Assembly (NCBI RefSeq): GCF_014279895.1
Contig: NZ_CP047954.1
Location: 186,001 to 250,000, forward strand
DNA: 64,000 bases
Source: Synechococcus sp. M16.1
Lineage (GTDB): Bacteria; Cyanobacteriota; Cyanobacteriia; PCC-6307; Cyanobiaceae
Reading direction: 5' to 3'
This document shows positions 1-64,000 of this stretch, piece after piece. The position numbers were made by a program, and so were the translations under genes. Numbering within the stretch: position 1 is the first letter of the stretch; each line of letters starts with the position of its first letter. A model generated the notes under the pieces. It searched no databases and was not told the DNA's origin. It saw only the letters and a list, made by a program, of their open reading frames with translations.

Positions 1-1
1 T

Positions 2-994
2 GCTGGTTTCATCGGAGCTGCCTTGAGTCAGCGCCTGCTTCAGCAGGGAGACCGAGTGGTTGGTCTCGACAACCTGAACGACTACTACGACCCAAGCTTG
101 AAGCAAGCGAGGCTGCGTCAGATCGAGGCGGTTGCCCAGAAGGGTGCTTGGCGCTTTGTGGAAATGGCCTTGGAAGACGGCGATGCCCTCATGGCCCTTT
201 TCGCTGCCGAGAAGCCGACCGTGGTGGTCAACTTGGCGGCTCAGGCTGGGGTTCGTTACTCCCTGGAGAATCCGGCGGCTTATATCCAGAGCAATCTTGT
301 GGGCTTTGGCCATCTTCTTGAAGGTTGCCGCCACCACGGCACCGAAAACCTCGTCTATGCCTCGAGCAGTTCGGTGTATGGCGGAAACCGCAATCTGCCT
401 TTCCACGAGCAGCAGCCGGTTAACCATCCGGTGAGCCTCTACGCCGCCAGCAAGAAAGCCAATGAGCTGATGGCGCACACCTACAGCCATCTCTATGGCT
501 TGCCGGCGACGGGGCTGCGGTTTTTCACGGTGTATGGCCCCTGGGGCCGGCCCGACATGGCACCGATGTTGTTCGCCAAAGCGATCCTGGCGGGGAACCC
601 GATACGGGTGTTCAACCACGGCCAGATGCAGCGCGACTTCACCTACATCGACGACATCGTGGAGGGAGTGCTGCGCTGCTGCGACAAACCCGCCACCGCG
701 AACCCCGACTTCGACCCCCTGGCCCCTGATCCCGCCACGGCCGCGGCACCGCACCGGGTGTTCAACATTGGAAACAGCCACCCCACGCCTTTGCTGCGCT
801 TCATCGAGGTGATGGAGGAGGCCCTGGGTTGCGAAGCCATCAAGGATTTCCAGCCCATGCAGCCGGGCGATGTGGTGGCCACTGCCGCTAACACCGCAGC
901 TCTGGAGGCGTGGGTGGGCTTCAAGCCCTCAACGCCGATCGAAACTGGCGTGCAGCGTTTTGCCGATTGGTATCGCTCCTTTTATGGCGTCTGA
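2..994 (+). CDS. UDP-glucuronate 4-epimerase-like SDR, 5' truncated by the window
   Basis: This is the 3' part of an extended short-chain dehydrogenase/reductase that probably interconverts nucleotide sugars such as UDP-glucuronate and UDP-galacturonate for surface polysaccharide. The reading frame is open from base 2, where AGFIGAAL is the tail of the N-terminal GxxGxxG NAD-binding loop, so only the first few residues are missing. The serine-rich segment SSSSVYG and the catalytic YAASK motif (Tyr-x-x-x-Lys) are present, as is the RFFTVYGPWGRPDMA stretch typical of UDP-glucuronate epimerases. The exact sugar substrate cannot be read from sequence. It is convergent with the psbEFLJ operon. Confidence 0.85.
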   Translation, partial: AGFIGAALSQRLLQQGDRVVGLDNLNDYYDPSLKQARLRQIEAVAQKGAWRFVEMALEDGDALMALFAAEKPTVVVNLAAQAGVRYSLENPAAYIQSNLVGFGHLLEGCRHHGTENLVYASSSSVYGGNRNLPFHEQQPVNHPVSLYAASKKANELMAHTYSHLYGLPATGLRFFTVYGPWGRPDMAPMLFAKAILAGNPIRVFNHGQMQRDFTYIDDIVEGVLRCCDKPATANPDFDPLAPDPATAAAPHRVFNIGNSHPTPLLRFIEVMEEALGCEAIKDFQPMQPGDVVATAANTAALEAWVGFKPSTPIETGVQRFADWYRSFYGV

Positions 995-1038
995 TCGCCT
1001 GTCGTTAGGCAGCAACGTCGTCGCAGCGTTGTTGCATC

Positions 1039-1072
1039 AAAAAAGCCCCCTGGTCAAAGACGAGAGGGCTTT
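1039..1072 (-). terminator. Rho-independent terminator of psbEFLJ
   Basis: Read on the minus strand, AAAGCCC pairs with GGGCTTT and is followed by a run of T. It lies about 20 bases after the psbJ stop codon, as expected for the end of the psbEFLJ transcript. The loop is long (about 17 bases), so the hairpin is only moderately convincing. Confidence 0.6.
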
Positions 1073-1093
1073 GGCTGAATGAATGGCTTCCGA

Positions 1094-1294
1094 TCAAGCG
1101 GAACCAACACCGGTGTAGGAGCCATAGAAGAACAGACCCACAACGAACAGAACGGCCATTCCACCTGCAGTGGCCACCAGCCAGAGGGGAAGGACGCCTT
1201 CGGTCCAGCGGCTTCTCCAGGGCACAGCTGGTGTGCCATCGGGATTGCGATCGGGAATACGACCGTCGGGATATGGGGATTTTTTTCCGCTCAT
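1094..1294 (-). CDS. psbJ: Photosystem II protein PsbJ
   Basis: PsbJ is a small single-helix thylakoid subunit of photosystem II near cytochrome b559. It affects electron flow around QA/QB and PSII assembly. The 66-residue product has a polar N-terminus ([18 protein letters not shown]) and one hydrophobic helix at about residues 36-57 ending [14 protein letters not shown], a characteristic PsbJ C-terminus. It is the last gene of psbEFLJ, 10 bases after psbL, and a terminator follows. Confidence 0.95.
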
Positions 1295-1304
1295 CGAATA
1301 ATCC

Positions 1305-1424
1305 TCAGTTGAAGAAGTAGCTGGACATGAGCACGCCGGTCACGAAGACAAACAGCAGACCCAGGTACAGGCTGGTGCGGTTGAGTTCAACCGGCAGGTT
1401 GTTGGGATTGGGATTGCGTTCCAT
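1305..1424 (-). CDS. psbL: Photosystem II protein PsbL
   Basis: PsbL is a 39-residue single-pass subunit at the PSII dimer interface, needed for proper QA function. The protein reads [20 protein letters not shown] at its start and ends in a hydrophobic helix with MSSYFFN, a near-invariant sequence for this family. The frame stays open upstream through psbF sequence, but the ATG at 1424 gives the family length exactly. It lies 8 bases after psbF and 10 before psbJ. Confidence 0.96.
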
Positions 1425-1432
1425 GGGTTGGA

Positions 1433-1573
1433 TCAGCGGCGGATGAACTGCATCGCGGCAAGGGCGCCAAGGAAAAACACCGTCGGGATGCCGAGGGTGT
1501 GCAACGCCAGCCAACGCACCGTGAAGATCGGATAGTTGCGTGGCGTTGTGGCGACGGGAGGAGCTTGGGTCAT
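1433..1573 (-). CDS. psbF: Cytochrome b559 beta subunit PsbF
   Basis: PsbF supplies one of the two heme-ligating histidines of cytochrome b559 in the PSII reaction centre. The 46-residue product begins [20 protein letters not shown]. It contains the ligand His in [11 protein letters not shown] at about residue 25, followed by one transmembrane helix and the terminal FIRR. The ATG is 3 bases after the psbE stop, so the two subunits are tightly coupled in expression. Confidence 0.96.
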
Positions 1574-1576
1574 GAC

Positions 1577-1825
1577 TTATTTCAGACGAATGTCGAGTTC
1601 AGATTTGCCCTCGTAGCGCTGGCTCACCACAGGAGCTTTGCTTTCCGAAGCCTGGAAATAGGCGTCGGGACGAGGTGTTCCGAAGGCGTCGTAGGCCAGG
1701 CCGGTGGACACGAACAGGAACCCTGCCAAAAAGATGGAAGGCAGTGTCACGGCGTGGATCACCCAGTAACGGATGCTCGTGATGATTTCGAAGAACGGGC
1801 GTTCTCCTGTTGAGCCGGCGGCCAT
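1577..1825 (-). CDS. psbE: Cytochrome b559 alpha subunit PsbE
   Basis: PsbE is the larger cytochrome b559 subunit, essential for PSII assembly and photoprotective electron transfer. The 82-residue protein has the family start [20 protein letters not shown], with the heme ligand His at about residue 24. A single membrane helix ([19 protein letters not shown]) follows, then a hydrophilic lumenal tail with [11 protein letters not shown]. It is the first psb gene after ycf48, about 70 bases downstream, in the widely conserved rubA-ycf48-psbEFLJ order. Confidence 0.97.
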
Positions 1826-1896
1826 GGCGTTGGGCGTGTCAGGACGATGATCTTAGGAGGTGGCTCAGGTGAGCTGAGGCTGAGGCGTTGCCGCAG

Positions 1897-2898
1897 TTAC
1901 ACAGCGTTGCCCACCCAACGCAGCAGGTTGCCCCGCTCACCCAGCACAAAGGCGTGCTCTCCGTCGAACACCATGCGGGTGAAGTTGCTGGGTTGACGGT
2001 CCCCGACGGGGTCGTTCTCCCAGCTGTCGCCGCCGTCGCGGCTCACCAGCAGGGTGCCGTTGCCACCGCCGGCCCAGATGGCGCCGTCGTCATCCCAGGC
2101 CAGATCCATGTAGCCGTAGCCGTTGGTGATCGGGATGATGGCTTTGCTCCAGCTGTCGAAGTTGCCGGGCTCATCGTTGAGTCGGATTTGTGCGCCGCGG
2201 GCCACCATCCACAGGTTCCCGTCGGGTTGGAAGCCGATGCTTTGCAGCCGCTGGCTGCTAACGCGCTGGTGCACCTGCCAGACGGAATCACCCGGTTCCC
2301 ATGTGGCGTAGAAGTTGCCAAGGCCACTCACGCTCACGTAGCTGCCATCCCTGCTGCGACGCAGATCCCGGACCGCACCTGCTGCATCGGTCACCTTGGC
2401 TTCCCAGCTGCTGCCGTCGTTATGGGTCTCGTAGACCGCGCCCACGTTGGTGGCGAGCTCTGCGGAATGGCTGCCCAACGCTGTGATCAGGTAGGGCTCG
2501 CCGGGCAATTTGGTGTCGAGGAACAGGCGGGTCCAGTTCTGGCCGCCGTCGTCGCTGTGCATCAGTAGCCCGGGTTGACCGGCGATCCAGCCTTCATCGC
2601 CATCGAAGTCGATGCTGATCAGACGGAAGTTCTCTTCATCGGGCAGATCAAGGCTGCGCTCATTCCAATGGGCACCCCCGTCGTTGGTTTCCCGGATCAT
2701 CCGGTTGCTGCCCACCAGGTAGCCGTGGCGGCTGTCGGTGAAGGCCACATCCAGCGGGTTGGCCTGGGTGTCGAGATCCATGGCCTGCCAAGGACTCGTG
2801 CTGGCCGTGGGCACGTGGGTGGTGACGCAGCCGCTGAGGCTGACCCCCAGCACAAGCACCAGCAGAAGCTGGCTGACAGAGTTCAACAGGCGTTTCAT
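1897..2898 (-). CDS. ycf48: Photosystem II assembly factor Ycf48 (HCF136 homologue)
   Basis: Ycf48/HCF136 is a seven-bladed beta-propeller that binds newly made D1 and helps assemble the PSII reaction centre. The 333-residue protein starts with a lipoprotein signal whose lipobox LSGC places the acylated Cys at residue 24. It then shows repeated blade motifs such as TNDGGAHW, SDDGGQNW, THNDGSSW and SRDGGDSW. It lies between rubA and psbE on the same strand, 9 bases after rubA, which fits a joint PSII biogenesis operon. Confidence 0.95.
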   Translation of the reverse strand: MKRLLNSVSQLLLVLVLGVSLSGCVTTHVPTASTSPWQAMDLDTQANPLDVAFTDSRHGYLVGSNRMIRETNDGGAHWNERSLDLPDEENFRLISIDFDGDEGWIAGQPGLLMHSDDGGQNWTRLFLDTKLPGEPYLITALGSHSAELATNVGAVYETHNDGSSWEAKVTDAAGAVRDLRRSRDGSYVSVSGLGNFYATWEPGDSVWQVHQRVSSQRLQSIGFQPDGNLWMVARGAQIRLNDEPGNFDSWSKAIIPITNGYGYMDLAWDDDGAIWAGGGNGTLLVSRDGGDSWENDPVGDRQPSNFTRMVFDGEHAFVLGERGNLLRWVGNAV

Positions 2899-2907
2899 CA
2901 GTTGGCC

Positions 2908-3306
2908 TCAGCGCAGGGAATAAAGGGACAGGAAAAAGGCGAAGCCGAGAGCAAGGCTGCCGAAGATCAGAACATTCTTCTGCCCGGGCGTCATCCGGTT
3001 CACCCCGAGGCCGAAATCGAGGTTTTCGTCGAAACCACTGGCCTTGGCACGCGGACCGATGTCGCGGAAGGCCGCCACTTTGCTGCGGCAGACGGGGCAG
3101 CGGAAAGCCAGCGCGTCGAGATCCTCGAAGGCCGTACCGGGTTCAATCCCAACTTTCTTGACCCCTTCGTCGGGGTCATAGACGTAGCCGCAGCTGCGAC
3201 ATTCGAAACGGTGGGTCCGTGGGTCGATCTCCGGAGCGGTTTCAACCGCTGGTTCCACCGCTTCGGTGGTATCGACCGGCTGGACGGACTGTTGTTCGTC
3301 GCTCAC
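2908..3306 (-). CDS. rubA: Membrane-anchored rubredoxin RubA
   Basis: RubA is a thylakoid rubredoxin required for photosystem assembly in oxygenic phototrophs. The 132-residue protein has an acidic N-terminal extension of about 30 residues. A rubredoxin fold follows, with two Cys pairs, [10 protein letters not shown] (about 37-46) and FRCPVCRS (about 68-75), that bind one Fe. A C-terminal membrane helix ([20 protein letters not shown]) anchors it. It heads the rubA-ycf48-psbEFLJ run and is divergent from ndhC, with an 83-base shared upstream region. Confidence 0.95.
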
Positions 3307-3389
3307 CGCTGTGTTGCTGGGCCAATCGACTCTATCGACGACAACTCCAGGCGGTGAATGCCAGACTGGCCCGGTCTACGGGGACCTCC

Positions 3390-3752
3390 ATGTTTGCCCT
3401 GCCCGGCTACGACGCCTTTCTGGGGTTTCTGCTGATTGCGGCTGCAGTGCCGGCCCTGGCGCTGATCACCAACAAGTTGGTGGCGCCGAAAAGCCGTGCC
3501 GGTGAGCGCCAACTCACCTATGAATCCGGCATGGAGCCCATTGGTGGGGCCTGGATTCAATTCAATATCCGCTACTACATGTTTGCGCTGGTCTTCGTCA
3601 TCTTCGACGTCGAGACCGTGTTCCTTTATCCCTGGGCTGTGGCGTTCAACCGTCTCGGCTTGCTGGCCTTCATTGAGGCCCTGATTTTCATCGCCATCCT
3701 GCTGGTGGCTTTGGCCTACGCCTGGCGCAAAGGCGCCCTTGAGTGGAGCTAG
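3390..3752 (+). CDS. ndhC: NAD(P)H-quinone oxidoreductase subunit 3 (NdhC)
   Basis: NdhC is a membrane subunit of the thylakoid NDH-1 complex used in cyclic electron flow, respiration and CO2 uptake. The ATG at 3390 gives a 120-residue protein with three membrane helices and the conserved loop [17 protein letters not shown]. The [12 protein letters not shown] segment is a subunit-3 hallmark. The frame continues upstream through antisense rubA sequence, which I excluded because 120 residues is the family length. It starts the ndhC-ndhK-ndhJ operon. Confidence 0.96.
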
Positions 3753-3754
3753 TT

Positions 3755-4495
3755 ATGTCTGAGAACACATCCCCCTCTATTGCTGCTGTTCGCGATCTGC
3801 GCGAAGCCAGCTGCGGTCCGATTGGTGCCCCAGCGGTCACCAACGATCTCAGCGAGAACGTCATCCTCACCAGTCTGGATGATCTGCATAACTGGGCTCG
3901 CTTGAGCAGCCTCTGGCCTCTTCTTTATGGAACGGCCTGCTGCTTCATTGAATTTGCAGCGCTGCTCGGGTCTCGCTTCGATTTCGATCGCTTCGGTCTG
4001 GTTCCCCGCAGTTCCCCGCGTCAGGCCGACCTTCTAATCGTTGCCGGCACCGTGACCATGAAGATGGCGCCCGCCCTTGTGCGGCTCTATGAGCAAATGC
4101 CCGAGCCGAAATACGTGATCGCCATGGGTGCCTGCACCATCACCGGCGGCATGTTCAGCGCTGATTCCACCACTGCAGTGCGCGGTGTGGACAAGCTGAT
4201 TCCGGTGGATCTCTATCTGCCCGGCTGTCCGCCCCGCCCCGAAGCAATCTTTGATGCCGTGATCAAGTTGCGCAAGAAAGTTGGCGATGAGTCGCTAGCT
4301 GAGCGCCGTAAGCATCAGCAAACCCACCGCTACATGACGGTCTCCCACCAGATGAAGCGTGTTGAACCTGTGGTGACCGGTTCTTACCTTCGGGCCGAAT
4401 CTCAGAAGGCTGCCCTGGCTGCAGCGCCGGCAGGGCAGACCCTGGCCACCGATGCCGCCGTGCTTACCCCTGCTGCTGAACCTGTCGAGTCATGA
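3755..4495 (+). CDS. ndhK: NAD(P)H-quinone oxidoreductase subunit K (NdhK)
   Basis: NdhK (NuoB-like) carries the last [4Fe-4S] cluster (N2-type) of NDH-1 before plastoquinone. The protein has the ligand Cys pair in GTACCFIEF, then [10 protein letters not shown] and PGCPPRPE, so all four cluster cysteines are present. The ATG at 3755 follows the ndhC stop by 2 bases; a GTG at 3743 would overlap ndhC and is less likely. The C-terminal 60 residues are a variable tail typical of cyanobacterial NdhK. The stop overlaps ndhJ by 4 bases. Confidence 0.95.
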
Positions 4496-5058
4496 GCGAA
4501 ACCCCTTCCAAGAAGACAGCCGCCTCGGATGAAGAGGGTGCAGTTGTCGCTCCCGAGCCTGGTCCGGTGAGCCAATGGCTGAACAAGCAAGGTTTTGACC
4601 ACAACAGCCTCGAGCCTGATCATCTCGGTGTTGAGCAGATCGGCGTTGATGCTGACGTTCTCCCGATGATCGCTGCGGCGCTCAAGAGCAACGGTTTCGA
4701 CTACCTCCAGTGCCAAGGGGGCTACGACGAAGGCCCCGGTGAGCAGCTGGTTTGCTTCTATCACCTCCTGGCGATGGCGGAACAGGTGGAGGCCATGGCG
4801 GCCGATCCTTCGGCCAAGCTGCGGGAAGTGAGGATCAAAGTCTTCCTCAACCGAGAAGGCACCCCCTCGCTGCCGTCGATTTACGGCCTGTTCCGCGGGG
4901 CCGATTGGCAGGAGCGTGAAACCTTCGATATGTACGGCATCCAGTTCGAGGGGCACCCGCATCCCAAACGGTTGCTTATGCCAGAGGACTGGAAAGGATG
5001 GCCGTTGCGCAAGGACTACGTCCAGCCTGATTTCTACGAAATGCAGGACGCTTATTGA
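4492..5058 (+). CDS. ndhJ: NAD(P)H-quinone oxidoreductase subunit J (NdhJ)
   Basis: NdhJ (NuoC-like, 30 kDa) is a peripheral-arm subunit that packs against NdhH and NdhK. The 188-residue protein has a variable acidic N-terminus. It contains the family signature around [20 protein letters not shown] followed by KRLLMPEDW and PLRKDY. The ATG overlaps the ndhK stop (ATGA arrangement), indicating translational coupling. Its last 7 bases overlap the convergent yvcK-like gene. Confidence 0.95.
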
Positions 5059-6446
5059 TCGCGTTCGCGTCGATGCGTCCGGTAAAAGCGCATCACTGCA
5101 AGGGCAAGGCTGCGCGAATCGTGGCGCAGCGTTGCTGTTGGTCGTACCCCCTGCAGTGGTGCCTGTGTGACGTCATAGCCGTCTGAGCGGAGCCCTTCCG
5201 CATCGCAACGCACGGGATCAGCGCCGCGGCTTTGGTAATAGCGAACCAGATCAGACTCGGGCAGATCGTCTTGGGCCAGGACGGCAGTGAACAGTCTGGG
5301 CTCAATGCCGAGAGTGGCGAGCTGTGCCTCGATCGCGCGGATGTGACCGCGCACATCCAGGCCATCGGTCTCGCCGGGTTGCGTCATCAGGTTGCAGATG
5401 TAGAGCCTGGGGGCCTTGCTGCGTTTGATGGAGTCCACCAGTTCCGGCACCAGCAGATTGGGGAGCAGGGATGTGTAAAGGCTGCCCGGTCCGAGCACGA
5501 TCAGGTCAGCATTGGCGATCGCTTCGAGGGCCCGGGGCAGGGCCGGTGGTCGTTCAGGACTGCAGCCCAGGCGAACAATGGGGCTGGGGGCGTGGCCGAT
5601 GTTGCTCTCACCCTCGATCCGTTGGCCGTTTTCAAGTTCGGCCCAGAGCTGCACATCCACGTTGGTGGCGGGCACCACCTGACCTTGCACGGCCAGCACA
5701 CGACTTGATGCGGTGATGGCGGTTTCCAGATTGCCCGTGATCGCTGAGAGGGCAGAGAGAAACAGATTGCCGAAGCTGTGCCCCTCCAGACCGCTCCCGG
5801 CCGCAAAGCGGTATTGGAACAGGCGGGTGAGCAGTGGCTCTTCGGTGGAAAGGGCTGCCAGACAATTACGGATGTCGCCTGGGGGTAGCACCCCCAGTTC
5901 CCGCCGGAGCACCCCACTGCTTCCGCCGTCGTCAGCGACGGTGACGATCGCGGTGATGTTGCTGCTGTAGCGCTTCAGACCGCTCAGCAGGGTCGATAAG
6001 CCTGTCCCGCCGCCGATGGCCACGATGTTGGGCCCCCGGTTCAAGCGGCTTTTGGCCCGCAAGGCATCCACCAGAACGGTGTCCTTGTCAGGGGCGAGAG
6101 CCTGTTGAATCGAGCCGAAGCTGCGGCTCTGTCCCCACAGCAAAAGCCCGCTGCCGATCAGCAGCACCAGGGGTCCGGTGATTTCGCGCGGCAGCACGGT
6201 GGTGATGCTGCTCAGCAGCCAGCTGAGGGTTTCCAGGATCCAGTAGATCGGCTTCAGATCGGCCCAGACGGCGGCCCCTAGCAGTGCCGTCAACAGGCCC
6301 AGGCCGGAGGTGAGCAGCCAGCGCTTCACCACCAGGCCAGGTTGCAGCCAGCGCACGGCTCGTTGGGAGCGGGTCATCAGATCCCGTCGCCGCTGATCGC
6401 GCATCATCCGGGCTTGGCGTCTGCTTGTCGGGGGCTTCAGCGCCAA
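5052..6446 (-). CDS. YvcK/CofD-like protein with N-terminal membrane segments
   Basis: This belongs to the YvcK family (related to CofD 2-phospho-L-lactate transferase), which binds UDP-sugars and affects cell-wall and carbon metabolism in other bacteria. The Rossmann-like core starts at about residue 140 with [17 protein letters not shown], followed by [13 protein letters not shown] and [12 protein letters not shown], all family signatures. The first 130 residues hold two or more hydrophobic segments (about 44-62 and 92-106), an arrangement seen in cyanobacterial members. Transferase activity is not implied. It is divergent from the ABC-ATPase gene at 6458. Confidence 0.85.
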
Positions 6447-6457
6447 GGAATGGCTTG

Positions 6458-7315
6458 ATGAGCAAGTTCACCGAACTGTACGGAGCTTGTGGAAAGGCGG
6501 CAGGATGTCAGTGTTTTTCGGCCCAGACCGTGCCGCAGTCTCAACCCGTCGTGGAGATGCGGGACCTCACGATGCAGTGGGGACCTCGGCCTGTTCTGGA
6601 TCGGGTCAACCTGACCCTGCATGCGGGGGAGCGGTTGGCCGTGGTGGGCCCATCCGGGGCTGGAAAGTCCACGGTGCTGCGTCTCCTGGCTGGTTTGCAG
6701 CTGCCCACCGGTGGTGAGCTGCGCCTGTTCAACCAACCGCAGACCTACCTGCGGTTGGACCAGACCGATCCACCGGACGTGCGGCTGGTGTTTCAGAACC
6801 CCGCTCTGTTGGCGTCGCTCACCGTTGAGGAGAACGTCGGCTTTCTCTTGCGCCAACGCACGCAGCTGTCGCGGCAGGAGATTCGTGACCGTGTGCATGC
6901 CTGCCTGGAGGCGGTGGGGCTCTATGACGTGGCCCACCTCTATGCCGGGGAATTGAGTGGTGGCATGCAGAAGCGGGTCAGCTTTGCCCGTGCCCTGATT
7001 GATGATCCTCAGCGGGGGAATCCGTCGATGCCCCTGTTGTTGTACGACGAGCCCACGGCAGGACTCGACCCCGTGGCTTGCACGCGGATCGAAGACTTGA
7101 TTGTGAAAACCACCACCGTGGCGCAGGGCTGTTCCGTGGTGGTGAGCCATGTGCGCAGCACGATTGAACGCTCTGCGGAACGTGTGCTGATGCTCTACGA
7201 AGGCCGGTTTCAGTGGGAAGGCTCGGTGGATGCGTTTCGCAGCACCGACAACCCCTATGTCGTCCAGTTCAGGACGGGTAGCCTGCGCGGACCGATGCAA
7301 CCGGCGGAGCACTGA
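6458..7315 (+). CDS. ABC transporter ATPase, MlaF-like (lipid transport)
   Basis: This is an ATP-binding subunit of an MCE-type ABC transporter that probably moves lipids across the envelope. Walker A is GPSGAGKST, the signature is LSGGMQKRVSFARAL, and Walker B LLLYDEPTAGLDP is complete. I chose the ATG at 6458 because AAGGA lies 8 bases upstream. A GTG at 6530, close to where similarity to the family begins (VVEMRDLTM), is a serious alternative. The MCE gene starts 5 bases downstream. No MlaE-type permease is in this window, so the membrane partner must be encoded elsewhere. Confidence 0.85.
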   Translation: MSKFTELYGACGKAAGCQCFSAQTVPQSQPVVEMRDLTMQWGPRPVLDRVNLTLHAGERLAVVGPSGAGKSTVLRLLAGLQLPTGGELRLFNQPQTYLRLDQTDPPDVRLVFQNPALLASLTVEENVGFLLRQRTQLSRQEIRDRVHACLEAVGLYDVAHLYAGELSGGMQKRVSFARALIDDPQRGNPSMPLLLYDEPTAGLDPVACTRIEDLIVKTTTVAQGCSVVVSHVRSTIERSAERVLMLYEGRFQWEGSVDAFRSTDNPYVVQFRTGSLRGPMQPAEH

Positions 7316-7320
7316 CCACC

Positions 7321-8181
7321 ATGCGGCGCAGCGTTCGTGATGCCATCGTCGGATTCACGGTGATCGGCGGCATCATCGGATTTGCATCCACTGCCCTGTG
7401 GCTTCGGGGTTTTCGTTTGGGGTCCAGTCATTGGACGCTCACCGCCCGTTTCAACGATGCGGCGGGCCTGGCGGAGCGTTCCCCTGTGACCTACAGAGGC
7501 ATCTCGGTGGGTTCGGTGCGTTCGATTGAGGTCACCCCTGAGGCGGTGGTGGCTGAGCTTGAGATCAACCAAGCTGATCTGCGTTTACCGCTGCCCGTCA
7601 CGGCCACGGTGGGGGCGGGCTCGCTGCTTGGGGGTGACGCCCAGGTGGCCTTGGTCAGCGCTGGACCTCCACTTCCTCAGAACGCCCCCTTGCCCCGCGG
7701 GGCCGCTTGCCAGCCAACGCTCCAGCTCTGCAACGGTGGAACTGTGGTGGGACGAGAAGCTCCCAGCCTCTCCACCGTGACAGCAACCATGCAGGCGCTG
7801 CTGGCCCAGGTTCAGGACGAGCGGGTGATTCCCAATGTGGCGGCGTCGCTTGAGCAGATTGAGGCCTCCACGAAGGAATTCGAGGCGTTGACGGTGCAGC
7901 TGCAGGATGAACTGGCCAAGGCCGCGCCTGTGATTCGCAATCTGGAGGTGGCCACGGCACATCTGAACAACATTGCCGCTTCCCTCGATAATCCCCAGAC
8001 CCTGAGTGACCTCAAGCAGACGGCCGCCAATGCCGCCCAGCTCACGGCCACAATCGATGCCGTGGGTGGCGATGTGGCTCAACTCACCAGTGATCCTGAG
8101 TTCATGAAGGGTGTTCGCAATCTCACCATCGGCTTGGGGGAATTGTTTGGCGAAATCTTTCCAGCACAAACCGCTCAATAG
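7321..8181 (+). CDS. MCE/MlaD domain protein, substrate-binding part of lipid ABC transporter
   Basis: MCE proteins form hexameric rings that carry hydrophobic lipids between membranes. The 286-residue protein has an N-terminal membrane anchor (about residues 9-29). A single MCE domain at about 36-115 contains FNDAAGLAERSPVTYRGISV and the later GAGSLLGGDAQV. A helical C-terminal half is likely to form coiled coil. It is directly downstream of its ATPase. Cyanobacterial members are usually annotated as MlaD or chloroplast TGD2-like; the transported lipid is not known from sequence. Confidence 0.88.
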   Translation: MRRSVRDAIVGFTVIGGIIGFASTALWLRGFRLGSSHWTLTARFNDAAGLAERSPVTYRGISVGSVRSIEVTPEAVVAELEINQADLRLPLPVTATVGAGSLLGGDAQVALVSAGPPLPQNAPLPRGAACQPTLQLCNGGTVVGREAPSLSTVTATMQALLAQVQDERVIPNVAASLEQIEASTKEFEALTVQLQDELAKAAPVIRNLEVATAHLNNIAASLDNPQTLSDLKQTAANAAQLTATIDAVGGDVAQLTSDPEFMKGVRNLTIGLGELFGEIFPAQTAQ

Positions 8182-8198
8182 GCACGATATCCTGCGTT

Positions 8199-10316
8199 CT
8201 AGATGTTGCTGATGGCGTCCATTGCAACCGCTGCAATCGCCTGATCGCTGGCCTTCGGCAACTGCACGTATTTGCCGCCTGCGGCTTCAGCCAGGTCTTT
8301 GCCCATGCCGCTGCCGATGAACTTGCGCTCGGTGTCGATCACCAGCAGCTTGATCCCGAGCATGCGGTAGCGGGCGGCAACGTCCAGCACTTCTTGTTTG
8401 AGGTCGGGTTTCTCTTCGCCTTCAAGTTCGGGCTGACCGAGAGAGGTGCTTAGGGGCACGTTGCCGCGACCGTCGGTGATGGCCACCACCACCACCTGGC
8501 CGAGATCCCCCGTGGCCAAGGCATTGGCACCAACGCGGGCCGCCTGGGTGAGGCCATGGGCCAGGGGTGAACCGCCGCCACAGGGCATTGATTCCAGCCG
8601 GCGGCGGGCCGCCGTGATCGAGCGGGTTGGAGGCAGCAGCACTTCGGCTTGATCGCCACGGAAGGGGATCAGGGCCACTTCGTCGCGGTTTTCGTAGGCC
8701 TCGGTGAGCAGGCGGATCACGGCACCCTTGGCGCTTTGCATCCGGTTCAGGGCCATTGAGCCGCTGGCGTCCACCAGGAATACCACCAGGGCACCGGCCT
8801 TGCGCTGCAGCAGCTTGGCCCGCAGATCGCCCTCCTCCACGATCACCGAGCGGCCTGGTTCCCGTTCGCGGCGAATCTTTTGGTAAGGCGCCGCTGCTCT
8901 CAGGGTGGCGTCCACGGCGATCCGGCGCACCGGTCCGCGGGGCAGCATCGGTTTCACATAGCGGCCGCGGCTGTCGCTGAGAACCACAGAACGGCTGCCG
9001 CTGTTGCCGCTTTTCGCCTTCGCGGCATTGAACAGCAGCAGATCAGGGTCCACTTCGATCGCTTCGGGATCGAGCATGAACTCCTCGGGTACCGCCGGTG
9101 GAGCCTGATCCTCCTCGCCGTCACCCTCGTCGTCATCGGAGTTGTCGTCGTCGTTGTTGTCTTCCGGAGGGTCGTTCTCCTCCTCGTCGGATCCCTCTGG
9201 CGGCGGCGGATTCTCCTGTTGCTGATCCCCCTGGTCCTGGGGCTGTTCGGGCGGTGGCGGTGGCGGTTCCTGGTCCTCCGGCGGCGGTGGTTCCATCTGC
9301 TGGTCCGGTGGTGGCATCTGGGACGCCCGCGGAGCGATCACCAGGGCCACGGCCACCTGGAGGTCGTCAGCTTCCACCTGATCCCGTCCGCTGAGGGCGG
9401 CATGGGCCTTGGCCACCCGCACCGCGTAGAGCTCGGAGCGGTGCCCTTCAACGCCGCCGCGGATGGCTTCGGTGACGAGGTATTCGATTTGCTCGCCGCT
9501 GATCTGAACATCCGGGAGCCACTGGCGGGCCAGCAGCAGCTGGGTAGCTAGCGCATCGGTTTCCTCGCTCCATTTTTCAGCAAAGCTGCGGCTGCATTGG
9601 CCATGGCTGATAACTGCGTTGGTGATCTCCACCCGCTGCTCGGTGCTCACCAACTGGTTGGCGGAGAGCGCAATCGCGAAGCGATCCAGCAGGTGATCGC
9701 GAACGTTGCCCTCCTCCGGGTTGTAGGTGGCGATCAGCAGCGGCCGGCAGGGGTGGCTGAGGCTGAGACCTTCCCGTTCCACCCGATTTTCGCCACTGCC
9801 GACGGCTGCCAGCATCAGGTTGACGATGCCGTCGTCGAGCAGATTGAGCTCGTCGACGTAGAGCACGCCGCGGTGGGCATCGGCGAGTAGCCCGGGCTGG
9901 AACACCGCACTGCCACTGGATAGGGAGGCTGCAACATCCACAGCGCCCACCAGGCGGTCTTCGGTGATGCCAAGGGGAATCTGCACGAAGGGGGCGGGAA
10001 TCACCGTGGAGGGTGCTTCGCCTGTGATCCGCTCACGGGTGGCGTCGTCCCATTCATCCGGGTTCTGGGGATCGAGGTTGCGCCCCACACCCCCATCGGC
10101 CTCGAGGATGTCGATCGGGGGCAGCAGGGCATGCAGGCCCCGGGCCAACACTGATTTGCCGGTGCCGCGTCCCCCCGCGATCACCACACCGCCCAACCCA
10201 GGGTCGACGGCCGCCAGCAGAAGGGCCAACTTCAACGTCCCATGGCCCGTGATCGCTGCCAGCGGAAAGGCACGGGTGGCCTGATCGTCCTTCACCGCTA
10301 CTCCGGTTGCCACCAT
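8199..10316 (-). CDS. chlD: Magnesium chelatase subunit ChlD
   Basis: ChlD is the AAA+/von Willebrand A subunit that works with ChlI and ChlH to insert Mg into protoporphyrin IX, the first step committed to chlorophyll. The ATG at 10316 gives 705 residues. The AAA+ domain has Walker [14 protein letters not shown] (about 38-50). A long Pro/Glu/Asp-rich linker separates it from a C-terminal integrin-I domain whose MIDAS motif is VDASGSM. The frame stays open another 450 bases upstream but that part is antisense to folK. It is convergent with the MCE gene. Confidence 0.95.
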
Positions 10317-10354
10317 GGACGCGTTCAGCCCGTTCGTGCGGGCCAGTCTCGCTG

Positions 10355-10840
10355 ATGCCCTCCATCGATGACGCTTCTGTTGCAGTGGCGCTGGGGGCGA
10401 ACCAGCCCAGTGCGGCGGGATCGCCGCGCGAGACGTTGGTGGCGGTGCGGCCTTTGCTGGAGAAGCTGCTGAGGGCTTGGGCCGGTCAAGAGCTGGTTTA
10501 CCGCTGGTCATCCCTGCACGACACCGCCCCCATTGGTGGCCCTCTGGACCAGCCCCGTTACTGCAATGCTGTGATGCTGGTGGAGGGGCTGCAGGCCCCG
10601 CCGAGCGTGGCCGCCGCCCTGGAACTGTTGGATGCCTTACAGGGTTTGGAACAGCAGTTCGGCCGAAACCGATCGCAGGAACAGCGCTGGGGCCCGCGCA
10701 GCCTCGATCTGGATCTGCTGTTCTGGGGAGAACTGCGGCTGGAGCACCCGCGCCTACAGCTCCCGCATCCACGCCTGCATCTCAGGCGTTTTGTGCTGGC
10801 GCCGTTGCTGGAAGCGATGCAGGGCTCGGCTGCACCGTGA
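10355..10840 (+). CDS. folK: 2-amino-4-hydroxy-6-hydroxymethyldihydropteridine pyrophosphokinase
   Basis: FolK (HPPK) transfers pyrophosphate from ATP to 6-hydroxymethyl-7,8-dihydropterin in folate synthesis. Family features are VALGANQ at the N-terminus, RYCNAVM in the middle, and [15 protein letters not shown] near residue 115, which holds the two Mg-binding Asp residues, then [16 protein letters not shown]. The ATG at 10355 gives 161 residues, the usual size. It is divergent from chlD, and its last 59 bases overlap the convergent ABC exporter gene, an unusually long overlap. Confidence 0.93.
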
Positions 10841-12512
10841 TCACCTGATCGGCCTGGGCCAGGAGCTCCGGGTCGTGACTGCTAATCAGCATCAGCCGTT
10901 GCTCGGCGCGTTCGCGAATCACCGAACGAACCTGCTCAGCGGCCTTGGCATCAAGGAAAGCCGTCGGTTCATCGAGAACTTCGATTGGCTTGTCGCGGAG
11001 CCAGGCCCGCAGCAGCCCCAGCCGATGAATCTCTCCGCCGGAGAAGGGATCTTGCGCCAGGGCGAGCGGTGCATCCAGCCCGCCCTGGCGCTGAAGCAGG
11101 TGGGCCAGCCCCAGCCGTTGCAGCCAGGTCTCGATGTCGTCTTGGTGCCGATTCGCTCCTAGCAGCAGGTTGTCGTGCAGGCTCGCTTCAAACAGCACCG
11201 CGTTCTGAGGGGCATAGGCAATCAGCTGATGCATCTGCCGCGCCCCGGCCAGCCCGCTCAGTCGCCAGGTGTCGTCGGCGCAGTTCAGCTGCCAGTAACT
11301 GTCTTCCTCGTTGAGCAACCCACAGAAGCGATCGATCAGGGTGGTTTTGCCGCTGCCGGAGGGGCCGGTGAGCGCCACCAACCCGTTGGCGCTCAGGTCA
11401 AGCGACCTCAGGCAGGTGGAGGCGTTAGCGCTGCTGCTCCAGTGCAGCTGGCTCAAGCGCGCCGTGGAGAGCCCGATCAGGCTGGCCTCAGCAATCGTCT
11501 GGTTGCTGGCGTCGCCCTGTCGCGGAATCAGCTGCTCGCGCCGTTGGCTCAGGGCCTCATAGCCCGGCAAGTTGCCCAGGCAGAGTCTGCGTGCTTGCAC
11601 CACCGTGCTCAGGGAGGCGCTGGCGCGGTAAGCCAATACCAGGGTGGTGGTGAGCGCATCGGCGGTCAGGGCCTCTCCTTGAAACAGCATCCAAAGACCG
11701 GCGACGGCCACCACCAAGGTGTCGCGCCAGGCGTTGTAGCTGGCCCGGCGGCGCACCCGTTCCCTCAGCAACCAACGCCCCTCCGCCGTTTCCCTGGCGA
11801 AACGCTGCAGCAGCCAGCCCTCTGCCGTTGCGGCGCGCAGGGCCTTGAGGCCATGCAGCCCGTCCCCGACGGTGCGCTGCAGGGCTGCATTCAGGCGACT
11901 CTGAATGCGCCCCAGGCCCCAGCTGCCGGATCGCTGCAGCAGGGCCGCTGCCGTGGTGGCCAGCAAGGCGAGCAACAGCGGCCAGGCCGTGGCCCGGCCG
12001 ACCAGCACAACGCTGGTGAGGTAGAGGCCCATGGCCAGTAGCGACTGCCCCATCCGCACCGCCTGGTCCAAGCTCAGTGCTGTGCGGTTGATGTCGGCCA
12101 TCAGCAGGGCGAGCAGTTCGCCGCGCCCAAGCCGCTCCAGCTGAGCCGAGGAGGCCTCGAACACCTGGTGTAGCAGTTGCTGCCGCAGCCGATCGGTGAA
12201 GCCCGAGCGCAACCGCTCCCGCTGAATGGCCACCTGGGCCTGGATCACACCGCGCAGCAGGATCAGGCCCACAAGGATTCCCAGACTCCCTGCCACGGGC
12301 AGGCCCTGAATCATCCCCCGTGAGCCCTTGCCCAGCAGCAGCGTCACCGCCAGACCCAGGCCAGCGATGTCGAGCAGGCTGCTGAGGATGCTCAGCCCGC
12401 TCAGCCAGGCCAGGTGTCGCCATCCCGCTTCCCGGGCCAGGGCTTTGAGCAGCTGGATCTGCCGCAGGCGGGCCAGCGGTGGTGGACCTGATCGGTTCAA
12501 GGCAGGCGGCAC
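10782..12512 (-). CDS. ABC transporter with fused permease and ATPase domains
   Basis: This is a half-transporter of the exporter type. The N-terminal 300 residues form an ABC membrane domain with several hydrophobic helices, for example ILSSLLDIAGLGLAVTLLLG. The C-terminal ATPase has Walker A GPSGSGKTTL, a Q-loop region IAYAPQNAVLFEASL, the signature FSGGEIHRLGLLRAWL and a Walker B variant ending EVLDEPTAFLDA. The substrate is not identifiable and no partner gene is adjacent. Its 3' end overlaps folK by 59 bases on the opposite strand. Confidence 0.85.
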   Translation of the reverse strand: MPPALNRSGPPPLARLRQIQLLKALAREAGWRHLAWLSGLSILSSLLDIAGLGLAVTLLLGKGSRGMIQGLPVAGSLGILVGLILLRGVIQAQVAIQRERLRSGFTDRLRQQLLHQVFEASSAQLERLGRGELLALLMADINRTALSLDQAVRMGQSLLAMGLYLTSVVLVGRATAWPLLLALLATTAAALLQRSGSWGLGRIQSRLNAALQRTVGDGLHGLKALRAATAEGWLLQRFARETAEGRWLLRERVRRRASYNAWRDTLVVAVAGLWMLFQGEALTADALTTTLVLAYRASASLSTVVQARRLCLGNLPGYEALSQRREQLIPRQGDASNQTIAEASLIGLSTARLSQLHWSSSANASTCLRSLDLSANGLVALTGPSGSGKTTLIDRFCGLLNEEDSYWQLNCADDTWRLSGLAGARQMHQLIAYAPQNAVLFEASLHDNLLLGANRHQDDIETWLQRLGLAHLLQRQGGLDAPLALAQDPFSGGEIHRLGLLRAWLRDKPIEVLDEPTAFLDAKAAEQVRSVIRERAEQRLMLISSHDPELLAQADQVITVQPSPASLPATAPAQNA

Positions 12513-12562
12513 GGGGGGCTGGGCTCACCCGTCATGCTGGGCCATAGCAATGCCCGTGACCT

Positions 12563-13123
12563 ATGGCGCCCCTGCCGTCACCGGAACCGTTCGAGCTGCT
12601 GGACACCGTTGAGGTGGTGGACGCTCGCAAGCTCCGTTTCGAGCGCAACCGGATCAAGCTGCCGATGGGTGTCGAGGCCACCTTCGGGATGATCCGCCAC
12701 CCCGGCGCTTCTCTGGCGGTGCCGATCACGAATGACGGCCAGGTGGTGTTGTTGCGTCAGTACCGCTTTGCGGTGCAGGCCCGCCTGCTCGAATTCCCTG
12801 CCGGCACGCTTGAAGATGGCGAAGATCCACTGGAATCGATGCAGCGCGAGCTGGGGGAAGAAGCCGGCTACAGCGCTGCGCAGTGGGATGTGTTGGGGCC
12901 GATGCTCCCCTGCCCGGGCTATTCCGATGAGGTGATCCACTGCTTCCTGGCCCGGGAGCTCACGCCCTTGGAGAACCCGCCAGCCGGCGATGACGACGAA
13001 GATCTGGAGGTGGTGCTGATGAGCCCAGCGGAGCTGGATGCAGCGTTGGCATCGGGCGATGAATGGCTCGATGGCAAAAGTGTTACCGCTTGGTTCCGTG
13101 CCAAGCAGCTTCTCGGCCTCTGA
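12563..13123 (+). CDS. Nudix hydrolase, ADP-ribose pyrophosphatase type
   Basis: This Nudix enzyme probably hydrolyses ADP-ribose or a related nucleoside diphosphate sugar. The Nudix box reads GEDPLESMQRELGEEAGY (G-x5-E-x7-REUxEExGU) at about residues 88-105. The preceding VVLLRQYRFAVQARLLEFPAG stretch is typical of the ADP-ribose pyrophosphatase subgroup. The product is 186 residues. Its TGA overlaps the ATG of the photolyase gene by one base, so the two are translationally coupled, which may link nucleotide clean-up to DNA repair. Confidence 0.88.
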   Translation: MAPLPSPEPFELLDTVEVVDARKLRFERNRIKLPMGVEATFGMIRHPGASLAVPITNDGQVVLLRQYRFAVQARLLEFPAGTLEDGEDPLESMQRELGEEAGYSAAQWDVLGPMLPCPGYSDEVIHCFLARELTPLENPPAGDDDEDLEVVLMSPAELDAALASGDEWLDGKSVTAWFRAKQLLGL

Positions 13124-14556
13124 TGACCAGCTCCCGCGTTCTGTTCTGGCACCGCCGCGACCTGCGCCTGGCGGACAACCTGGGTTTGGTGTCAGCTACG
13201 GACATCAGCCCGGCGGTGACGGGGGTGTACGTGCTCGACCCGCAGCTGATCAACCCGCCGGATCATCTGCCGCCGATGGCGCCGGCCCGGCTGTGGTTTC
13301 TGATCGAGAGCCTGGTGGAACTGCAGCAGCGCTGGCGGGAGGCCGGCAGCCGATTGCTGGTCGTCAAGGGAGACCCGGTGGCGGTGTTGCCGCAGCTGGC
13401 GCAGCAGATCGGTGCTGAGGCTGTGGTGTGGAACCGCGATGTGGAGCCCTATGCCCGTGAGCGGGACCGCCAGGTGGCCAAAAAACTGCAGGCCGATGGC
13501 CGCAAAGTGGTGGTGGATTGGGATCAGCTGTTGATCGCTCCGGAGCTGCTCAAGACCGGTGGTGGTGACCCGTACCGCGTGTATGGGCCGTTCCTGCGCA
13601 ACTGGCGCGGCCAGTTGCTGGCCAAGCAACCCAGCACCGTTGCCGCCCCCACCGGGCTGGTGGATCTCGATCCTGCACAGCTGCCGGCCGGTGAGTCCCT
13701 GGAGGCTCTGCGGGAGAGCCATGGTTTCAAGGGCGCTGAGATCTGCCCCTGCCGCCCTGGCGAGGTGGCGGCCTTCGAGCAGCTCACGCGCTTCTGTGAT
13801 GGGCCGCTGCTCGGCTATGAGCCGGACCGCAATTTCCCCAGTACCGCAGGCACTTCCACCCTCAGTGCTGCCCTGAGCGTCGGCACCCTCAGCCCTCGCC
13901 AGGCCTGGTGTGCGGCCCAGGACTCCCGTGAGCAAGCCCGCAGCGAGGAGCATTTGCAGGCCATCGCCGTGTGGGAGCAGGAGCTGGGCTGGCGCGAGTT
14001 TTACCAGCAGGCTCTGTTTCATTTCCCGGAACTGGCCGATGGCCCCTACCGCGAGCAGTGGCGCCGCTTCCCCTGGGAGAACAACGAGGACTGGTTCGAC
14101 TTCTGGAAGGAGGGGCAGACCGGCATGCCGATCATCGATGCCGCCATGCGCCAGCTCAACCAAACTGGCTGGATGCACAACCGCTGCCGCATGATCGTGG
14201 CCTCCTATCTGGTCAAAGACCTGATCTGCGACTGGCGCTGGGGCGAGCGCGCCTTCATGGAACTGGAGGTGGACGGTGACCTGGCCGCCAACAACGGTGG
14301 TTGGCAGTGGAGCGCCAGCAGTGGCATGGACCCCAAGCCCCTGCGCATCTTCAACCCTGCCACCCAGGCCTCGAAGTTTGATTCAGCCGGCGACTACATC
14401 CGCCAGTGGGTGCCGGAACTGCGCCATGTGAACACCAAGGATCTGATCAGCGGTGAGATCGGAGCCCTGGAACGGCGCGATTATCCAGAACCGCTGGTGG
14501 ACCACAAGAAGCAGCAGGCGAAGTTCAAGGCGCTTTACGCCACCATCCGGTCCTGA
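13123..14556 (+). CDS. phrA: Deoxyribodipyrimidine (CPD) photolyase, class I type
   Basis: This light-driven flavoenzyme splits cyclobutane pyrimidine dimers. The 477-residue protein starts RVLFWHRRDLRLADNLGL, the antenna-domain signature. The C-terminal FAD domain includes EELGWREFYQ-type sequence (QELGWREFYQQALFHFPEL), the TGWMHNRCRMI helix and the segment DGDLAANNGGWQWSASSG with the FAD-contacting Asn and the electron-transfer Trp. The start overlaps the Nudix stop. It overlaps the convergent aminotransferase gene by 22 bases at the 3' end. Confidence 0.95.
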   Translation: MTSSRVLFWHRRDLRLADNLGLVSATDISPAVTGVYVLDPQLINPPDHLPPMAPARLWFLIESLVELQQRWREAGSRLLVVKGDPVAVLPQLAQQIGAEAVVWNRDVEPYARERDRQVAKKLQADGRKVVVDWDQLLIAPELLKTGGGDPYRVYGPFLRNWRGQLLAKQPSTVAAPTGLVDLDPAQLPAGESLEALRESHGFKGAEICPCRPGEVAAFEQLTRFCDGPLLGYEPDRNFPSTAGTSTLSAALSVGTLSPRQAWCAAQDSREQARSEEHLQAIAVWEQELGWREFYQQALFHFPELADGPYREQWRRFPWENNEDWFDFWKEGQTGMPIIDAAMRQLNQTGWMHNRCRMIVASYLVKDLICDWRWGERAFMELEVDGDLAANNGGWQWSASSGMDPKPLRIFNPATQASKFDSAGDYIRQWVPELRHVNTKDLISGEIGALERRDYPEPLVDHKKQQAKFKALYATIRS

Positions 14557-15776
14557 TCGCCGTCCTCGGTACGACGGAACTGGGCCGGCACGTTGGGCGC
14601 CAGCAGCTGGCGCACCGTGTCGATCACAGCCTCTTGTTGCTCTTCACTCAACTCAGGGAAGATCGGCAGGCTCAGCACCTGGCTGCAGAGCTGTTCCGTC
14701 ACCGGTAAGGAGCCCTGTTGCAAGCCCAGATGGGCGTAGGCCGGCTGCCGGTGGATTGGAATGGGGTAGTAGATGATCGTGCTCACCCCACGCTCCTGCA
14801 GGGTCTGCTTGACCCAGTCGCGGCAGCAGCTCTCGGGGATGCCGTGCCGTGCACTGGTGGTGGAGGGGTTGCAGCTGGCGTTGCAGAGCGGCTGGCCGCT
14901 GGGGCAACTGCCGATGCGCACCACGAATTGGTTCCAGCTGTGGCCGTCGTCGGCTGTCGGCAGGGTGAGGCCGTTGAGATCGCCAAGGGCATCCCGGTAA
15001 CGCTTGGCAATGCTGGTGCGTTTGCTGATCCACTCCTCGAGCTTCGGCAGCTTCACGTTCAGCACCGCTGCCTGAATCGCATCCAGCCGGCTGTTGTAGC
15101 CAAGGCTTGTGTGCAAGTACCGCTCGGGCATGCCGTGCACGGCGAGCTCACGCATGGCCTGGGCCAGTTGGGCATCGCTGGTGGTGACAGCACCGCCATC
15201 GCCCGCCGCACCGAGGTTCTTGGTGGGGAAGAAGCTGAAGCAGCCCACATCGCCGAAGCTGCCCACACCCTGACCATTCCACCGTGCTCCCGTTGCCTGG
15301 GCGCAGTCTTCGACCACCTTGAGCTGATGGCGTTCGGCAATGGCCATCAGCCGCGTCATGTTCACCGCACGCCCGAACAGGTGCACCGGCATCAAGGCCC
15401 TGGTGGCGGGAGTGATTGCGGCTTCGATCTGATCGAAATCAATCAGGTAGGTGCCGGGGTCGACATCCACGAACACTGGCGTGGCGCCGACGGCGCTGAT
15501 GGCCTCAGCCGTGGCGAAAAAACTGAACGAGCAGGTGATCACTTCATCGCCGGCGCCAATGCCCAGGCCACGCAGGGCCAGGATCAGAGCGTCGGTGCCG
15601 CTGTTGCAGCCCACGGCGTGCTCGCAGCCAACGCTTGCGGCAAAGGCCTCCTCGAAGCGTTTGATTTGCGGTCCACCGATGTACTGACCGCTGCGCAACA
15701 CCTCGAGCACCGCCTCTTCGAGGTCCACCCCGAGATCGTCGATCTGCTGGCTGAGGCTGAAGGGAGGTACCTGCAT
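14535..15776 (-). CDS. DegT/DnrJ/EryC1/StrS-family PLP aminotransferase
   Basis: These enzymes transaminate keto-sugars for surface glycans and related products. The 413-residue protein has the family start GPQIKRFEEAFAASVG, the VEDCAQATGA segment and the PLP-binding Lys in FFPTKNLGAAGDGG. Near the C-terminus, between IPTADDG-like strand sequence and IIYYPIPIHRQPAY, lies an extra cysteine-rich insertion of about 30 residues (residues about 298-327) with five Cys that I do not recognise from characterised members. The sugar substrate is unknown; the nearest sugar gene is the epimerase at the window start, too far to be an operon partner. Confidence 0.88.
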   Translation of the reverse strand: MQVPPFSLSQQIDDLGVDLEEAVLEVLRSGQYIGGPQIKRFEEAFAASVGCEHAVGCNSGTDALILALRGLGIGAGDEVITCSFSFFATAEAISAVGATPVFVDVDPGTYLIDFDQIEAAITPATRALMPVHLFGRAVNMTRLMAIAERHQLKVVEDCAQATGARWNGQGVGSFGDVGCFSFFPTKNLGAAGDGGAVTTSDAQLAQAMRELAVHGMPERYLHTSLGYNSRLDAIQAAVLNVKLPKLEEWISKRTSIAKRYRDALGDLNGLTLPTADDGHSWNQFVVRIGSCPSGQPLCNASCNPSTTSARHGIPESCCRDWVKQTLQERGVSTIIYYPIPIHRQPAYAHLGLQQGSLPVTEQLCSQVLSLPIFPELSEEQQEAVIDTVRQLLAPNVPAQFRRTEDGDQDRMVA

Positions 15777-15795
15777 AAAGCAAAGCTTAAGTGGC

Positions 15796-16380
15796 TCAGC
15801 CGAACCACTCCGGCTCGCGTCCGGGGCTCCACTTCACATTGCAGCCCACCGAGGCGGTTTGGTCTGGATTCACCAAAGATCCTTTCAGCACGGCCTCGAG
15901 GGCGGCCCGCAGGTCACGACCATCGAGGGGCTGATCGTTGCCGGGTCGGCTGTCGTCCAATTGGCCGCGATAGCGCAGGCTCTGCAGGCCTTCGCCATCC
16001 GGTGAGAACAGGTAGAACTCCGGCGTGCAGGCGGCCCTGAGCGCTCGGGCCAGGGTTTGCTGCTCATCCAGCAGGTAAGGGAAGCTCCAGCCGTGCTGCC
16101 GGGCCTGCTCCGCCAGTTGTTCCGGCCCGTCCTGGGGGTGGGTGATCAGGCTGTTGCTGCTGACGCCCACCAGCTGCACCGCATTGCTGAAGTCGTGGTC
16201 CAGCTGAGTGATTTCGGGCTCCACATGTTTCACAAAGGGGCAATGGGCACAAAGCACCATCAGCAGCACGGGCCGTTGGTCCAGAGACCTGCTGCTCAGC
16301 CGGCCGCCGGTGACCTGGGGAAGATCAAAATTAGGCAGGCCTGTTCCCAGCGCCGGCATCGTGGATGGTGTCAGGGCCAT
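15796..16380 (-). CDS. Thioredoxin-like/AhpC-TSA-family protein
   Basis: The product is a thioredoxin-fold protein of 194 residues from the ATG at 16380. The active-site region LMVLCAHCPFVKHVEP carries a C-x-x-C pair (CAHC), and the downstream region VGVSSNSLITHPQDGPEQL with cis-Pro-type CTPEFYLFSPDG matches the alkyl hydroperoxide reductase/thiol-specific antioxidant-like group common in cyanobacteria. It is probably a redox enzyme with unknown partners. It is 20 bases upstream of the aminotransferase gene on the same strand and divergent from a lipoprotein gene. Confidence 0.8.
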   Translation of the reverse strand: MALTPSTMPALGTGLPNFDLPQVTGGRLSSRSLDQRPVLLMVLCAHCPFVKHVEPEITQLDHDFSNAVQLVGVSSNSLITHPQDGPEQLAEQARQHGWSFPYLLDEQQTLARALRAACTPEFYLFSPDGEGLQSLRYRGQLDDSRPGNDQPLDGRDLRAALEAVLKGSLVNPDQTASVGCNVKWSPGREPEWFG

Positions 16381-16437
16381 AAGGCGCAGGCAGATGCAGC
16401 GAATCTGCTTCAGGATGGCCACCTTCGGTGGTGATGG

Positions 16438-16956
16438 ATGCCGCGCCTGCAACTGCTTTGGGGAGTCGCCCTGCTGCTGGGGGCCTGCGCTTCTCCAAAG
16501 GAACCGCCCAGCTGGCGATTGTTCTCTCTAAAGCGCCATTCCCCCCATGACGGGGTAGCTGTGGTCAATCAGCCCGATGGCTACGGGGTCCACATCTATC
16601 TGGAGACAGACACCAGTTTCCCGGGGGTGTGTCGTCCCCGATGGCTGCCGGATCCGGCCCGTCTGTTCAACGGCAATGGATCCACACCGTTCAGTTCCGG
16701 GTTGGCGACCCGTGAGGAGTTTTTTGATGCCGTGGCCCGGCGCGATGTGCGTGGCCTGTTGAAGAGCGAGCTGAAAGCTCTGTGCCAGGCCCGCGCTCCG
16801 GAAGACCGCTGGCAGTGGATCGAGCCGCCCCGGAACGATAAGCAGGTGGTTCCTGTGCAGCTGCCCTCACTCGAGGAGGAAGATCTGCTTACCAATCCCG
16901 TGGAGGAATTGAAGCGGGCCCGGCAGCTGCTGAGGGATCAACGGGCTGGTGAGTAG
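16438..16956 (+). CDS. Hypothetical lipoprotein
   Basis: No characterised family is recognised. The 172-residue product begins with a short signal (MPRLQLLWGVALLLGACAS) in which LGAC is a lipobox, giving a mature lipoprotein from about Cys17. The mature part is hydrophilic with a Glu-rich C-terminal helix (VEELKRARQLLRDQ). It is divergent from the thioredoxin-like gene with a 57-base gap, and overlaps the convergent photolyase-N-like gene by 19 bases. Confidence 0.75.
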   Translation: MPRLQLLWGVALLLGACASPKEPPSWRLFSLKRHSPHDGVAVVNQPDGYGVHIYLETDTSFPGVCRPRWLPDPARLFNGNGSTPFSSGLATREEFFDAVARRDVRGLLKSELKALCQARAPEDRWQWIEPPRNDKQVVPVQLPSLEEEDLLTNPVEELKRARQLLRDQRAGE

Positions 16957-17378
16957 CCCTCCCACACCACCGCTTCGGCATCGCGCCAGTAGCGGCTGAA
17001 CCGCCCCAGTCGTGGTGGCCGCGGCAGTTCCACGAACGGTTCGGGATCCAGCAGTTCAAGCGGCAGTTCTGCGTCGATGGCCTCGCCGATTCGCTCCAGG
17101 CGTGGATCTACAGAGCTGCTGCTCACCACACCATCGGCCTGATGGCGACGGGCAAAGGCCAGCACCTCATCGGCCACATCCCCCTTGCGCAGGGTGAGGG
17201 GAAGGTCGAGGGCGTTTTCGTAGAGGAAGCCGAGCCGTTTGCGGCTGATTCGTGCCTCTTGGATCCAACGGGTGTCGAACACGAACACCGCTGGTGACTC
17301 TGGCCAGGCCTGCAGCGCTGGGTTGTTGGCACCAAGGGCCTCCTCGTGAATCCAGAGGATCGGGCGTTGAAATGTCAT
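16938..17378 (-). CDS. Stand-alone photolyase N-terminal (antenna-like) domain protein
   Basis: The 146-residue product resembles only the Rossmann-like N-terminal domain of photolyases. It has ILWIHEEALGANNPAL where photolyases have the WFRRDLRLxDNPAL motif, then PAVFVFDTRWI, RLGFLYENALDLPLTLRKG and LAFARRHQADGVV. The two Arg of the usual RRD motif are replaced. It starts 15 bases after the gene for a photolyase FAD domain, so the pair looks like a photolyase split into two genes in swapped order. Biochemical activity is unknown. Confidence 0.75.
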   Translation of the reverse strand: MTFQRPILWIHEEALGANNPALQAWPESPAVFVFDTRWIQEARISRKRLGFLYENALDLPLTLRKGDVADEVLAFARRHQADGVVSSSSVDPRLERIGEAIDAELPLELLDPEPFVELPRPPRLGRFSRYWRDAEAVVWEGYSPAR

Positions 17379-17393
17379 CGAGGAATCTCCTGC

Positions 17394-18305
17394 TTATCGC
17401 TTGGGACGGGCCAGGGCGGCACTGGCGCCTCCGCTGCTCCGGCGTTGGCGGTTGCGCTGCTGGTTGCGGTTGTTGCCGGTCTCCCGTATGGCCGGCATCG
17501 GGGCGAACAGCTGGCTCTCCAGTTGGTCGTAGCTGCCTTCGAATGGGCAGCTGTTTGCGCTGGGGCAGCTGTCGCAGTAATGCCCGTCGCTGTAGCGCTC
17601 CAGGTTGCCGCGGTTGAAGAAGTAGGGCTTGTGGCTGAATGTGCTGGCCACCCATTGCCAGCTCAGATGGTTGCTGGCCGGATCGCCATCCAGCAGGTGC
17701 TCCAGGAACCAGTCGGCTCCGGCTTTCCAGTGCACCCGTCGCCAGTGCACGAGCCAGGCGGCCATCCACATGCGGGCGTGATTGTGCAGCCAGCCGGTCG
17801 TCACCAGTTGATCGCGGAAGCCATCCATGCAGGCCAGCCCTGTGCTGCCTGCGCGCACATCAGCCGGCAGTTCCCGGGCATAGGCCCCGGCGTCATGGCC
17901 TGTTTTGAACGGTTCCTGATCGTCATGGATGCCATCCCCCAGATCGAGCCACATCCGTTGCCAGAAGTCCCGCCAGCCGAGTTCGTTGATCAACTTTCCG
18001 CCCTCATCGCGGTTGCGGATCCGTGCAAACACTGAATCGCGCACCTCCGCGAGGGTCAGCACGCCGTGACGGATGTAGGGCGACAGCCCGGTGACCGCAC
18101 CCTTGAGGTGATTGCGACTTTTGGCGTAGCGCCTTGCGTCAATGCGCCGCAGTTTGTCTTCGGCTGCTTCACGCCCACCGCGGATCGGGCTGAGTTCCCC
18201 CTCCGCCCCTGGGAACTCTTGCGCCAACAGGGTGTTGAGGGCATCGCGGGACGCGAATTGCCGCGGCAGGTCGCCGTTGATCGGGGGTGACGCAGCGCTG
18301 GGCAC
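17394..18305 (-). CDS. Photolyase/cryptochrome FAD-binding domain protein with four-Cys FeS-like set
   Basis: The 303-residue protein consists of a photolyase C-terminal FAD domain without an antenna domain. It has ELGWRDFWQRMW (about 108-119), TTGWLHNHARMW (169-180) and LLDGDPASNHLSWQWVAST (204-222), the counterparts of FAD-contacting segments in photolyases. It contains exactly four Cys: 159, 244, 247 and 253, the last three in CDSCPSANSCPF. FeS-type bacterial photolyases (PhrB/CryB) ligate a [4Fe-4S] cluster with a similarly spaced set, so I infer a cluster here. It is divergent from fabI and precedes the antenna-like gene. Substrate unknown. Confidence 0.85.
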   Translation of the reverse strand: MPSAASPPINGDLPRQFASRDALNTLLAQEFPGAEGELSPIRGGREAAEDKLRRIDARRYAKSRNHLKGAVTGLSPYIRHGVLTLAEVRDSVFARIRNRDEGGKLINELGWRDFWQRMWLDLGDGIHDDQEPFKTGHDAGAYARELPADVRAGSTGLACMDGFRDQLVTTGWLHNHARMWMAAWLVHWRRVHWKAGADWFLEHLLDGDPASNHLSWQWVASTFSHKPYFFNRGNLERYSDGHYCDSCPSANSCPFEGSYDQLESQLFAPMPAIRETGNNRNQQRNRQRRSSGGASAALARPKR

Positions 18306-18388
18306 CGGCCTTTGTCAGCAAAGGAGCGGTGATCTTGGCGGGGGATGGGGGAGAATCGCGCGAATTCAACCCGTTCCGGTCTGTCCCG

Positions 18389-19171
18389 ATGCTGCTTGAT
18401 CTCACCGGCAAGAAGATTCTCGTCACCGGCATCGCCAACAACCGTTCGATTGCCTGGGGCATCGCTCAGCAGCTGAAGGCGGCCGGTGCTGAACTCGGCA
18501 TCACGTATCTGCCTGACGACAAGGGCCGCTTTGAGGCCAAGGTGCGCGAACTCACCGCTCCCCTCGAGCCCAGCCTGTTCCTGCCTTTGAATGTGCAGGA
18601 TGCCGACCAGATGGCTGAGGTCTTCGGCGAGATCAAGGAGAAGTGGGGCGTGCTCGACGGGCTGGTGCACTGCCTGGCCTTTGCTGGCAAGGAAGAGCTG
18701 ATCGGTGACTACAGCGCCACCACCGCTGAAGGTTTTGCCCGTTCCCTCGACATCAGCGCTTATTCCCTGGCCCCCCTCTGCGCCCATGCCAAGCCGCTGT
18801 TCAGCGAGAAGGCCGGTGTGATCACGCTCTCCTACCTCGGTGCTGAGCGGGCGATCCCCAACTACAACGTGATGGGCGTCGCCAAGGCGGCTCTGGAGGC
18901 TTCTGTTCGCTATCTCGCGGCAGAGCTGGGTCCCGAAAAGCAAGTGCGCGTCAATGCCATCAGCGCCGGCCCAATCCGCACCCTGGCCAGCTCCGCCATC
19001 GGCGGCATTCTCGAGATGATCCACAACGTGGAGGAGAAGGCTCCTCTGCGCCGCACCGTCACCCAGATGGAAGTGGGTGGTACCGCTGCCTTCTTGCTCA
19101 GCGATCTGGCCAGCGGCATCTCCGGTCAGACCATCTACGTGGATGCGGGCTACTGCGTCACCGGAATGTGA
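18389..19171 (+). CDS. fabI: Enoyl-[acyl-carrier-protein] reductase (NADH)
   Basis: FabI catalyses the last reduction of each fatty-acid elongation cycle. The 260-residue protein starts [20 protein letters not shown], with the SDR-like nucleotide loop. It has the catalytic arrangement Tyr-x6-Lys seen as YNVMGVAK, and [14 protein letters not shown], the FabI substrate loop. The ATG at 18389 fits the family length; earlier in-frame starts would reach into the divergent FAD-domain gene. hisB follows after 29 bases. Confidence 0.95.
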
Positions 19172-19200
19172 GGCACGATGAGGGCACTGAAGCTCGGGTG

Positions 19201-19809
19201 ATGGCACGTCAGGGAACGATCCATCGGGTCACCGGTGAAACCGATGTGAAGGTGCGGCTGGATCTGGACGGCTCCGGCCAGTGCCAGGCCAGTACTGGTG
19301 TGCCGTTTCTCGACCACATGCTTCATCAGATCAGTAGCCACGGCCTAATCGATCTGGAAATCAATGCGGTGGGAGACACCCACATCGACGATCACCACAC
19401 CAATGAGGACGTGGGCATTGCCGTGGGGCAGGCCCTGGCCCAGGCCCTGGGGGACCGGCGCGGAATTCATCGCTTCGGTCACTTCGTGGCACCGCTGGAT
19501 GAGGCCCTGGTGCAGGTGGCCCTGGATTGTTCCGGTCGCCCCCATCTCAGCTACAGCCTCGAGATTCCCAGCCAGAAGATCGGCACGTACGACACCGAGC
19601 TGGTGAAGGAGTTCTTCGTGGCGGTGGTCAACAACAGCGGGCTGACCCTCCACATCCGTCAGCTGGATGGGGCCAACTCCCACCACATCGTTGAAGCCTG
19701 CTTCAAGGCCTTTGCCCGGGCCCTGCGCATGGCCACGGAGGTGGATCCACGCCGGGCCGGCGCCATCCCCAGCAGCAAAGGGGTGCTGGAGCAGGCCGGC
19801 GCCAGCTGA
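19201..19809 (+). CDS. hisB: Imidazoleglycerol-phosphate dehydratase
   Basis: HisB dehydrates imidazole glycerol phosphate in histidine synthesis. The 202-residue protein carries the Mn-binding histidine motifs FLDHMLHQI (about 38-46), DDHHTNED (about 65-72) and NSHHIVEA (about 160-167). It is the monofunctional form. A GTG at 19168 would overlap fabI, but the ATG at 19201 matches the usual N-terminus [14 protein letters not shown]. It is probably cotranscribed with fabI. Confidence 0.95.
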
Positions 19810-19869
19810 GCGCAGCTCCGCGCTTCACAGTCCGTTACGAGAGGATGGGCGGACGTTGATCGTTCGCCC

Positions 19870-21339
19870 GTGACCGTCGCCCCCGCCCGCAGCTACGACC
19901 GCAGCGACTGGGCCAGTTCCTTTGTGAACGTTGAGCAGGAACTCACCGATGTGGCGCTGACCCCGGTGCGTGGAACGGTTCCGACGGAGCTTCAGGGCAC
20001 CTTTTATCGCAATGGCCCCGGGCGGCTTGAGCGGGATGGGCATCGGGTGCATCACCCCTTCGACGGCGACGGCATGATTGCGGCGATGCGGTTTGAGAAC
20101 GGCAGCGTCTGCCTCAGCAACCGTTTTGTGCGTACTGAGGGTTGGCTGGCGGAGGAGAAGGCCGGCAAGGTGCTCTACCGCGGCGTGTTCGGCAGTCAGA
20201 AGCCGGGTGGTCGGCTGGCCAATGCCTTTGACCTGCGCTTGAAGAACATCGCCAACACCAATGTGGTGCGTCTGGGTGATCAGCTGTTGGCCCTCTGGGA
20301 GGCGGCGGAACCCCATGCGCTCGATCCCCGCAGCCTGGAGACCCGCGGCCTGTCGCGCCTCGATGGTGTCTTGAAAAAGGGCGAGGCTTTCAGTGCTCAC
20401 CCCCGCTTCGACCCCGGCCACAACGGACGGCCCCGCATGGTCACCTTCGGGGTTAAGACCGGGCCCCGCAGCACCATCCGTCTGATGGAGTTCGCCACCG
20501 ATGGCCCGGACGCCGGCACCTTGCTGCACGACCGTTCCGACAGCTTCCCCGGCTTCGCCTTCCTCCACGATTTCGCCATCACCCCCAACTGGGCGGTGTT
20601 CCTCCAGAACGCCATCGCCTTTAATCCCTTGCCGTTTGTGACCGGCGAAAAGGGTGCGGCCCAGTGCTTGGCATCTCAACCCGGCGGCAAGGGGCGCTTC
20701 TGGCTGATCCCCCGCGATTCCGGCCGCTTCGCCGGTCAGAAGCCCCGCATTCTCGAAGCTCCCGACGGTTTCGTCTTCCATCACCTCAATGCCTTTGAGG
20801 ATGGCGATCACGTCGTGGTGGAGAGCATCGTCTACGACGATTTCCCGTCCATCGGACCTGATGAGGATTTCGCTGAGGTGAATTTCGACACGGTGCCGGA
20901 GGGAATCCTGCACCGTTGTCGCCTCGACCTCAGTCGGGAATCGGTGCAGACCGAGCGGATCAGCGAGCGCACCTGTGAGTTCGCTATGGTCAATCCCAAG
21001 CGTCAGGGCCTCAGCGCCCGCTTCGCCTGGATGGCGGTGGCGGAGCGGGAGAGGGGCAACGATCCGTTGCAGGCCATCCAGAAACTTGATCTGGATTCCG
21101 GGGAGACCCACACCTGGAGTGCGGCGCCCAGGGGCTTTGTGAGTGAGCCGTTGATGGTGCGTCGTCCCGGTGCTGAGGCAGAGGACGACGGCTGGGTGCT
21201 CGATCTGGTGTGGAACGGGGCCCGGGCCGCATCCGATCTGGTGATCCTCAACGCCCGTGATCTGTCGGAGGTGGCGGTGTTTGAGCTGCCGTTGGCCGTT
21301 CCCCATGGCCTGCACGGGAGCTGGGCACCCATCAGCTGA
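19870..21339 (+). CDS. Carotenoid oxygenase (apocarotenoid cleavage family)
   Basis: This is a non-heme Fe(II) carotenoid/apocarotenoid cleavage enzyme of the RPE65/ACO family, possibly forming retinal-type products. The 489-residue protein has GTFYRNGPGR near the start and HHPFDGDGMI. The four iron-ligand His positions are visible in FSAHPRFDP-, FLHDFAIT-, FHHLNAFEDG- and PHGLHGSW-type segments. The start is GTG at 19870. Its stop directly abuts the stop of the convergent BCCT gene with no spacer. The natural substrate cannot be assigned. Confidence 0.9.
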   Translation: MTVAPARSYDRSDWASSFVNVEQELTDVALTPVRGTVPTELQGTFYRNGPGRLERDGHRVHHPFDGDGMIAAMRFENGSVCLSNRFVRTEGWLAEEKAGKVLYRGVFGSQKPGGRLANAFDLRLKNIANTNVVRLGDQLLALWEAAEPHALDPRSLETRGLSRLDGVLKKGEAFSAHPRFDPGHNGRPRMVTFGVKTGPRSTIRLMEFATDGPDAGTLLHDRSDSFPGFAFLHDFAITPNWAVFLQNAIAFNPLPFVTGEKGAAQCLASQPGGKGRFWLIPRDSGRFAGQKPRILEAPDGFVFHHLNAFEDGDHVVVESIVYDDFPSIGPDEDFAEVNFDTVPEGILHRCRLDLSRESVQTERISERTCEFAMVNPKRQGLSARFAWMAVAERERGNDPLQAIQKLDLDSGETHTWSAAPRGFVSEPLMVRRPGAEAEDDGWVLDLVWNGARAASDLVILNARDLSEVAVFELPLAVPHGLHGSWAPIS

Positions 21340-22887
21340 TTAGCTGAGTCCTTCGCGCTTGGCTTCCCTCCAGGCCAGCCTTGGCGCGCTCCAGAGGGTG
21401 GCCAGCACCAAGGGAGTCACCGGCACCGCGGTGATCACGATGAAGGCTTGCAGGGCATCGATGGAGGTGCTGTCCCCCAGTCCCGAGCCGATTCGCAGCA
21501 GCACCAAGGTGAGGCTGCCGATCATCAAGGCCCAGAACAGGCGCAGCAGAGCAGGGGGCTCGTTGCGGCCGCTCACCACCATGGCCGCGGCGTAACTCAT
21601 TGAGTCGGCGCTGGTGCACATGAACAGCACCACCAGCACCAGGCCGACCGGAATCAGCAGACCGGCCAGGGGGAGTTGGCTGAGGATGGTGAGCAGGGCC
21701 GCGGCGGCTCCGTTCTGGGCCAGGGCTTCGCTGATGCCGCCCCCCGCCAATTCGAGATGCAATCCGGTGCCCCCCAGCAGGGTGAACCAAAGGTTGGTCA
21801 CGATCGGGCAGAAGATGGCCACCGCCAGCACCAGCTCACGGATGCTGCGGCCGCGGCTGACGCCGGCGGTGAACAGCCCCATCAAGGGCGCATAGCCGAG
21901 GAACCAGCCCCAGTAGAACACCGTCCAGCCGTTCACCCAGTTCGCCGGCACGGCATTGGGAGTGAGGGCCATCTGAGGCAGGTGGATCAGGTATGTGATG
22001 AAGCCGCTGAAGAAGTGCTGCATCAGCCAGAGGCCCGGGCCCAAAAGCAGCAGGCCCGCCGCCATGGCCAGGGTGAGCCACACATTGAGTTCCGACAGCC
22101 ACTTGATGCCCTTCTGAATGCCGCTGACGGTGGAGGTCGCGAAGACGGCGGTCAGCAGCACCACCACCAGGGATTGCAGGCCGGCACTGTCGCTGAGCCA
22201 GGGCAGTTGCCCTGCGGCATTGCTGAGCTGCAGCGAGAGGAAACCCAAGGGGCCAACCGTGCCGGCGATCGCCGCCACCACAGACAATCCATCCGCCAGG
22301 TGACCGAGCGGACCATCCACCCAGCTGCGCGGCACGATGTTCACCAGCAGCGCGCGGGGACGCAGGGGTTCACCGCGTCGCTCCAGGATCGAGAAGGTGA
22401 TCGTGGTGGTTGTGGCCACCAGGGCCCAGGCGAGGAAGCCCCAGTGCAGAAAACTCACCGCCAGGGCGGGATCCACCGCTGCGGCTGTGCTGCCCTCGAC
22501 CCCCGCAAACACCGGTGATGGGGTCTGGAAGTGGTAGAGCGGTTCGGCTGCCGACCAGAACACACCACCCCCCGCCAGCAGGGTGCAGATCAGCACTGCG
22601 CACCAGTCGAAGAATTTGAGACTGGGCTTGCTCTCCGCGCCTCCAAGCCGGAGTTTGCCGACTGGGCTGATGGCCAGGATCAGCGCGATCAGAAACAGCA
22701 GCATCACCATCCATTGCCAAACCCCGCCGAGGGCATCACTGATCACGGCTTTGCCGTTGTCGGTGAATTGCTTGGCCAGCGCCAGGTCGATGGCCGACAC
22801 CAGCAGAAAGATCAGCAGGGGAGCAGCCCCCACCCAGAGGGGGGGCTGGCGCCACCAGGAGCGCTGGTTCGCGGGGGTGTCAGACAT
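21340..22887 (-). CDS. BCCT-family betaine/carnitine/choline transporter
   Basis: BCCT carriers import zwitterionic quaternary amines, often as compatible solutes. The 515-residue protein has about 12 hydrophobic helices. It has the GGVFWSAAEPLYHF and SFLHWGFLAWAL signatures, and TVFYWGWFLGYAPLMGLF for the helix-8 aromatic box, ending SRGRSIRE. Compared with BetP the box has Phe and Tyr where Trp residues are usual, which may alter ligand preference. The cytoplasmic tails are short, so no BetP-type osmosensor is evident. It ends a four-gene run with the flavin oxidase, dehydrogenase and methyltransferase. Confidence 0.92.
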   Translation of the reverse strand: MSDTPANQRSWWRQPPLWVGAAPLLIFLLVSAIDLALAKQFTDNGKAVISDALGGVWQWMVMLLFLIALILAISPVGKLRLGGAESKPSLKFFDWCAVLICTLLAGGGVFWSAAEPLYHFQTPSPVFAGVEGSTAAAVDPALAVSFLHWGFLAWALVATTTTITFSILERRGEPLRPRALLVNIVPRSWVDGPLGHLADGLSVVAAIAGTVGPLGFLSLQLSNAAGQLPWLSDSAGLQSLVVVLLTAVFATSTVSGIQKGIKWLSELNVWLTLAMAAGLLLLGPGLWLMQHFFSGFITYLIHLPQMALTPNAVPANWVNGWTVFYWGWFLGYAPLMGLFTAGVSRGRSIRELVLAVAIFCPIVTNLWFTLLGGTGLHLELAGGGISEALAQNGAAAALLTILSQLPLAGLLIPVGLVLVVLFMCTSADSMSYAAAMVVSGRNEPPALLRLFWALMIGSLTLVLLRIGSGLGDSTSIDALQAFIVITAVPVTPLVLATLWSAPRLAWREAKREGLS

Positions 22888-22905
22888 CGGATGAGGGGTG
22901 AGGGT

Positions 22906-24096
22906 TCAGGCGCGGACGGCGGCGCGTTGGTGGCTCCAGCAGGAGAGATCCACCGCTGGTTGTTCTTCACTGGCGAGGCGTGCCAGGGAATCACCGATCA
23001 GGGGGGCGAACTTGAAGGCCTGGCCGGAGCCTCCTGCGAACAGGCTCAGCTTCGGGGTGAGCCGGTCCAGCACGAAGTTCACGTCGCTGGCCATGGAGTA
23101 AGGGCTGATCACGGTCTCCACCCGCTCCTGCACACCCTCCAGTTCGTTGAACAGGAAGGTGTCGAGCAGCTCCACCAGGCGAGCGGGTGGCTCGGTCACC
23201 ATGGCGTTGGGTTCGGCGACGCGCAGCTCCTTCGGAGCCCAGTCGATGCCCGCCTTGATCCGGGGGCGGCCATCCGCCGTTTGGCTGAGGACGGGGAATC
23301 CGTAGTAGAGGCCACCGTCATCGCCGCGTTCCTGCTGGAAGCAGAACCACTGGGGGTAGCGATCGGCCAGTGCCGGGTCGACGGTGTAATGGGCCCAGAG
23401 CATCGGCCACACCTCCAGTTTGGGTGAGAGGCCAAGAGGAGCCAGCAACAGCTGGCTCCAGATCCCACAGGCCACCACCAGCTGTCCGGCGGCGATGTGT
23501 TCGCCGCTCTCCAGGGTGACGCCACCGCCATCGGCATCGAGGCCCGCCACGGGGCAGTGCTCGATCAGCTGATGGCCGGCCTTGCGGGTGGTGTTGATCC
23601 AGTGGGCCACGACCCTGTCGCTGCGCACGGCGCCGGCGGTGGGCTCGAACAGTCCGGTGAAGCCCGGCTTCGGCTTCAGCGGAAAACGGGCCGCGATCTG
23701 GTCGGCGTTGAGGGCCTGATAGGGGATGCCCTGATAGTCCATGACCCGTCGGGCCCCGGGGATCGACCCCTCGATCGTCTCTTCATCCCAGCTTTCGCCG
23801 TAGAAGAGCAGGCCGTGGGTCTCCCGCAGTTGCTGACCGGCGTGGTTTTCTTCCTCGCGCCAGAGGCGGTTGGCCTCCTGGGCGAGACGGCAGAGCACCG
23901 GGTCGGAATACATCTCCCGGAACATCCGGGTTTCGCCATAGCTGCTGGCTTTGGCGTGGGCCAGGGTCTGAGCTTCCAGCAGCACCACATCGCGCACGCC
24001 GCGACGGGCCAGGGATGCAGCGCAGCTGAGGCCGGCCATGCCGCCGCCAACAATCACGACGGCTGCCCGCCTGGGCAGGGACGCTGGTGTGCTCAT
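22906..24096 (-). CDS. Sarcosine oxidase/pipecolate oxidase-family flavoenzyme (DAO superfamily)
   Basis: This FAD-dependent amine oxidase is related to monomeric sarcosine oxidase, N-methyltryptophan oxidase, pipecolate oxidase and NikD. The dinucleotide loop is VIVGGGMAGLSC (residues 15-26). SSYGETRMFREMY (51-63) matches the flavin-contact loop. Lys281 and Lys362 (GQAFKFAP) align with oxygen-activating and substrate-contact lysines of sarcosine oxidase. The cysteine that links FAD covalently is replaced by Ser331 by my alignment, so FAD is probably non-covalent. The start overlaps the dehydrogenase stop by 4 bases. The substrate is unknown. Confidence 0.88.
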   Translation of the reverse strand: MSTPASLPRRAAVVIVGGGMAGLSCAASLARRGVRDVVLLEAQTLAHAKASSYGETRMFREMYSDPVLCRLAQEANRLWREEENHAGQQLRETHGLLFYGESWDEETIEGSIPGARRVMDYQGIPYQALNADQIAARFPLKPKPGFTGLFEPTAGAVRSDRVVAHWINTTRKAGHQLIEHCPVAGLDADGGGVTLESGEHIAAGQLVVACGIWSQLLLAPLGLSPKLEVWPMLWAHYTVDPALADRYPQWFCFQQERGDDGGLYYGFPVLSQTADGRPRIKAGIDWAPKELRVAEPNAMVTEPPARLVELLDTFLFNELEGVQERVETVISPYSMASDVNFVLDRLTPKLSLFAGGSGQAFKFAPLIGDSLARLASEEQPAVDLSCWSHQRAAVRA

Positions 24097-25148
24097 TCGA
24101 TTTCTCCAAAGCTGAGGCCGATGGGCTCGGTGGAGGGTGTTGCAGCCACCTCCTCAAGGGCTGCACCCACAGACAGGCCCTGTTCGCGCTGATTCAGATA
24201 CTCGCTGGCCCGTCGGCGCACCTCATCGCGAACGAAGGTATAGACGTCCTTGGCACCAGCGTCTTTCCAGGCGTCGGGGGAGAACCGCTCGATTGAGTCG
24301 GCGATCACAGCTCCTGCATTCACCAGGGGGTCCGGCAGCACCCGCACACCGCGGCGACGCAGGTCATCCGCCAGTTGGGGTTGCAGGAAGGGGGCATTGG
24401 CGGCAGGCACCACGGCGGGGGTTTTCAGCGCCGTCGCCATTTCGGCGTTGATCAATCCGGAGATCGAGCAGGGCAGCAGCAGGTCGAGGTTCAGTTCCCA
24501 CCAAGCACAGCTCTCCGGCAGCGGCGTTGCGCCGGGAAAACTGGCTTTCTCGCGGTCCAGATCCACGGTGAACACGGTCCAACCGTGCTCGACGAGATGG
24601 CGGGCAACGGTGCCGCCAACGGCACCGCAGCCGTGCACGAGGGCCCGGCCTGGGCGGGCGTCGTTGAGGTCCTTGTCCAAAACGGCCTCCACAGCGCCGA
24701 GGGTGCCGTGGGCGGTGGCGGCACTGGCGTCCACAGGGCTGCCGACCGCCGCCAGCACATGGGGGGTGAGCGCCGTCAGACGCTCCATGTCCTCCAGGCT
24801 GGTGTTGAGATCGCAGCCGGTGATCATCGCGCCGTCAAGCGACTCCAGCAGCTCGGCGGTGACGCTGATCAGCTCATCCTTGACGGCATCGGGCTCAGCG
24901 GCCCGGGCAACGATCTTGCCGCCGGCGAAACCGGTGCCGTAAAGATCGTGCTTGTGGGTCATCAACCCCGCCAGCCGCTGGCCGTCTGCGATGCAGGCCT
25001 CATCGCTCGGGTAATTGAGCACCCGCAGGCCTCCGTTGGCGGGGCGCTTGGCATCGGTGTCTTCCGCCACCACGAACACCGAGAGGTGGTCGGAGACGTG
25101 TTCCGCCAGCACCGACACGGTCGGCGCTGTTTTCTTGCCGCTGCTCAT
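24093..25148 (-). CDS. Glu/Leu/Phe/Val dehydrogenase-family amino-acid dehydrogenase
   Basis: This NAD(P)-dependent enzyme oxidatively deaminates an amino acid or aminates a 2-oxo acid. From the ATG at 25148 the product is 351 residues, close to leucine dehydrogenase. The substrate-binding and catalytic Lys66 (MTHK) and Lys78 (FAGGK) are present, as is the catalytic Asp113 (ITGCDLNT). The nucleotide loop is GCGAVG at 173-178, and Asp196 at the end of the second strand favours NAD. Cyanobacterial relatives include ScyB, which deaminates tryptophan. Its start overlaps the methyltransferase stop, and its end overlaps the oxidase start. Confidence 0.88.
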   Translation of the reverse strand: MSSGKKTAPTVSVLAEHVSDHLSVFVVAEDTDAKRPANGGLRVLNYPSDEACIADGQRLAGLMTHKHDLYGTGFAGGKIVARAAEPDAVKDELISVTAELLESLDGAMITGCDLNTSLEDMERLTALTPHVLAAVGSPVDASAATAHGTLGAVEAVLDKDLNDARPGRALVHGCGAVGGTVARHLVEHGWTVFTVDLDREKASFPGATPLPESCAWWELNLDLLLPCSISGLINAEMATALKTPAVVPAANAPFLQPQLADDLRRRGVRVLPDPLVNAGAVIADSIERFSPDAWKDAGAKDVYTFVRDEVRRRASEYLNQREQGLSVGAALEEVAATPSTEPIGLSFGEIE

Positions 25149-26185
25149 CAGGCCACCTTCTCCATCATCTGGTGGTGCTCGACGTAGTCGAGGCTCCATT
25201 CGCTGGGGGCTTCGGCGATGCGCTGCTGCAGCCGCTCGAACACCGTGTCTGCTGCGGTGTCGCCGGCAGCACTGGCGAAGCTGTGGCGGCTCCAGCTGCG
25301 GATCGTCGCCATCAATCCGGCGGCGAAAGTCGCCGTGTCACCGTTCTCGTTCCAGCGGCGTCGGTAAGGGCACTTCACGTAAACGGTGCGCTCGTCCACC
25401 AGCCGCAGGCCGTTGCGGTAGGCGGCGCTGCTCTCGTCCTTCAGCGGAGCCATGAACTCCTCGGGGGACTTGTAGAAGTTGAGAACTGTGCCTTGTTGGT
25501 ACTGCTCCTGGCTGATCAGGCCTTCCTCGGCCATGCCCCGCCAGATCTGGTGCAGCTGGTCGTGCACGTTGCGGGTTTCGCCGCCGTTGTGGCCGAGATA
25601 GAGCCCTGCTTCATCACGGGAGAGATTCACCGTCAGCAGGCGGCCGCCCAGCTTCAGTTCGCGGCTGCGCAGCTCGAGGATGTGGTTCCAGTCCTTCATC
25701 GCCTGGGCGGTGAAGCGCTGAAGCGCGTCGGCATCACCGGACGCCAACACATGGGTGTGGCTGTTCAGGGGGCCGGGGGAGGCGCTCAGCCAGTGCATTG
25801 CCGTGGCGGAAAAACCGAAGCTCACCGAGTTCGGCGCCACGGAGGGCTCGTAGAAGCTGCGGGCACTCACCAGCACCGTTGGTTTCGGATCCCGGGGGAT
25901 CTGCAGGGCCAGGTTGTTGGCCAAAGCAAGGTTGTCGTTGCTCGGCAGGTCGTTGCCGATCAACGTCAGGTGGGCCTTCGGCTGGTTGGCATGCAGGCGA
26001 TCCAGCACCTGGTTCCAGAGCCCAACGGCGGTTCCACCATCGGCAGCTCCGTAATCGATCAGGACATGGCTGTCAGCAACAGCCAGTTGATTCACACAAG
26101 TCAGGGCCCAGTCCGAGGCGGCTTCGATGCACAGAAGAGCGCCCTCGGTCTGCGCGCTGTAACCCGTGGTCATGGCGATGGCCAT
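25148..26185 (-). CDS. SABATH-family (Methyltransf_7) SAM-dependent methyltransferase
   Basis: SABATH enzymes methylate carboxyl groups of small acids or ring nitrogens (caffeine and trigonelline synthases) and are best known in plants. The 345-residue protein has the SAM motif DYGAADGGTAVG (44-55), NDLPSNDNLAL (78-88) corresponding to the plant NDLPxNDFN motif, ARSFYEPSVAPNSV (108-121) and SATAMHWLSASP (126-137). Trp132 aligns with the substrate-carboxylate Trp of salicylate methyltransferase. A second ATG at 26173 is an alternative start. It leads a four-gene cassette and is 69 bases after rdgB. Substrate unknown; a pyridine carboxylate is one possibility. Confidence 0.88.
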   Translation of the reverse strand: MAIAMTTGYSAQTEGALLCIEAASDWALTCVNQLAVADSHVLIDYGAADGGTAVGLWNQVLDRLHANQPKAHLTLIGNDLPSNDNLALANNLALQIPRDPKPTVLVSARSFYEPSVAPNSVSFGFSATAMHWLSASPGPLNSHTHVLASGDADALQRFTAQAMKDWNHILELRSRELKLGGRLLTVNLSRDEAGLYLGHNGGETRNVHDQLHQIWRGMAEEGLISQEQYQQGTVLNFYKSPEEFMAPLKDESSAAYRNGLRLVDERTVYVKCPYRRRWNENGDTATFAAGLMATIRSWSRHSFASAAGDTAADTVFERLQQRIAEAPSEWSLDYVEHHQMMEKVA

Positions 26186-26254
26186 GGACCTCGTCAGCGG
26201 CAGGCCTCACCGTACAGACCATGCCCCGAGAGCCTTTGTATCCGTGGTTCTTCT

Positions 26255-26836
26255 TCAGCTTGCTTCGATCAACTGGCGCAACTTGGGTTCCAGGAGGCTG
26301 AAGGCTTTGCCGCGGTGGCCGTGCTGCTTTTTCTCCGCCAACGGCATCTCAGCGAAGGTGCGGCTGGTTCCAGCAACTTCGAAGATCGGGTCGTAGCCGA
26401 AACCCTGATCTCCCCGGGGTGCGGCCGTGATCAAGCCGTCGCAGCGGCCTTCCACCTCCAGCAGGATCGTGCCGTCTGGGGCGGCGACACAGAGCGCGGC
26501 GCAGAAATAGGCCTGGCGTTGGTCTGAGCCGTTCAGGGCCTTCAGCAGCCGGGCAATGCGTTTCGGGTCGGTGGGGGCGTAGCGGGCGGAATGAACACCC
26601 GGAGCGCCATCAAGCGCATCAACGCTGAGGCCTGAATCGTCGGCCAGGGCCCATTCCCCTGTGGCGGCGGCAACCGCTTGAGCTTTGAGCCGGGCATTGG
26701 CGGCAAAGGTGGTGCCCGTCTCCTCCACCTCCAAGCCTTCTGGCTGGGGTTGCACGCTGACGGGCAGGGCCTGCAGCAGACCCTGGAATTCACGAATCTT
26801 GCCGGCGTTGCCGCTGGCGATCACAAGGGTCTTCAT
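26255..26836 (-). CDS. rdgB: Non-canonical purine NTP pyrophosphatase (RdgB/HAM1)
   Basis: RdgB hydrolyses dITP, XTP and related deaminated nucleotides to keep them out of DNA and RNA. The 193-residue product starts MKTLVIASGNAGKIREF. It has GTTFAANARLKA, ADDSGLSVDAL with the catalytic Asp, and GFGYDPIF near the end. The frame stays open upstream inside the mutase gene, but the ATG at 26836 fits exactly and overlaps the mutase stop by 4 bases. The SABATH gene follows. Confidence 0.94.
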   Translation of the reverse strand: MKTLVIASGNAGKIREFQGLLQALPVSVQPQPEGLEVEETGTTFAANARLKAQAVAAATGEWALADDSGLSVDALDGAPGVHSARYAPTDPKRIARLLKALNGSDQRQAYFCAALCVAAPDGTILLEVEGRCDGLITAAPRGDQGFGYDPIFEVAGTSRTFAEMPLAEKKQHGHRGKAFSLLEPKLRQLIEAS

Positions 26837-28296
26837 GCGGCCTCCGCAAACTGTCGGGCCCAGGCGAGCACCTCGTTCACCCGCTCGGCATCCGGCCCTT
26901 CGCAGTAGAGCCGCAGCAGCGGTTCCGTGCCGGAGAAGCGCAGCATCAGCCAGTGGTTCGGCCCCATCCTCAGTTTGATCCCGTCGGTGCTGATCACTTC
27001 CAGCACGTCTGCGCCGGCGACGGTCGAGGGCGTGCTCTGGTCCAGCAGCGTCTCGAGCCGTCGGCGTGCCTCCATGTCGGCCAGGCACAGGTCGAGTCGG
27101 TCGTAGTGACTGCTGCCTCCATGTTGTTGCTGGAGTGCATCCAGACGCGCACCCAGGGGTTGCTTTCCTTCCACCAGGGCTTCCAGCACCAGCATCGCCG
27201 CGAACAGGGCGTCCCGCTCGGGCAGGTGCATGCCGAAGCCCACGCCACCGGATTCCTCTCCGCCGATCAGCACATCCCCGGCCAGCATCTCTGCGGCGAT
27301 GTACTTGAAGCCCACCGCGAGCTCCAGAACCTTGCGTCCCTGGGCCTCCGCCACCAGCCGCATCAGATCCGAGCCGCTCACGGTTTTGACCACGGCGCCC
27401 GGCAGCTGGCGGGCTCGGGCCAGGTGATCGATCAACAGGGGCATCAGCAGCTGGGTGCTGCAGAACCGGCCGGTTTCATCCACGGCAGCGATGCGGTCAC
27501 CATCGCCGTCGAACACCAATCCCACCGCAGGAGTTCCGGCGGCCGTTGAGGCTTTAACGGCCGCGATCAACCCCCCGAGGTAGGGCGCCAGGGGTTCCGG
27601 TGGATGACCGCCAAACAAGGGATCACGGTCGCTGCGGATCTCTTCCACAACGCCAGCGGCTTCAGGGCCGAGCAGCTCCGTCACACAGCCGGCGGCTGAT
27701 CCATGCATCGGATCGACGATCACCTTGAGGTTGATGGCCTTGAGGCCATCAACCAGGGCCTTCAGGTCCAACTTGCGGCGCAGCCCTTCCAGATGCTCGC
27801 CGCGCCCATCAAACCGGGGGACTTCCGCCTTGATCGGTGCCGTGATGCCGCCGGCCGCCAGACGTCGTTCGACTGCGGCCGTGAAGTTTCCCTCGACCGA
27901 TCCACCAAAGGGGCCTTTGATCTTCAGCCCCAGCCATTCCGGTGGGTTGTGACTGGCGGTGATCACCAACGCTCCCAGGGCTTTGCGCTCCACCACGGCC
28001 CAGCTGCAGGCCGGCGTGGGCACAGCGGTGTCGGTGAGCAGGGGTTCCAGTTCACAACCCCGCACAGCGGCTGCGATGGCTTCCGCCAGTTCTGGAGCCA
28101 GAAAGCGCCGGTCGTAACCGATCACCACCGTTCGGCTGTTGAGACCTTCGGGGGCGCGATGGGCGAGCTCCTGAGCCGCGGCAGCAGCAACGGGCAACAA
28201 CCGCTCAACCGTGATGTCGACGCCGGTGATCCCGCGCCAGCCATCGGTGCCGAACTTGATCGGAGCTGGACTCAGAGGGAGGGGAGCCGATGCCAT
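26833..28296 (-). CDS. Phosphoglucomutase/phosphomannomutase-family protein
   Basis: An alpha-D-phosphohexomutase that isomerises hexose 1- and 6-phosphates. The 487-residue protein has FGTDGWRG near the N-terminus. The phosphoserine loop is TASHNPPEW (about 113-121), the Mg-binding loop is FDGDGDRIA, and the sugar-binding GGEESGGVGF and C-terminal RFSGTEPLLR phosphate loop are present, so all four functional regions are complete. Whether it prefers glucose, mannose or another hexose cannot be decided. It precedes rdgB and is divergent from the RecB-like nuclease gene. Confidence 0.93.
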   Translation of the reverse strand: MASAPLPLSPAPIKFGTDGWRGITGVDITVERLLPVAAAAAQELAHRAPEGLNSRTVVIGYDRRFLAPELAEAIAAAVRGCELEPLLTDTAVPTPACSWAVVERKALGALVITASHNPPEWLGLKIKGPFGGSVEGNFTAAVERRLAAGGITAPIKAEVPRFDGRGEHLEGLRRKLDLKALVDGLKAINLKVIVDPMHGSAAGCVTELLGPEAAGVVEEIRSDRDPLFGGHPPEPLAPYLGGLIAAVKASTAAGTPAVGLVFDGDGDRIAAVDETGRFCSTQLLMPLLIDHLARARQLPGAVVKTVSGSDLMRLVAEAQGRKVLELAVGFKYIAAEMLAGDVLIGGEESGGVGFGMHLPERDALFAAMLVLEALVEGKQPLGARLDALQQQHGGSSHYDRLDLCLADMEARRRLETLLDQSTPSTVAGADVLEVISTDGIKLRMGPNHWLMLRFSGTEPLLRLYCEGPDAERVNEVLAWARQFAEAA

Positions 28297-28349
28297 GGCA
28301 CAGCCTGCACTTCAGTGGATCTAGCAGCTGGCAGCCGTAGGGTCGGCGG

Positions 28350-29825
28350 ATGGGTGACACCCCGGCTGCCGACAACGCTCTCACCGACCGGTTGCTGCGC
28401 AGTTGGCTGCGTTGCCGTCGCAAGGCCTGGCTCGATCGCCACGGGAATCCTGCCGAGCGGCGTTGGACGGCCCATCGCAATCTCCTGCTGGACGACCAGC
28501 AACGCTGTTTTGTGGCCTTGCTCCCCCGCAAGCCTGGCCATGGCATCGCTGCCTGTGCTGCCGGAGCCGAGGCCGTGGTGGGTCTGCGCCTGAAGGGGCT
28601 TGGCCCATCCGGTGAGCCGTTGGAGGCACACCCTCCACTGCTGCGGCGGGTCAAGGGGAAGAGCCGCTGGGGTGACTTCGCCTATCAACCGGTGCTGGCC
28701 CGTCAGGGCCGCCGCACCACCCGGGAACATCAGCTGCCGCTGGCGCTGATGGCCCTGTTGCTTGAGCAGCATCAGCAGGGGGACGTTCCGTCGATGCTGG
28801 TGCTCGGCGGTGGTGGCCGGCGCCTGGAACAGGAGCGGCTGCATCTCTCCAGTGGTCTGTGCCGACAGCTGTCGGAGGGGCTGCGCAAACTGCGCTCTGA
28901 CCTCGAGCGCCCGGTTCCTCCTCCGCTGGCCGCTGACCGGCGCAAGTGCTCACTTTGCAGCTGGCGTGTCGCCTGCAATGCCGTGGCGGCGGAGGAAGGG
29001 CATCTGAGCGAGGTCAGCGGCATCGGCGCCAAGCGGCGCGAGATGTTGCTGGAGCTTGGGATTCGCGGCTTGTCCGATCTGGCCGCGGCTGATCCTTTGC
29101 AGCTCGCCGAGCAGCTGCAACGTTTTGGGGATCAGCATGGTGAGGTGGCCGCATCCCTGGTGGCTCAGGCCCGGGCGCAGCGGGATGGACGGGTGGAGCG
29201 TTTGGATGCCTCAGCGGCACTGCCGGAACTGCAGGACTGTCCTGGTGTGCTGCTCTACGACATCGAATCCGATCCCGACGCCCGTCACGACTTCCTGCAC
29301 GGTTTTCTGGTGTTGCCCAGAACCAAAAGCGGATACTGGGATCTGGCATCTGTGGCATATCACCCGATCCTGGCCCTGGCGGAGCATGGTGAAGCCCGTT
29401 GCTGGCTGCGTTTGCAACGGTTGCTGAATCGCTATCGGGGTTGGCCGATCCTCCACTACGGGGAGACAGAAAGCCTGGCCTTAAGGCGTATGGCTGAGCG
29501 CCAGGGTGCTGCAGAGGCCGAGGTGCTGCAGCTTCGTCAGCGGTTGGTGGATGTGCATGCCCGGGTCAGACATCACTGGCGCCTACCCCTGGCCAGTTAT
29601 GGCCTCAAGGCCGTGGCTGTTTGGCAGGGGTTCCAATGGAGTCAGGCCGGTGTGGATGGGGCCAGGGCCCTGCTCTGGTGGCGGCAGTGGCAGGGGGAGG
29701 GGCCCGATCGACGCGGCACCAGGCACGGGCTGCGCTGGATCTTCGATTACAACCGCGACGACTGCCTGGCCACCTGGGCCGTAGCCGACTGGTTGCTTGA
29801 ACAGGATCAGGCGTCGGGATCCTGA
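28350..29825 (+). CDS. TM0106-family RecB-like putative nuclease
   Basis: This belongs to the predicted RecB-type nucleases with a C-terminal RNase H-like domain. The N-terminal region (LRSWLRCRRKAWLD) resembles the RecB/CRISPR Cas4-like start. A cysteine group RKCSLCSWRVAC at about 200-210 could, with an upstream Cys, bind an Fe-S cluster. A helix-hairpin-helix-like segment (VSGIGAKRREMLLELGI) follows at about 222-238, then an exonuclease-like DIESDPDARHDFL and a terminal YNRDDCLATWAV. The substrate and role are not established. It overlaps ygfZ by 19 bases on the opposite strand. Confidence 0.82.
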   Translation: MGDTPAADNALTDRLLRSWLRCRRKAWLDRHGNPAERRWTAHRNLLLDDQQRCFVALLPRKPGHGIAACAAGAEAVVGLRLKGLGPSGEPLEAHPPLLRRVKGKSRWGDFAYQPVLARQGRRTTREHQLPLALMALLLEQHQQGDVPSMLVLGGGGRRLEQERLHLSSGLCRQLSEGLRKLRSDLERPVPPPLAADRRKCSLCSWRVACNAVAAEEGHLSEVSGIGAKRREMLLELGIRGLSDLAAADPLQLAEQLQRFGDQHGEVAASLVAQARAQRDGRVERLDASAALPELQDCPGVLLYDIESDPDARHDFLHGFLVLPRTKSGYWDLASVAYHPILALAEHGEARCWLRLQRLLNRYRGWPILHYGETESLALRRMAERQGAAEAEVLQLRQRLVDVHARVRHHWRLPLASYGLKAVAVWQGFQWSQAGVDGARALLWWRQWQGEGPDRRGTRHGLRWIFDYNRDDCLATWAVADWLLEQDQASGS

Positions 29826-30601
29826 AACGCCTCAGGTTGACGGATCTGGAGCTGTTCTCCGTTGGGACCTTCCAGCGTTGGACTGGCCAGGCACTGGCGG
29901 CGCACCAGGGCCAGCCCAAGCCAAGTGCCATCGCGTTCGAGCGCACTGGTGATCACCCCGGCTCGCTCGCCATCCAGCGTGAGCTTGGCGGCGGCCGCCA
30001 GCGGACTGGGGCAGCTCCAACAGCGCAGCTGTTGCTTCACCCCTGCCTGGCCGATGAGTTTGGCCATGGTCTCCTGGCCGAGGTAGCAGCCTTTCTCTGT
30101 GCTGACCTGCGCGACAAGCCCAAGCTCCAGGGGGTTGGTCTCGCCATTGAGTTCACCGGGTCCCGGGGGGAATCCGGTTTGCAGTCGCCATTGCTCCAGA
30201 GCCGTCGCGGTGGCTGCTTCCCCTGATGCCCAGGGCTCCGGCAGGGCCGCATCCGGATCGCACCACACGGCTGCAGCCATGGGCTCGAGCCACTGCAGTC
30301 GGCGCAACTGGCCCAGGGGTTGGAGGCGAACCCGATCGGCTGGAAAGATCACCTGATCAAATCCAGCGTGAACCGCAGAGGCCTCTCCCGCCAGAACGAT
30401 CACATCGGCCCCCTCCGCATCGAAACGAAGTTCCAGCACGGCCCGCAAGCGTCCCGTTGCGGTCAGCCAGCAGGTCTGAAGCAGATCCCCGGATTGGAGT
30501 GCGTTGAGGTCAGCACTGGTCTGCCCCTGAAGAAACTGGCGTGCTCCGCTGCCGTTCAAGCGCAGCCAGGGAACCTGGGCGTTCCAAAACAACTTGCTCA
30601 T
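29807..30601 (-). CDS. ygfZ: YgfZ/GcvT-like folate-binding protein
   Basis: YgfZ proteins bind tetrahydrofolate and help maintain Fe-S enzymes. The 264-residue product has [11 protein letters not shown] near the start and the diagnostic motif KGCYLGQE (K-G-C-[YF]-x-G-Q-E) at about 180-187, which holds the functionally important Cys. It is the smaller, GcvT-like single-domain type rather than an aminomethyltransferase. Its start overlaps the pyrE stop by 4 bases. Confidence 0.9.
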
Positions 30602-31170
30602 GCCGGCGTGAAGGCGGCGATTTCAGACAGCTTGAAAAGGCTGATCAGTTCAAGATTTTCAGCCGTCATCGCAGCGTCACCCCCTTCTTCCCGGTCGACG
30701 ATGGTGACGACCCGCTCCACCTTGTAGCCGGCGTCGCGCAGCTGCCGAACCGCCTTGAGGGATGAGCCTCCTGTGGTGACAACGTCTTCCAGAACGGTGA
30801 TGCGTGCCCCGGGGGCAGGGAGCGGACCCTCCAGCCAGGCACCGGTGCCGTGGCCTTTGGCTTCCTTGCGCACGATCAGCGCATCAAGCTCCCGACCTCG
30901 ATCGGCGGCGGCCATGGCAACACCGCTCACCAGTGGGTCTGCTCCGAGGGTGAGACCAGCCACGGCCAGCGCATCGGCCTCCACGTGGGTGAGCATCGCC
31001 CGGCTGATCAGCGCTAGGCCGGAACCGCTCAGGCTCACGGGTTTGCAGTTCACGTAGTGCTCGCTCTTGCGGCCTGAAGCCAGGGTGAAGTCTCCGCGTC
31101 GGTAGGCCAGCGTGGCCAGACGGTTCAGCAGTTGCTCCCGCTCAGTCGGGACACTCGACGATTCAGACAT
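30598..31170 (-). CDS. pyrE: Orotate phosphoribosyltransferase
   Basis: PyrE joins orotate to PRPP in pyrimidine synthesis. The 190-residue protein contains [18 protein letters not shown] near the start. The PRPP loop is [12 protein letters not shown], the type I phosphoribosyltransferase signature, at about 129-140, and [13 protein letters not shown] is the catalytic loop. It is upstream of and overlapping ygfZ, so the two are probably cotranscribed. Confidence 0.95.
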
Positions 31171-31202
31171 GGGGCTGGCCGCGCTTCGCAGATGTTCTTA
31201 GT

Positions 31203-31712
31203 TTGCGCTTAGAGCTGATTCATCCGGTGCTGCTGCGGTCGTTCTTTGGCTCGAGCCTGCTCCTGCTCGCCGGCCCGTCGGTGTTGGCGGGTCCGTTGGT
31301 CTGCACCACCAGTGTTGAGGCGCCTGTTCCCGGCAGTGGTGGTGCTCCCGTCGACGTCACGGTGTGCCACCCCACGGAGACCACCAGTGAGCTGGTCAAC
31401 CGTCGCTTCTACTCCTGGACCTCGCCCATGGCCCGGGGGGTGGACCCCCTGCATCAATTGACCGATGTTCTGGGGATCGCGGTTGGCGGCATCGAGGGGA
31501 ACCGGTTCATGGGATTCGGCTTCCCCGACCAGACGCTGATCTGGGATGGGTCTGCACTTCAGAACATCACGGGAGCTCTGCTGGAGGAACAGAGTCCGCC
31601 GCTGCCGATGCGAACCCTGGACATCTCGAGCGGTTTCAACGGCAGCCTGGCGGCCACCGAGGCCATCGAAGCCGTGCCGGATGGGCCCTCTACGATCACT
31701 TCCCCGGCGTGA
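31203..31712 (+). CDS. Hypothetical exported protein
   Basis: No known function. The product is up to 169 residues with an N-terminal signal peptide (LLRSFFGSSLLLLAGPSVLA) and likely cleavage after LAG, giving a periplasmic mature form with two Cys early on (VCTTS and VCHPT). The frame has no ATG: the longest start is TTG at 31203, with GTG at 31227 giving a protein that begins right at the signal peptide and is equally plausible. It is followed by tRNA-Met after 26 bases. Confidence 0.65.
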   Translation: MRLELIHPVLLRSFFGSSLLLLAGPSVLAGPLVCTTSVEAPVPGSGGAPVDVTVCHPTETTSELVNRRFYSWTSPMARGVDPLHQLTDVLGIAVGGIEGNRFMGFGFPDQTLIWDGSALQNITGALLEEQSPPLPMRTLDISSGFNGSLAATEAIEAVPDGPSTITSPA

Positions 31713-31738
31713 CTCCCCTGTGGTAACACTCTCCACAT

Positions 31739-31811
31739 GGGGGTCTAGCAATCTGGTGAATGCAGCGAACTCATAATTCGCCTAAGGCGAGTTCGATCCT
31801 CGCGACCCCCA
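31739..31811 (+). tRNA. tRNA-Met (anticodon CAT)
   Basis: Acceptor arms GGGGGTC and GACCCCC pair perfectly. The anticodon arm is GCGAA-CTCATAA-TTCGC with anticodon CAT, and the T arm GCGAG-TTCGATC-CTCGC is perfect. The discriminator is A and CCA is not encoded. A fully paired first base pair and lack of the three G-C pairs in the anticodon stem argue against initiator tRNA; a lysidine-modified tRNA-Ile with the same anticodon is a minor alternative. Confidence 0.93.
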
Positions 31812-31824
31812 TTCCCCCCTGTTG

Positions 31825-33108
31825 ATGCGGCTTCTTCTGCTGGCTGTTCTGCTGGTTCTGCCGGCCTTCTTCGCGGCTGCAGAGGTGGCCCTGCTGCGGC
31901 TGCGCCCCAGTCGCGTTGAAGTGCTCGTTGAGGAAGAGCAGGCCGGGGCCCGTTCCATCCAGCGTCTTCAGCGACGCCTGCGGCGCGCTCTGCTGGTGTC
32001 TCAATTGGGTGCAACCCTTGCTCTGGTGGCCCTTGGCTGGGCTGGCCGTGGTCTGGGGGGGCGGCTCTGGTCGGATGGGTCTGTGGGTGTCGCTTGGCGC
32101 GACACAGCCTTGTTCCTCAGCATCGTGTTGCTGGCTACGCTGGTGGCTGGTTTGCTGCCCAAGGCCTGGGTGTTGAACCGTCCGGAATCTTCGGCGCTTC
32201 GCCTGGTGCCGCTGCTGGAGGTGGTGATGCGCTGCCTGGCCCCACTGCTCAATCTGCTTGAGGCGCTGGCGGGCCTGTTGATGCGCCTGCTTGGCCTGGC
32301 TCCCCAATGGGATGTGCTGGTGCCAGCCCTTTCCGCTGGTGAGCTGGAAACCCTTGTGGAATCTGGACGGGTCACGGGCTTGTTCCCGGATGAGAAGAAC
32401 ATCCTCGAAGGTGTCTTCGCCCTGCGGGACACCCAGGTGCGGGAGGTGATGGTGCCGCGCTCTGGGATGGTCACTCTGCCGGCCACGGTCCGTTTTGCGG
32501 AAATGATGGAGGCCGTGCACCACACCCGTCATGCCCGCTTTCCGGTGATCGGCCAGTCGTTGGATGACGTGCGCGGCGTGCTGGATCTGCGTCAGATGGC
32601 CGAACCGATCGCACGGGGTGAGCTCCAGGCCGATTCGTTGCTCGAGCCGTATCTCCAGCCTGCGGTGCCCGTGCTGGAGACCTGCACGCTGGCGGAACTG
32701 CTGCCGATGATCCGCAGCGGTCAGCCGCTCCTGCTGGTGGTGGATGAACACGGTGGAACCGAGGGTCTGGTGACCGCTGCGGACCTCACCGGAGAAATCG
32801 TTGGTGATGAGGATCCCGCCGAGACCGACGAACCGGATCTGCTCGAAGAGGAGGACTGCCTCGGTGCCTGGCTGGTGGCCGGAGATCTGGAGATTTTCGA
32901 GCTCAACCGACAGCTCGATCTCGATCTGCCCGAGGCCGATGACCATCACACCCTGGCGGGCTTCCTGCTGGAGCGGCTCCAGCACATTCCGTCCGCGGGG
33001 GAAGGGCTTCATTTCAACGGCCTTCAGTTCGAGATCACAGCCATGGCAGGGCCGCGGATCGAGCGGGTCCGGCTTGTTCTCCCCAGCTCAGAGGAAGATT
33101 CCGACTGA
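31825..33108 (+). CDS. CNNM/HlyC-type membrane protein with DUF21, CBS and CorC_HlyC domains
   Basis: These proteins are annotated as hemolysin-like and may export or sense Mg2+ or other cations; true hemolysin activity is unlikely. The product has a DUF21 membrane part (about residues 1-150, three to four helices). Two CBS domains (about 205-320) contain VREVMVPRSGMVTL and VRGVLDLRQM, and the C-terminal CorC_HlyC domain lies at about 345-420. The ATG at 31825 is preferred over an adjacent TTG. It begins 13 bases after tRNA-Met. Confidence 0.87.
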   Translation: MRLLLLAVLLVLPAFFAAAEVALLRLRPSRVEVLVEEEQAGARSIQRLQRRLRRALLVSQLGATLALVALGWAGRGLGGRLWSDGSVGVAWRDTALFLSIVLLATLVAGLLPKAWVLNRPESSALRLVPLLEVVMRCLAPLLNLLEALAGLLMRLLGLAPQWDVLVPALSAGELETLVESGRVTGLFPDEKNILEGVFALRDTQVREVMVPRSGMVTLPATVRFAEMMEAVHHTRHARFPVIGQSLDDVRGVLDLRQMAEPIARGELQADSLLEPYLQPAVPVLETCTLAELLPMIRSGQPLLLVVDEHGGTEGLVTAADLTGEIVGDEDPAETDEPDLLEEEDCLGAWLVAGDLEIFELNRQLDLDLPEADDHHTLAGFLLERLQHIPSAGEGLHFNGLQFEITAMAGPRIERVRLVLPSSEEDSD

Positions 33109-33145
33109 AGGCCGATAGTCTTCTCCCAATCGACCGCCTGCGCTG

Positions 33146-34153
33146 ATGTCTCCCGACCCCATGGTCCCTGTCAAGGTCGGGGTGATCGGCATCGGCAACA
33201 TGGGCTGGCACCACGCGCGGGTGCTCAGCCTTCTGCGGGATGCCGATCTGGTGGGCGTCGCGGACCCGGATGCTGAGCGCGGCAAGCTCGCCACCGAGCA
33301 ATTCGGCTGCCGCTGGTTCGCCGATTACAACGCCATGCTCTCGGAGGTGGAGGCCGTCTGCATCGCGGTTCCCACGCTGCTGCATCATCCCGTCGGTCTG
33401 GCCTGCCTGCGTTCGGGTGTGCACGTTTTGATTGAAAAGCCGATTGCGGCCAGTCAGGACGAAGCCACCGCACTGATTGAGGCCGCTTCAGGGGCGGGGT
33501 GTCTGCTGCAGGTGGGCCATATCGAGCGGTTCAACCCTGCCTTCCGTGAGCTCACCAAGGTGGTGGCCAACGAGGAGGTGGTGGTTCTTGAGGCGCGTCG
33601 CCACAGCCCCCACTCCGATCGGGCCAATGACGTCTCCGTGGTGCTGGATCTGATGATCCATGACATCGACCTCGTGCTGGAGCTGGCGAAGGCACCGGTG
33701 GTGCGGCTTGCCGCTGCCGGCGGTCGCAGTGCCGAAGGCCCGATCGATTACGTCAACGCCACGTTGGGTTTCGAGAACGGTGTTGTGGCCAGCCTGACGG
33801 CGAGCAAGATGAGCCACCGCAAAATCCGCAGCCTCAGTGCCCATTGCCGTTCGAGCCTGGTGGAGACGGACTTCCTCAACCACACCCTGCATGTTCATCG
33901 CCGGGCCCACGAGTGGTATTCAGCTGATCACGGCGAGCTGCTGTATCGGAATGACGGCTTCATCGAGGAGGTGAGCACCACCTCGATCGAACCGCTCTAT
34001 GCCGAGCTCGAGCACTTTCTGCAGTGCGTTCGCGGCCGGGAGACCCCTGCGGTGGATGGTCTTCAGGCTTCGCGGGCTCTCAAGCTGGCAGACCTGATCG
34101 AGCAGGCCGTTGAACACCCGGATACGGGGGCGCCCCTGTGCGCACCGATCTGA
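33146..34153 (+). CDS. Gfo/Idh/MocA-family oxidoreductase
   Basis: An NAD(P)-dependent sugar dehydrogenase type. The 335-residue protein has the Rossmann motif VGVIGIGNMGWHHARVL (about 11-27), the EKPIAAS segment (about 97-103) with the catalytic Lys, and VGHIERFNPA, which matches predicted UDP-N-acetylglucosamine 3-dehydrogenases. LMIHDIDLV provides the conserved His-Asp-His-like site. It is convergent with the GH15-like gene. The substrate is probably a nucleotide sugar but cannot be fixed. Confidence 0.87.
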   Translation: MSPDPMVPVKVGVIGIGNMGWHHARVLSLLRDADLVGVADPDAERGKLATEQFGCRWFADYNAMLSEVEAVCIAVPTLLHHPVGLACLRSGVHVLIEKPIAASQDEATALIEAASGAGCLLQVGHIERFNPAFRELTKVVANEEVVVLEARRHSPHSDRANDVSVVLDLMIHDIDLVLELAKAPVVRLAAAGGRSAEGPIDYVNATLGFENGVVASLTASKMSHRKIRSLSAHCRSSLVETDFLNHTLHVHRRAHEWYSADHGELLYRNDGFIEEVSTTSIEPLYAELEHFLQCVRGRETPAVDGLQASRALKLADLIEQAVEHPDTGAPLCAPI

Positions 34154-34168
34154 GGGCTTTCACTGGGA

Positions 34169-37100
34169 TTACACCAGCCCCTGCTGTTCGGCCAGTTCCC
34201 GCAACGCCGTGACCTGCCAGCGGCGGCAGTCACCGGGTGAGGACCGATAAAACTGCCCCCAGGCCTGGGCCTTGTGTTGCGGGTAGTTCTCTGGACGCAG
34301 AGAGGGATGGCTCTGCTGCCAGCCCACCCGGACGGCATGACCGATCACCACGTCGAGGGCCAGGTCATCCTCGAAGCGCACCTCTGGATTGGCTTCGACG
34401 AAGGCCATCAGCGAAAGCAGGCATTCGCTGCAGAGTTGTCGGTATTCAGGTGCCTTGATCCGACTGAGCAAATGGTCGACCTGGGCGGCGAAATTGCGCT
34501 CCCCAGGTGTTTTCTCGAGAATGAGGTTGCTGTTGAGGCGATTGCGTCGTTCCAGCTTGTCGCCAATCACCAGGCCGCGGCAGTGCTGCAGCAGCGACCA
34601 GATCCCGGCATAGAAATCGCGGGGAACTTTCTGGAAGGATCCCAGGCGGATGCGGTGTTGAAGCCAGTCACCCCCCCCCGGTGTTTCCTCCAACGGGTCA
34701 GGCACTGACCACTGCACCCGGCCGCTCACGTGCAGCTGTTCGCCGCGTTGCAGGGCTGCTCTGGCATGGTCCACATCGGCGAGCACGGCGCGCAAGCGCT
34801 TGCGAATCGCGTGGGGTGCTTCGCTGCAGAGGGCTTCAAAAGCTTCGTCCTGACTCAGTATTTTCTCCACGGCCAGTTCTGATGTGAGCAGCAGCAGCAG
34901 CTGCCCCAGCTGCAGGGTGAGGCTCCCCTTCAGCAGCGCGGGCTCCCGCCGCGCCACGCTGTCGAGGGCGAGCAGGAGTTCCTGTTCGAGCATGCGTTCA
35001 CGGCCGTCGATTCCGCTGGTGGTTTCAATCCGCTCGGCGATGGCGGCACTGTCCATCGGCTGAAGCAGCCGGGAGTCGCCGGTGTAGTTGCGCCCCACCA
35101 CCACCTGTTTCTGGCGCACGAGCAGATCGGTGAGGGCATCTTCGAGTTGGGGATGCACCATCCCCATGGCACCAGCACAGCGCCGCACCACATTCCAGTC
35201 TTCACAACGCAAGCCCCGTTGATAGACCTCCTCAAGCAGGGTGCGCAGGGCCACGGGATGGCCCTCGGGGCTGCGTTGAATCCCCTGGGGGCCAAGACGC
35301 CGTTGCAGCAACTCGAGCACTTCCGCCTGTTCATGCAGCAGAGCACTGTTCCAGAGGCGCTGGCTCAATTGTTCGATCGGTGTGTCATCCAGCTCCTGCT
35401 CCTCTGCGGCGGTCAGATCCCGCAGATCGGTGGCGTCGCGCAGAAGCGGTTTGGCTGGCTCGGAGCATGGAACCGGTTTCTGTTGGAGCGGCGGCAGCTG
35501 CACCTCCTGCGCCTGATCCACCAGTTCACTGAGGCAGCCCAAGCGGACGGGGATGCTTTCAATGACGCCGCTGCCGAGTTGCCGGGCCAGTTTGAGGATG
35601 ACATCGCGGTGCTGCAGGAGGGCTGCGTCGCGAATGGGGATCACCAGAAGGGGACATCCAATGCCGCGCCAGTGCCGTTGCAGCAGATGCAGCTCGTCCA
35701 CAACGGTTTCCACCAGCTCCTCCGGGTCATCGGCCAGATAGCTGCTGACGTCTTCCAGCACGGACGGGGTGAACACACTGATGGCGCCGTCCTGGCGGTA
35801 GACCCGAGCCGTGTCCTCGGTTTCCACCCGGTGCCCGGGGCGCCCGGTGAGCTCAAGCCGTGGATTGGTGCCGGCGGCTTTCAACCGTTGCTTCAGCTCG
35901 TCGGACGACTGCACGGAAATCATTGAGGTTGGGTCGATCGGCACCTCTGCAGCCAGCAGTGCCTGGCGCACGTCATCCGTCTCCGCAGCCATCGCCACAA
36001 GAACACTGTCGGCGCCGAGCGACTGCGGCTCCCTGCGTCCACAGGGGTCAATGTCCTCGGGACGGATCAGATCGTCCAGCAGCATTTCCCCAAGCCACAC
36101 CAGGCTCTGGGTCCAGATCAGCGGCAGGTTGGTGTTGGCCACCCGCTCTTGGCTGCCTGGATTGAGCCGTTCCTGATCGACGGCACTGGCCGGGACCTGA
36201 TAGAGCTCGGGGTAGAGACGTTCCCCGTCCTGTTCAACGGCCAGGGTCTTGAGCTGGCTGTGAAGGCGCCGGGCCTCCTCCCAGCGTCTTTCGCAGCATG
36301 CGGTCACCAGTTCGAAGGCCAGAAACAACGGCCACTCCGACTCGATTCCTTCAAAGGCGGCGAGCTCCTCCGGTTCGTAATGCAGACGGTTGACGTCTTC
36401 CACCGCCGTCTGGTGACCATCCCGGAGGAAGCGTTTGTAGCCGTAGGCCCCGCCGAGTTCCCGTCGAATCCGCCGGCCTGTGCGCTCCACCAGGGCGGCA
36501 TCCTCCACCGCCCAGGCGGGATAACCAATCACTGAGAGGCAGGCACTGTCTGCTTCCTTGCTGGCGGATTCCCGCGGCAGGAGCCCTTGCAGGGCGCGAC
36601 GGAGGCGCACGATGGCCCCCTGGGGAATCAGCAGGATGCAGCTGCCGTCGCCATGGGGGCCGTAGAGGTCAAGCCCATCCAGGGCCTCCAGGGCGGCTTT
36701 GGCCATGCCGATGGAGCTGGCATTGCGCTCCGGTAAACCATGGTTGCCTTTGTCGCCCCGTTCCCAGATCCCGTAGTCGGGGGTGCGGTAGGCCCTGGCG
36801 ATGTAGTGCACCAGGTTCTGGAGGAAATCCACTTCATCACGGCTCTGCACCACCGCGCAGTCGCCCTTGGTCAACTGCGCCAGCTGCAGCAGAAACAGGG
36901 AGGTGGCATCGAGTTGGAGATGCCCCCAGGCGTCGTCAGCCACCACCGGCTCGCCGGTGCAGCTGTCGTATTTGGCGTGAAGGGCGTCGAGGGGGTTAAG
37001 GCTCTCTTTGAAGCGCTCCACCTTCTCGGCCTGCCGCATCATCGAGCGCATCAGGCCGCGCATGAGGGCCACCACCCGCTGCTCCAGCTCCCAGGCGCGC

Positions 37101-37345
37101 AGGCTGTTCTTCCCCTGCTGACGGCGGTAGGCCAGGGCCAGGCCCCAAACGCACTGCACCGAATAGACGCAGTCCCGCACCCAGGCATCGCCGTAGTTGC
37201 CATGGATGGTGTGAGCGGTGCTGGCGGGGAGCAGGCCGCTGATCGGGTCCTGCCGATCGAGGACCACGCGTTGGATGGATTGATCCAGACGCTGAAGGGT
37301 CGTGGCGTGGTTCTGCGGAAGGGTTTCCGTCGTCGTCACAAACAT
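34169..37345 (-). CDS. Phosphorylase kinase alpha/beta-like protein (GH15-related barrel)
   Basis: A 1058-residue protein from the ATG at 37345. The N-terminal 400 residues resemble the (alpha/alpha)6 barrel of glucoamylases and of phosphorylase kinase alpha/beta subunits, with GNYGDAWVRDCVYSVQCVWG (about 50-69), DAWGHLQLDATSLFLLQL and IWERGDKGNHGLPERNASS. The rest is helical with no assigned domain. In animals these subunits regulate glycogen phosphorylase kinase; in bacteria the role is unknown, though a glycan-binding or hydrolytic function is plausible. The earlier in-frame start at 37498 would overlap the divergent glycosyltransferase gene. Confidence 0.85.
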   Translation of the reverse strand: MFVTTTETLPQNHATTLQRLDQSIQRVVLDRQDPISGLLPASTAHTIHGNYGDAWVRDCVYSVQCVWGLALAYRRQQGKNSLRAWELEQRVVALMRGLMRSMMRQAEKVERFKESLNPLDALHAKYDSCTGEPVVADDAWGHLQLDATSLFLLQLAQLTKGDCAVVQSRDEVDFLQNLVHYIARAYRTPDYGIWERGDKGNHGLPERNASSIGMAKAALEALDGLDLYGPHGDGSCILLIPQGAIVRLRRALQGLLPRESASKEADSACLSVIGYPAWAVEDAALVERTGRRIRRELGGAYGYKRFLRDGHQTAVEDVNRLHYEPEELAAFEGIESEWPLFLAFELVTACCERRWEEARRLHSQLKTLAVEQDGERLYPELYQVPASAVDQERLNPGSQERVANTNLPLIWTQSLVWLGEMLLDDLIRPEDIDPCGRREPQSLGADSVLVAMAAETDDVRQALLAAEVPIDPTSMISVQSSDELKQRLKAAGTNPRLELTGRPGHRVETEDTARVYRQDGAISVFTPSVLEDVSSYLADDPEELVETVVDELHLLQRHWRGIGCPLLVIPIRDAALLQHRDVILKLARQLGSGVIESIPVRLGCLSELVDQAQEVQLPPLQQKPVPCSEPAKPLLRDATDLRDLTAAEEQELDDTPIEQLSQRLWNSALLHEQAEVLELLQRRLGPQGIQRSPEGHPVALRTLLEEVYQRGLRCEDWNVVRRCAGAMGMVHPQLEDALTDLLVRQKQVVVGRNYTGDSRLLQPMDSAAIAERIETTSGIDGRERMLEQELLLALDSVARREPALLKGSLTLQLGQLLLLLTSELAVEKILSQDEAFEALCSEAPHAIRKRLRAVLADVDHARAALQRGEQLHVSGRVQWSVPDPLEETPGGGDWLQHRIRLGSFQKVPRDFYAGIWSLLQHCRGLVIGDKLERRNRLNSNLILEKTPGERNFAAQVDHLLSRIKAPEYRQLCSECLLSLMAFVEANPEVRFEDDLALDVVIGHAVRVGWQQSHPSLRPENYPQHKAQAWGQFYRSSPGDCRRWQVTALRELAEQQGLV

Positions 37346-37387
37346 GCCCTCATGCTTCACCACCCCTAAATTCTCCAACGCAGCCCC

Positions 37388-38128
37388 ATGGCCATGGACT
37401 CTGTCAGCACCGCCCCCGACGACCGTCGCCGTTGCCAGGTGCTCGGCGTGCCGGTGGATGCCTGCCGTGATGTCTGTGCAGCTGCTCTCGGTCTGCATTC
37501 ACGGGGCGGCGGACGCATCGTCACCCTCAACGCTGAGATGACGATGTCGGCTCGGGCCGATGCCGCTTTGGGGCAGGCGATCGGAACCGCTGATCTGGTG
37601 ATCCCGGATGGAGCGGGAGTGGTCTGGGCCCTGGGCCGTCAGCAGATCCGGGTTGTCAAAACTGCCGGCATTGAACTGGCGTGGACCTTGCTGGAGTACG
37701 CCGCAGCCCACCAATGGCGTGTGGCGCTGGTGGGGGCGACACCTGAGGTGATGGCAACACTGCGTGCGGAGTTGCCGCAAAGCATCCGTGGCCTCAACCT
37801 TGCGCTCGCGGTGGACGGTTATCAAGCTCCCGAGGCCTGGCAGGGCGTTGAAGCTCAGCTCAGGGCGTTGAAACCTGATCTCGTTCTGGTGGCCCTGGGG
37901 GTGCCGCGCCAGGAAACCTGGTCCGAACGAGTGGCGGCCGGCCAGCCTGGACTGTGGATGGGTGTCGGCGGCAGTTTTGACGTCTGGGCCGGCATCAAAA
38001 AACGCGCCCCTAGTTGGATGTGCCGGATGCAGCTTGAGTGGCTGTATCGGCTCATTCAGGAACCGTCACGCTGGCGACGCATGCTGTTGCTGCCAGCGTT
38101 TGCTTTGAAGGTGATCCGGTTGGGCTGA
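37388..38128 (+). CDS. WecG/TagA/CpsF-family glycosyltransferase
   Basis: These GT26 enzymes transfer an N-acetyl-hexosaminuronate or hexosamine residue onto a lipid-linked sugar. The 246-residue protein has IVTLNAEMTM (about 44-53) and LVIPDGAGVVWA (about 70-81). Later segments are ALGVPRQETW and MGVGGSFDVWAGIKKRAP, all conserved in the family. A second ATG at 37394 is possible. It is divergent from the GH15-like gene (42-base gap) and ends 4 bases before the convergent psbK. Confidence 0.92.
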   Translation: MAMDSVSTAPDDRRRCQVLGVPVDACRDVCAAALGLHSRGGGRIVTLNAEMTMSARADAALGQAIGTADLVIPDGAGVVWALGRQQIRVVKTAGIELAWTLLEYAAAHQWRVALVGATPEVMATLRAELPQSIRGLNLALAVDGYQAPEAWQGVEAQLRALKPDLVLVALGVPRQETWSERVAAGQPGLWMGVGGSFDVWAGIKKRAPSWMCRMQLEWLYRLIQEPSRWRRMLLLPAFALKVIRLG

Positions 38129-38132
38129 GGCT

Positions 38133-38276
38133 TCAGCGGAAGCCCACAGAGGCCTGCCAAACGAAGGCCAGGAGCAGGAAGAAGACCGGGATCAACGGAA
38201 GAATGTCGATCAGCGGAGAGAAGGCCTGATAGGCCTCGGGCAGCTGTGCCAGCAGGTCGAGGGTGAAGGCGGCCAT
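38133..38276 (-). CDS. psbK: Photosystem II protein PsbK
   Basis: PsbK is a single-helix subunit near CP43 in photosystem II. The product is [19 protein letters not shown] followed by one hydrophobic helix ([13 protein letters not shown]) and ASVGFR, 47 residues. An upstream in-frame ATG at 38285 adds three residues; I chose 38276 because PsbK precursors in these organisms begin MAAF. The gene is too short for a typical ORF search. It lies 31 bases downstream of tgt on the same strand, an arrangement known from other cyanobacteria. Confidence 0.94.
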
Positions 38277-38307
38277 CCCTTGCATCAAAAAGGCGTTGGG
38301 CTGGACG

Positions 38308-39426
38308 CTACCACGTGTGATGGGCTGGAGAGTCTGGCTCCCAGGGAGCGAAATCCTCTGAAAAACAGCCGTCGCGAATCGCTTGTGCCATGGCCGAGGT
38401 GAAACGCACCAGATGGGTGATGTTGTGAATGCTCAACAAGGTGAGGCCCAGCAGCTCCTCGCTGCGAATCAGGTGATGCAGGTAGGCCCGGGTGTGACCG
38501 GTGCAGGCCACGCAGGAGCAGCTCGGATCCAGGGGAGTGTGGTCGTGGCGGAAGCGTGCATTGCGCAGGTTCCAACGTTCACCGCCCACCAGGGCGGTGC
38601 CATGACGGCCGAGTCGGGTGGGCAAGACGCAGTCGAACAGGTCGATCCCGTTGGCCACGGCAATGGCCATCTCGCGCAGGGTGCCGATGCCCATCAGGTA
38701 GCGCGGTTTGTGTGAAGGAAGCAGGGGCGTGACGTCCCGCACGATGCGATGCATCTCCTCAGCGGGCTCACCAACGCTGACGCCACCGACAGCAATGCCC
38801 GGCAGATCAAAGGAGGCGACGGCCATGGCACTCTCCCGCCGCAGATGGGGGAAACAGCCGCCCTGAACGATGCCGAACAGCGCCTGATCTTCGCGGGTGT
38901 GGGCTGTGACGCAGCGCTCGAGCCAGGAATGCGTGCGTCGACAGGCATCGATGACGTCGTTCTCCGTCGCCGGATAGGGCGGGCACTGGTCAAAGGCCAT
39001 GGCCACATCCGCCCCGAGGGCCATCTGGATCTGGGTGGCATGTTCCGGGGTCATGTCGATGGTGCGTCCATCGCGGGGGTTTCGGAACACCACCCCACGG
39101 TCATCGATCTTGTTCAGGTCCCCCAGGCTGAACACCTGAAAGCCGCCGGAGTCGGTGAGCATCGGGCCGTTCCAGCCCATGAACCGGTGCAGGCCACCGG
39201 CCGCCGCCACGATCTCCTCCCCCGGTTGCAAGTGCAGGTGGTAAGTGTTCGAGAGCACCATCTGGGCTCCCGTGCGCCCCAGCTGCTCCGTGCTGATGCC
39301 CTTGACGGTGGCCAGGGTTCCCACCGGCATGAAGCGTGGTGTGTGCACCGGCCCATGCGGGGTCTCAAAGGTGCCGCACCGTGCTGATGTGTTGGCGCAA
39401 TGCGCGTTGATTTCGAAGCCGAACAC
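38308..39426 (-). CDS. tgt: Queuine tRNA-ribosyltransferase
   Basis: Tgt swaps guanine for a queuine precursor at the wobble base of tRNAs with GUN anticodons. The 372-residue protein has [14 protein letters not shown] (about 89-102) with an active-site Asp, and [13 protein letters not shown] (about 263-275) with the nucleophile Asp. The zinc site is [17 protein letters not shown] at about 310-326. It is probably cotranscribed with psbK, which follows. It is divergent from cobS with a 29-base gap. Confidence 0.95.
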
Positions 39427-39455
39427 GACTGATCCGCCCCTGCATTGACCCTACG

Positions 39456-40226
39456 GTGAGGGTCGACTGCATCCCTCGCGCCATTCCCAGGATCGTTCCG
39501 CCCTGGCTTTCCGATCTGGCGGGAGCCTGGATCTTCTACACGGTGCTGCCCGCATGGCCCTGGCCGCAGCCCTCGTTTCAGCGCATTGCCCGCTTCGCCC
39601 CCTGGATGGGGCTGCTGATCGGTGCGTTGCAGGGGCTGCTCTGGATTGGTCTGTCCAGGCTCTCCTGGCCTCCGGCTGCCTGTGCCCTTTGCGTGGTGGC
39701 TCTCGGCATCCAGCTCAGTGGTGGCTTGCACCACGACGGCCTGATCGACACGGCGGATGGCCTCGGGGCGCCAGCGGAGCGGCGGCTCGAGGCGATGGAG
39801 GACAGCCGGGTGGGCGCCAGCGGTGTGCTGGCTCTCGTGATGGTGCTGCTGCTACAGGTTGCGGCATTGATCCAGCTGGGGGGGCAGGCCCCGCTCGGGC
39901 TCTGCCTGGCGGCGTTCTGGGCCCGGGTGGCGCCGCTCTGGGCCATGGCACGTTTCGACTACCTCCGCGCTGATGGAACCGCAGCGTTTCATCGCGAGCA
40001 CGGCAGGCCGCTCTGGGATGCCCTGCCCTCACTTCTGGTGGTGGTTCTCTTGGCCGGTTGGGTGGGGGCCATGCCCCTTTTCCTGGGGGGCGTGGTGGCG
40101 ATCCTTGTCGCCCAGAGCCTTGGGCGACGATTGGGGGGGCACACCGGTGACAGCTATGGAGCAGCTCTTGTGCTCACCGAGATGATCACATTGTTGGGTC
40201 TGGCCTTGCTCCTGCCGGCCAGCTGA
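39456..40226 (+). CDS. cobS: Adenosylcobinamide-GDP ribazoletransferase (cobalamin synthase)
   Basis: CobS joins adenosylcobinamide-GDP with alpha-ribazole at the membrane in (pseudo)cobalamin synthesis. The 256-residue protein is strongly hydrophobic, with TVLPAWPWP near the start. The conserved GGLHHDGLIDTADGLG at about 89-104 provides the acidic active-site residues, and RVGASGVLAL follows at about 117. The start is taken as GTG at 39456. Its 3' end overlaps the convergent histidine kinase by 41 bases. Confidence 0.93.
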   Translation: MRVDCIPRAIPRIVPPWLSDLAGAWIFYTVLPAWPWPQPSFQRIARFAPWMGLLIGALQGLLWIGLSRLSWPPAACALCVVALGIQLSGGLHHDGLIDTADGLGAPAERRLEAMEDSRVGASGVLALVMVLLLQVAALIQLGGQAPLGLCLAAFWARVAPLWAMARFDYLRADGTAAFHREHGRPLWDALPSLLVVVLLAGWVGAMPLFLGGVVAILVAQSLGRRLGGHTGDSYGAALVLTEMITLLGLALLLPAS

Positions 40227-41307
40227 GGACGAATGCATTGCCCTGAGTGGGCAGATCGGGAGCGATTGTGGAAGGCTCCACGCAGAGCGTGAGCTTGCGG
40301 CCCTGCTGCTCCGCAAGGGAGCGTGCAAGGGCGAGACCAAGGCCGGTGCCCGCCCGGTCTTGTCCGGTGGACCCCCGTGCTCCCCGCTTGAAAATCAGGT
40401 CGCGCTCCTCCAGGGGGATCGGCGGCCCGTTGTCCCAGACGCAGAGCCCATCGGGCAACAGGTACAGCCCCACGCTGCAGCCCGCTGGGCTGTAACGGAA
40501 GGCATTCTCAAGGAGGTTGGCGACGATCTCCGCGATCGTTCCGTCCTGGGACGGTTGATCAATCCACTGGGGCCAAAGGTCTGGTCCCCGCCAGGGTCGG
40601 CCCTGCAGGCTTGCCGTCGCTTCCGCCCGCTCCAGCAGAGGCATCAGCAGGGTTTGCATGGTGGCCTCACCTTCGGCAGGCCCTGGGGGCAACAGGGTGG
40701 GGCCAAGGGGGTCCTGTTCGGGGAGACGTTGTTGCCCGAGGCCATCGAGCACGTCGATGTATTGGCCGAGTTGGCGTTGTTCCGAGAGCATTCCCTCCAC
40801 GAGTGGGCGGTGGGAGCTGTCGGCTTCGAGCCGCCGCAGCAGCAGTTGGGCGTAGGTGCGCAGGGCAGCCAGTGGATTGCGCAGCTGATGCACGAGGGTG
40901 CGCAGCTGCTCGTTTTGTTGGCTGAGTTCCTGGCGAAGTTGCAGGCATTCCAGGTCACGCCCCAGGGCGTGGCTGATGGCGGCGGCACTGCGCCGCATCC
41001 GTTGGTCCAGGGTCAGCGTCCAGCTCCGCTGCGGATCCAGGTCCGCGCGCAGGGCTCCCAGGATCAGACCGGCATCCTGGAGGGGGTACCAGCGCCGACT
41101 CTCGTGCGGCAGGCGCAGGTTCGGGTCTGCGTCGGCAGGGGGAAGCAAGCGTTCATTGGCCGACCATTGCCGGATCAGCAGAAGTGGCGGGCCTTGCTGA
41201 TTGGGTGGCGCACTGACGTAAAGCCCCAGATGCTGGATGCCTTCTTTGGCGGTTAGATCAGCCAGCTGTTGATCGGTGAAATCGAAGAATCGATCGGTGA
41301 GCTGCAT
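40186..41307 (-). CDS. Sensor histidine kinase, soluble type
   Basis: A two-component kinase of 373 residues with no predicted membrane helix. The N-terminal half (about 1-120) is a variable sensory region. The phosphorylated His lies in HQLRNPLAALRTYAQLL (about 139-155), and the ATPase domain has an N box EIVANLLENAFRYSP, VWDNGPPIP and TGLGLALARSL. The signal and cognate regulator are not visible nearby. It overlaps cobS by 41 bases on the opposite strand. Confidence 0.9.
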   Translation of the reverse strand: MQLTDRFFDFTDQQLADLTAKEGIQHLGLYVSAPPNQQGPPLLLIRQWSANERLLPPADADPNLRLPHESRRWYPLQDAGLILGALRADLDPQRSWTLTLDQRMRRSAAAISHALGRDLECLQLRQELSQQNEQLRTLVHQLRNPLAALRTYAQLLLRRLEADSSHRPLVEGMLSEQRQLGQYIDVLDGLGQQRLPEQDPLGPTLLPPGPAEGEATMQTLLMPLLERAEATASLQGRPWRGPDLWPQWIDQPSQDGTIAEIVANLLENAFRYSPAGCSVGLYLLPDGLCVWDNGPPIPLEERDLIFKRGARGSTGQDRAGTGLGLALARSLAEQQGRKLTLCVEPSTIAPDLPTQGNAFVLSWPAGARPDPTM

Positions 41308-41647
41308 CAGTTCCGGACGATCAATTCAGGTGCTTGAGCAAGCCTGCGCCAGGGGGACTTGAAAAATCTGGGAAAAGTCTTAAGATCCTCTTATCGACCG
41401 AGGCGCTGTTCACCATGAACAGACGCCCGCCAGCTCTCGCAACGGTTGCAATTGCTTCGCAACCAAAGCTACAGCAGAGGTTGCAGTGTCCTCCGCTGGT
41501 TCCCGCTTGGGTGTTGGTGTCCTGCCGGTGATTGTGGTGTGTCTGCAATTGCCCCGACGCTCCCCTTGCGTCTGGCGTTTTCGCGCCGACAGCACCCGTT
41601 TGTTCTGACGATCCACCCCGTTCTTCCTTTCGTACCGGAGCCCTTCC
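41308..41647 (+). other. Gene-free stretch: structured leader of the DUF3155 gene
   Basis: No convincing gene lies in these 340 bases. A promoter-like pair at 41359-41386 would start RNA near 41393 and give a leader of about 255 bases. It holds a hairpin CTGTTC-ACCAT-GAACAG (41406-41422) and alternating complementary blocks GCAAC (41439), GGTTGC (41444), GCAACC (41459) and GGTTGC (41479). There is also a hairpin GACGC-TCCCCTT-GCGTC (41556-41572) and two copies of GCAATTGC (41448 and 41545). The third block can pair with the second or the fourth but not both, so alternative folds are possible. Function is inferred, not shown. Confidence 0.5.
41359..41386 (+). promoter_or_regulatory. Sigma70-type promoter candidate for the DUF3155 transcript
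   Basis: TTGAAA at 41359 and TAAGAT at 41381 are separated by 16 bases, close to the -35/-10 consensus. They are the best such pair in the 340-base gap and point at the DUF3155 gene. No transcription start data are available. Confidence 0.45.
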
Positions 41648-42016
41648 ATGTCCAAGAAGCGCAAGCGCATTAGCCGTCGTCGCCTGGCAGGTCAGCGGGT
41701 CCTGGCCCATGTGCCAACCCATCACCTCGAAACCGGTGAGTACAAGCCCGTGACGGCCGCTCGTCGTTACATCGCTGAGGGTGGACTGGTGCCTCCGGCG
41801 TTGCTGAACGTGCGCCGCAATGAGCACACCACCGACCGCTTCTTCTGGGGTGAGAAAGGTCTGTTCAGCGCTCAATACGCCGAAGAGAACCATTTCCTCT
41901 TCCCCTCATTGCGCACCATTGTTGATTCCATCGGTGAAGACAAGCTCTTCGAGGGTCTCGAGCTTGGCGCCGATGATTGGGAGGAAATGGAGGAGTACGA
42001 ATACGCCTTCGTTTGA
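41648..42016 (+). CDS. DUF3155 protein
   Basis: A small basic-to-acidic protein of 122 residues, conserved in cyanobacteria and of unknown function. The N-terminus MSKKRKRISRRRLAGQRVL is strongly basic, which suggests nucleic-acid or membrane-surface contact, while the C-terminus is acidic (DDWEEMEEYEYAF). No transmembrane segment or enzymatic motif is visible. It has an unusually long upstream leader. Its stop abuts the stop of the convergent hydrolase with no spacer. Confidence 0.85.
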   Translation: MSKKRKRISRRRLAGQRVLAHVPTHHLETGEYKPVTAARRYIAEGGLVPPALLNVRRNEHTTDRFFWGEKGLFSAQYAEENHFLFPSLRTIVDSIGEDKLFEGLELGADDWEEMEEYEYAFV

Positions 42017-42589
42017 TCACGCGTTCTCCAGAACACGCTCGATAAATATCAGGATCGGCTGCACCGTCTCATCAGGGATGGTGTGGCCGTTTTTGAATGG
42101 AACTGTCTGACATTGATCGGGCTGCAACTGCGCAGCGATCGACTGCATGGCCTGGAACGGCACCACGGAATCGTCTGAACCATGCATCAGCAACACAGGG
42201 GGGTGTTGCTGGGGCGGAGCCCAGTTGGGGTGTGGATAGCCGCTGCAGCTGATCAGCCCTGCAATCGGCAGGGCGCAGCCGCCTTCCAGGGCCATGGCTC
42301 CCCCCTGGGAAAAGCCGAACACCACCGTTCGTTCGAGTCCAAGACCTGGGCTGTTCAGGCACTGAAGTTGAGCCTTGAGGCGCTCAACGGCCGCGGGAAC
42401 GGCATCCCACTGGGCTGGGAACAGGCCATACCACTGACGCCCTCCCGGTTGGTCGGGATGGAGCTCAGGAGCCTCTAGGCACACCACATCAAGGGTCTTG
42501 GAACACTCTCGCGCCAGGCGATCGCCCAGGGGTTTGAGATCCTCTCCGTTGGCTCCCCAGCCGTGGAGCAGCACCAGCCGGCCATCCAT
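42017..42589 (-). CDS. Alpha/beta hydrolase, phospholipase/carboxylesterase family
   Basis: A serine esterase of 190 residues. The oxyanion region is LLHGWGANGEDL (about 7-18), the nucleophile elbow GFSQGG (about 93-98) holds the catalytic Ser, and MHGSDDSVVPF and NGHTIP supply the Asp and His. The natural ester or thioester substrate is unknown. It is divergent from purH with a 56-base gap. Confidence 0.87.
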   Translation of the reverse strand: MDGRLVLLHGWGANGEDLKPLGDRLARECSKTLDVVCLEAPELHPDQPGGRQWYGLFPAQWDAVPAAVERLKAQLQCLNSPGLGLERTVVFGFSQGGAMALEGGCALPIAGLISCSGYPHPNWAPPQQHPPVLLMHGSDDSVVPFQAMQSIAAQLQPDQCQTVPFKNGHTIPDETVQPILIFIERVLENA

Positions 42590-42645
42590 GGGGCATGAGC
42601 ATCACTGCTGCGTAGGTTGGCTCACGACCCAGTCACGACCCTTCG

Positions 42646-44208
<1,563 letters not shown>

Positions 44209-44215
44209 CGCTGGT

Positions 44216-44232
44216 GGGGGCCGCCGGCCCCC
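44216..44232. repeat. GC-rich perfect hairpin after purH
   Basis: GGGGGCC, a 3-base loop GCC, then GGCCCCC form a perfect 7-bp stem 8 bases after the purH stop. There is no T run, so it is a stem-loop that may protect or end the purH transcript rather than a classical terminator. Confidence 0.55.
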
Positions 44233-44262
44233 TAGCCTCGCGGCACTGAAGAGTCCCCTTCA

Positions 44263-44721
44263 ATGCTCGCCACCCTCCCCTTCAGCCTCAATTTCGCTCA
44301 CCCCCTAGCGGAGTGGGGCCTGCTCGCCGTTGGTGGTTGGGCTCTCTACCTGGGAATCAAGGCCAAGAAAACGCGCACCGGTACCCCAGAACAGCGCAAA
44401 GAACTGGTGCCGAAAAAGTTCGCCCAGCGCCATTACCTCTGGGGCAGCATCCTGCTGGCCGTGATGACCCTCGGGACCCTGGGCGGCATGGCGGTCACCT
44501 ATCTGAACAACGGCAAGTTGTTTGTTGGTCCGCACCTGCTGGTGGGTCTGGCCATGACCGGGATGATTGCCGTTGCCGCCTCGCTCTCACCCCTGATGCA
44601 GCGGGGCAATGTGATTGCTCGTAAGGCTCATGTGGGCCTGAACATGGGCATGCTCACGCTGTTCCTCTGGCAGGCCGTCAGCGGCATGGAGATCGTCAAC
44701 AAGATCTGGACCAACCGCTGA
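44263..44721 (+). CDS. DUF4079 membrane protein (cytochrome b561-like)
   Basis: A 152-residue integral membrane protein of a cyanobacterial family without a defined role. Four hydrophobic helices are visible (about 14-31, 62-80, 87-109 and 124-142). Histidines near helix ends (FAHPLAEWG, AQRHYLWGS, VGPHLLVG and KAHVGLN) could bind heme as in cytochrome b561, which is inference. It is 54 bases downstream of purH and convergent with the DUF1997 gene. Confidence 0.82.
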   Translation: MLATLPFSLNFAHPLAEWGLLAVGGWALYLGIKAKKTRTGTPEQRKELVPKKFAQRHYLWGSILLAVMTLGTLGGMAVTYLNNGKLFVGPHLLVGLAMTGMIAVAASLSPLMQRGNVIARKAHVGLNMGMLTLFLWQAVSGMEIVNKIWTNR

Positions 44722-44728
44722 AGATGCT

Positions 44729-45337
44729 TCAGAAGGCTGCCCGCTGACGGGGCGGGCAGCTCAGGCCATGGGCGGCGTGGAAATCTTCCTGGACCTTCCA
44801 GGTGAGCCGTCGTGAGATCTGACGGACAATCTGCTTGAGCAGATGATCACCACTGCTCTGGACCAACTGATCCGGGAGCATGGTGATCACCTTGGGCAGA
44901 CGGATCCAGACCTTGAGATCCAGGTCCCACTGGACGGAGGTGTGGTCCTGTTCGGGGATCAGGCGCATCCCCGCGCGGAAGTCGACGTCGTAGTGATGGC
45001 GCAGGGCGAGCGACTGCGGCACGGTTCGAACGGTTTCGATCCGGTAGATCCCTTCCTGCTGTGGCAGTAGCCGCAGAGCGATCGTGGGCTCCACCTCGAA
45101 GCCGAAGTTGCCGAACCGCCCCAGGGTCAGGCTGTAGGACTGCCGATCGATGGCCTCGACCTGCATCGGGCTGGCGCAACGTTCAAACCAGCTCTGATGG
45201 TCATCCAGGTAGCGAGCTACCACCGCTTTGGGCGCCAGCATCTGCATCGAATCCTCGAAGTGGCTGCTGTAGCAGCGCACCTGCGGGTCGGCACCGTGAA
45301 GCTGATTGTCGGTTTCGGTGGGCGACAAGACCGTCAC
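44729..45337 (-). CDS. DUF1997 protein
   Basis: A 202-residue soluble protein of a plant/cyanobacterial family of unknown function. It contains HFEDSMQMLAPKAVVARYL (about 26-44) and FNFGFEVEP-like sequence (GRFGNFGFEVEPTIALRL), which mark the family. The fold is probably lipid- or polyketide-cyclase-like; no catalytic residues are obvious. It is 60 bases downstream of ispH on the same strand. Confidence 0.8.
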   Translation of the reverse strand: MTVLSPTETDNQLHGADPQVRCYSSHFEDSMQMLAPKAVVARYLDDHQSWFERCASPMQVEAIDRQSYSLTLGRFGNFGFEVEPTIALRLLPQQEGIYRIETVRTVPQSLALRHHYDVDFRAGMRLIPEQDHTSVQWDLDLKVWIRLPKVITMLPDQLVQSSGDHLLKQIVRQISRRLTWKVQEDFHAAHGLSCPPRQRAAF

Positions 45338-45397
45338 GGATGGGGAGCTGCCGGCGGAGGGCGATTAAAGATGAACCAATGTAAAGCTCTCTGCGCT

Positions 45398-46597
45398 TCA
45401 GTTTTCGCTCAATTGCATCAGTTTTTCGATCACCTCTTCCACCGCCCGATCCGGGGTTGAGGCACCGGAGGTGATTCCCACCCGCACGGGGCCTTCAGGC
45501 AGGAAATCGCCCTCACGACAGAGGTCGGCTGCCAGTGGTTTGTGCTCGATCGAATTGCTGCCGACATCGATGCGCTCGGGCGTGTCGATGTGGAACGAGC
45601 GAATGCCACGGCTGACGGCAATCTCCTGCAGGTGGGTGGTGTTGGAGGAGTTGAAACCACCGATCACCACCATCAGGTCCAGAGGTTCATCCACCAGGGA
45701 GAACATGGCGTCCTGACGCTCCTGGGTGGCGTCGCAGATGGTGTTGAAGGCCAGGAAGTGGTCGTTGAGTTGGGTGGGACCGTATTTGCTCAACATCGTG
45801 CGTTCAAACAGGCGTCCGATTTCCTCTGTTTCGCTCTTCAGCATCGTGGTCTGGTTGGCCACACCCAGACGTTCGAGGTCCCGATCGGGATCGAACCCTG
45901 GAGAGCAGGCTTTGGCAAAGCGTTTGATGAAGTCGTCACGGTCCCCATTGCCGAGGATGTAGTCGGCGACGTACTGGGCTTCCTCCAGATCGAGCACCAC
46001 CAAATAGGTGCCTGCAAATGAGCTGGTGGCCAGTGTTTCCTCGTGCTTCACCTTGCCGTGAATGATCGAGCTGAAGGTGTGCTTTTTGTGTTTCTCCACG
46101 GTGTTCCACACCTTGGAGACCCAGGGACAGGTTGTGTCAACGATGTGGCAGCCCCGTTCGTTCAGCAGCTGCATTTCCTGAACGGTGGCGCCAAAGGCCG
46201 GCAGGATCACCACATCACCGGAGGTGACACCGGAGAAATCCTTCACTCCCTCCTCGACGGGGATGAACTGCACATCCATTTCCCTGAGGTGATCATTCAC
46301 GGAAGGGTTGTGGATGATCTCGTTCGTGATCCAGAGACGCTCGCTGGGGTAGTGCTTGCGGGTCTCGTAGGCCATCGCCACAGCCCGTTCAACACCCCAA
46401 CAAAAGCCGAAGGCTTCCGCCAACCGGACGTTGAGCCGGCCGTGTTCCAGTCGGTAGCCGTTGTCCCTGATCGTGCCGATCAGGCCGCTCTGGTAGGCCT
46501 GCTCAAGGCTTTCCGCCACTTCCTCGGCGCGCCCGAAGCCTCGCCGGTTGTAACGCTCGGAATGGTGGAGGGAGCGCTTGAAGGCGTGGGTGTCCAT
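45398..46597 (-). CDS. ispH: 4-hydroxy-3-methylbut-2-enyl diphosphate reductase
   Basis: IspH is the Fe-S enzyme that makes IPP and DMAPP at the end of the MEP isoprenoid pathway, feeding carotenoids, phytol and quinones. The 399-residue protein is the longer cyanobacterial/plant type. Three cluster cysteines are visible in [11 protein letters not shown] (about 65-75), [11 protein letters not shown] (about 152-162) and [11 protein letters not shown], and the substrate loop SNTTHLQE is present. It follows the ammonium-transporter gene but is separated by a terminator. Confidence 0.95.
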
Positions 46598-46628
46598 GGA
46601 GGGCGCTGGAGTGGGGCAACTCTATGTG

Positions 46629-46649
46629 GCCTGAAGCAGCGCTTCAGGC
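46629..46649. repeat. Perfect 9-bp hairpin upstream of ispH
   Basis: GCCTGAAGC, loop AGC, GCTTCAGGC form a perfect stem, 31 bases upstream of the ispH start and just past the amt terminator. It could be a second part of the termination signal or structure in the ispH 5' region. Confidence 0.55.
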
Positions 46650-46652
46650 AGT

Positions 46653-46680
46653 AAAAAAGCCCGGCCAGTCGGCCGGGCTT
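46653..46680 (-). terminator. Rho-independent terminator of the ammonium-transporter gene
   Basis: On the minus strand AAGCCCGGCC pairs with GGCCGGGCTT across the loop GACT, followed by a run of T. The stem is strong and lies 27 bases after the amt stop. Confidence 0.9.
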
Positions 46681-46707
46681 GAGATAAGCAGCTGATCCGA
46701 AGCGGAC

Positions 46708-48180
<1,473 letters not shown>

Positions 48181-48206
48181 GAACGAGGGTGCAGAGCTGC
48201 GTGACA

Positions 48207-48226
48207 CGCCTAGTTGTAACTAGGCG
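48207..48226. promoter_or_regulatory. 20-bp palindrome upstream of amt1
   Basis: CGCCTAGTT-GT-AACTAGGCG is a perfect dyad with 9-bp arms, 26 bases before the amt1 start codon in the 103-base gap between sfsA and amt1. It may be an operator or a hairpin in the 5' untranslated region. It does not match the NtcA consensus GTA-N8-TAC. Confidence 0.5.
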
Positions 48227-48283
48227 AACCAGACCACGCTGCACGTCAGTCTCGTCTTTCTATGTTCGATCTGCTACCAAAAA

Positions 48284-49048
48284 TCAATCTAGGTGGACTA
48301 GGCGTGTCCCCTGCCAGTGCACCGCATCGGCGCTGAAGCTGAAGCAGCACGGCAGAACTTTCACACCGCTGTTTGTGGCCTGGCGAAACAGCTCTCCATA
48401 GCGCGGATCGGCGCTGTCACCGGGTGCAAAGGCAGTCACGTCCGGCCGGCTGAGGCAGGGCACCAGCACCGCCCGCGCGTCTGGAAGGACCCCCATCAGT
48501 TCAATCAGATGCTTCTGCCCCCGTTCGGTCACCGTGTCGGGGAATAGAGCCGTGCTGCCGTCGGTCCAGGTGGTGTTTTTCACCTCCAGGTAGATCAGTC
48601 GTTGATCGGGGTTCTGCGCGGCTGGCGTCAGCAGGAGGTCGATCCGGCTGCGTTTGTTGGTGCCGTAGGCCACTTCAGCGCGGATCCCCTCAATGGCCCC
48701 GAGCTGGGCCTCCAGGCACCCCGCTTCGACCGTGGCGCGAATCAGTCGGTTGGGCAGGGCCGTGTTGATGCCCACCCAGCAAGGTTGGCCATCGGCGCCT
48801 GGCACCTCGGCTTGCTCCCAGGTCCAGGCCAGCTTGCGTTTGGGGGAGGGGGCGTAGCGCAGACGCACCCGTTGGCCAGGGATCAAGACTCCGGTCATCG
48901 GGCCGGTATTGGCGCAATGGGCGGTGACGGTCTCACCGCTGCTTAGCTTCACATCGGCCAGGAAGCGTTTGTAGCGCTTCAGCAGCACGCCCTCCGTTAG
49001 GGGTTCAAAGCGCAGCAGGGCATCGCCCGGAGAGGGAAGGCCAGTCAT
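48284..49048 (-). CDS. sfsA: SfsA sugar fermentation stimulation protein homologue
   Basis: SfsA has a nuclease-like fold and was named for effects on maltose genes in E. coli; its cellular role is unclear. The 254-residue product has RYKRFLADVKL (about 24-34), TAHCANTGPMTG (about 42-53), RSRIDLLL and the strongly conserved YLEVKNTTW at about 147-155, with the predicted acidic and Lys site. The ATG at 49048 fits; the upstream open frame is antisense to murJ's leader. Confidence 0.92.
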   Translation of the reverse strand: MTGLPSPGDALLRFEPLTEGVLLKRYKRFLADVKLSSGETVTAHCANTGPMTGVLIPGQRVRLRYAPSPKRKLAWTWEQAEVPGADGQPCWVGINTALPNRLIRATVEAGCLEAQLGAIEGIRAEVAYGTNKRSRIDLLLTPAAQNPDQRLIYLEVKNTTWTDGSTALFPDTVTERGQKHLIELMGVLPDARAVLVPCLSRPDVTAFAPGDSADPRYGELFRQATNSGVKVLPCCFSFSADAVHWQGTRLVHLD

Positions 49049-49116
49049 GGCAGCAGCCGAGATTGGCCCATGGTCTCGTGTGGTGCCTCCACAATGCGCC
49101 CAATGCTGGGGGCCGA

Positions 49117-50724
49117 ATGGCGCGTTCACTGAAGGGGATCGCACTGGTGGTGACCCTCGGCACCTTGCTGAGCAAGGTGGGTGGCCTGATTCGGCAGCTG
49201 GTGATCGCAGCGGCCTTCGGGGTGGGCGCTGCCTATGACGCCTACAACTACGCCTACGTGCTGCCTGGATTTCTCCTGATCCTGCTCGGGGGAATCAATG
49301 GACCCTTCCACAGCGCCATGGTGAGCGTGCTGAGCCGGCGCCCCCGGGCTGAAGGGGCGCACATCCTTGCGGCGCTCAACACCAGCGTCAGTGCTCTGTT
49401 GCTCCTGGTCACCATCGTTCTGGTGCTGGCGGCGGATCCTCTTATCACCCTTGTGGGTCCTGGCCTTGCCCCCGAGCTTCACGCCATCGCACGGGTCCAG
49501 CTGCAGGTGATGGCGCCGATGGCGCTGCTGGCGGGGCTGATCGGGCTCGGCTTCGGGTCCCTTAACGCCGCCGACGAATTCTGGATCCCTGCGATTTCAC
49601 CGCTGATGTCCAGCGGGGCCTTGATCCTGGGGGTGGGACTGCTCTGGTGGCAGCTCGGCGCTGATATCGCCTTGCCGTCCGCCGCCATGGGAGGGGGTGT
49701 GGTGCTGGCCTTGGCCACGTTGGTGGGGGCCTTGCTGCAGTGGTTGATCCAGCTGCCGGCGTTGATCCGGCAGGGGTTGGCCCGTTTCCAACTGGTCTGG
49801 GACTGGCGGCACCCGGGCGTGCGGGAGGTGTGGCGTGTGATGGGGCCGGCGACGTTGTCGTCAGGAATGCTTCAGATCAATGTGATCACGGATCTGTTTT
49901 TCGCCTCGGGCATCGTCGGTGCGGCGGCGGGTCTGGGGTACGCCAATTTGCTGGTGCAAACCCCTCTGGGCCTGATCTCGAATGCACTGCTGGTGCCCTT
50001 GCTGCCCACTTTTTCCAGGCTCACGGCTCCGCAGGATCGTCCGCAGCTGATCGATCGGATCCGCCAGGGGTTGATGCTGTCTGCGGCATCGATGATCCCT
50101 CTGGGGGGACTGTTCATTGCGTTGGGTGGCCCCATCGTCGCCCTGGTGTACGAGCGTGGTGCTTTCGATGCATCAGCCGCACAGCTGGTGACGGGCCTGT
50201 TGATGGCCTATGGCCTCGGCATGCCGGCTTACCTCGGCAGGGATGTGCTGGTGCGCGTCTTCTATGCCCTTGGCGATGGAACAACGCCTTTTCGGCTCTC
50301 GCTGGCGGGGATCGGTCTGAACGTGGTTTTTGACTGGCTGCTGGTGGGTGGTCCGACCCCTTGGGGGAATCAGTCGCCGTTCAATTTCGGTGCGCCAGGG
50401 TTGGTGCTCGCCACGGTTGCCATCAACCTGCTCACCTGCCTCGCCCTGTTGGTGGGTCTGCAGCAACAGGTTGGAGGCCTGCCGCTGCGGCGCTGGGGGA
50501 TGGACCTGATGCGGCTCGCCATCGCCGGAGTTCTGGCAGCGGGGGGTGCGGGAATCCTGGTGACCGTTGTGCCTTGGCCGGCAGGGTTGCTGGGCCTAGT
50601 GCTGCAGGTGTCTGCCCCTGGCCTGCTGGGTTTGGCCTTGTTTGCCTTAATCGGTGCACAACTCAAGGTGCCGGAGGTGCGTGAGGTCACGCAGTTGGTG
50701 GTGGGTCGGTTCAGGGCTCGCTGA
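49117..50724 (+). CDS. murJ: Lipid II flippase MurJ (MviN)
   Basis: MurJ flips lipid II across the cytoplasmic membrane for peptidoglycan synthesis. The 535-residue protein has about 14 hydrophobic helices. MviN signatures include TLLSKVGGLIRQLVIAAAFG (about 13-32), LYERGAFDASA-type sequence VYERGAFDASA, and YALGDGTTPF. The ATG at 49117 fits the family N-terminus MARSLKGIALV. It is divergent from sfsA and overlaps the convergent small gene at 50711 by 14 bases. Confidence 0.94.
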   Translation: MARSLKGIALVVTLGTLLSKVGGLIRQLVIAAAFGVGAAYDAYNYAYVLPGFLLILLGGINGPFHSAMVSVLSRRPRAEGAHILAALNTSVSALLLLVTIVLVLAADPLITLVGPGLAPELHAIARVQLQVMAPMALLAGLIGLGFGSLNAADEFWIPAISPLMSSGALILGVGLLWWQLGADIALPSAAMGGGVVLALATLVGALLQWLIQLPALIRQGLARFQLVWDWRHPGVREVWRVMGPATLSSGMLQINVITDLFFASGIVGAAAGLGYANLLVQTPLGLISNALLVPLLPTFSRLTAPQDRPQLIDRIRQGLMLSAASMIPLGGLFIALGGPIVALVYERGAFDASAAQLVTGLLMAYGLGMPAYLGRDVLVRVFYALGDGTTPFRLSLAGIGLNVVFDWLLVGGPTPWGNQSPFNFGAPGLVLATVAINLLTCLALLVGLQQQVGGLPLRRWGMDLMRLAIAGVLAAGGAGILVTVVPWPAGLLGLVLQVSAPGLLGLALFALIGAQLKVPEVREVTQLVVGRFRAR

Positions 50725-50974
50725 GACGAACATCCAGCTCTTCACGCACCTGAATCGGAAGTTCCAGTTGCTCGCGACCCACGAGTTGCGGGCCCTGAAC
50801 AGACACTATCCGTGCCTCGATCCCAAATTCTTTAAAGGCGGTTTCCAGTTCCTGGATCAGGGCTTTTTCAACCTGAGCCTCCGCATCCACGACCCGACCG
50901 ATCAGCCGTTCACCAAGGCGGCCGATGCGTTGGCGCACCAAATCTCTGGAGTTGGTGACTTCAATGATCAGCAC
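50711..50974 (-). CDS. Conserved hypothetical protein, 87 residues
   Basis: A small soluble protein I cannot assign to a characterised family. It starts with GTG at 50974 because a stop lies nine codons upstream in frame and no ATG is available. The sequence alternates beta (LIIEVTNS, ARIVSVQGPQLV) and charged helix (RLIGRVVDAEAQVEKALIQE), suggesting a compact alpha/beta fold. It is 27 bases downstream of the DUF3181 gene on the same strand and probably cotranscribed. Confidence 0.7.
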   Translation of the reverse strand: MLIIEVTNSRDLVRQRIGRLGERLIGRVVDAEAQVEKALIQELETAFKEFGIEARIVSVQGPQLVGREQLELPIQVREELDVRLSEP

Positions 50975-51001
50975 ACCAACCGCTGCGGATGGACTGCAAC
51001 C

Positions 51002-51292
51002 TTATCTGCAGTACGGCTCGAGGATCTCTTCAAGATCCCTCAGCTGGGCGGGGGGAATCAGCTTGGAGAGCGGGAGCTGACTGGCGCCTCCTGCCAGGGG
51101 CACCTTGACGGCGTCGAGGGCCTGCCGGGCCGCTACTTCAGCACCTTGATTGACGCGGGCACTGCATTCAATCGCCAGGGCTGAGGCCAGGTCGGCATCG
51201 CCGAGGTAAAGATGCCAGCCGCTGATCTGCACGTAGAGGCGGTCAGCCAAAGCACTCTGAAGGTCCTGCAGGTCGCTGGCGGAGAGGGACAT
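51002..51292 (-). CDS. DUF3181 protein
   Basis: A 96-residue cyanobacterial protein family of unknown function. The family pattern ADRLYVQISGWHLYLGDADL (about 16-35) is clear, followed by AIECSARVNQGAEVAARQAL and LPLSKLIPPAQLRDLEEIL. No catalytic or membrane features are visible. It is upstream of the 87-residue gene. Confidence 0.82.
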   Translation of the reverse strand: MSLSASDLQDLQSALADRLYVQISGWHLYLGDADLASALAIECSARVNQGAEVAARQALDAVKVPLAGGASQLPLSKLIPPAQLRDLEEILEPYCR

Positions 51293-51334
51293 CAGCCCGG
51301 AAGGATCGAGGTGGGGATTGCATCCATGCTGGCT

Positions 51335-51580
51335 TTATTCCTCCGGCTTGGGGCGCTGAAGAATCACCCAGATCAATTGGCTCAGCCACAGGCTTGCCCA
51401 GAGGCTGGTGACCCAGGTCAGGCTTCCTTCGGGGAAGGGGTGGCGCATCTCCTGCAGAAACCAGCCGCCGCTGTTCACCGCGGCGAACACGCCGCCATGC
51501 AGGCACAGGTTCACGATGCGTTCGAAATGCCGGTAGGTCGGATCCTCAGGGTTAGCGGGGCCATACCAGCGGATCGGCAT
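51335..51580 (-). CDS. Small conserved membrane protein
   Basis: An 81-residue protein without known function. The start MPIRWYGPANPEDPTYRHFE is hydrophilic and the second half holds two hydrophobic stretches (IVNLCLHGGVFAAVNSGGWF and SLWASLWLSQLIWVILQ), so it is probably a small inner- or thylakoid-membrane protein. It leads the short minus-strand run before DUF3181. Confidence 0.72.
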   Translation of the reverse strand: MPIRWYGPANPEDPTYRHFERIVNLCLHGGVFAAVNSGGWFLQEMRHPFPEGSLTWVTSLWASLWLSQLIWVILQRPKPEE

Positions 51581-51668
51581 TGCTCAGGCTCAGAAACACC
51601 TGAATCCTGACGCGGCCCGCACCCAGTTGACGAGCGGACCCTCGATGGGGTCTGATGGTTTGGCGCAA

Positions 51669-51742
51669 GCGCTTGTAGCTCAGCGGATTAGAGCATCTGA
51701 CTACGGATCAGAGGGTCGGGAGTTCGAATCTCTCCAGGCGCG
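51669..51742 (+). tRNA. tRNA-Arg (anticodon ACG)
   Basis: The acceptor arms GCGCTTG and CAGGCGC pair with one G-T. The anticodon arm TCTGA-CTACGGA-TCAGA shows anticodon ACG, and the T arm GGGAG-TTCGAAT-CTCTC has one G-T pair. The discriminator is G and CCA is not encoded. A terminator follows directly. Confidence 0.95.
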
Positions 51743-51746
51743 TTCC

Positions 51747-51774
51747 AACTGCCCCATGTGGGCAGTTTTTTTTT
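51747..51774 (+). terminator. Rho-independent terminator of tRNA-Arg
   Basis: CTGCCC pairs with GGGCAG across the loop CATGT, followed by nine T. It lies 7 bases after the tRNA-Arg gene. With the preceding AAC pairing partly into the T run it is also capable of acting on the other strand. Confidence 0.92.
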
Positions 51775-51837
51775 GGTTGATCGCTCGGGCTGATCGCTGC
51801 GGTTTCTTACGATTGGTCAAAGCTTTACTGACATTTC

Positions 51838-53127
51838 ATGGGCCAGATTTCTGGACGCGCCATCGACGCTGATCTGGCTCAGTCGGATCCGGATATCGCC
51901 GCGTTCATCAATCAAGAACGGCAGCGTCAGGAAACCCACCTGGAACTGATCGCATCGGAGAACTTTGCCTCCCGTGCGGTGATGCAGGCCCAGGGGTCTG
52001 TGCTCACCAACAAGTACGCCGAGGGGTTGCCCAGCAAGCGGTATTACGGCGGTTGTGAGCACGTTGATGCCATTGAGGAGCTGGCCATCGAGCGGGCCAA
52101 GCAGTTGTTTGGTGCCGCCTGGGCCAATGTCCAGCCCCACAGTGGGGCCCAGGCCAACTTCGCTGTTTTCCTCGCCCTGCTGCAGCCCGGTGACACGATC
52201 ATGGGGCTGGACCTGTCCCATGGCGGCCACCTCACCCATGGTTCCCCGGTCAACGTCAGCGGCAAGTGGTTCAACGTTGTTCAGTACGGCGTCGACAAGG
52301 AGACCCAACGCCTTGATATGGAGGCGATCCGCCAGCTGGCTTTGCAGCACAAGCCGAAGCTGATCGTTTGCGGCTATTCCGCTTATCCACGCACCATCGA
52401 CTTCGCCGCCTTCCGTGCCATCGCTGATGAAGTGGGTGCCTATCTGCTCGCCGACATGGCTCACATCGCTGGCCTCGTGGCCGCTGGTGTGCACCCCAGC
52501 CCGGTGCCCCATTGCGATGTGGTGACCACCACCACCCACAAGACCCTGCGCGGCCCCCGCGGTGGCCTGATCCTCTGCCGCGACGCCGAGTTCGCCAAAA
52601 AGTTCGATAAGGCCGTGTTCCCTGGCAGCCAGGGCGGCCCTCTGGAGCACGTGATCGCTGCCAAGGCTGTAGCCTTCGGTGAAGCGCTGCAGCCTTCGTT
52701 CAAGGCCTACAGCCAGCAGGTGGTGGCCAATGCGGCAGCCCTCGCTGAACAGCTGATCGCCCGCGGCATCGATGTCGTCAGCGGCGGCACCGACAACCAT
52801 GTGGTGCTGCTGGATCTGCGTGGCATCGGGATGACTGGAAAGGTGGCTGATCTGTTGGTGAGTGATGTGCACATCACGGCCAACAAAAACACCGTTCCCT
52901 TCGACCCCGAATCGCCCTTCGTCACCAGCGGCCTGCGGCTGGGAACCGCTGCGCTCACCACCCGTGGTTTTGATGGGCAGGCCTTCCGGGAGGTCGCTGA
53001 TGTGATTGCTGATCGTCTTCTCAATCCTGAGGATGATGCGATTCGTCAGCGTTGCCTCGACCGGGTGGGTGCTCTCTGTGAGCGCTTCCCCCTCTACGCC
53101 GACAGCAAGCAGCCTGTTCTGGCGTGA
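51838..53127 (+). CDS. glyA: Serine hydroxymethyltransferase
   Basis: GlyA interconverts serine and glycine and charges tetrahydrofolate with one-carbon units; in phototrophs it also serves photorespiration. The 429-residue protein has [11 protein letters not shown] (about 35-45), [15 protein letters not shown] and the PLP-binding Lys in [13 protein letters not shown] (about 225-237). The ATG at 51838 fits the family length. It stands alone, downstream of tRNA-Arg. Confidence 0.96.
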
Positions 53128-53242
53128 GGCTTGGCCCTGGCTCTCGAATGGGCCGGGGCGGTGCATGGTTGAACGGTTGCAGGCTCCCTAGGATTGGGGT
53201 GACTCCTTCTGACCGGGGGATCGTCTCTTTCCTGGAGCCTGC

Positions 53243-54385
53243 GTGAACCTCTTGGCCAGCCCTATCGCGGTCGCCTCGGTCAGTTTTCTTCTGGCTGCGG
53301 TGACCACCATGGTGCTGGTGCCCCAAGTGCGCCGGATGGGGCTTCGCTTCGGGTGGACCGATCAGCCCGATGAGCGCAAGCAGCATGTCACCCCCATGGT
53401 GAGGCTGGGGGGCATTGCCATGGTGATGGGCTTTGGAACGGCTTTGGCGGCGGTCTGGTCCTTGGGGGGCTTCGGCCTGCTGGCGCCGGCCAAGGATCAG
53501 CTGATTTGGTGCACCCTGGCCGGTTCGCTCTGCTTTTTTCTGATTGGCCTGGCGGATGACCTCTTCGCCCTCTCTCCCTGGCCGCGGCTGGCTGGACAGG
53601 TTGCTGTGGCTTGTGCCGTCTGGAGCCAGGGCGTTCGGATTGGAGCGATCGATCTTCCCTGGTTCACTGCTTCGGCCGGTCCGATTGCTCTGTCCGACAG
53701 CCTCAGCCTGCTGGCCACCGTTGTTTGGCTGGTGGGAATCACCAACGCCATCAACTGGCTGGATGGCCTCGATGGCCTTGCTGCGGGAGTGGCTGGGATT
53801 GCCGCTGTCGGCCTGGTGTCTGTCAGCTTTTCGCTGCATCAGGTGGCTGCCGGATTCCTTGCCGCAGCGCTGGCGGGCTGCTGCCTCGGCTTCCTGCGCC
53901 ACAACTTCAACCCGGCCCGCATCTTCATGGGGGATGGGGGCTCTTACTTCCTTGGCTTCACCCTCGCCGCCGTGAGCATCGTGGGACCCGCCAAGGGGCT
54001 TACGACGGTGAGCCTGCTGCTGCCGTTGCTGATTCTTTCGTTGCCCCTGGCCGACATGTCGGCCGTGATCATGGGCCGTCTGAGGGAAGGCCGTTCCCCC
54101 TTCTATCCCGATCGGCGTCACCTCCATCACCGCCTTTTGCGCGCCGGGTTCAGTCATCGGCGCACGGTGCTGTTGATCTACGTCTTCACCCAGTGGCTTG
54201 CTGCCCTGGCCCTGGTGGTGGCCAATGCCGAGATGCGCTTTCTCTGGCTGGCCTTGGCCACGGCCATCCTGGTGGCAACGGTGGTGATCAGCCGTCGTCA
54301 GCTGCAACATGAGCGAGCTCTGTTGAACACCAACCTCTGTTCCACCCCTGTTGACCCTGCGGCCCTTGGCGAACCGCGTGGCTGA
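53243..54385 (+). CDS. WecA/MraY-family undecaprenyl-phosphate sugar-1-phosphate transferase
   Basis: A polyprenyl-phosphate sugar-1-phosphate transferase (glycosyltransferase family 4) that starts a lipid-linked glycan. The 380-residue protein has about 10-11 hydrophobic helices. [18 protein letters not shown] (about 42-59), GLADDLFAL with the DD pair (about 101-109), [11 protein letters not shown] and FMGDGGS are family signatures, and the terminal [15 protein letters not shown] loop matches WecA. The start is GTG at 53243. It overlaps cinA by 8 bases. Confidence 0.92.
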
Positions 54386-55637
54386 ATCGGGTGTTGAAAT
54401 CCTGTGCGTAGGCACAGAGCTGTTGTTGGGAGACATCCTCAACGGCAATGCCCGATGGATTGCCGAACAGTTGGCGGGTCTGGGGCTGCCGCATTACCGC
54501 CAAACCGTTGTTGGCGACAACAAAGAGCGTTTGATCTCTGCCGTACGCGAGGCATCGCAGCGCTGCAGGGTTCTGGTGACGACTGGAGGTTTGGGCCCAA
54601 CCCCCGATGACCTCACCACCGAGGCCCTGGCCGCTGCTTTCGACACTCCCTTGGAGGAGCGGCCCGAACTCTGGCTGGAGATCCAGCAGAAGTTATCGGC
54701 AGGTGGCCGGCCGGTTGCTTCCAGCAACCGCAGCCAGGCTTATCTGCCCCGTGGAGCGGAGGTTCTTCCCAATCCAAAGGGGTCGGCACCGGGAATGATC
54801 TGGTCTCCCCGGCCTGATTTCACGATCCTCACCTTCCCGGGTGTGCCTGCGGAGATGCGGGCGATGTGGATGGAAACGGCCGGCCCGTGGCTTCAAGCCA
54901 ATGGTGGGGCTTCCGGCGTATTCGTGAGCCGTCAGCTTCGCTTCAGCGGTATTGGCGAATCCGATCTGGCTGAGCGCGTTGCCGATTTATTGGAGTCGAC
55001 CAACCCAACGGTGGCTCCCTATGCCTCCCTCGGCGATGTGAAATTGCGGCTCACGGCCTGTGCGTCCAGTACCGATAGCGCTGCTCAGCTGTTGGTCCCG
55101 CTCGAGGCTGAGCTGCGTCGTCGCACGGGCAATCACTGCTATGGCGTCGATGCGGACAGCCTGGCGTCGGTGGTGATCGACCTGCTCAAGCAACGGCACC
55201 AGACGCTGGCGGTGGCGGAGTCCTGCACCGGTGGTGGATTGGCGGCAGCCCTGACGGCTGTTCCAGGCTCTTCGTCGGTTTTCCAGGGTGGCGTCATCGC
55301 TTACAGCGATGCGGTGAAACAGGCTGTGCTTGGGGTGTCTCCGGATCTGCTCACTGCCCATGGCGCTGTTTCACAGCCTGTGGTCGAGGCGATGGCGCGG
55401 GCAGCCCGGGAGAAACTCAATTGTGATTGGGCGATTGCCGTCAGCGGCATCGCCGGCCCTGGCGGTGGCAGTGCTGAGAAGCCGGTGGGCCTGGTGCACC
55501 TGGCCTTGGCTGGCCCTGATGGCTGTGAGGCCTGGGTGCAGCATTTCGGTGAGCGGCGGGGTCGTGAGGCCATTCAGAGGATGAGCGTGATCCGCGGCTT
55601 GGACCGCCTGCGTCTTCGCTTGCTCGCTCAGGTTTAG
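54378..55637 (+). CDS. cinA: CinA-family protein (molybdopterin-binding and amidohydrolase domains)
   Basis: CinA combines an N-terminal COG1058 domain (ADP-ribose/nicotinamide-nucleotide-type phosphohydrolase) with a C-terminal NMN deamidase-like domain. The 419-residue product has [33 protein letters not shown] and FPGVPAEM in the first half. [27 protein letters not shown] and [10 protein letters not shown] lie in the C-terminal domain. I take the GTG at 54378; a TTG at 54351 would overlap the upstream gene more. Confidence 0.92.
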
Positions 55638-55663
55638 GGTCGACGGTTCTTGCGGCTGAACTG

Positions 55664-57082
55664 TTGAGTTCCGGCACCCTCTACGACAAGGTGTGGGATC
55701 TGCATCGGGTGGCGGAGCTCCCCGGCGGATCCACCCAACTGTTTGTCGGTCTGCATCTGATCCATGAGGTCACCAGTCCTCAGGCCTTCTCGGCGTTGAA
55801 GGACAAGGGGCTGACGGTGCGCTGTCCTGAGCGCACGGTGGCCACGGTGGACCACATCGTTCCGACCACGTCTCAGCAACGGCCGTTCGCCGATCCTTTG
55901 GCGGAGGAGATGCTCAGCACCTTGGAGCGGAACTGCCAGGAGCACGGCATCCCTCTCAACAACATTGGCAGCGGCCGGCAGGGCATCGTTCATGTGATCG
56001 CCCCGGAGCTGGGCCTGACCCAGCCGGGCATGACGGTGGCCTGCGGTGATTCCCACACCTCCACGCACGGCGCCTTCGGGGCGATCGCCTTCGGGATCGG
56101 CACCAGTCAGGTGCGCGATGTGTTGGCCAGCCAGAGCCTGGCCATGAACAAGCTCAAGGTGCGCCGGATTCAGGTGAATGGCCGTCTCGCCGAGGGCGTG
56201 TCAGCGAAGGACCTGATCCTGCATGTGATTCGCCATCTGGGTGTGAAGGGCGGCGTTGGCTACGCCTATGAGTTCGCCGGCTCTGCCATTGAGGCGTTGT
56301 CGATGGAAGAGCGGATGACCCTCTGCAACATGGCGATCGAGGGGGGAGCCCGTTGCGGTTACGTCAATCCCGATCAGGTCACCTTTGACTATCTGAAAGG
56401 TCGTCCCCATGTGCCCGAGGGTGAGGCCTGGAATCGTGCTGTCGCCTGGTGGAGCTCCCTCGCGACGGACGCCAACGCAACGGTCGACGATGAGGTGGTG
56501 TTTGAAGCCGCTGCGATTCCACCCACGGTGACCTGGGGCATTACCCCGGGCCAGGGACTGGGGATCGATGAAACGGTGCCAAGCCTTGATCAGCTGGATC
56601 CAGGCGAGCGTCCGATTGCTGAGGAGGCCTACCGCTACATGGATCTCCAGCCGGGAACGGCCATTGCAGGGGTCCCTGTGGATGTCTGTTTCATCGGCAG
56701 TTGCACCAATGGTCGTCTCAGCGATCTGCGTGCTGCGGCAGATGTTGCCCGTGGGCGCCAGGTGGCTGAAGGCATCAAGGCGTTTGTGGTTCCCGGTTCG
56801 GAGCAGGTGGCGAAGGCTGCTGAAGCAGAAGGGCTGGATGCGGTGTTCCGTGCCGCAGGTTTTGAGTGGCGGGAGCCCGGCTGCTCGATGTGTCTGGCGA
56901 TGAATCCGGATCGGCTGGAGGGGCGTCAGATCAGCGCCAGCTCCAGCAACCGCAATTTCAAGGGTCGGCAGGGATCGGCCAGTGGCCGGACCTTGTTGAT
57001 GAGTCCTGCCATGGTGGCGGCAGCTGCCGTTAACGGTCGTGTGACCGATGTCCGTACTTTGATTTCTCCGTCCGCATCGTGA
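55664..57082 (+). CDS. leuC: 3-isopropylmalate dehydratase large subunit
   Basis: LeuC isomerises isopropylmalate in leucine synthesis, together with LeuD. The 472-residue protein begins with TTG ([15 protein letters not shown]). It has [19 protein letters not shown] and the aconitase-type [4Fe-4S] ligands in [13 protein letters not shown] and [13 protein letters not shown]. The leuD start overlaps its stop, so the two subunits are made together. Confidence 0.96.
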
Positions 57083-57696
57083 TGGCTCTCTTCCCGACTG
57101 GTCCGATTCAACAGGTGAGTGGAACGGCCATCGCCGTTCCCGGTGAAGACATCGACACGGATCGGATCATTCCGGCACGGTTCCTCAAATGCGTGAGTTT
57201 CGAGGCGCTGGGTGACCAGGTGTTTGCCGACGATCGCCTTGAACTCTCCGGTGAGCATCCCTTTGATCAGGCCCGTTATCAGGGGGCCTCGATCCTGGTG
57301 GTGAACGGTAATTTCGGCTGCGGTTCCAGCCGTGAGCATGCTCCTCAGGCGTTGATGCGCTGGGGAATTCGCGCGGTGATTGGGGTGAGTTTTGCCGAGA
57401 TCTTCTACGGCAACTGCCTCGCCCTTGGCATTCCCTGTGCAACGGCCGCTCCAGAGCAGATCAAGGCGATTCAGGCCCAGGTGGATGGCGATCCGGGGCG
57501 CTGCTGGAGCCTCGATCTTGCCGGTTTGCAGCTGACCTCAGCCGACTCCAGTTGGCCTGTGTCGATCGATCCCGGCCCTCTGGACATGTTGCGCAGCGGT
57601 CGTTGGGATGCAACGTCCCAGCTCCTGGACCATGGCCCCCAGGTTGCGGAATTGATGCAAACACTGCCTTACATCAACCAGTTCGCCGCCAAGTAA
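57082..57696 (+). CDS. leuD: 3-isopropylmalate dehydratase small subunit
   Basis: LeuD is the substrate-binding swivel subunit of isopropylmalate isomerase. The 204-residue protein has GEDIDTDRIIPARFLKCV (about 16-33) and NFGCGSSREHAPQALMRWGI (about 75-94), both diagnostic. The ATG at 57082 overlaps the leuC TGA by one base. Confidence 0.95.
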   Translation: MALFPTGPIQQVSGTAIAVPGEDIDTDRIIPARFLKCVSFEALGDQVFADDRLELSGEHPFDQARYQGASILVVNGNFGCGSSREHAPQALMRWGIRAVIGVSFAEIFYGNCLALGIPCATAAPEQIKAIQAQVDGDPGRCWSLDLAGLQLTSADSSWPVSIDPGPLDMLRSGRWDATSQLLDHGPQVAELMQTLPYINQFAAK

Positions 57697-57760
57697 CAGC
57701 CAAGCGCGACTCCTGTGTCTATGAAAGAGATAGGAGGTTGCATTCGGAGGTTGGATCTCA

Positions 57761-58204
57761 ATGGCCCATTTGCTGTCGCGGTTGTTGTTGCCGTTGGCGC
57801 CCCTGTTGGTTGTTGCCGGTGTGGCTCCCGTTGTTGCCGTTCCGCTTCAGATTGAGCCCCATGATCCGTTGGACCGCAGCTGTCCAGGCTGTGACCTCCG
57901 CGAGGCGGATTTCCGTCAGGCCCATCTGATCGGTGCTGATTTTCGGGGCAGTGATCTGCGCGGTGCTGATCTACGGGAGGCGAATCTTGAAGGGGCAGAT
58001 CTGACCGGAGCCTTGCTGGAAGGTGCTGACCTGCGGGGAGCCAACCTCACCAATGCTGAGCTGTCCGGCGTGGACCTGCGCAATGCCGATCTGCGGGAGG
58101 CTCAGGTGATCAATGCCTATGCACCGAACGTGCGGACCTCCGGCATGCGCTATGCCGGAGCTTCACTGTTCGGCAGCGATCTGATCATCGGGGGCGGTGA
58201 TTGA
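57761..58204 (+). CDS. Exported pentapeptide-repeat protein
   Basis: A 147-residue protein with a signal peptide (LLLPLAPLLVVAGVAPVVA) followed by about 12 pentapeptide repeats of the A(D/N)Lxx type (DLREADFRQAHLIGADFRG and so on) that form a right-handed quadrilateral beta-helix. A Cys pair SCPGC precedes the repeats. Similar thylakoid-lumen or periplasmic proteins are common in cyanobacteria with unknown roles. A GGAGG ribosome-binding site lies about 10 bases upstream of the ATG. Confidence 0.87.
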   Translation: MAHLLSRLLLPLAPLLVVAGVAPVVAVPLQIEPHDPLDRSCPGCDLREADFRQAHLIGADFRGSDLRGADLREANLEGADLTGALLEGADLRGANLTNAELSGVDLRNADLREAQVINAYAPNVRTSGMRYAGASLFGSDLIIGGGD

Positions 58205-61063
58205 TCAGAAGGGTCGGTCCGCCTTGGTGGTGTTCATCCAGCTTGTTGGGGTGTATGGCACAAACGGCACGCCTGTGCCGTTGAAGTCAAAGTCGTGGAG
58301 GCTGAATCGGAAACCACCGATGCCTTCGTAGGGATTGAAGTAAAAGCCGAAGTCGTAACTGCGCTTTTGCCAGCGAAGTTCGATATTCGAGTCGATCACA
58401 TCACCGTAGTAGTCGGAGCCTGGATCCACATTGATGCCGACTCCGGCATTCAGGACCAGGGGGCCGGCGATCTGCTGGGTGATGCCGATGCCAAGGGTGC
58501 CCAAGTCGATGGCTTGGTCGAACGCAAAGGGGCTGGCCCCCTGGGTGAAGGTGACACCAGCACCGATCGAGAGCTGTGTGTAATCCAGGAAGGGTTTGCT
58601 GAAGGTCCCCAGAGTGAGCGTCGGACCTGCCGACAAGTTGATCTGGGTTTGACGGGTGCCATCGCCATACGCCGTCAGAAGGGTGTTCAGATTGGTGTTG
58701 AGGCGGAGACCCGGAACGATGGCTGTCGGTGAGTAGCGGTAAGCGTCTTCAGGGGTCAAAGGCGCTGCTTTCCCGCGCCAGATCGGATAGACGCTGTTGA
58801 TGGATCCATAGAAGTTGGCACGCAGGCTCTCGGTGAGGTTGTTGTCACTGAAGCTCTCCGCCTGGTAGTTGCCCACACCGACACGCCAGATGTAGGCATT
58901 ACTCAACTTGCCCCATCTGAACGCCTGCCTCTGCTCAATGAAACCGCCCAATGCGCTGTAGACGTTGGTTTCGCCCAAGGATCCGTTCCAGGTGCGATAT
59001 CGATAGGCGCCAAACAGGCGGGCGGTGACGTCCCCGATCCAGGGCAGCTCAAAGTTGTTTTTGATGCTGCCCCAGTAGCGGCTGCCGTCGGCGAAATCCT
59101 GAGGGTTGAAGGTGCTGATGTCGGCCTCCAAAGTGGTGCCCCAACCCCAGATCTGGCCTTTGAGTTCAGCTTTAAGGCCGAATAGCTCACTGACAGAGGA
59201 GGTTTGGCCGTCAATGGCGCGTTGGACCAGGAACTGGGGTTCCAGGCTCAGGGTGTAATCACGGCTCAGTTCAATCGGTTTGAGATTGCGACCAACGAAG
59301 AAGCCATCGCGATCCTTGTTGTCAATGCCAAAGACCCAGCGGTTCTCCACTTCCTCCTCCTTCTGGATGAGTTGCCGCCTGGTCACCGGGATGGGCAATT
59401 GTTCTTCGATGATCAGGCGGTTGCGCCGCGCCGAAATCAGCACGTCACCATTGACTTGTTCCTTGGCGACCACACCCTCTGCATCAATCCTTGTTTGCGC
59501 CGGTGTGAAGGGGTCATTGCTGAAGCCCATACGGTCGGCTTCCCAGCCACTAGGTGTGATCAGAATCTTTGCGGCCTGAACTCTCCACCGGCTGATCGTT
59601 CCATTGAGCAGTTGGCTTTTCCCCTGGCGTTTCAGTTGCGGGGGTTTGACTGCGCCGAATCGAGTTTGAACCGAATTCGGGCGCTGGACAGGGAGGCCGG
59701 TGCGTCGTTCGATGCTGAAACTGCCCTGGTAGGTGATGTTGGAAATCCGCTGATCGATCTGGGCGATCGCCTCGTTCCGCATGGCCTGCTGCTCGGCCGG
59801 AGGGATCGACAGCTGCTGGGTTGTCTTATTGCTGGAGACATGCCGCTGAGGATCACCTCCGTCGCCGAAAGCAATCGAGTCGAGGCGGTCGGAGAGGGAC
59901 GAGGATTTGACTCGCTGGCCTCGATCCGGGTCGTCACACTCAGGTAGAGGCGGCATCATGGTGCTCTCCGGCTTGGAACTATCCCGCCCCCAGCGGTAGC
60001 GCAAGCCCAGCAAATAGCCATTACTGCCCTCTGAGACCCCTGCATAGGTGCCGAACGCACCGGAGCGGTGGTGAATCCGACCCACGAAAGACAGCTCGGA
60101 AGACAGCGCTGCCTCAACCTCGAAGGCGAGGTAGTTCAGCAGCTGGTTGTAATTCTCGCGGAACGTTTTCTCGTAGAGGCTGACATCGGTGTTGTAACTG
60201 ACGCCTTCAACAACGCTGAAGCTCAGCCAAGGCTGCACCCAGACGCGTGCTCCGATCCCGATCACCGCTTCGCCGAAGTTCTGGGGGGGCAGGTCGGCGT
60301 AGGGCGTGTTCTGGTTGTATTCGCCGCCCTGTTGCTGCTGGGCAATGTGGCTGAACAGGTCAGCCTCAATTTCAACGGCGAGTGGACCAGCGCGCATGAT
60401 CCGTTTCTGCACGCCGACGCCCAGCAAAGATTCCGGACGCATGCGTCCGTTGGATAAGAAGGTATCCCCGAAGGGGGCATCAATCATCTGCCCGCCCCAG
60501 GCCGTCACTGCCCAGGGCTGGGGATGCCAGTCGGGGATCGGAGGAAGCAGTGGCGGACAGGCCACGGTCGGCATGTCCTCACGGCTGGCAAGCGTGGGTG
60601 ACTCCGGTGGGGCTGATGTTGCTCGAGAGCTGGTTAATGGATTGGTGAGGGGCTCCTCGAGGTCGATGACCCCGTAAACATCATTGAGCAGTCCTTCCTG
60701 CTGGACGAGGTTGTAGCGGAAGCTTGACGCTTGAAAATAGTGACTGCCACGCCTGAAGCGGACAGCGCCGCGTGCGTAGAGCGTGCGGTAGGCGGCATCA
60801 AATTCGATCCGATCGGCTTGCAGTTCGGCGCTCCCGAGCTGAACTGAGACGTTGCCTTCTGCGACGTTGGCTTTCGATTTGGTGTCGGTGTATTGGCGGT
60901 CAGCTCGAACGTTCAGGCTCGCCGTTGCTGAAGCAACTGTCTCTGGCGTTGATTCAGCCGAACCTGCCGCTGCGGGCAACACGGATATCGACCCTGTGAT
61001 CAGGGTTCCGGTCAATGCAAAAAGGAGGCGGAGCGCCGCCAAAGCAATGCTGCTGCGGCCCAT
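58205..61063 (-). CDS. DUF3769 outer-membrane protein, LptD/OstA-related
   Basis: A 952-residue exported protein. After a signal peptide (about 1-33, ending AAAGSAES) an OstA/LptA-like segment (SLNVRADRQYTDTKSKANVAEGNV, shown here in part as ADRQYTDTKSKANVAEGNV) precedes a long beta-strand-rich region and a terminal DFNGTGVPFVPYTPTSW. This is the DUF3769 arrangement seen in cyanobacteria in place of a standard LptD, so it may insert lipopolysaccharide into the outer membrane, an inference. It lies 74 bases downstream of psbI, and its stop abuts the stop of the convergent pentapeptide gene. Confidence 0.85.
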   Translation of the reverse strand: MGRSSIALAALRLLFALTGTLITGSISVLPAAAGSAESTPETVASATASLNVRADRQYTDTKSKANVAEGNVSVQLGSAELQADRIEFDAAYRTLYARGAVRFRRGSHYFQASSFRYNLVQQEGLLNDVYGVIDLEEPLTNPLTSSRATSAPPESPTLASREDMPTVACPPLLPPIPDWHPQPWAVTAWGGQMIDAPFGDTFLSNGRMRPESLLGVGVQKRIMRAGPLAVEIEADLFSHIAQQQQGGEYNQNTPYADLPPQNFGEAVIGIGARVWVQPWLSFSVVEGVSYNTDVSLYEKTFRENYNQLLNYLAFEVEAALSSELSFVGRIHHRSGAFGTYAGVSEGSNGYLLGLRYRWGRDSSKPESTMMPPLPECDDPDRGQRVKSSSLSDRLDSIAFGDGGDPQRHVSSNKTTQQLSIPPAEQQAMRNEAIAQIDQRISNITYQGSFSIERRTGLPVQRPNSVQTRFGAVKPPQLKRQGKSQLLNGTISRWRVQAAKILITPSGWEADRMGFSNDPFTPAQTRIDAEGVVAKEQVNGDVLISARRNRLIIEEQLPIPVTRRQLIQKEEEVENRWVFGIDNKDRDGFFVGRNLKPIELSRDYTLSLEPQFLVQRAIDGQTSSVSELFGLKAELKGQIWGWGTTLEADISTFNPQDFADGSRYWGSIKNNFELPWIGDVTARLFGAYRYRTWNGSLGETNVYSALGGFIEQRQAFRWGKLSNAYIWRVGVGNYQAESFSDNNLTESLRANFYGSINSVYPIWRGKAAPLTPEDAYRYSPTAIVPGLRLNTNLNTLLTAYGDGTRQTQINLSAGPTLTLGTFSKPFLDYTQLSIGAGVTFTQGASPFAFDQAIDLGTLGIGITQQIAGPLVLNAGVGINVDPGSDYYGDVIDSNIELRWQKRSYDFGFYFNPYEGIGGFRFSLHDFDFNGTGVPFVPYTPTSWMNTTKADRPF

Positions 61064-61137
61064 GAGCTTGCCAGCTCATTTCAGAATTGATGCTCCGATC
61101 AGACCAGTGTGTGGCGCGGTCTGTTTAGGAGACAGCC

Positions 61138-61257
61138 TCAATCTTCCAGGTCTTTGCGGCTGGGGGTGCGGCTTGGATCGCTCGCAAGGAACCCGAACAC
61201 GAAGATGCCGAGAAAGAAGAAGACGACCGAGTAAACGGAGATCTTGAGGGCGAGCAT
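61138..61257 (-). CDS. psbI: Photosystem II protein PsbI
   Basis: PsbI is a single-helix subunit bound next to D1 early in PSII assembly. The 39-residue product starts [20 protein letters not shown] and ends [13 protein letters not shown], matching the family closely. It is too short for ordinary ORF searches. It is upstream of the DUF3769 gene on the same strand and divergent from the GH38 gene with a 64-base gap. Confidence 0.96.
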
Positions 61258-61321
61258 GGAGACCGACCGGCGTCTGTGACAAGGGCATCATCCTATGGGG
61301 CATGACAGCGTCAGCAGGGGA

Positions 61322-64000
61322 ATGAACCCTGATCAAGTCGGTCGATCGGAGTGGATTGAAACGTTTCGCAGTCGCTCGCGGCGTGATCTGCGTGCCGGTT
61401 GGCGCCGCTCAGGCGCCGCCCAGGCTGGGTTTTTTCTTGATGAAAGCTGGGGATCAATGCACCGGCCGGACTGGGCCAAGCGTGGCCTGCTGATCTGGCC
61501 CAGGGGACGCCAATGGCTGCGGCTTGAGCAGCGGTTGAGCTGGCCTGATGGCTGGAGTGCCAGTGATTCCTGCCGTGCCCGGCTGGTACTGAGCTGGTGG
61601 GCCGAGCAGATGCGTCTCTGGGTGGATGGCGTGCTGGTTCATGAGGGGGATCTGTTCGATACCGCCTGTCGCTGGACGCTGCCCCAGAGATGTCGTCAGG
61701 GGGCTGCACTGGATCTTGTGCTGGAGCTCTGCAGTCCCCTGCATGACGATGGAGCTCTGATCAGCAGCCATCTCGACCTGGAGCCGCAGACCGCAGGCCT
61801 AGACCCCGAGGGCACGCTCTTGCCTGCGGCCCTGGAGCTGCATCTGGCGGCGGACGGAGACCTGCCGCCGCATTGGGCGGATCTGGATCCCAGCGGTGCA
61901 GAGGCGCAGGCTGCTGTTGCAGCGCACTTGCACCAGGCAGAGCCGCCACGGGGGTTGTTGCATTGGCTGGGTCATGCCCATCTCGATCTGGCTTGGCTTT
62001 GGCCGGTCGCTGACACCTGGCAGGCCGCTGAACGCACCTTCCGATCAGCGCTGGCGTTGATGCGTCGCTGGCCCGAGCTGCGCTTTGCCCATTCCACGCC
62101 GGCGCTTTATGCCTGGATGGAGCAACATCGGCCAGCTCTTTTTGCGGAGATCCAGGCGGCCAGCCGGGCTGGCCGCTGGGAACCGATCAATGGCCCCTGG
62201 GTGGAGACCGACTGCGTGCTGGTCAGCACGGCGTCGTTGTGGAATCAGTTCGCTCTCGGTCAGGACGACAGCCGCCGCCGTTTCCCGGAGTGGACCCATG
62301 AGTTGGCCTGGTTGCCGGACAGCTTTGGCTTCGCTGCTGGCCTGCCTGCCGTGGCGGCCGCCACCGGAGTGCGCTGGTTCTGCACCCACAAGCTGGCATG
62401 GAATGCTGACAACCCTTTCCCCCACCGCTTGTTCCGCTGGCGCGCACGGGGACGGTCGGAACTGCACAGCCTGATGCTGCCGCCGATCGGGCGCCGCGCC
62501 GATCCCGTTGAGATGCTGGACGAGCAGCGGGCCTGGCATCAGGCCACGGGGCTGGAGGCGGCGCTCTGGATTCCAGGCGTTGGTGATCACGGTGGTGGTC
62601 CCACCGAGGAGTTGCTGGAGCAGATCGAGCTCTGGGAGGACCAAGCGGCAGCTTTGCCCACCCGTGCCGGCACGGTGCGGGAATTCTTGACCGAGCTGGA
62701 GCAGGGCGATCAGGCCTGGCCGGTGTGGCGTGATGAGCTCTTCCTGGAGTTGCATCGCGGTTGCGCCACCAGCCGTCCGGATCAGAAGCGCCACAACCGA
62801 ACGCTCGAGCGGCTTTTGCGGGAGGCTGATGCAGTCTCAGCCCTATTGGCGATCGCAGGTCGCGACAGCGGTTGCAGCGATTGGCGCCCGCTGTTGTTTC
62901 AGCAGTTTCACGACATCCTTCCGGGAACCTCGATCCCGGAGGTGTTTGACCAGTCGGAACCGGTCTGGTGCTCGGCCCGGCGCCAGGCCCGCCAGGAACG
63001 CGATCGGCGGCTGGCAAGGCTGCCGCGTCCGGAGGACACAGCAGCGGTGTGGAGTTGGTGGGGTCTGCAGCCCTTGGCGTCCTGGTCGCCTCTGGTTCGC
63101 CTTCCTGCGGGATCGTGGTCAGCGGACGCCGCTTCACTGCCGCAGCAAAACGCCGCTGCTGGTGGTACCTGGGTGCAGCTACCGCGTCAGCACGGGATTT
63201 GTTCGGTGCCGCTCCGGCGTGAACCAGGCTTGGCGTCCTGCGCGGCTGAGCCCCGTCAGGCTGTGGTCATCACGTCGCTGGGGGCGGGAGTTTGGCGTGT
63301 GGGTAATGGTCTGATCGAGCTCGATGTCTCCGCGGCCGGACTGCTGGCTTTGCGGGATGGCGATGGACGGGATCAGTTGTCGTCTTCCTTGCAGTTGGAG
63401 CGCTATCGGGACCGGGGCGAATTCTGGGATGCCTGGGATCTTGCGGCGGACTACCGATCTCAGCCCCTGGGCGTGCTCCGTACGGATTCCCTGGAGTGGC
63501 TCGACCAGGGCCCCCTGGTGGCGCATCTGGTGCTGCGGCGCCAGCTCGGTGCCAGTTGCATGCGTCTGGACCTGCGGCTGAAGGCCGACACGCCCTGGCT
63601 GGAGCTGATCTGCGGTATCGACTGGCGCCAGCCCCATGAGTTGCTGCGTCTGGAGCTGCCGCTGGCGACCCCCGCCGTCCGCATCGCTGCCGACACCAGT
63701 GGAGGGGTGATCGAACGGCCGGCTGCACCGATCACGGCTCGGGAACAATCCCGTTGGGAAGTGCCTGTGATCTCCTGGTTCGCCTCGCAGTCGGCGGCTC
63801 CCGGAGGCGGGATGGCTGTGTTGCTGGACGGCCCCCAGGGTGTGGATTGGTCTTCAGACCGACTCGGCATTTCGCTGCTGCGGGGCCCGACCTGGCCAGA
63901 TCCCAGCGCTGATCAGGGGTGGCATCGCCAGCGCTTGGCCCTCATGCCGTTCGCCGGCTCATGGAGCGATGCCGGCGTGTCTCAGGCGGCCATTGCCTTT
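61322..64000 (+). CDS. GH38 alpha-mannosidase, 3' truncated by the window
   Basis: A retaining alpha-mannosidase-type glycoside hydrolase whose frame is open for all 893 codons to the window end. It starts at ATG 61322 (MNPDQVGRSEWIETF). The GH38 zinc-binding motif GHAHLDLAWLWP is at about 217-228. WLPDSFGFAAGLP at about 330-342 contains the catalytic nucleophile Asp, and a later FQQFHDILPGTSI segment (about 523-535) has the third metal-site His. About 100-150 residues are probably missing. The natural substrate is not evident. Confidence 0.9.
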   Translation, partial: MNPDQVGRSEWIETFRSRSRRDLRAGWRRSGAAQAGFFLDESWGSMHRPDWAKRGLLIWPRGRQWLRLEQRLSWPDGWSASDSCRARLVLSWWAEQMRLWVDGVLVHEGDLFDTACRWTLPQRCRQGAALDLVLELCSPLHDDGALISSHLDLEPQTAGLDPEGTLLPAALELHLAADGDLPPHWADLDPSGAEAQAAVAAHLHQAEPPRGLLHWLGHAHLDLAWLWPVADTWQAAERTFRSALALMRRWPELRFAHSTPALYAWMEQHRPALFAEIQAASRAGRWEPINGPWVETDCVLVSTASLWNQFALGQDDSRRRFPEWTHELAWLPDSFGFAAGLPAVAAATGVRWFCTHKLAWNADNPFPHRLFRWRARGRSELHSLMLPPIGRRADPVEMLDEQRAWHQATGLEAALWIPGVGDHGGGPTEELLEQIELWEDQAAALPTRAGTVREFLTELEQGDQAWPVWRDELFLELHRGCATSRPDQKRHNRTLERLLREADAVSALLAIAGRDSGCSDWRPLLFQQFHDILPGTSIPEVFDQSEPVWCSARRQARQERDRRLARLPRPEDTAAVWSWWGLQPLASWSPLVRLPAGSWSADAASLPQQNAAAGGTWVQLPRQHGICSVPLRREPGLASCAAEPRQAVVITSLGAGVWRVGNGLIELDVSAAGLLALRDGDGRDQLSSSLQLERYRDRGEFWDAWDLAADYRSQPLGVLRTDSLEWLDQGPLVAHLVLRRQLGASCMRLDLRLKADTPWLELICGIDWRQPHELLRLELPLATPAVRIAADTSGGVIERPAAPITAREQSRWEVPVISWFASQSAAPGGGMAVLLDGPQGVDWSSDRLGISLLRGPTWPDPSADQGWHRQRLALMPFAGSWSDAGVSQAAIAF

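Follow-up and report, generated by a model that had tools for sequence, protein, structure and literature searches.

What does the four-gene cluster on the minus strand of this picocyanobacterial genome make? The window analyzed is a 64,000-nucleotide stretch of the Synechococcus sp. M16.1 genome, in which positions 21340–26185 hold four tightly packed genes in the order MT, DH, SOX and BCCT:

25148–26185, minus strand, 345 aa: MT, the first gene, a SABATH-family (Methyltransf_7) SAM-dependent methyltransferase; proposed picolinate N-methyltransferase.
24093–25148, minus strand, 351 aa: DH, an ELFV (Glu/Leu/Phe/Val) dehydrogenase; proposed lysine 2-dehydrogenase leading to piperideine-2-carboxylate (P2C).
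22906–24096, minus strand, 396 aa: SOX, a NikD-like flavoenzyme of the monomeric sarcosine oxidase family; proposed oxidase converting P2C to picolinate.
21340–22887, minus strand, 515 aa: BCCT, a BCCT carrier; proposed to take up or recapture homarine, a betaine.

MT and DH overlap by 1 base (TGATG) and DH and SOX by 4 bases (ATGA), while 18 bases separate SOX from BCCT. The open reading frames and these overlaps bear out the compact arrangement described in the initial annotation, and Pfam bears out its family calls (SABATH methyltransferase, Leu/Glu-type dehydrogenase, sarcosine-oxidase-family enzyme and BCCT carrier). A longer DH start at 25199 was dropped in favor of the ATG at 25148, which yields the usual overlap.

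We propose, with a probability of about three in four, that the three enzymes form a biosynthetic module which, together with the carrier, makes homarine (N-methylpicolinate) from L-lysine. DH would remove the α-amino group of lysine in an NAD-linked reaction, and the resulting 2-keto-6-aminohexanoate would close spontaneously into the P2C ring. The NikD-like SOX would then carry out the four-electron oxidation of P2C to picolinate at the expense of O2, and MT would methylate the ring nitrogen using SAM. The product, a betaine, would serve as a compatible solute, and BCCT would import or recapture it. We infer all of the substrates, N- over O-methylation, the direction of transport and the osmotic role from the family assignments, residues and gene contexts described below.

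The oxidase is central to this proposal. SOX carries a DAO domain (PF01266, 6e-44), and its best PDB match is NikD, whether by phmmer (5.3e-37), by profile search (1.5e-42) or by Foldseek (first by E-value). It shares ~31% identity with NikD versus ~23% with Bacillus MSOX. NikD is followed in the phmmer ranking by the T. roseum sarcosine oxidase (2.5e-34), Bacillus MSOX (~5e-27) and MTOX (2.4e-26), and the profile search concurs; in sequence, SOX is closer to NikD than to MSOX or MTOX. At the residue level, Arg60, Glu109, Tyr265 and Lys362 match NikD Arg53, Glu101, Tyr258 and Lys358, with two aligners agreeing on Arg60, Lys362 and Glu109; MSOX has Ala102 in place of the glutamate. Asp285, at the position of MSOX His269, is paired with NikD Asp276 by HMMER, not by MAFFT, and SOX probably keeps this residue too. 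We take Arg53 and Lys358 to be the carboxylate grip of NikD, with Glu101 and Asp276 in the pocket. These matches lend support to the oxidation to picolinate by a NikD-like enzyme that the initial annotation had put forward. SOX departs from NikD at Trp355 (Gln359) and at the flavin-linking Cys321 (Ser331), both replacements being invariant among 14 sequences. Because Ser331 stands in for the cysteine, the FAD is probably non-covalent, and because these two residues differ, we call the enzyme NikD-like rather than NikD. The fold was of no help here, since TM is ~0.8 against both NikD and MSOX, and the enzyme was assessed by its sequence residues only.

DH combines the ELFV_dehydrog domain (PF00208, 6e-16) with the N-terminal domain PF02812; the N- and C-domains score 59.3 and 28.4 bits versus cut-offs of 23.4 and 25.3. 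The catalytic GGK (Gly76-Gly77-Lys78) is invariant. Its nearest solved structures are leucine and tryptophan dehydrogenases, which carry Val and Leu/Met where DH has Asp284 and Asn38, two pocket residues that are invariant, the Myxococcales copy included. Helix 279–289 is continuous in the structure model. Assignment as a tryptophan dehydrogenase (ScyB) was rejected, given a score of 100 versus a 600-bit cut-off and the different pocket. An acidic side-chain pocket is consistent with a lysine substrate, and the α-deamination of lysine proposed earlier for DH gains support from it. Asp284 would, however, suit any basic side chain, and the same enzyme logic might act on another substrate, for example ornithine (giving a five-membered ring) or a further basic amino acid, to yield a different N-methylated solute; the departures of SOX at Trp355 and Cys321 would fit such a case. 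We consider a different substrate unlikely: a six-membered pyridine product is indicated by the closeness of SOX to NikD, by a nadA-linked SABATH relative (see below) and by the fact that a strain with the cassette contains homarine.

Is the ring nitrogen the methyl acceptor? MT belongs to Methyltransf_7 (PF03492, 7.3e-23, 81.7 bits versus a cut-off of 29.8), and its PDB matches are without exception SABATH enzymes, both O- and N-methyltransferases. Among solved structures, a fatty acid O-methyltransferase comes nearest (2.8e-22), followed by indole-acetate/salicylate-type enzymes, with N-methyltransferases lower; the plant O-methyltransferases outscore the plant N-methyltransferases. Owing to this ranking, the same picolinate route might instead end in methylation of the carboxylate, the product being methyl picolinate, a volatile or signal. 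Trp132 and His131 are invariant among 19 sequences and Gln12 among the 15 cyanobacterial ones, so that the Gln and Trp which we take to hold the carboxylate in SABATH enzymes are seemingly retained, as the ester reading would also have it. An ester, however, needs no betaine carrier, yet BCCT lies in the operon both in Synechococcus and on a Myxococcales contig, and the compound reported from these cells is homarine. We therefore hold methyl picolinate to be improbable as the product.

The acceptor itself is suggested by gene context. In Electrothrix, a related SABATH gene lies 8 bases after nadA, the quinolinate synthase gene, which points to pyridine-carboxylate chemistry for that relative. 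Together, this linkage and the operon around MT favor a pyridine carboxylate as the acceptor of MT. More distant SABATH genes (33–37% identity) occur mostly in Proteobacteria and also in SAR324 and Actinomycetota. Their surroundings hold no DH, convincing SOX or BCCT, and they were consequently left out as functional evidence. These distant genes often adjoin gene families that, on visual inspection, we took for TRAP transport genes.

The carrier matches PF02028 over its full length (residues 18–506; 4.8e-128, 428 bits) and contains TSADS, presumably the sodium-site motif of BCCT carriers. It is the genome's sole BCCT, and its membership of this family agrees with the betaine-type transporter originally assigned. 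Since marine Synechococcus also synthesise glycine betaine, BCCT may move that compound instead.

The distribution of the genes supports a functional unit. MT, DH and SOX are present or absent together, the identical set of 52 of the 299 genomes of the order carrying all three, a grouping that exceeds chance. Gene order and strand are uniform across the cassette loci examined, and BCCT adjoins the three enzymes in 46 of the 52 genomes. One strain has an MT gene with a frameshift. In the other six, of Prochlorococcus type, the carrier is not adjacent, and four of these gave zero BCCT matches at the threshold used. An otherwise syntenic relative lacks all four genes en bloc at the corresponding site. 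A Myxococcales contig, in turn, carries the complete MT-DH-SOX-BCCT set in the same order at ~46–53% identity. No relative of MT was found in the viral contigs searched, and hence there is no sign of phage carriage.

This pattern also bears on a catabolic role, in which BCCT would import N-methyl amines or betaines, SOX would demethylate them and DH would deaminate the product for nitrogen. BCCT carriers are usually importers, the SOX fold matches MSOX as well as NikD, and the nearest NCBIfam model of SOX is N-methyl-tryptophan oxidase, with a score below the model's cut-off. Such a scheme, however, leaves no role for a SAM-dependent methyltransferase as the first gene, although MT accompanies DH and SOX in 52/52 genomes. 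Nor does it sit well with the Prochlorococcus-type genomes that retain the enzymes without an adjacent carrier, or with the NikD-like pocket of SOX and the acidic pocket of DH. A catabolic cassette thus appears improbable to us.

Does homarine occur where the genes do? It has been measured at up to 18 mM (corrected) in WH8102 and ~0.2 mM in WH7803, the published values having later been divided by ~25 (PMC10134881). The initial annotation called homarine abundant in marine Synechococcus: its presence holds for the two measured strains, but "abundant" needs correction in view of the ~25-fold cut (PMC10134881). WH7803 has all four genes, with full-length profile matches. WH8102 itself was absent from the searched genome sets; by annotation only, its carrier SYNW0229 is labeled BetT and lies in a predicted five-gene operon, SYNW0229–0233, and the strain very probably carries the cassette. 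Two facts count against biosynthesis by these genes: WH7803 contains ~100 times less homarine than WH8102 despite having all four, and diatoms also contain the compound. On balance, the route from lysine through picolinate to homarine that was originally suggested is supported, as a prediction, by the NikD-type SOX, the acidic DH pocket, the nadA-linked SABATH gene and the WH7803 cassette.

Homarine ranks with the major small metabolites containing nitrogen in particles of the surface ocean. A study from 2021 pointed to a lack of genetic information on how it is made and broken down (PMC8269247). Among the titles and shown abstracts of the homarine literature since 2023, a coverage outside which most subscription papers and preprints fall, no report of biosynthesis genes was found. 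A defined gene set would predict which picocyanobacteria supply homarine to heterotrophs, make its production readable in metagenomes and metatranscriptomes, and allow simple knock-out tests of homarine as an osmolyte. It seems rather likely, though less so than the pathway itself, that a pathway for making homarine is here defined genetically for the first time, running from lysine to P2C (dehydrogenase), picolinate (NikD-like oxidase with non-covalent FAD) and homarine (bacterial SABATH N-methyltransferase). Most marine Synechococcus would then carry the module, as would some Prochlorococcus and a myxobacterium, with the Electrothrix relative perhaps making a methylated pyridine from quinolinate instead.

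Several likenesses and differences relate the cassette to known systems. First, NikD, the nikkomycin P2C oxidase (2OLN, 2OLO, 2Q6U, 3HZL), is, by sequence, nearer to SOX than any other solved structure. Nikkomycin synthesis is known to proceed from lysine through P2C to picolinate; there, P2C comes from a lysine 2-aminotransferase, whereas the cassette would use a dehydrogenase, and the pathway would add a new, dehydrogenase-started route to picolinate. Second, DH has the fold, GGK and GxGxxG motifs in common with leucine and tryptophan (ScyB) dehydrogenases (7VID, 8GXD, 6ACF, 5B37) and differs from them in its Asn38/Asp284 pocket. Third, the carrier resembles TmaT (8ZW8), DddT and BetP in being a full-length BCCT with TSADS, but its pocket motifs read YWGWFLGY and AWALV, as opposed to YWAWWIAW and AWGIY in TmaT, and these altered motifs are common to the cassette family. 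Fourth, MT shares its family over residues 43–328 with the fatty acid O-methyltransferase 5F2K, the salicylate carboxyl methyltransferase 1M6E and the caffeine-type N-methyltransferases 2EFJ, 2EG5 and 6LYI. Unlike these, it is bacterial and shares its operon with a P2C-type oxidase. None of the N-methyltransferases is especially close to it. The pathway would provide SABATH enzymes with a clear function in bacteria.

Four minus-strand genes lie together in the window, which spans 186001-250000 of the closed 2.11 Mb genome of this Synechococcus-related marine picocyanobacterium. The initial annotation read them as a tightly packed SABATH methyltransferase (MT), Leu/Glu-type dehydrogenase (DH), sarcosine-oxidase-family flavoenzyme (SOX) and BCCT carrier, and both the positions and the Pfam families agree with that reading:

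25148-26185, minus strand, MT (Methyltransf_7)
24093-25148, minus strand, DH (ELFV dehydrogenase)
22906-24096, minus strand, SOX (DAO)
21340-22887, minus strand, BCCT (BCCT)

MT shares 1 base with DH, and DH shares 4 with SOX; SOX and BCCT are 18 bases apart. No other Methyltransf_7 or BCCT gene was found in the genome. A carotenoid-oxygenase (RPE65 family) gene at 19870-21339 on the plus strand ends at 21339, abutting the BCCT stop at 21340. Relatives have an additional gene between the two, SIMPL-like on visual inspection, and some also have what looks like a carrier gene there. Window ORFs of 172-413 aa at 29807-30601 (-), 31771-33012 (-), 16438-16956 (+) and 17346-18035 (+) have no Pfam match.

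We consider the pathway first proposed for these genes their best explanation, with a probability of about 0.74. In this pathway, DH would convert lysine to piperideine-2-carboxylate (P2C), SOX would oxidize P2C to picolinate, MT would N-methylate picolinate to homarine, and BCCT would handle uptake of the product, which would probably have an osmotic role.

The distribution across the order ties the enzymes together. An identical 52 of the 299 genomes carry MT, SOX and DH, with DH alone in one further genome; two random sets of 52 would coincide with a chance of ~1e-59, which is not a true probability because the genomes are related. Within genera, the enzymes are present in some genomes and absent from others, and in a syntenic relative of the same genus (G065) all four genes are missing from the conserved site, which retains intact rdgB and carotenoid-oxygenase genes, so the cassette has been gained or lost as a unit. 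BCCT adjoins the enzymes in 46 of the 52 genomes. Since six Prochlorococcus-type genomes keep MT, DH and SOX together without an adjacent carrier (two have a BCCT homologue elsewhere; none was found at the threshold used in the other four), we regard the enzymes as the core and the carrier as accessory. Cassette-like BCCT genes stand apart from the enzymes in Prochlorococcus-type genomes G255 (G255:C1:472157-473650) and G066 (G066:C1:1401994-1403481), and in G179 (L050:6350-7864), which lacks the cassette enzymes; these three are possible homarine scavengers.

Among named genomes, those with the cassette include Synechococcus WH7803, RCC307 and MU1642 and Prochlorococcus MIT 9201, MIT 9401, HNLC1 and HNLC2. 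WH7803 (locus L059) is one of two Synechococcus strains assayed for homarine, the other being WH8102, and the compound was measured in each (PMC8269262). The values, later lowered because the standard contained picolinic acid, are up to 18 mM in WH8102 and about 0.2 mM in WH7803 (PMC10134881), the latter being ~100-fold below the former. In WH8102, the carrier SYNW0229, annotated BetT, was placed in a predicted five-gene operon, SYNW0229-0233, whose other members were read as possible transporter subunits (Mao et al. 2010; PMC2874817). In gene number this operon would match BCCT, SOX, DH, MT and rdgB; WH8102 itself was not found in the sets searched. Our literature search, with most subscription papers and preprints outside its scope, found no homarine biosynthesis genes; homarine catabolism is the subject of a 2026 paper, as cited in PMC13390433.

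Broken cassette copies offer natural tests of the homarine prediction. In genome G077 (L043:7198-8231), MT has lost 4 bases, one CGCA of a near-repeat, and is frame-shifted, and the DH, SOX and BCCT matches contain no internal stop; judged from its sequence, this is a natural methyltransferase-null strain. In addition, MT in G093 lacks 1 base, perhaps through an assembly error, the SOX match in G025 is partial or frame-shifted, and a TGA falls inside the BCCT match in G156.

MT retains Gln12 and Trp132, which are apparently equivalent to the carboxylate-holding residues of salicylate methyltransferase, so its substrate is likely a small carboxylate. Its nearest solved relatives are O-methyltransferases, and sequence does not decide between N- and O-methylation. 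In a tree built by a quick method and containing long branches, the Synechococcus and Prochlorococcus MTs form two sister groups, a Myxococcales and a Candidatus Electrothrix sequence fall outside these, and the remaining bacterial relatives all form a separate group. The Myxococcales metagenome contig (L093), from a second phylum, has all four cassette genes, ordered as in Synechococcus (MT 47%, DH 46% and SOX 53% identical). In Candidatus Electrothrix gigas, 8 bases separate nadA (quinolinate synthase, 4e-85) from the start of the related SABATH gene that follows it, and a probable L-aspartate oxidase (nadB-like) gene lies farther downstream:

L096:5865-8047 and 10370-11971 (QYLO01000019.1), nadA/SABATH region of Candidatus Electrothrix gigas

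This adjacency ties the MT-related SABATH branch to pyridine carboxylates, and the gene set could provide a route from quinolinate to a methylated pyridine. More distant bacterial SABATH genes (33-37%; L100-L127, from Gammaproteobacteria, SAR324, Phreatobacter and others) repeatedly adjoin TRAP-transport-like gene families, suggesting a different, uncharacterised carboxylate-methylating system.

DH retains the superfamily GGK motif and Asp113, and Asp196 behind its Rossmann motif suggests NAD as the cofactor. Asn38 and Asp284 occupy the positions that govern side-chain preference (Lys89/Ser380 in glutamate dehydrogenase, Leu40/Val294 in leucine dehydrogenase). Both are invariant in every cassette DH aligned, the Myxococcales copy included, whereas the corresponding residues in leucine and tryptophan dehydrogenases of solved structure are Leu/Met and Val. 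HMMER against one leucine dehydrogenase puts a two-residue gap in DH that would break helix 279-289, which is unbroken in the AlphaFold2 model (mean pLDDT 87); this continuity, together with the shared Glu287, favours the gapless alignment. The resulting acidic pocket fits lysine, and would fit ornithine as well. A lone DH homologue (~60% identity, same Asn38/Asp284) occurs in G053 of the same family (L045:8573-9586), a genome in which no MT or SOX was found at the thresholds used.

BCCT carriers move betaines, and a betaine product would be the simplest reason for one beside a methyltransferase. The cassette carriers retain the TSADS motif and share the pocket motifs YWGWFLGY and AWALV/AWGLV, most of which recur in the Myxococcales copy (YWGWFLSY, AWGLV); the trimethylamine carrier TmaT, in contrast, has YWAWWIAW and AWGIY.

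Among solved structures, SOX comes closest to NikD, the P2C oxidase of nikkomycin synthesis (phmmer 5.3e-37; profile 1.5e-42), also by Foldseek E-value. In the alignment, SOX Arg60, Glu109, Tyr265 and Lys362 correspond to NikD Arg53, Glu101, Tyr258 and Lys358. Bacillus monomeric sarcosine oxidase differs in having Ala102 at the Glu position and His269 at the site of SOX Asp285, which pairs with NikD Asp276 in HMMER and meets a gap in MAFFT. The sarcosine oxidase of T. roseum, which is almost as similar to SOX overall, lacks the Glu and retains the flavin-linking Cys. SOX departs from NikD in replacing this Cys with Ser331 and Trp355 with Gln359, both invariant in the family, and non-covalent FAD is therefore predicted. 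In nikkomycin synthesis, an aminotransferase converts lysine to P2C, which a NikD-type oxidase turns into picolinic acid (PMC4021061); the proposed cassette route would instead begin with a dehydrogenase.
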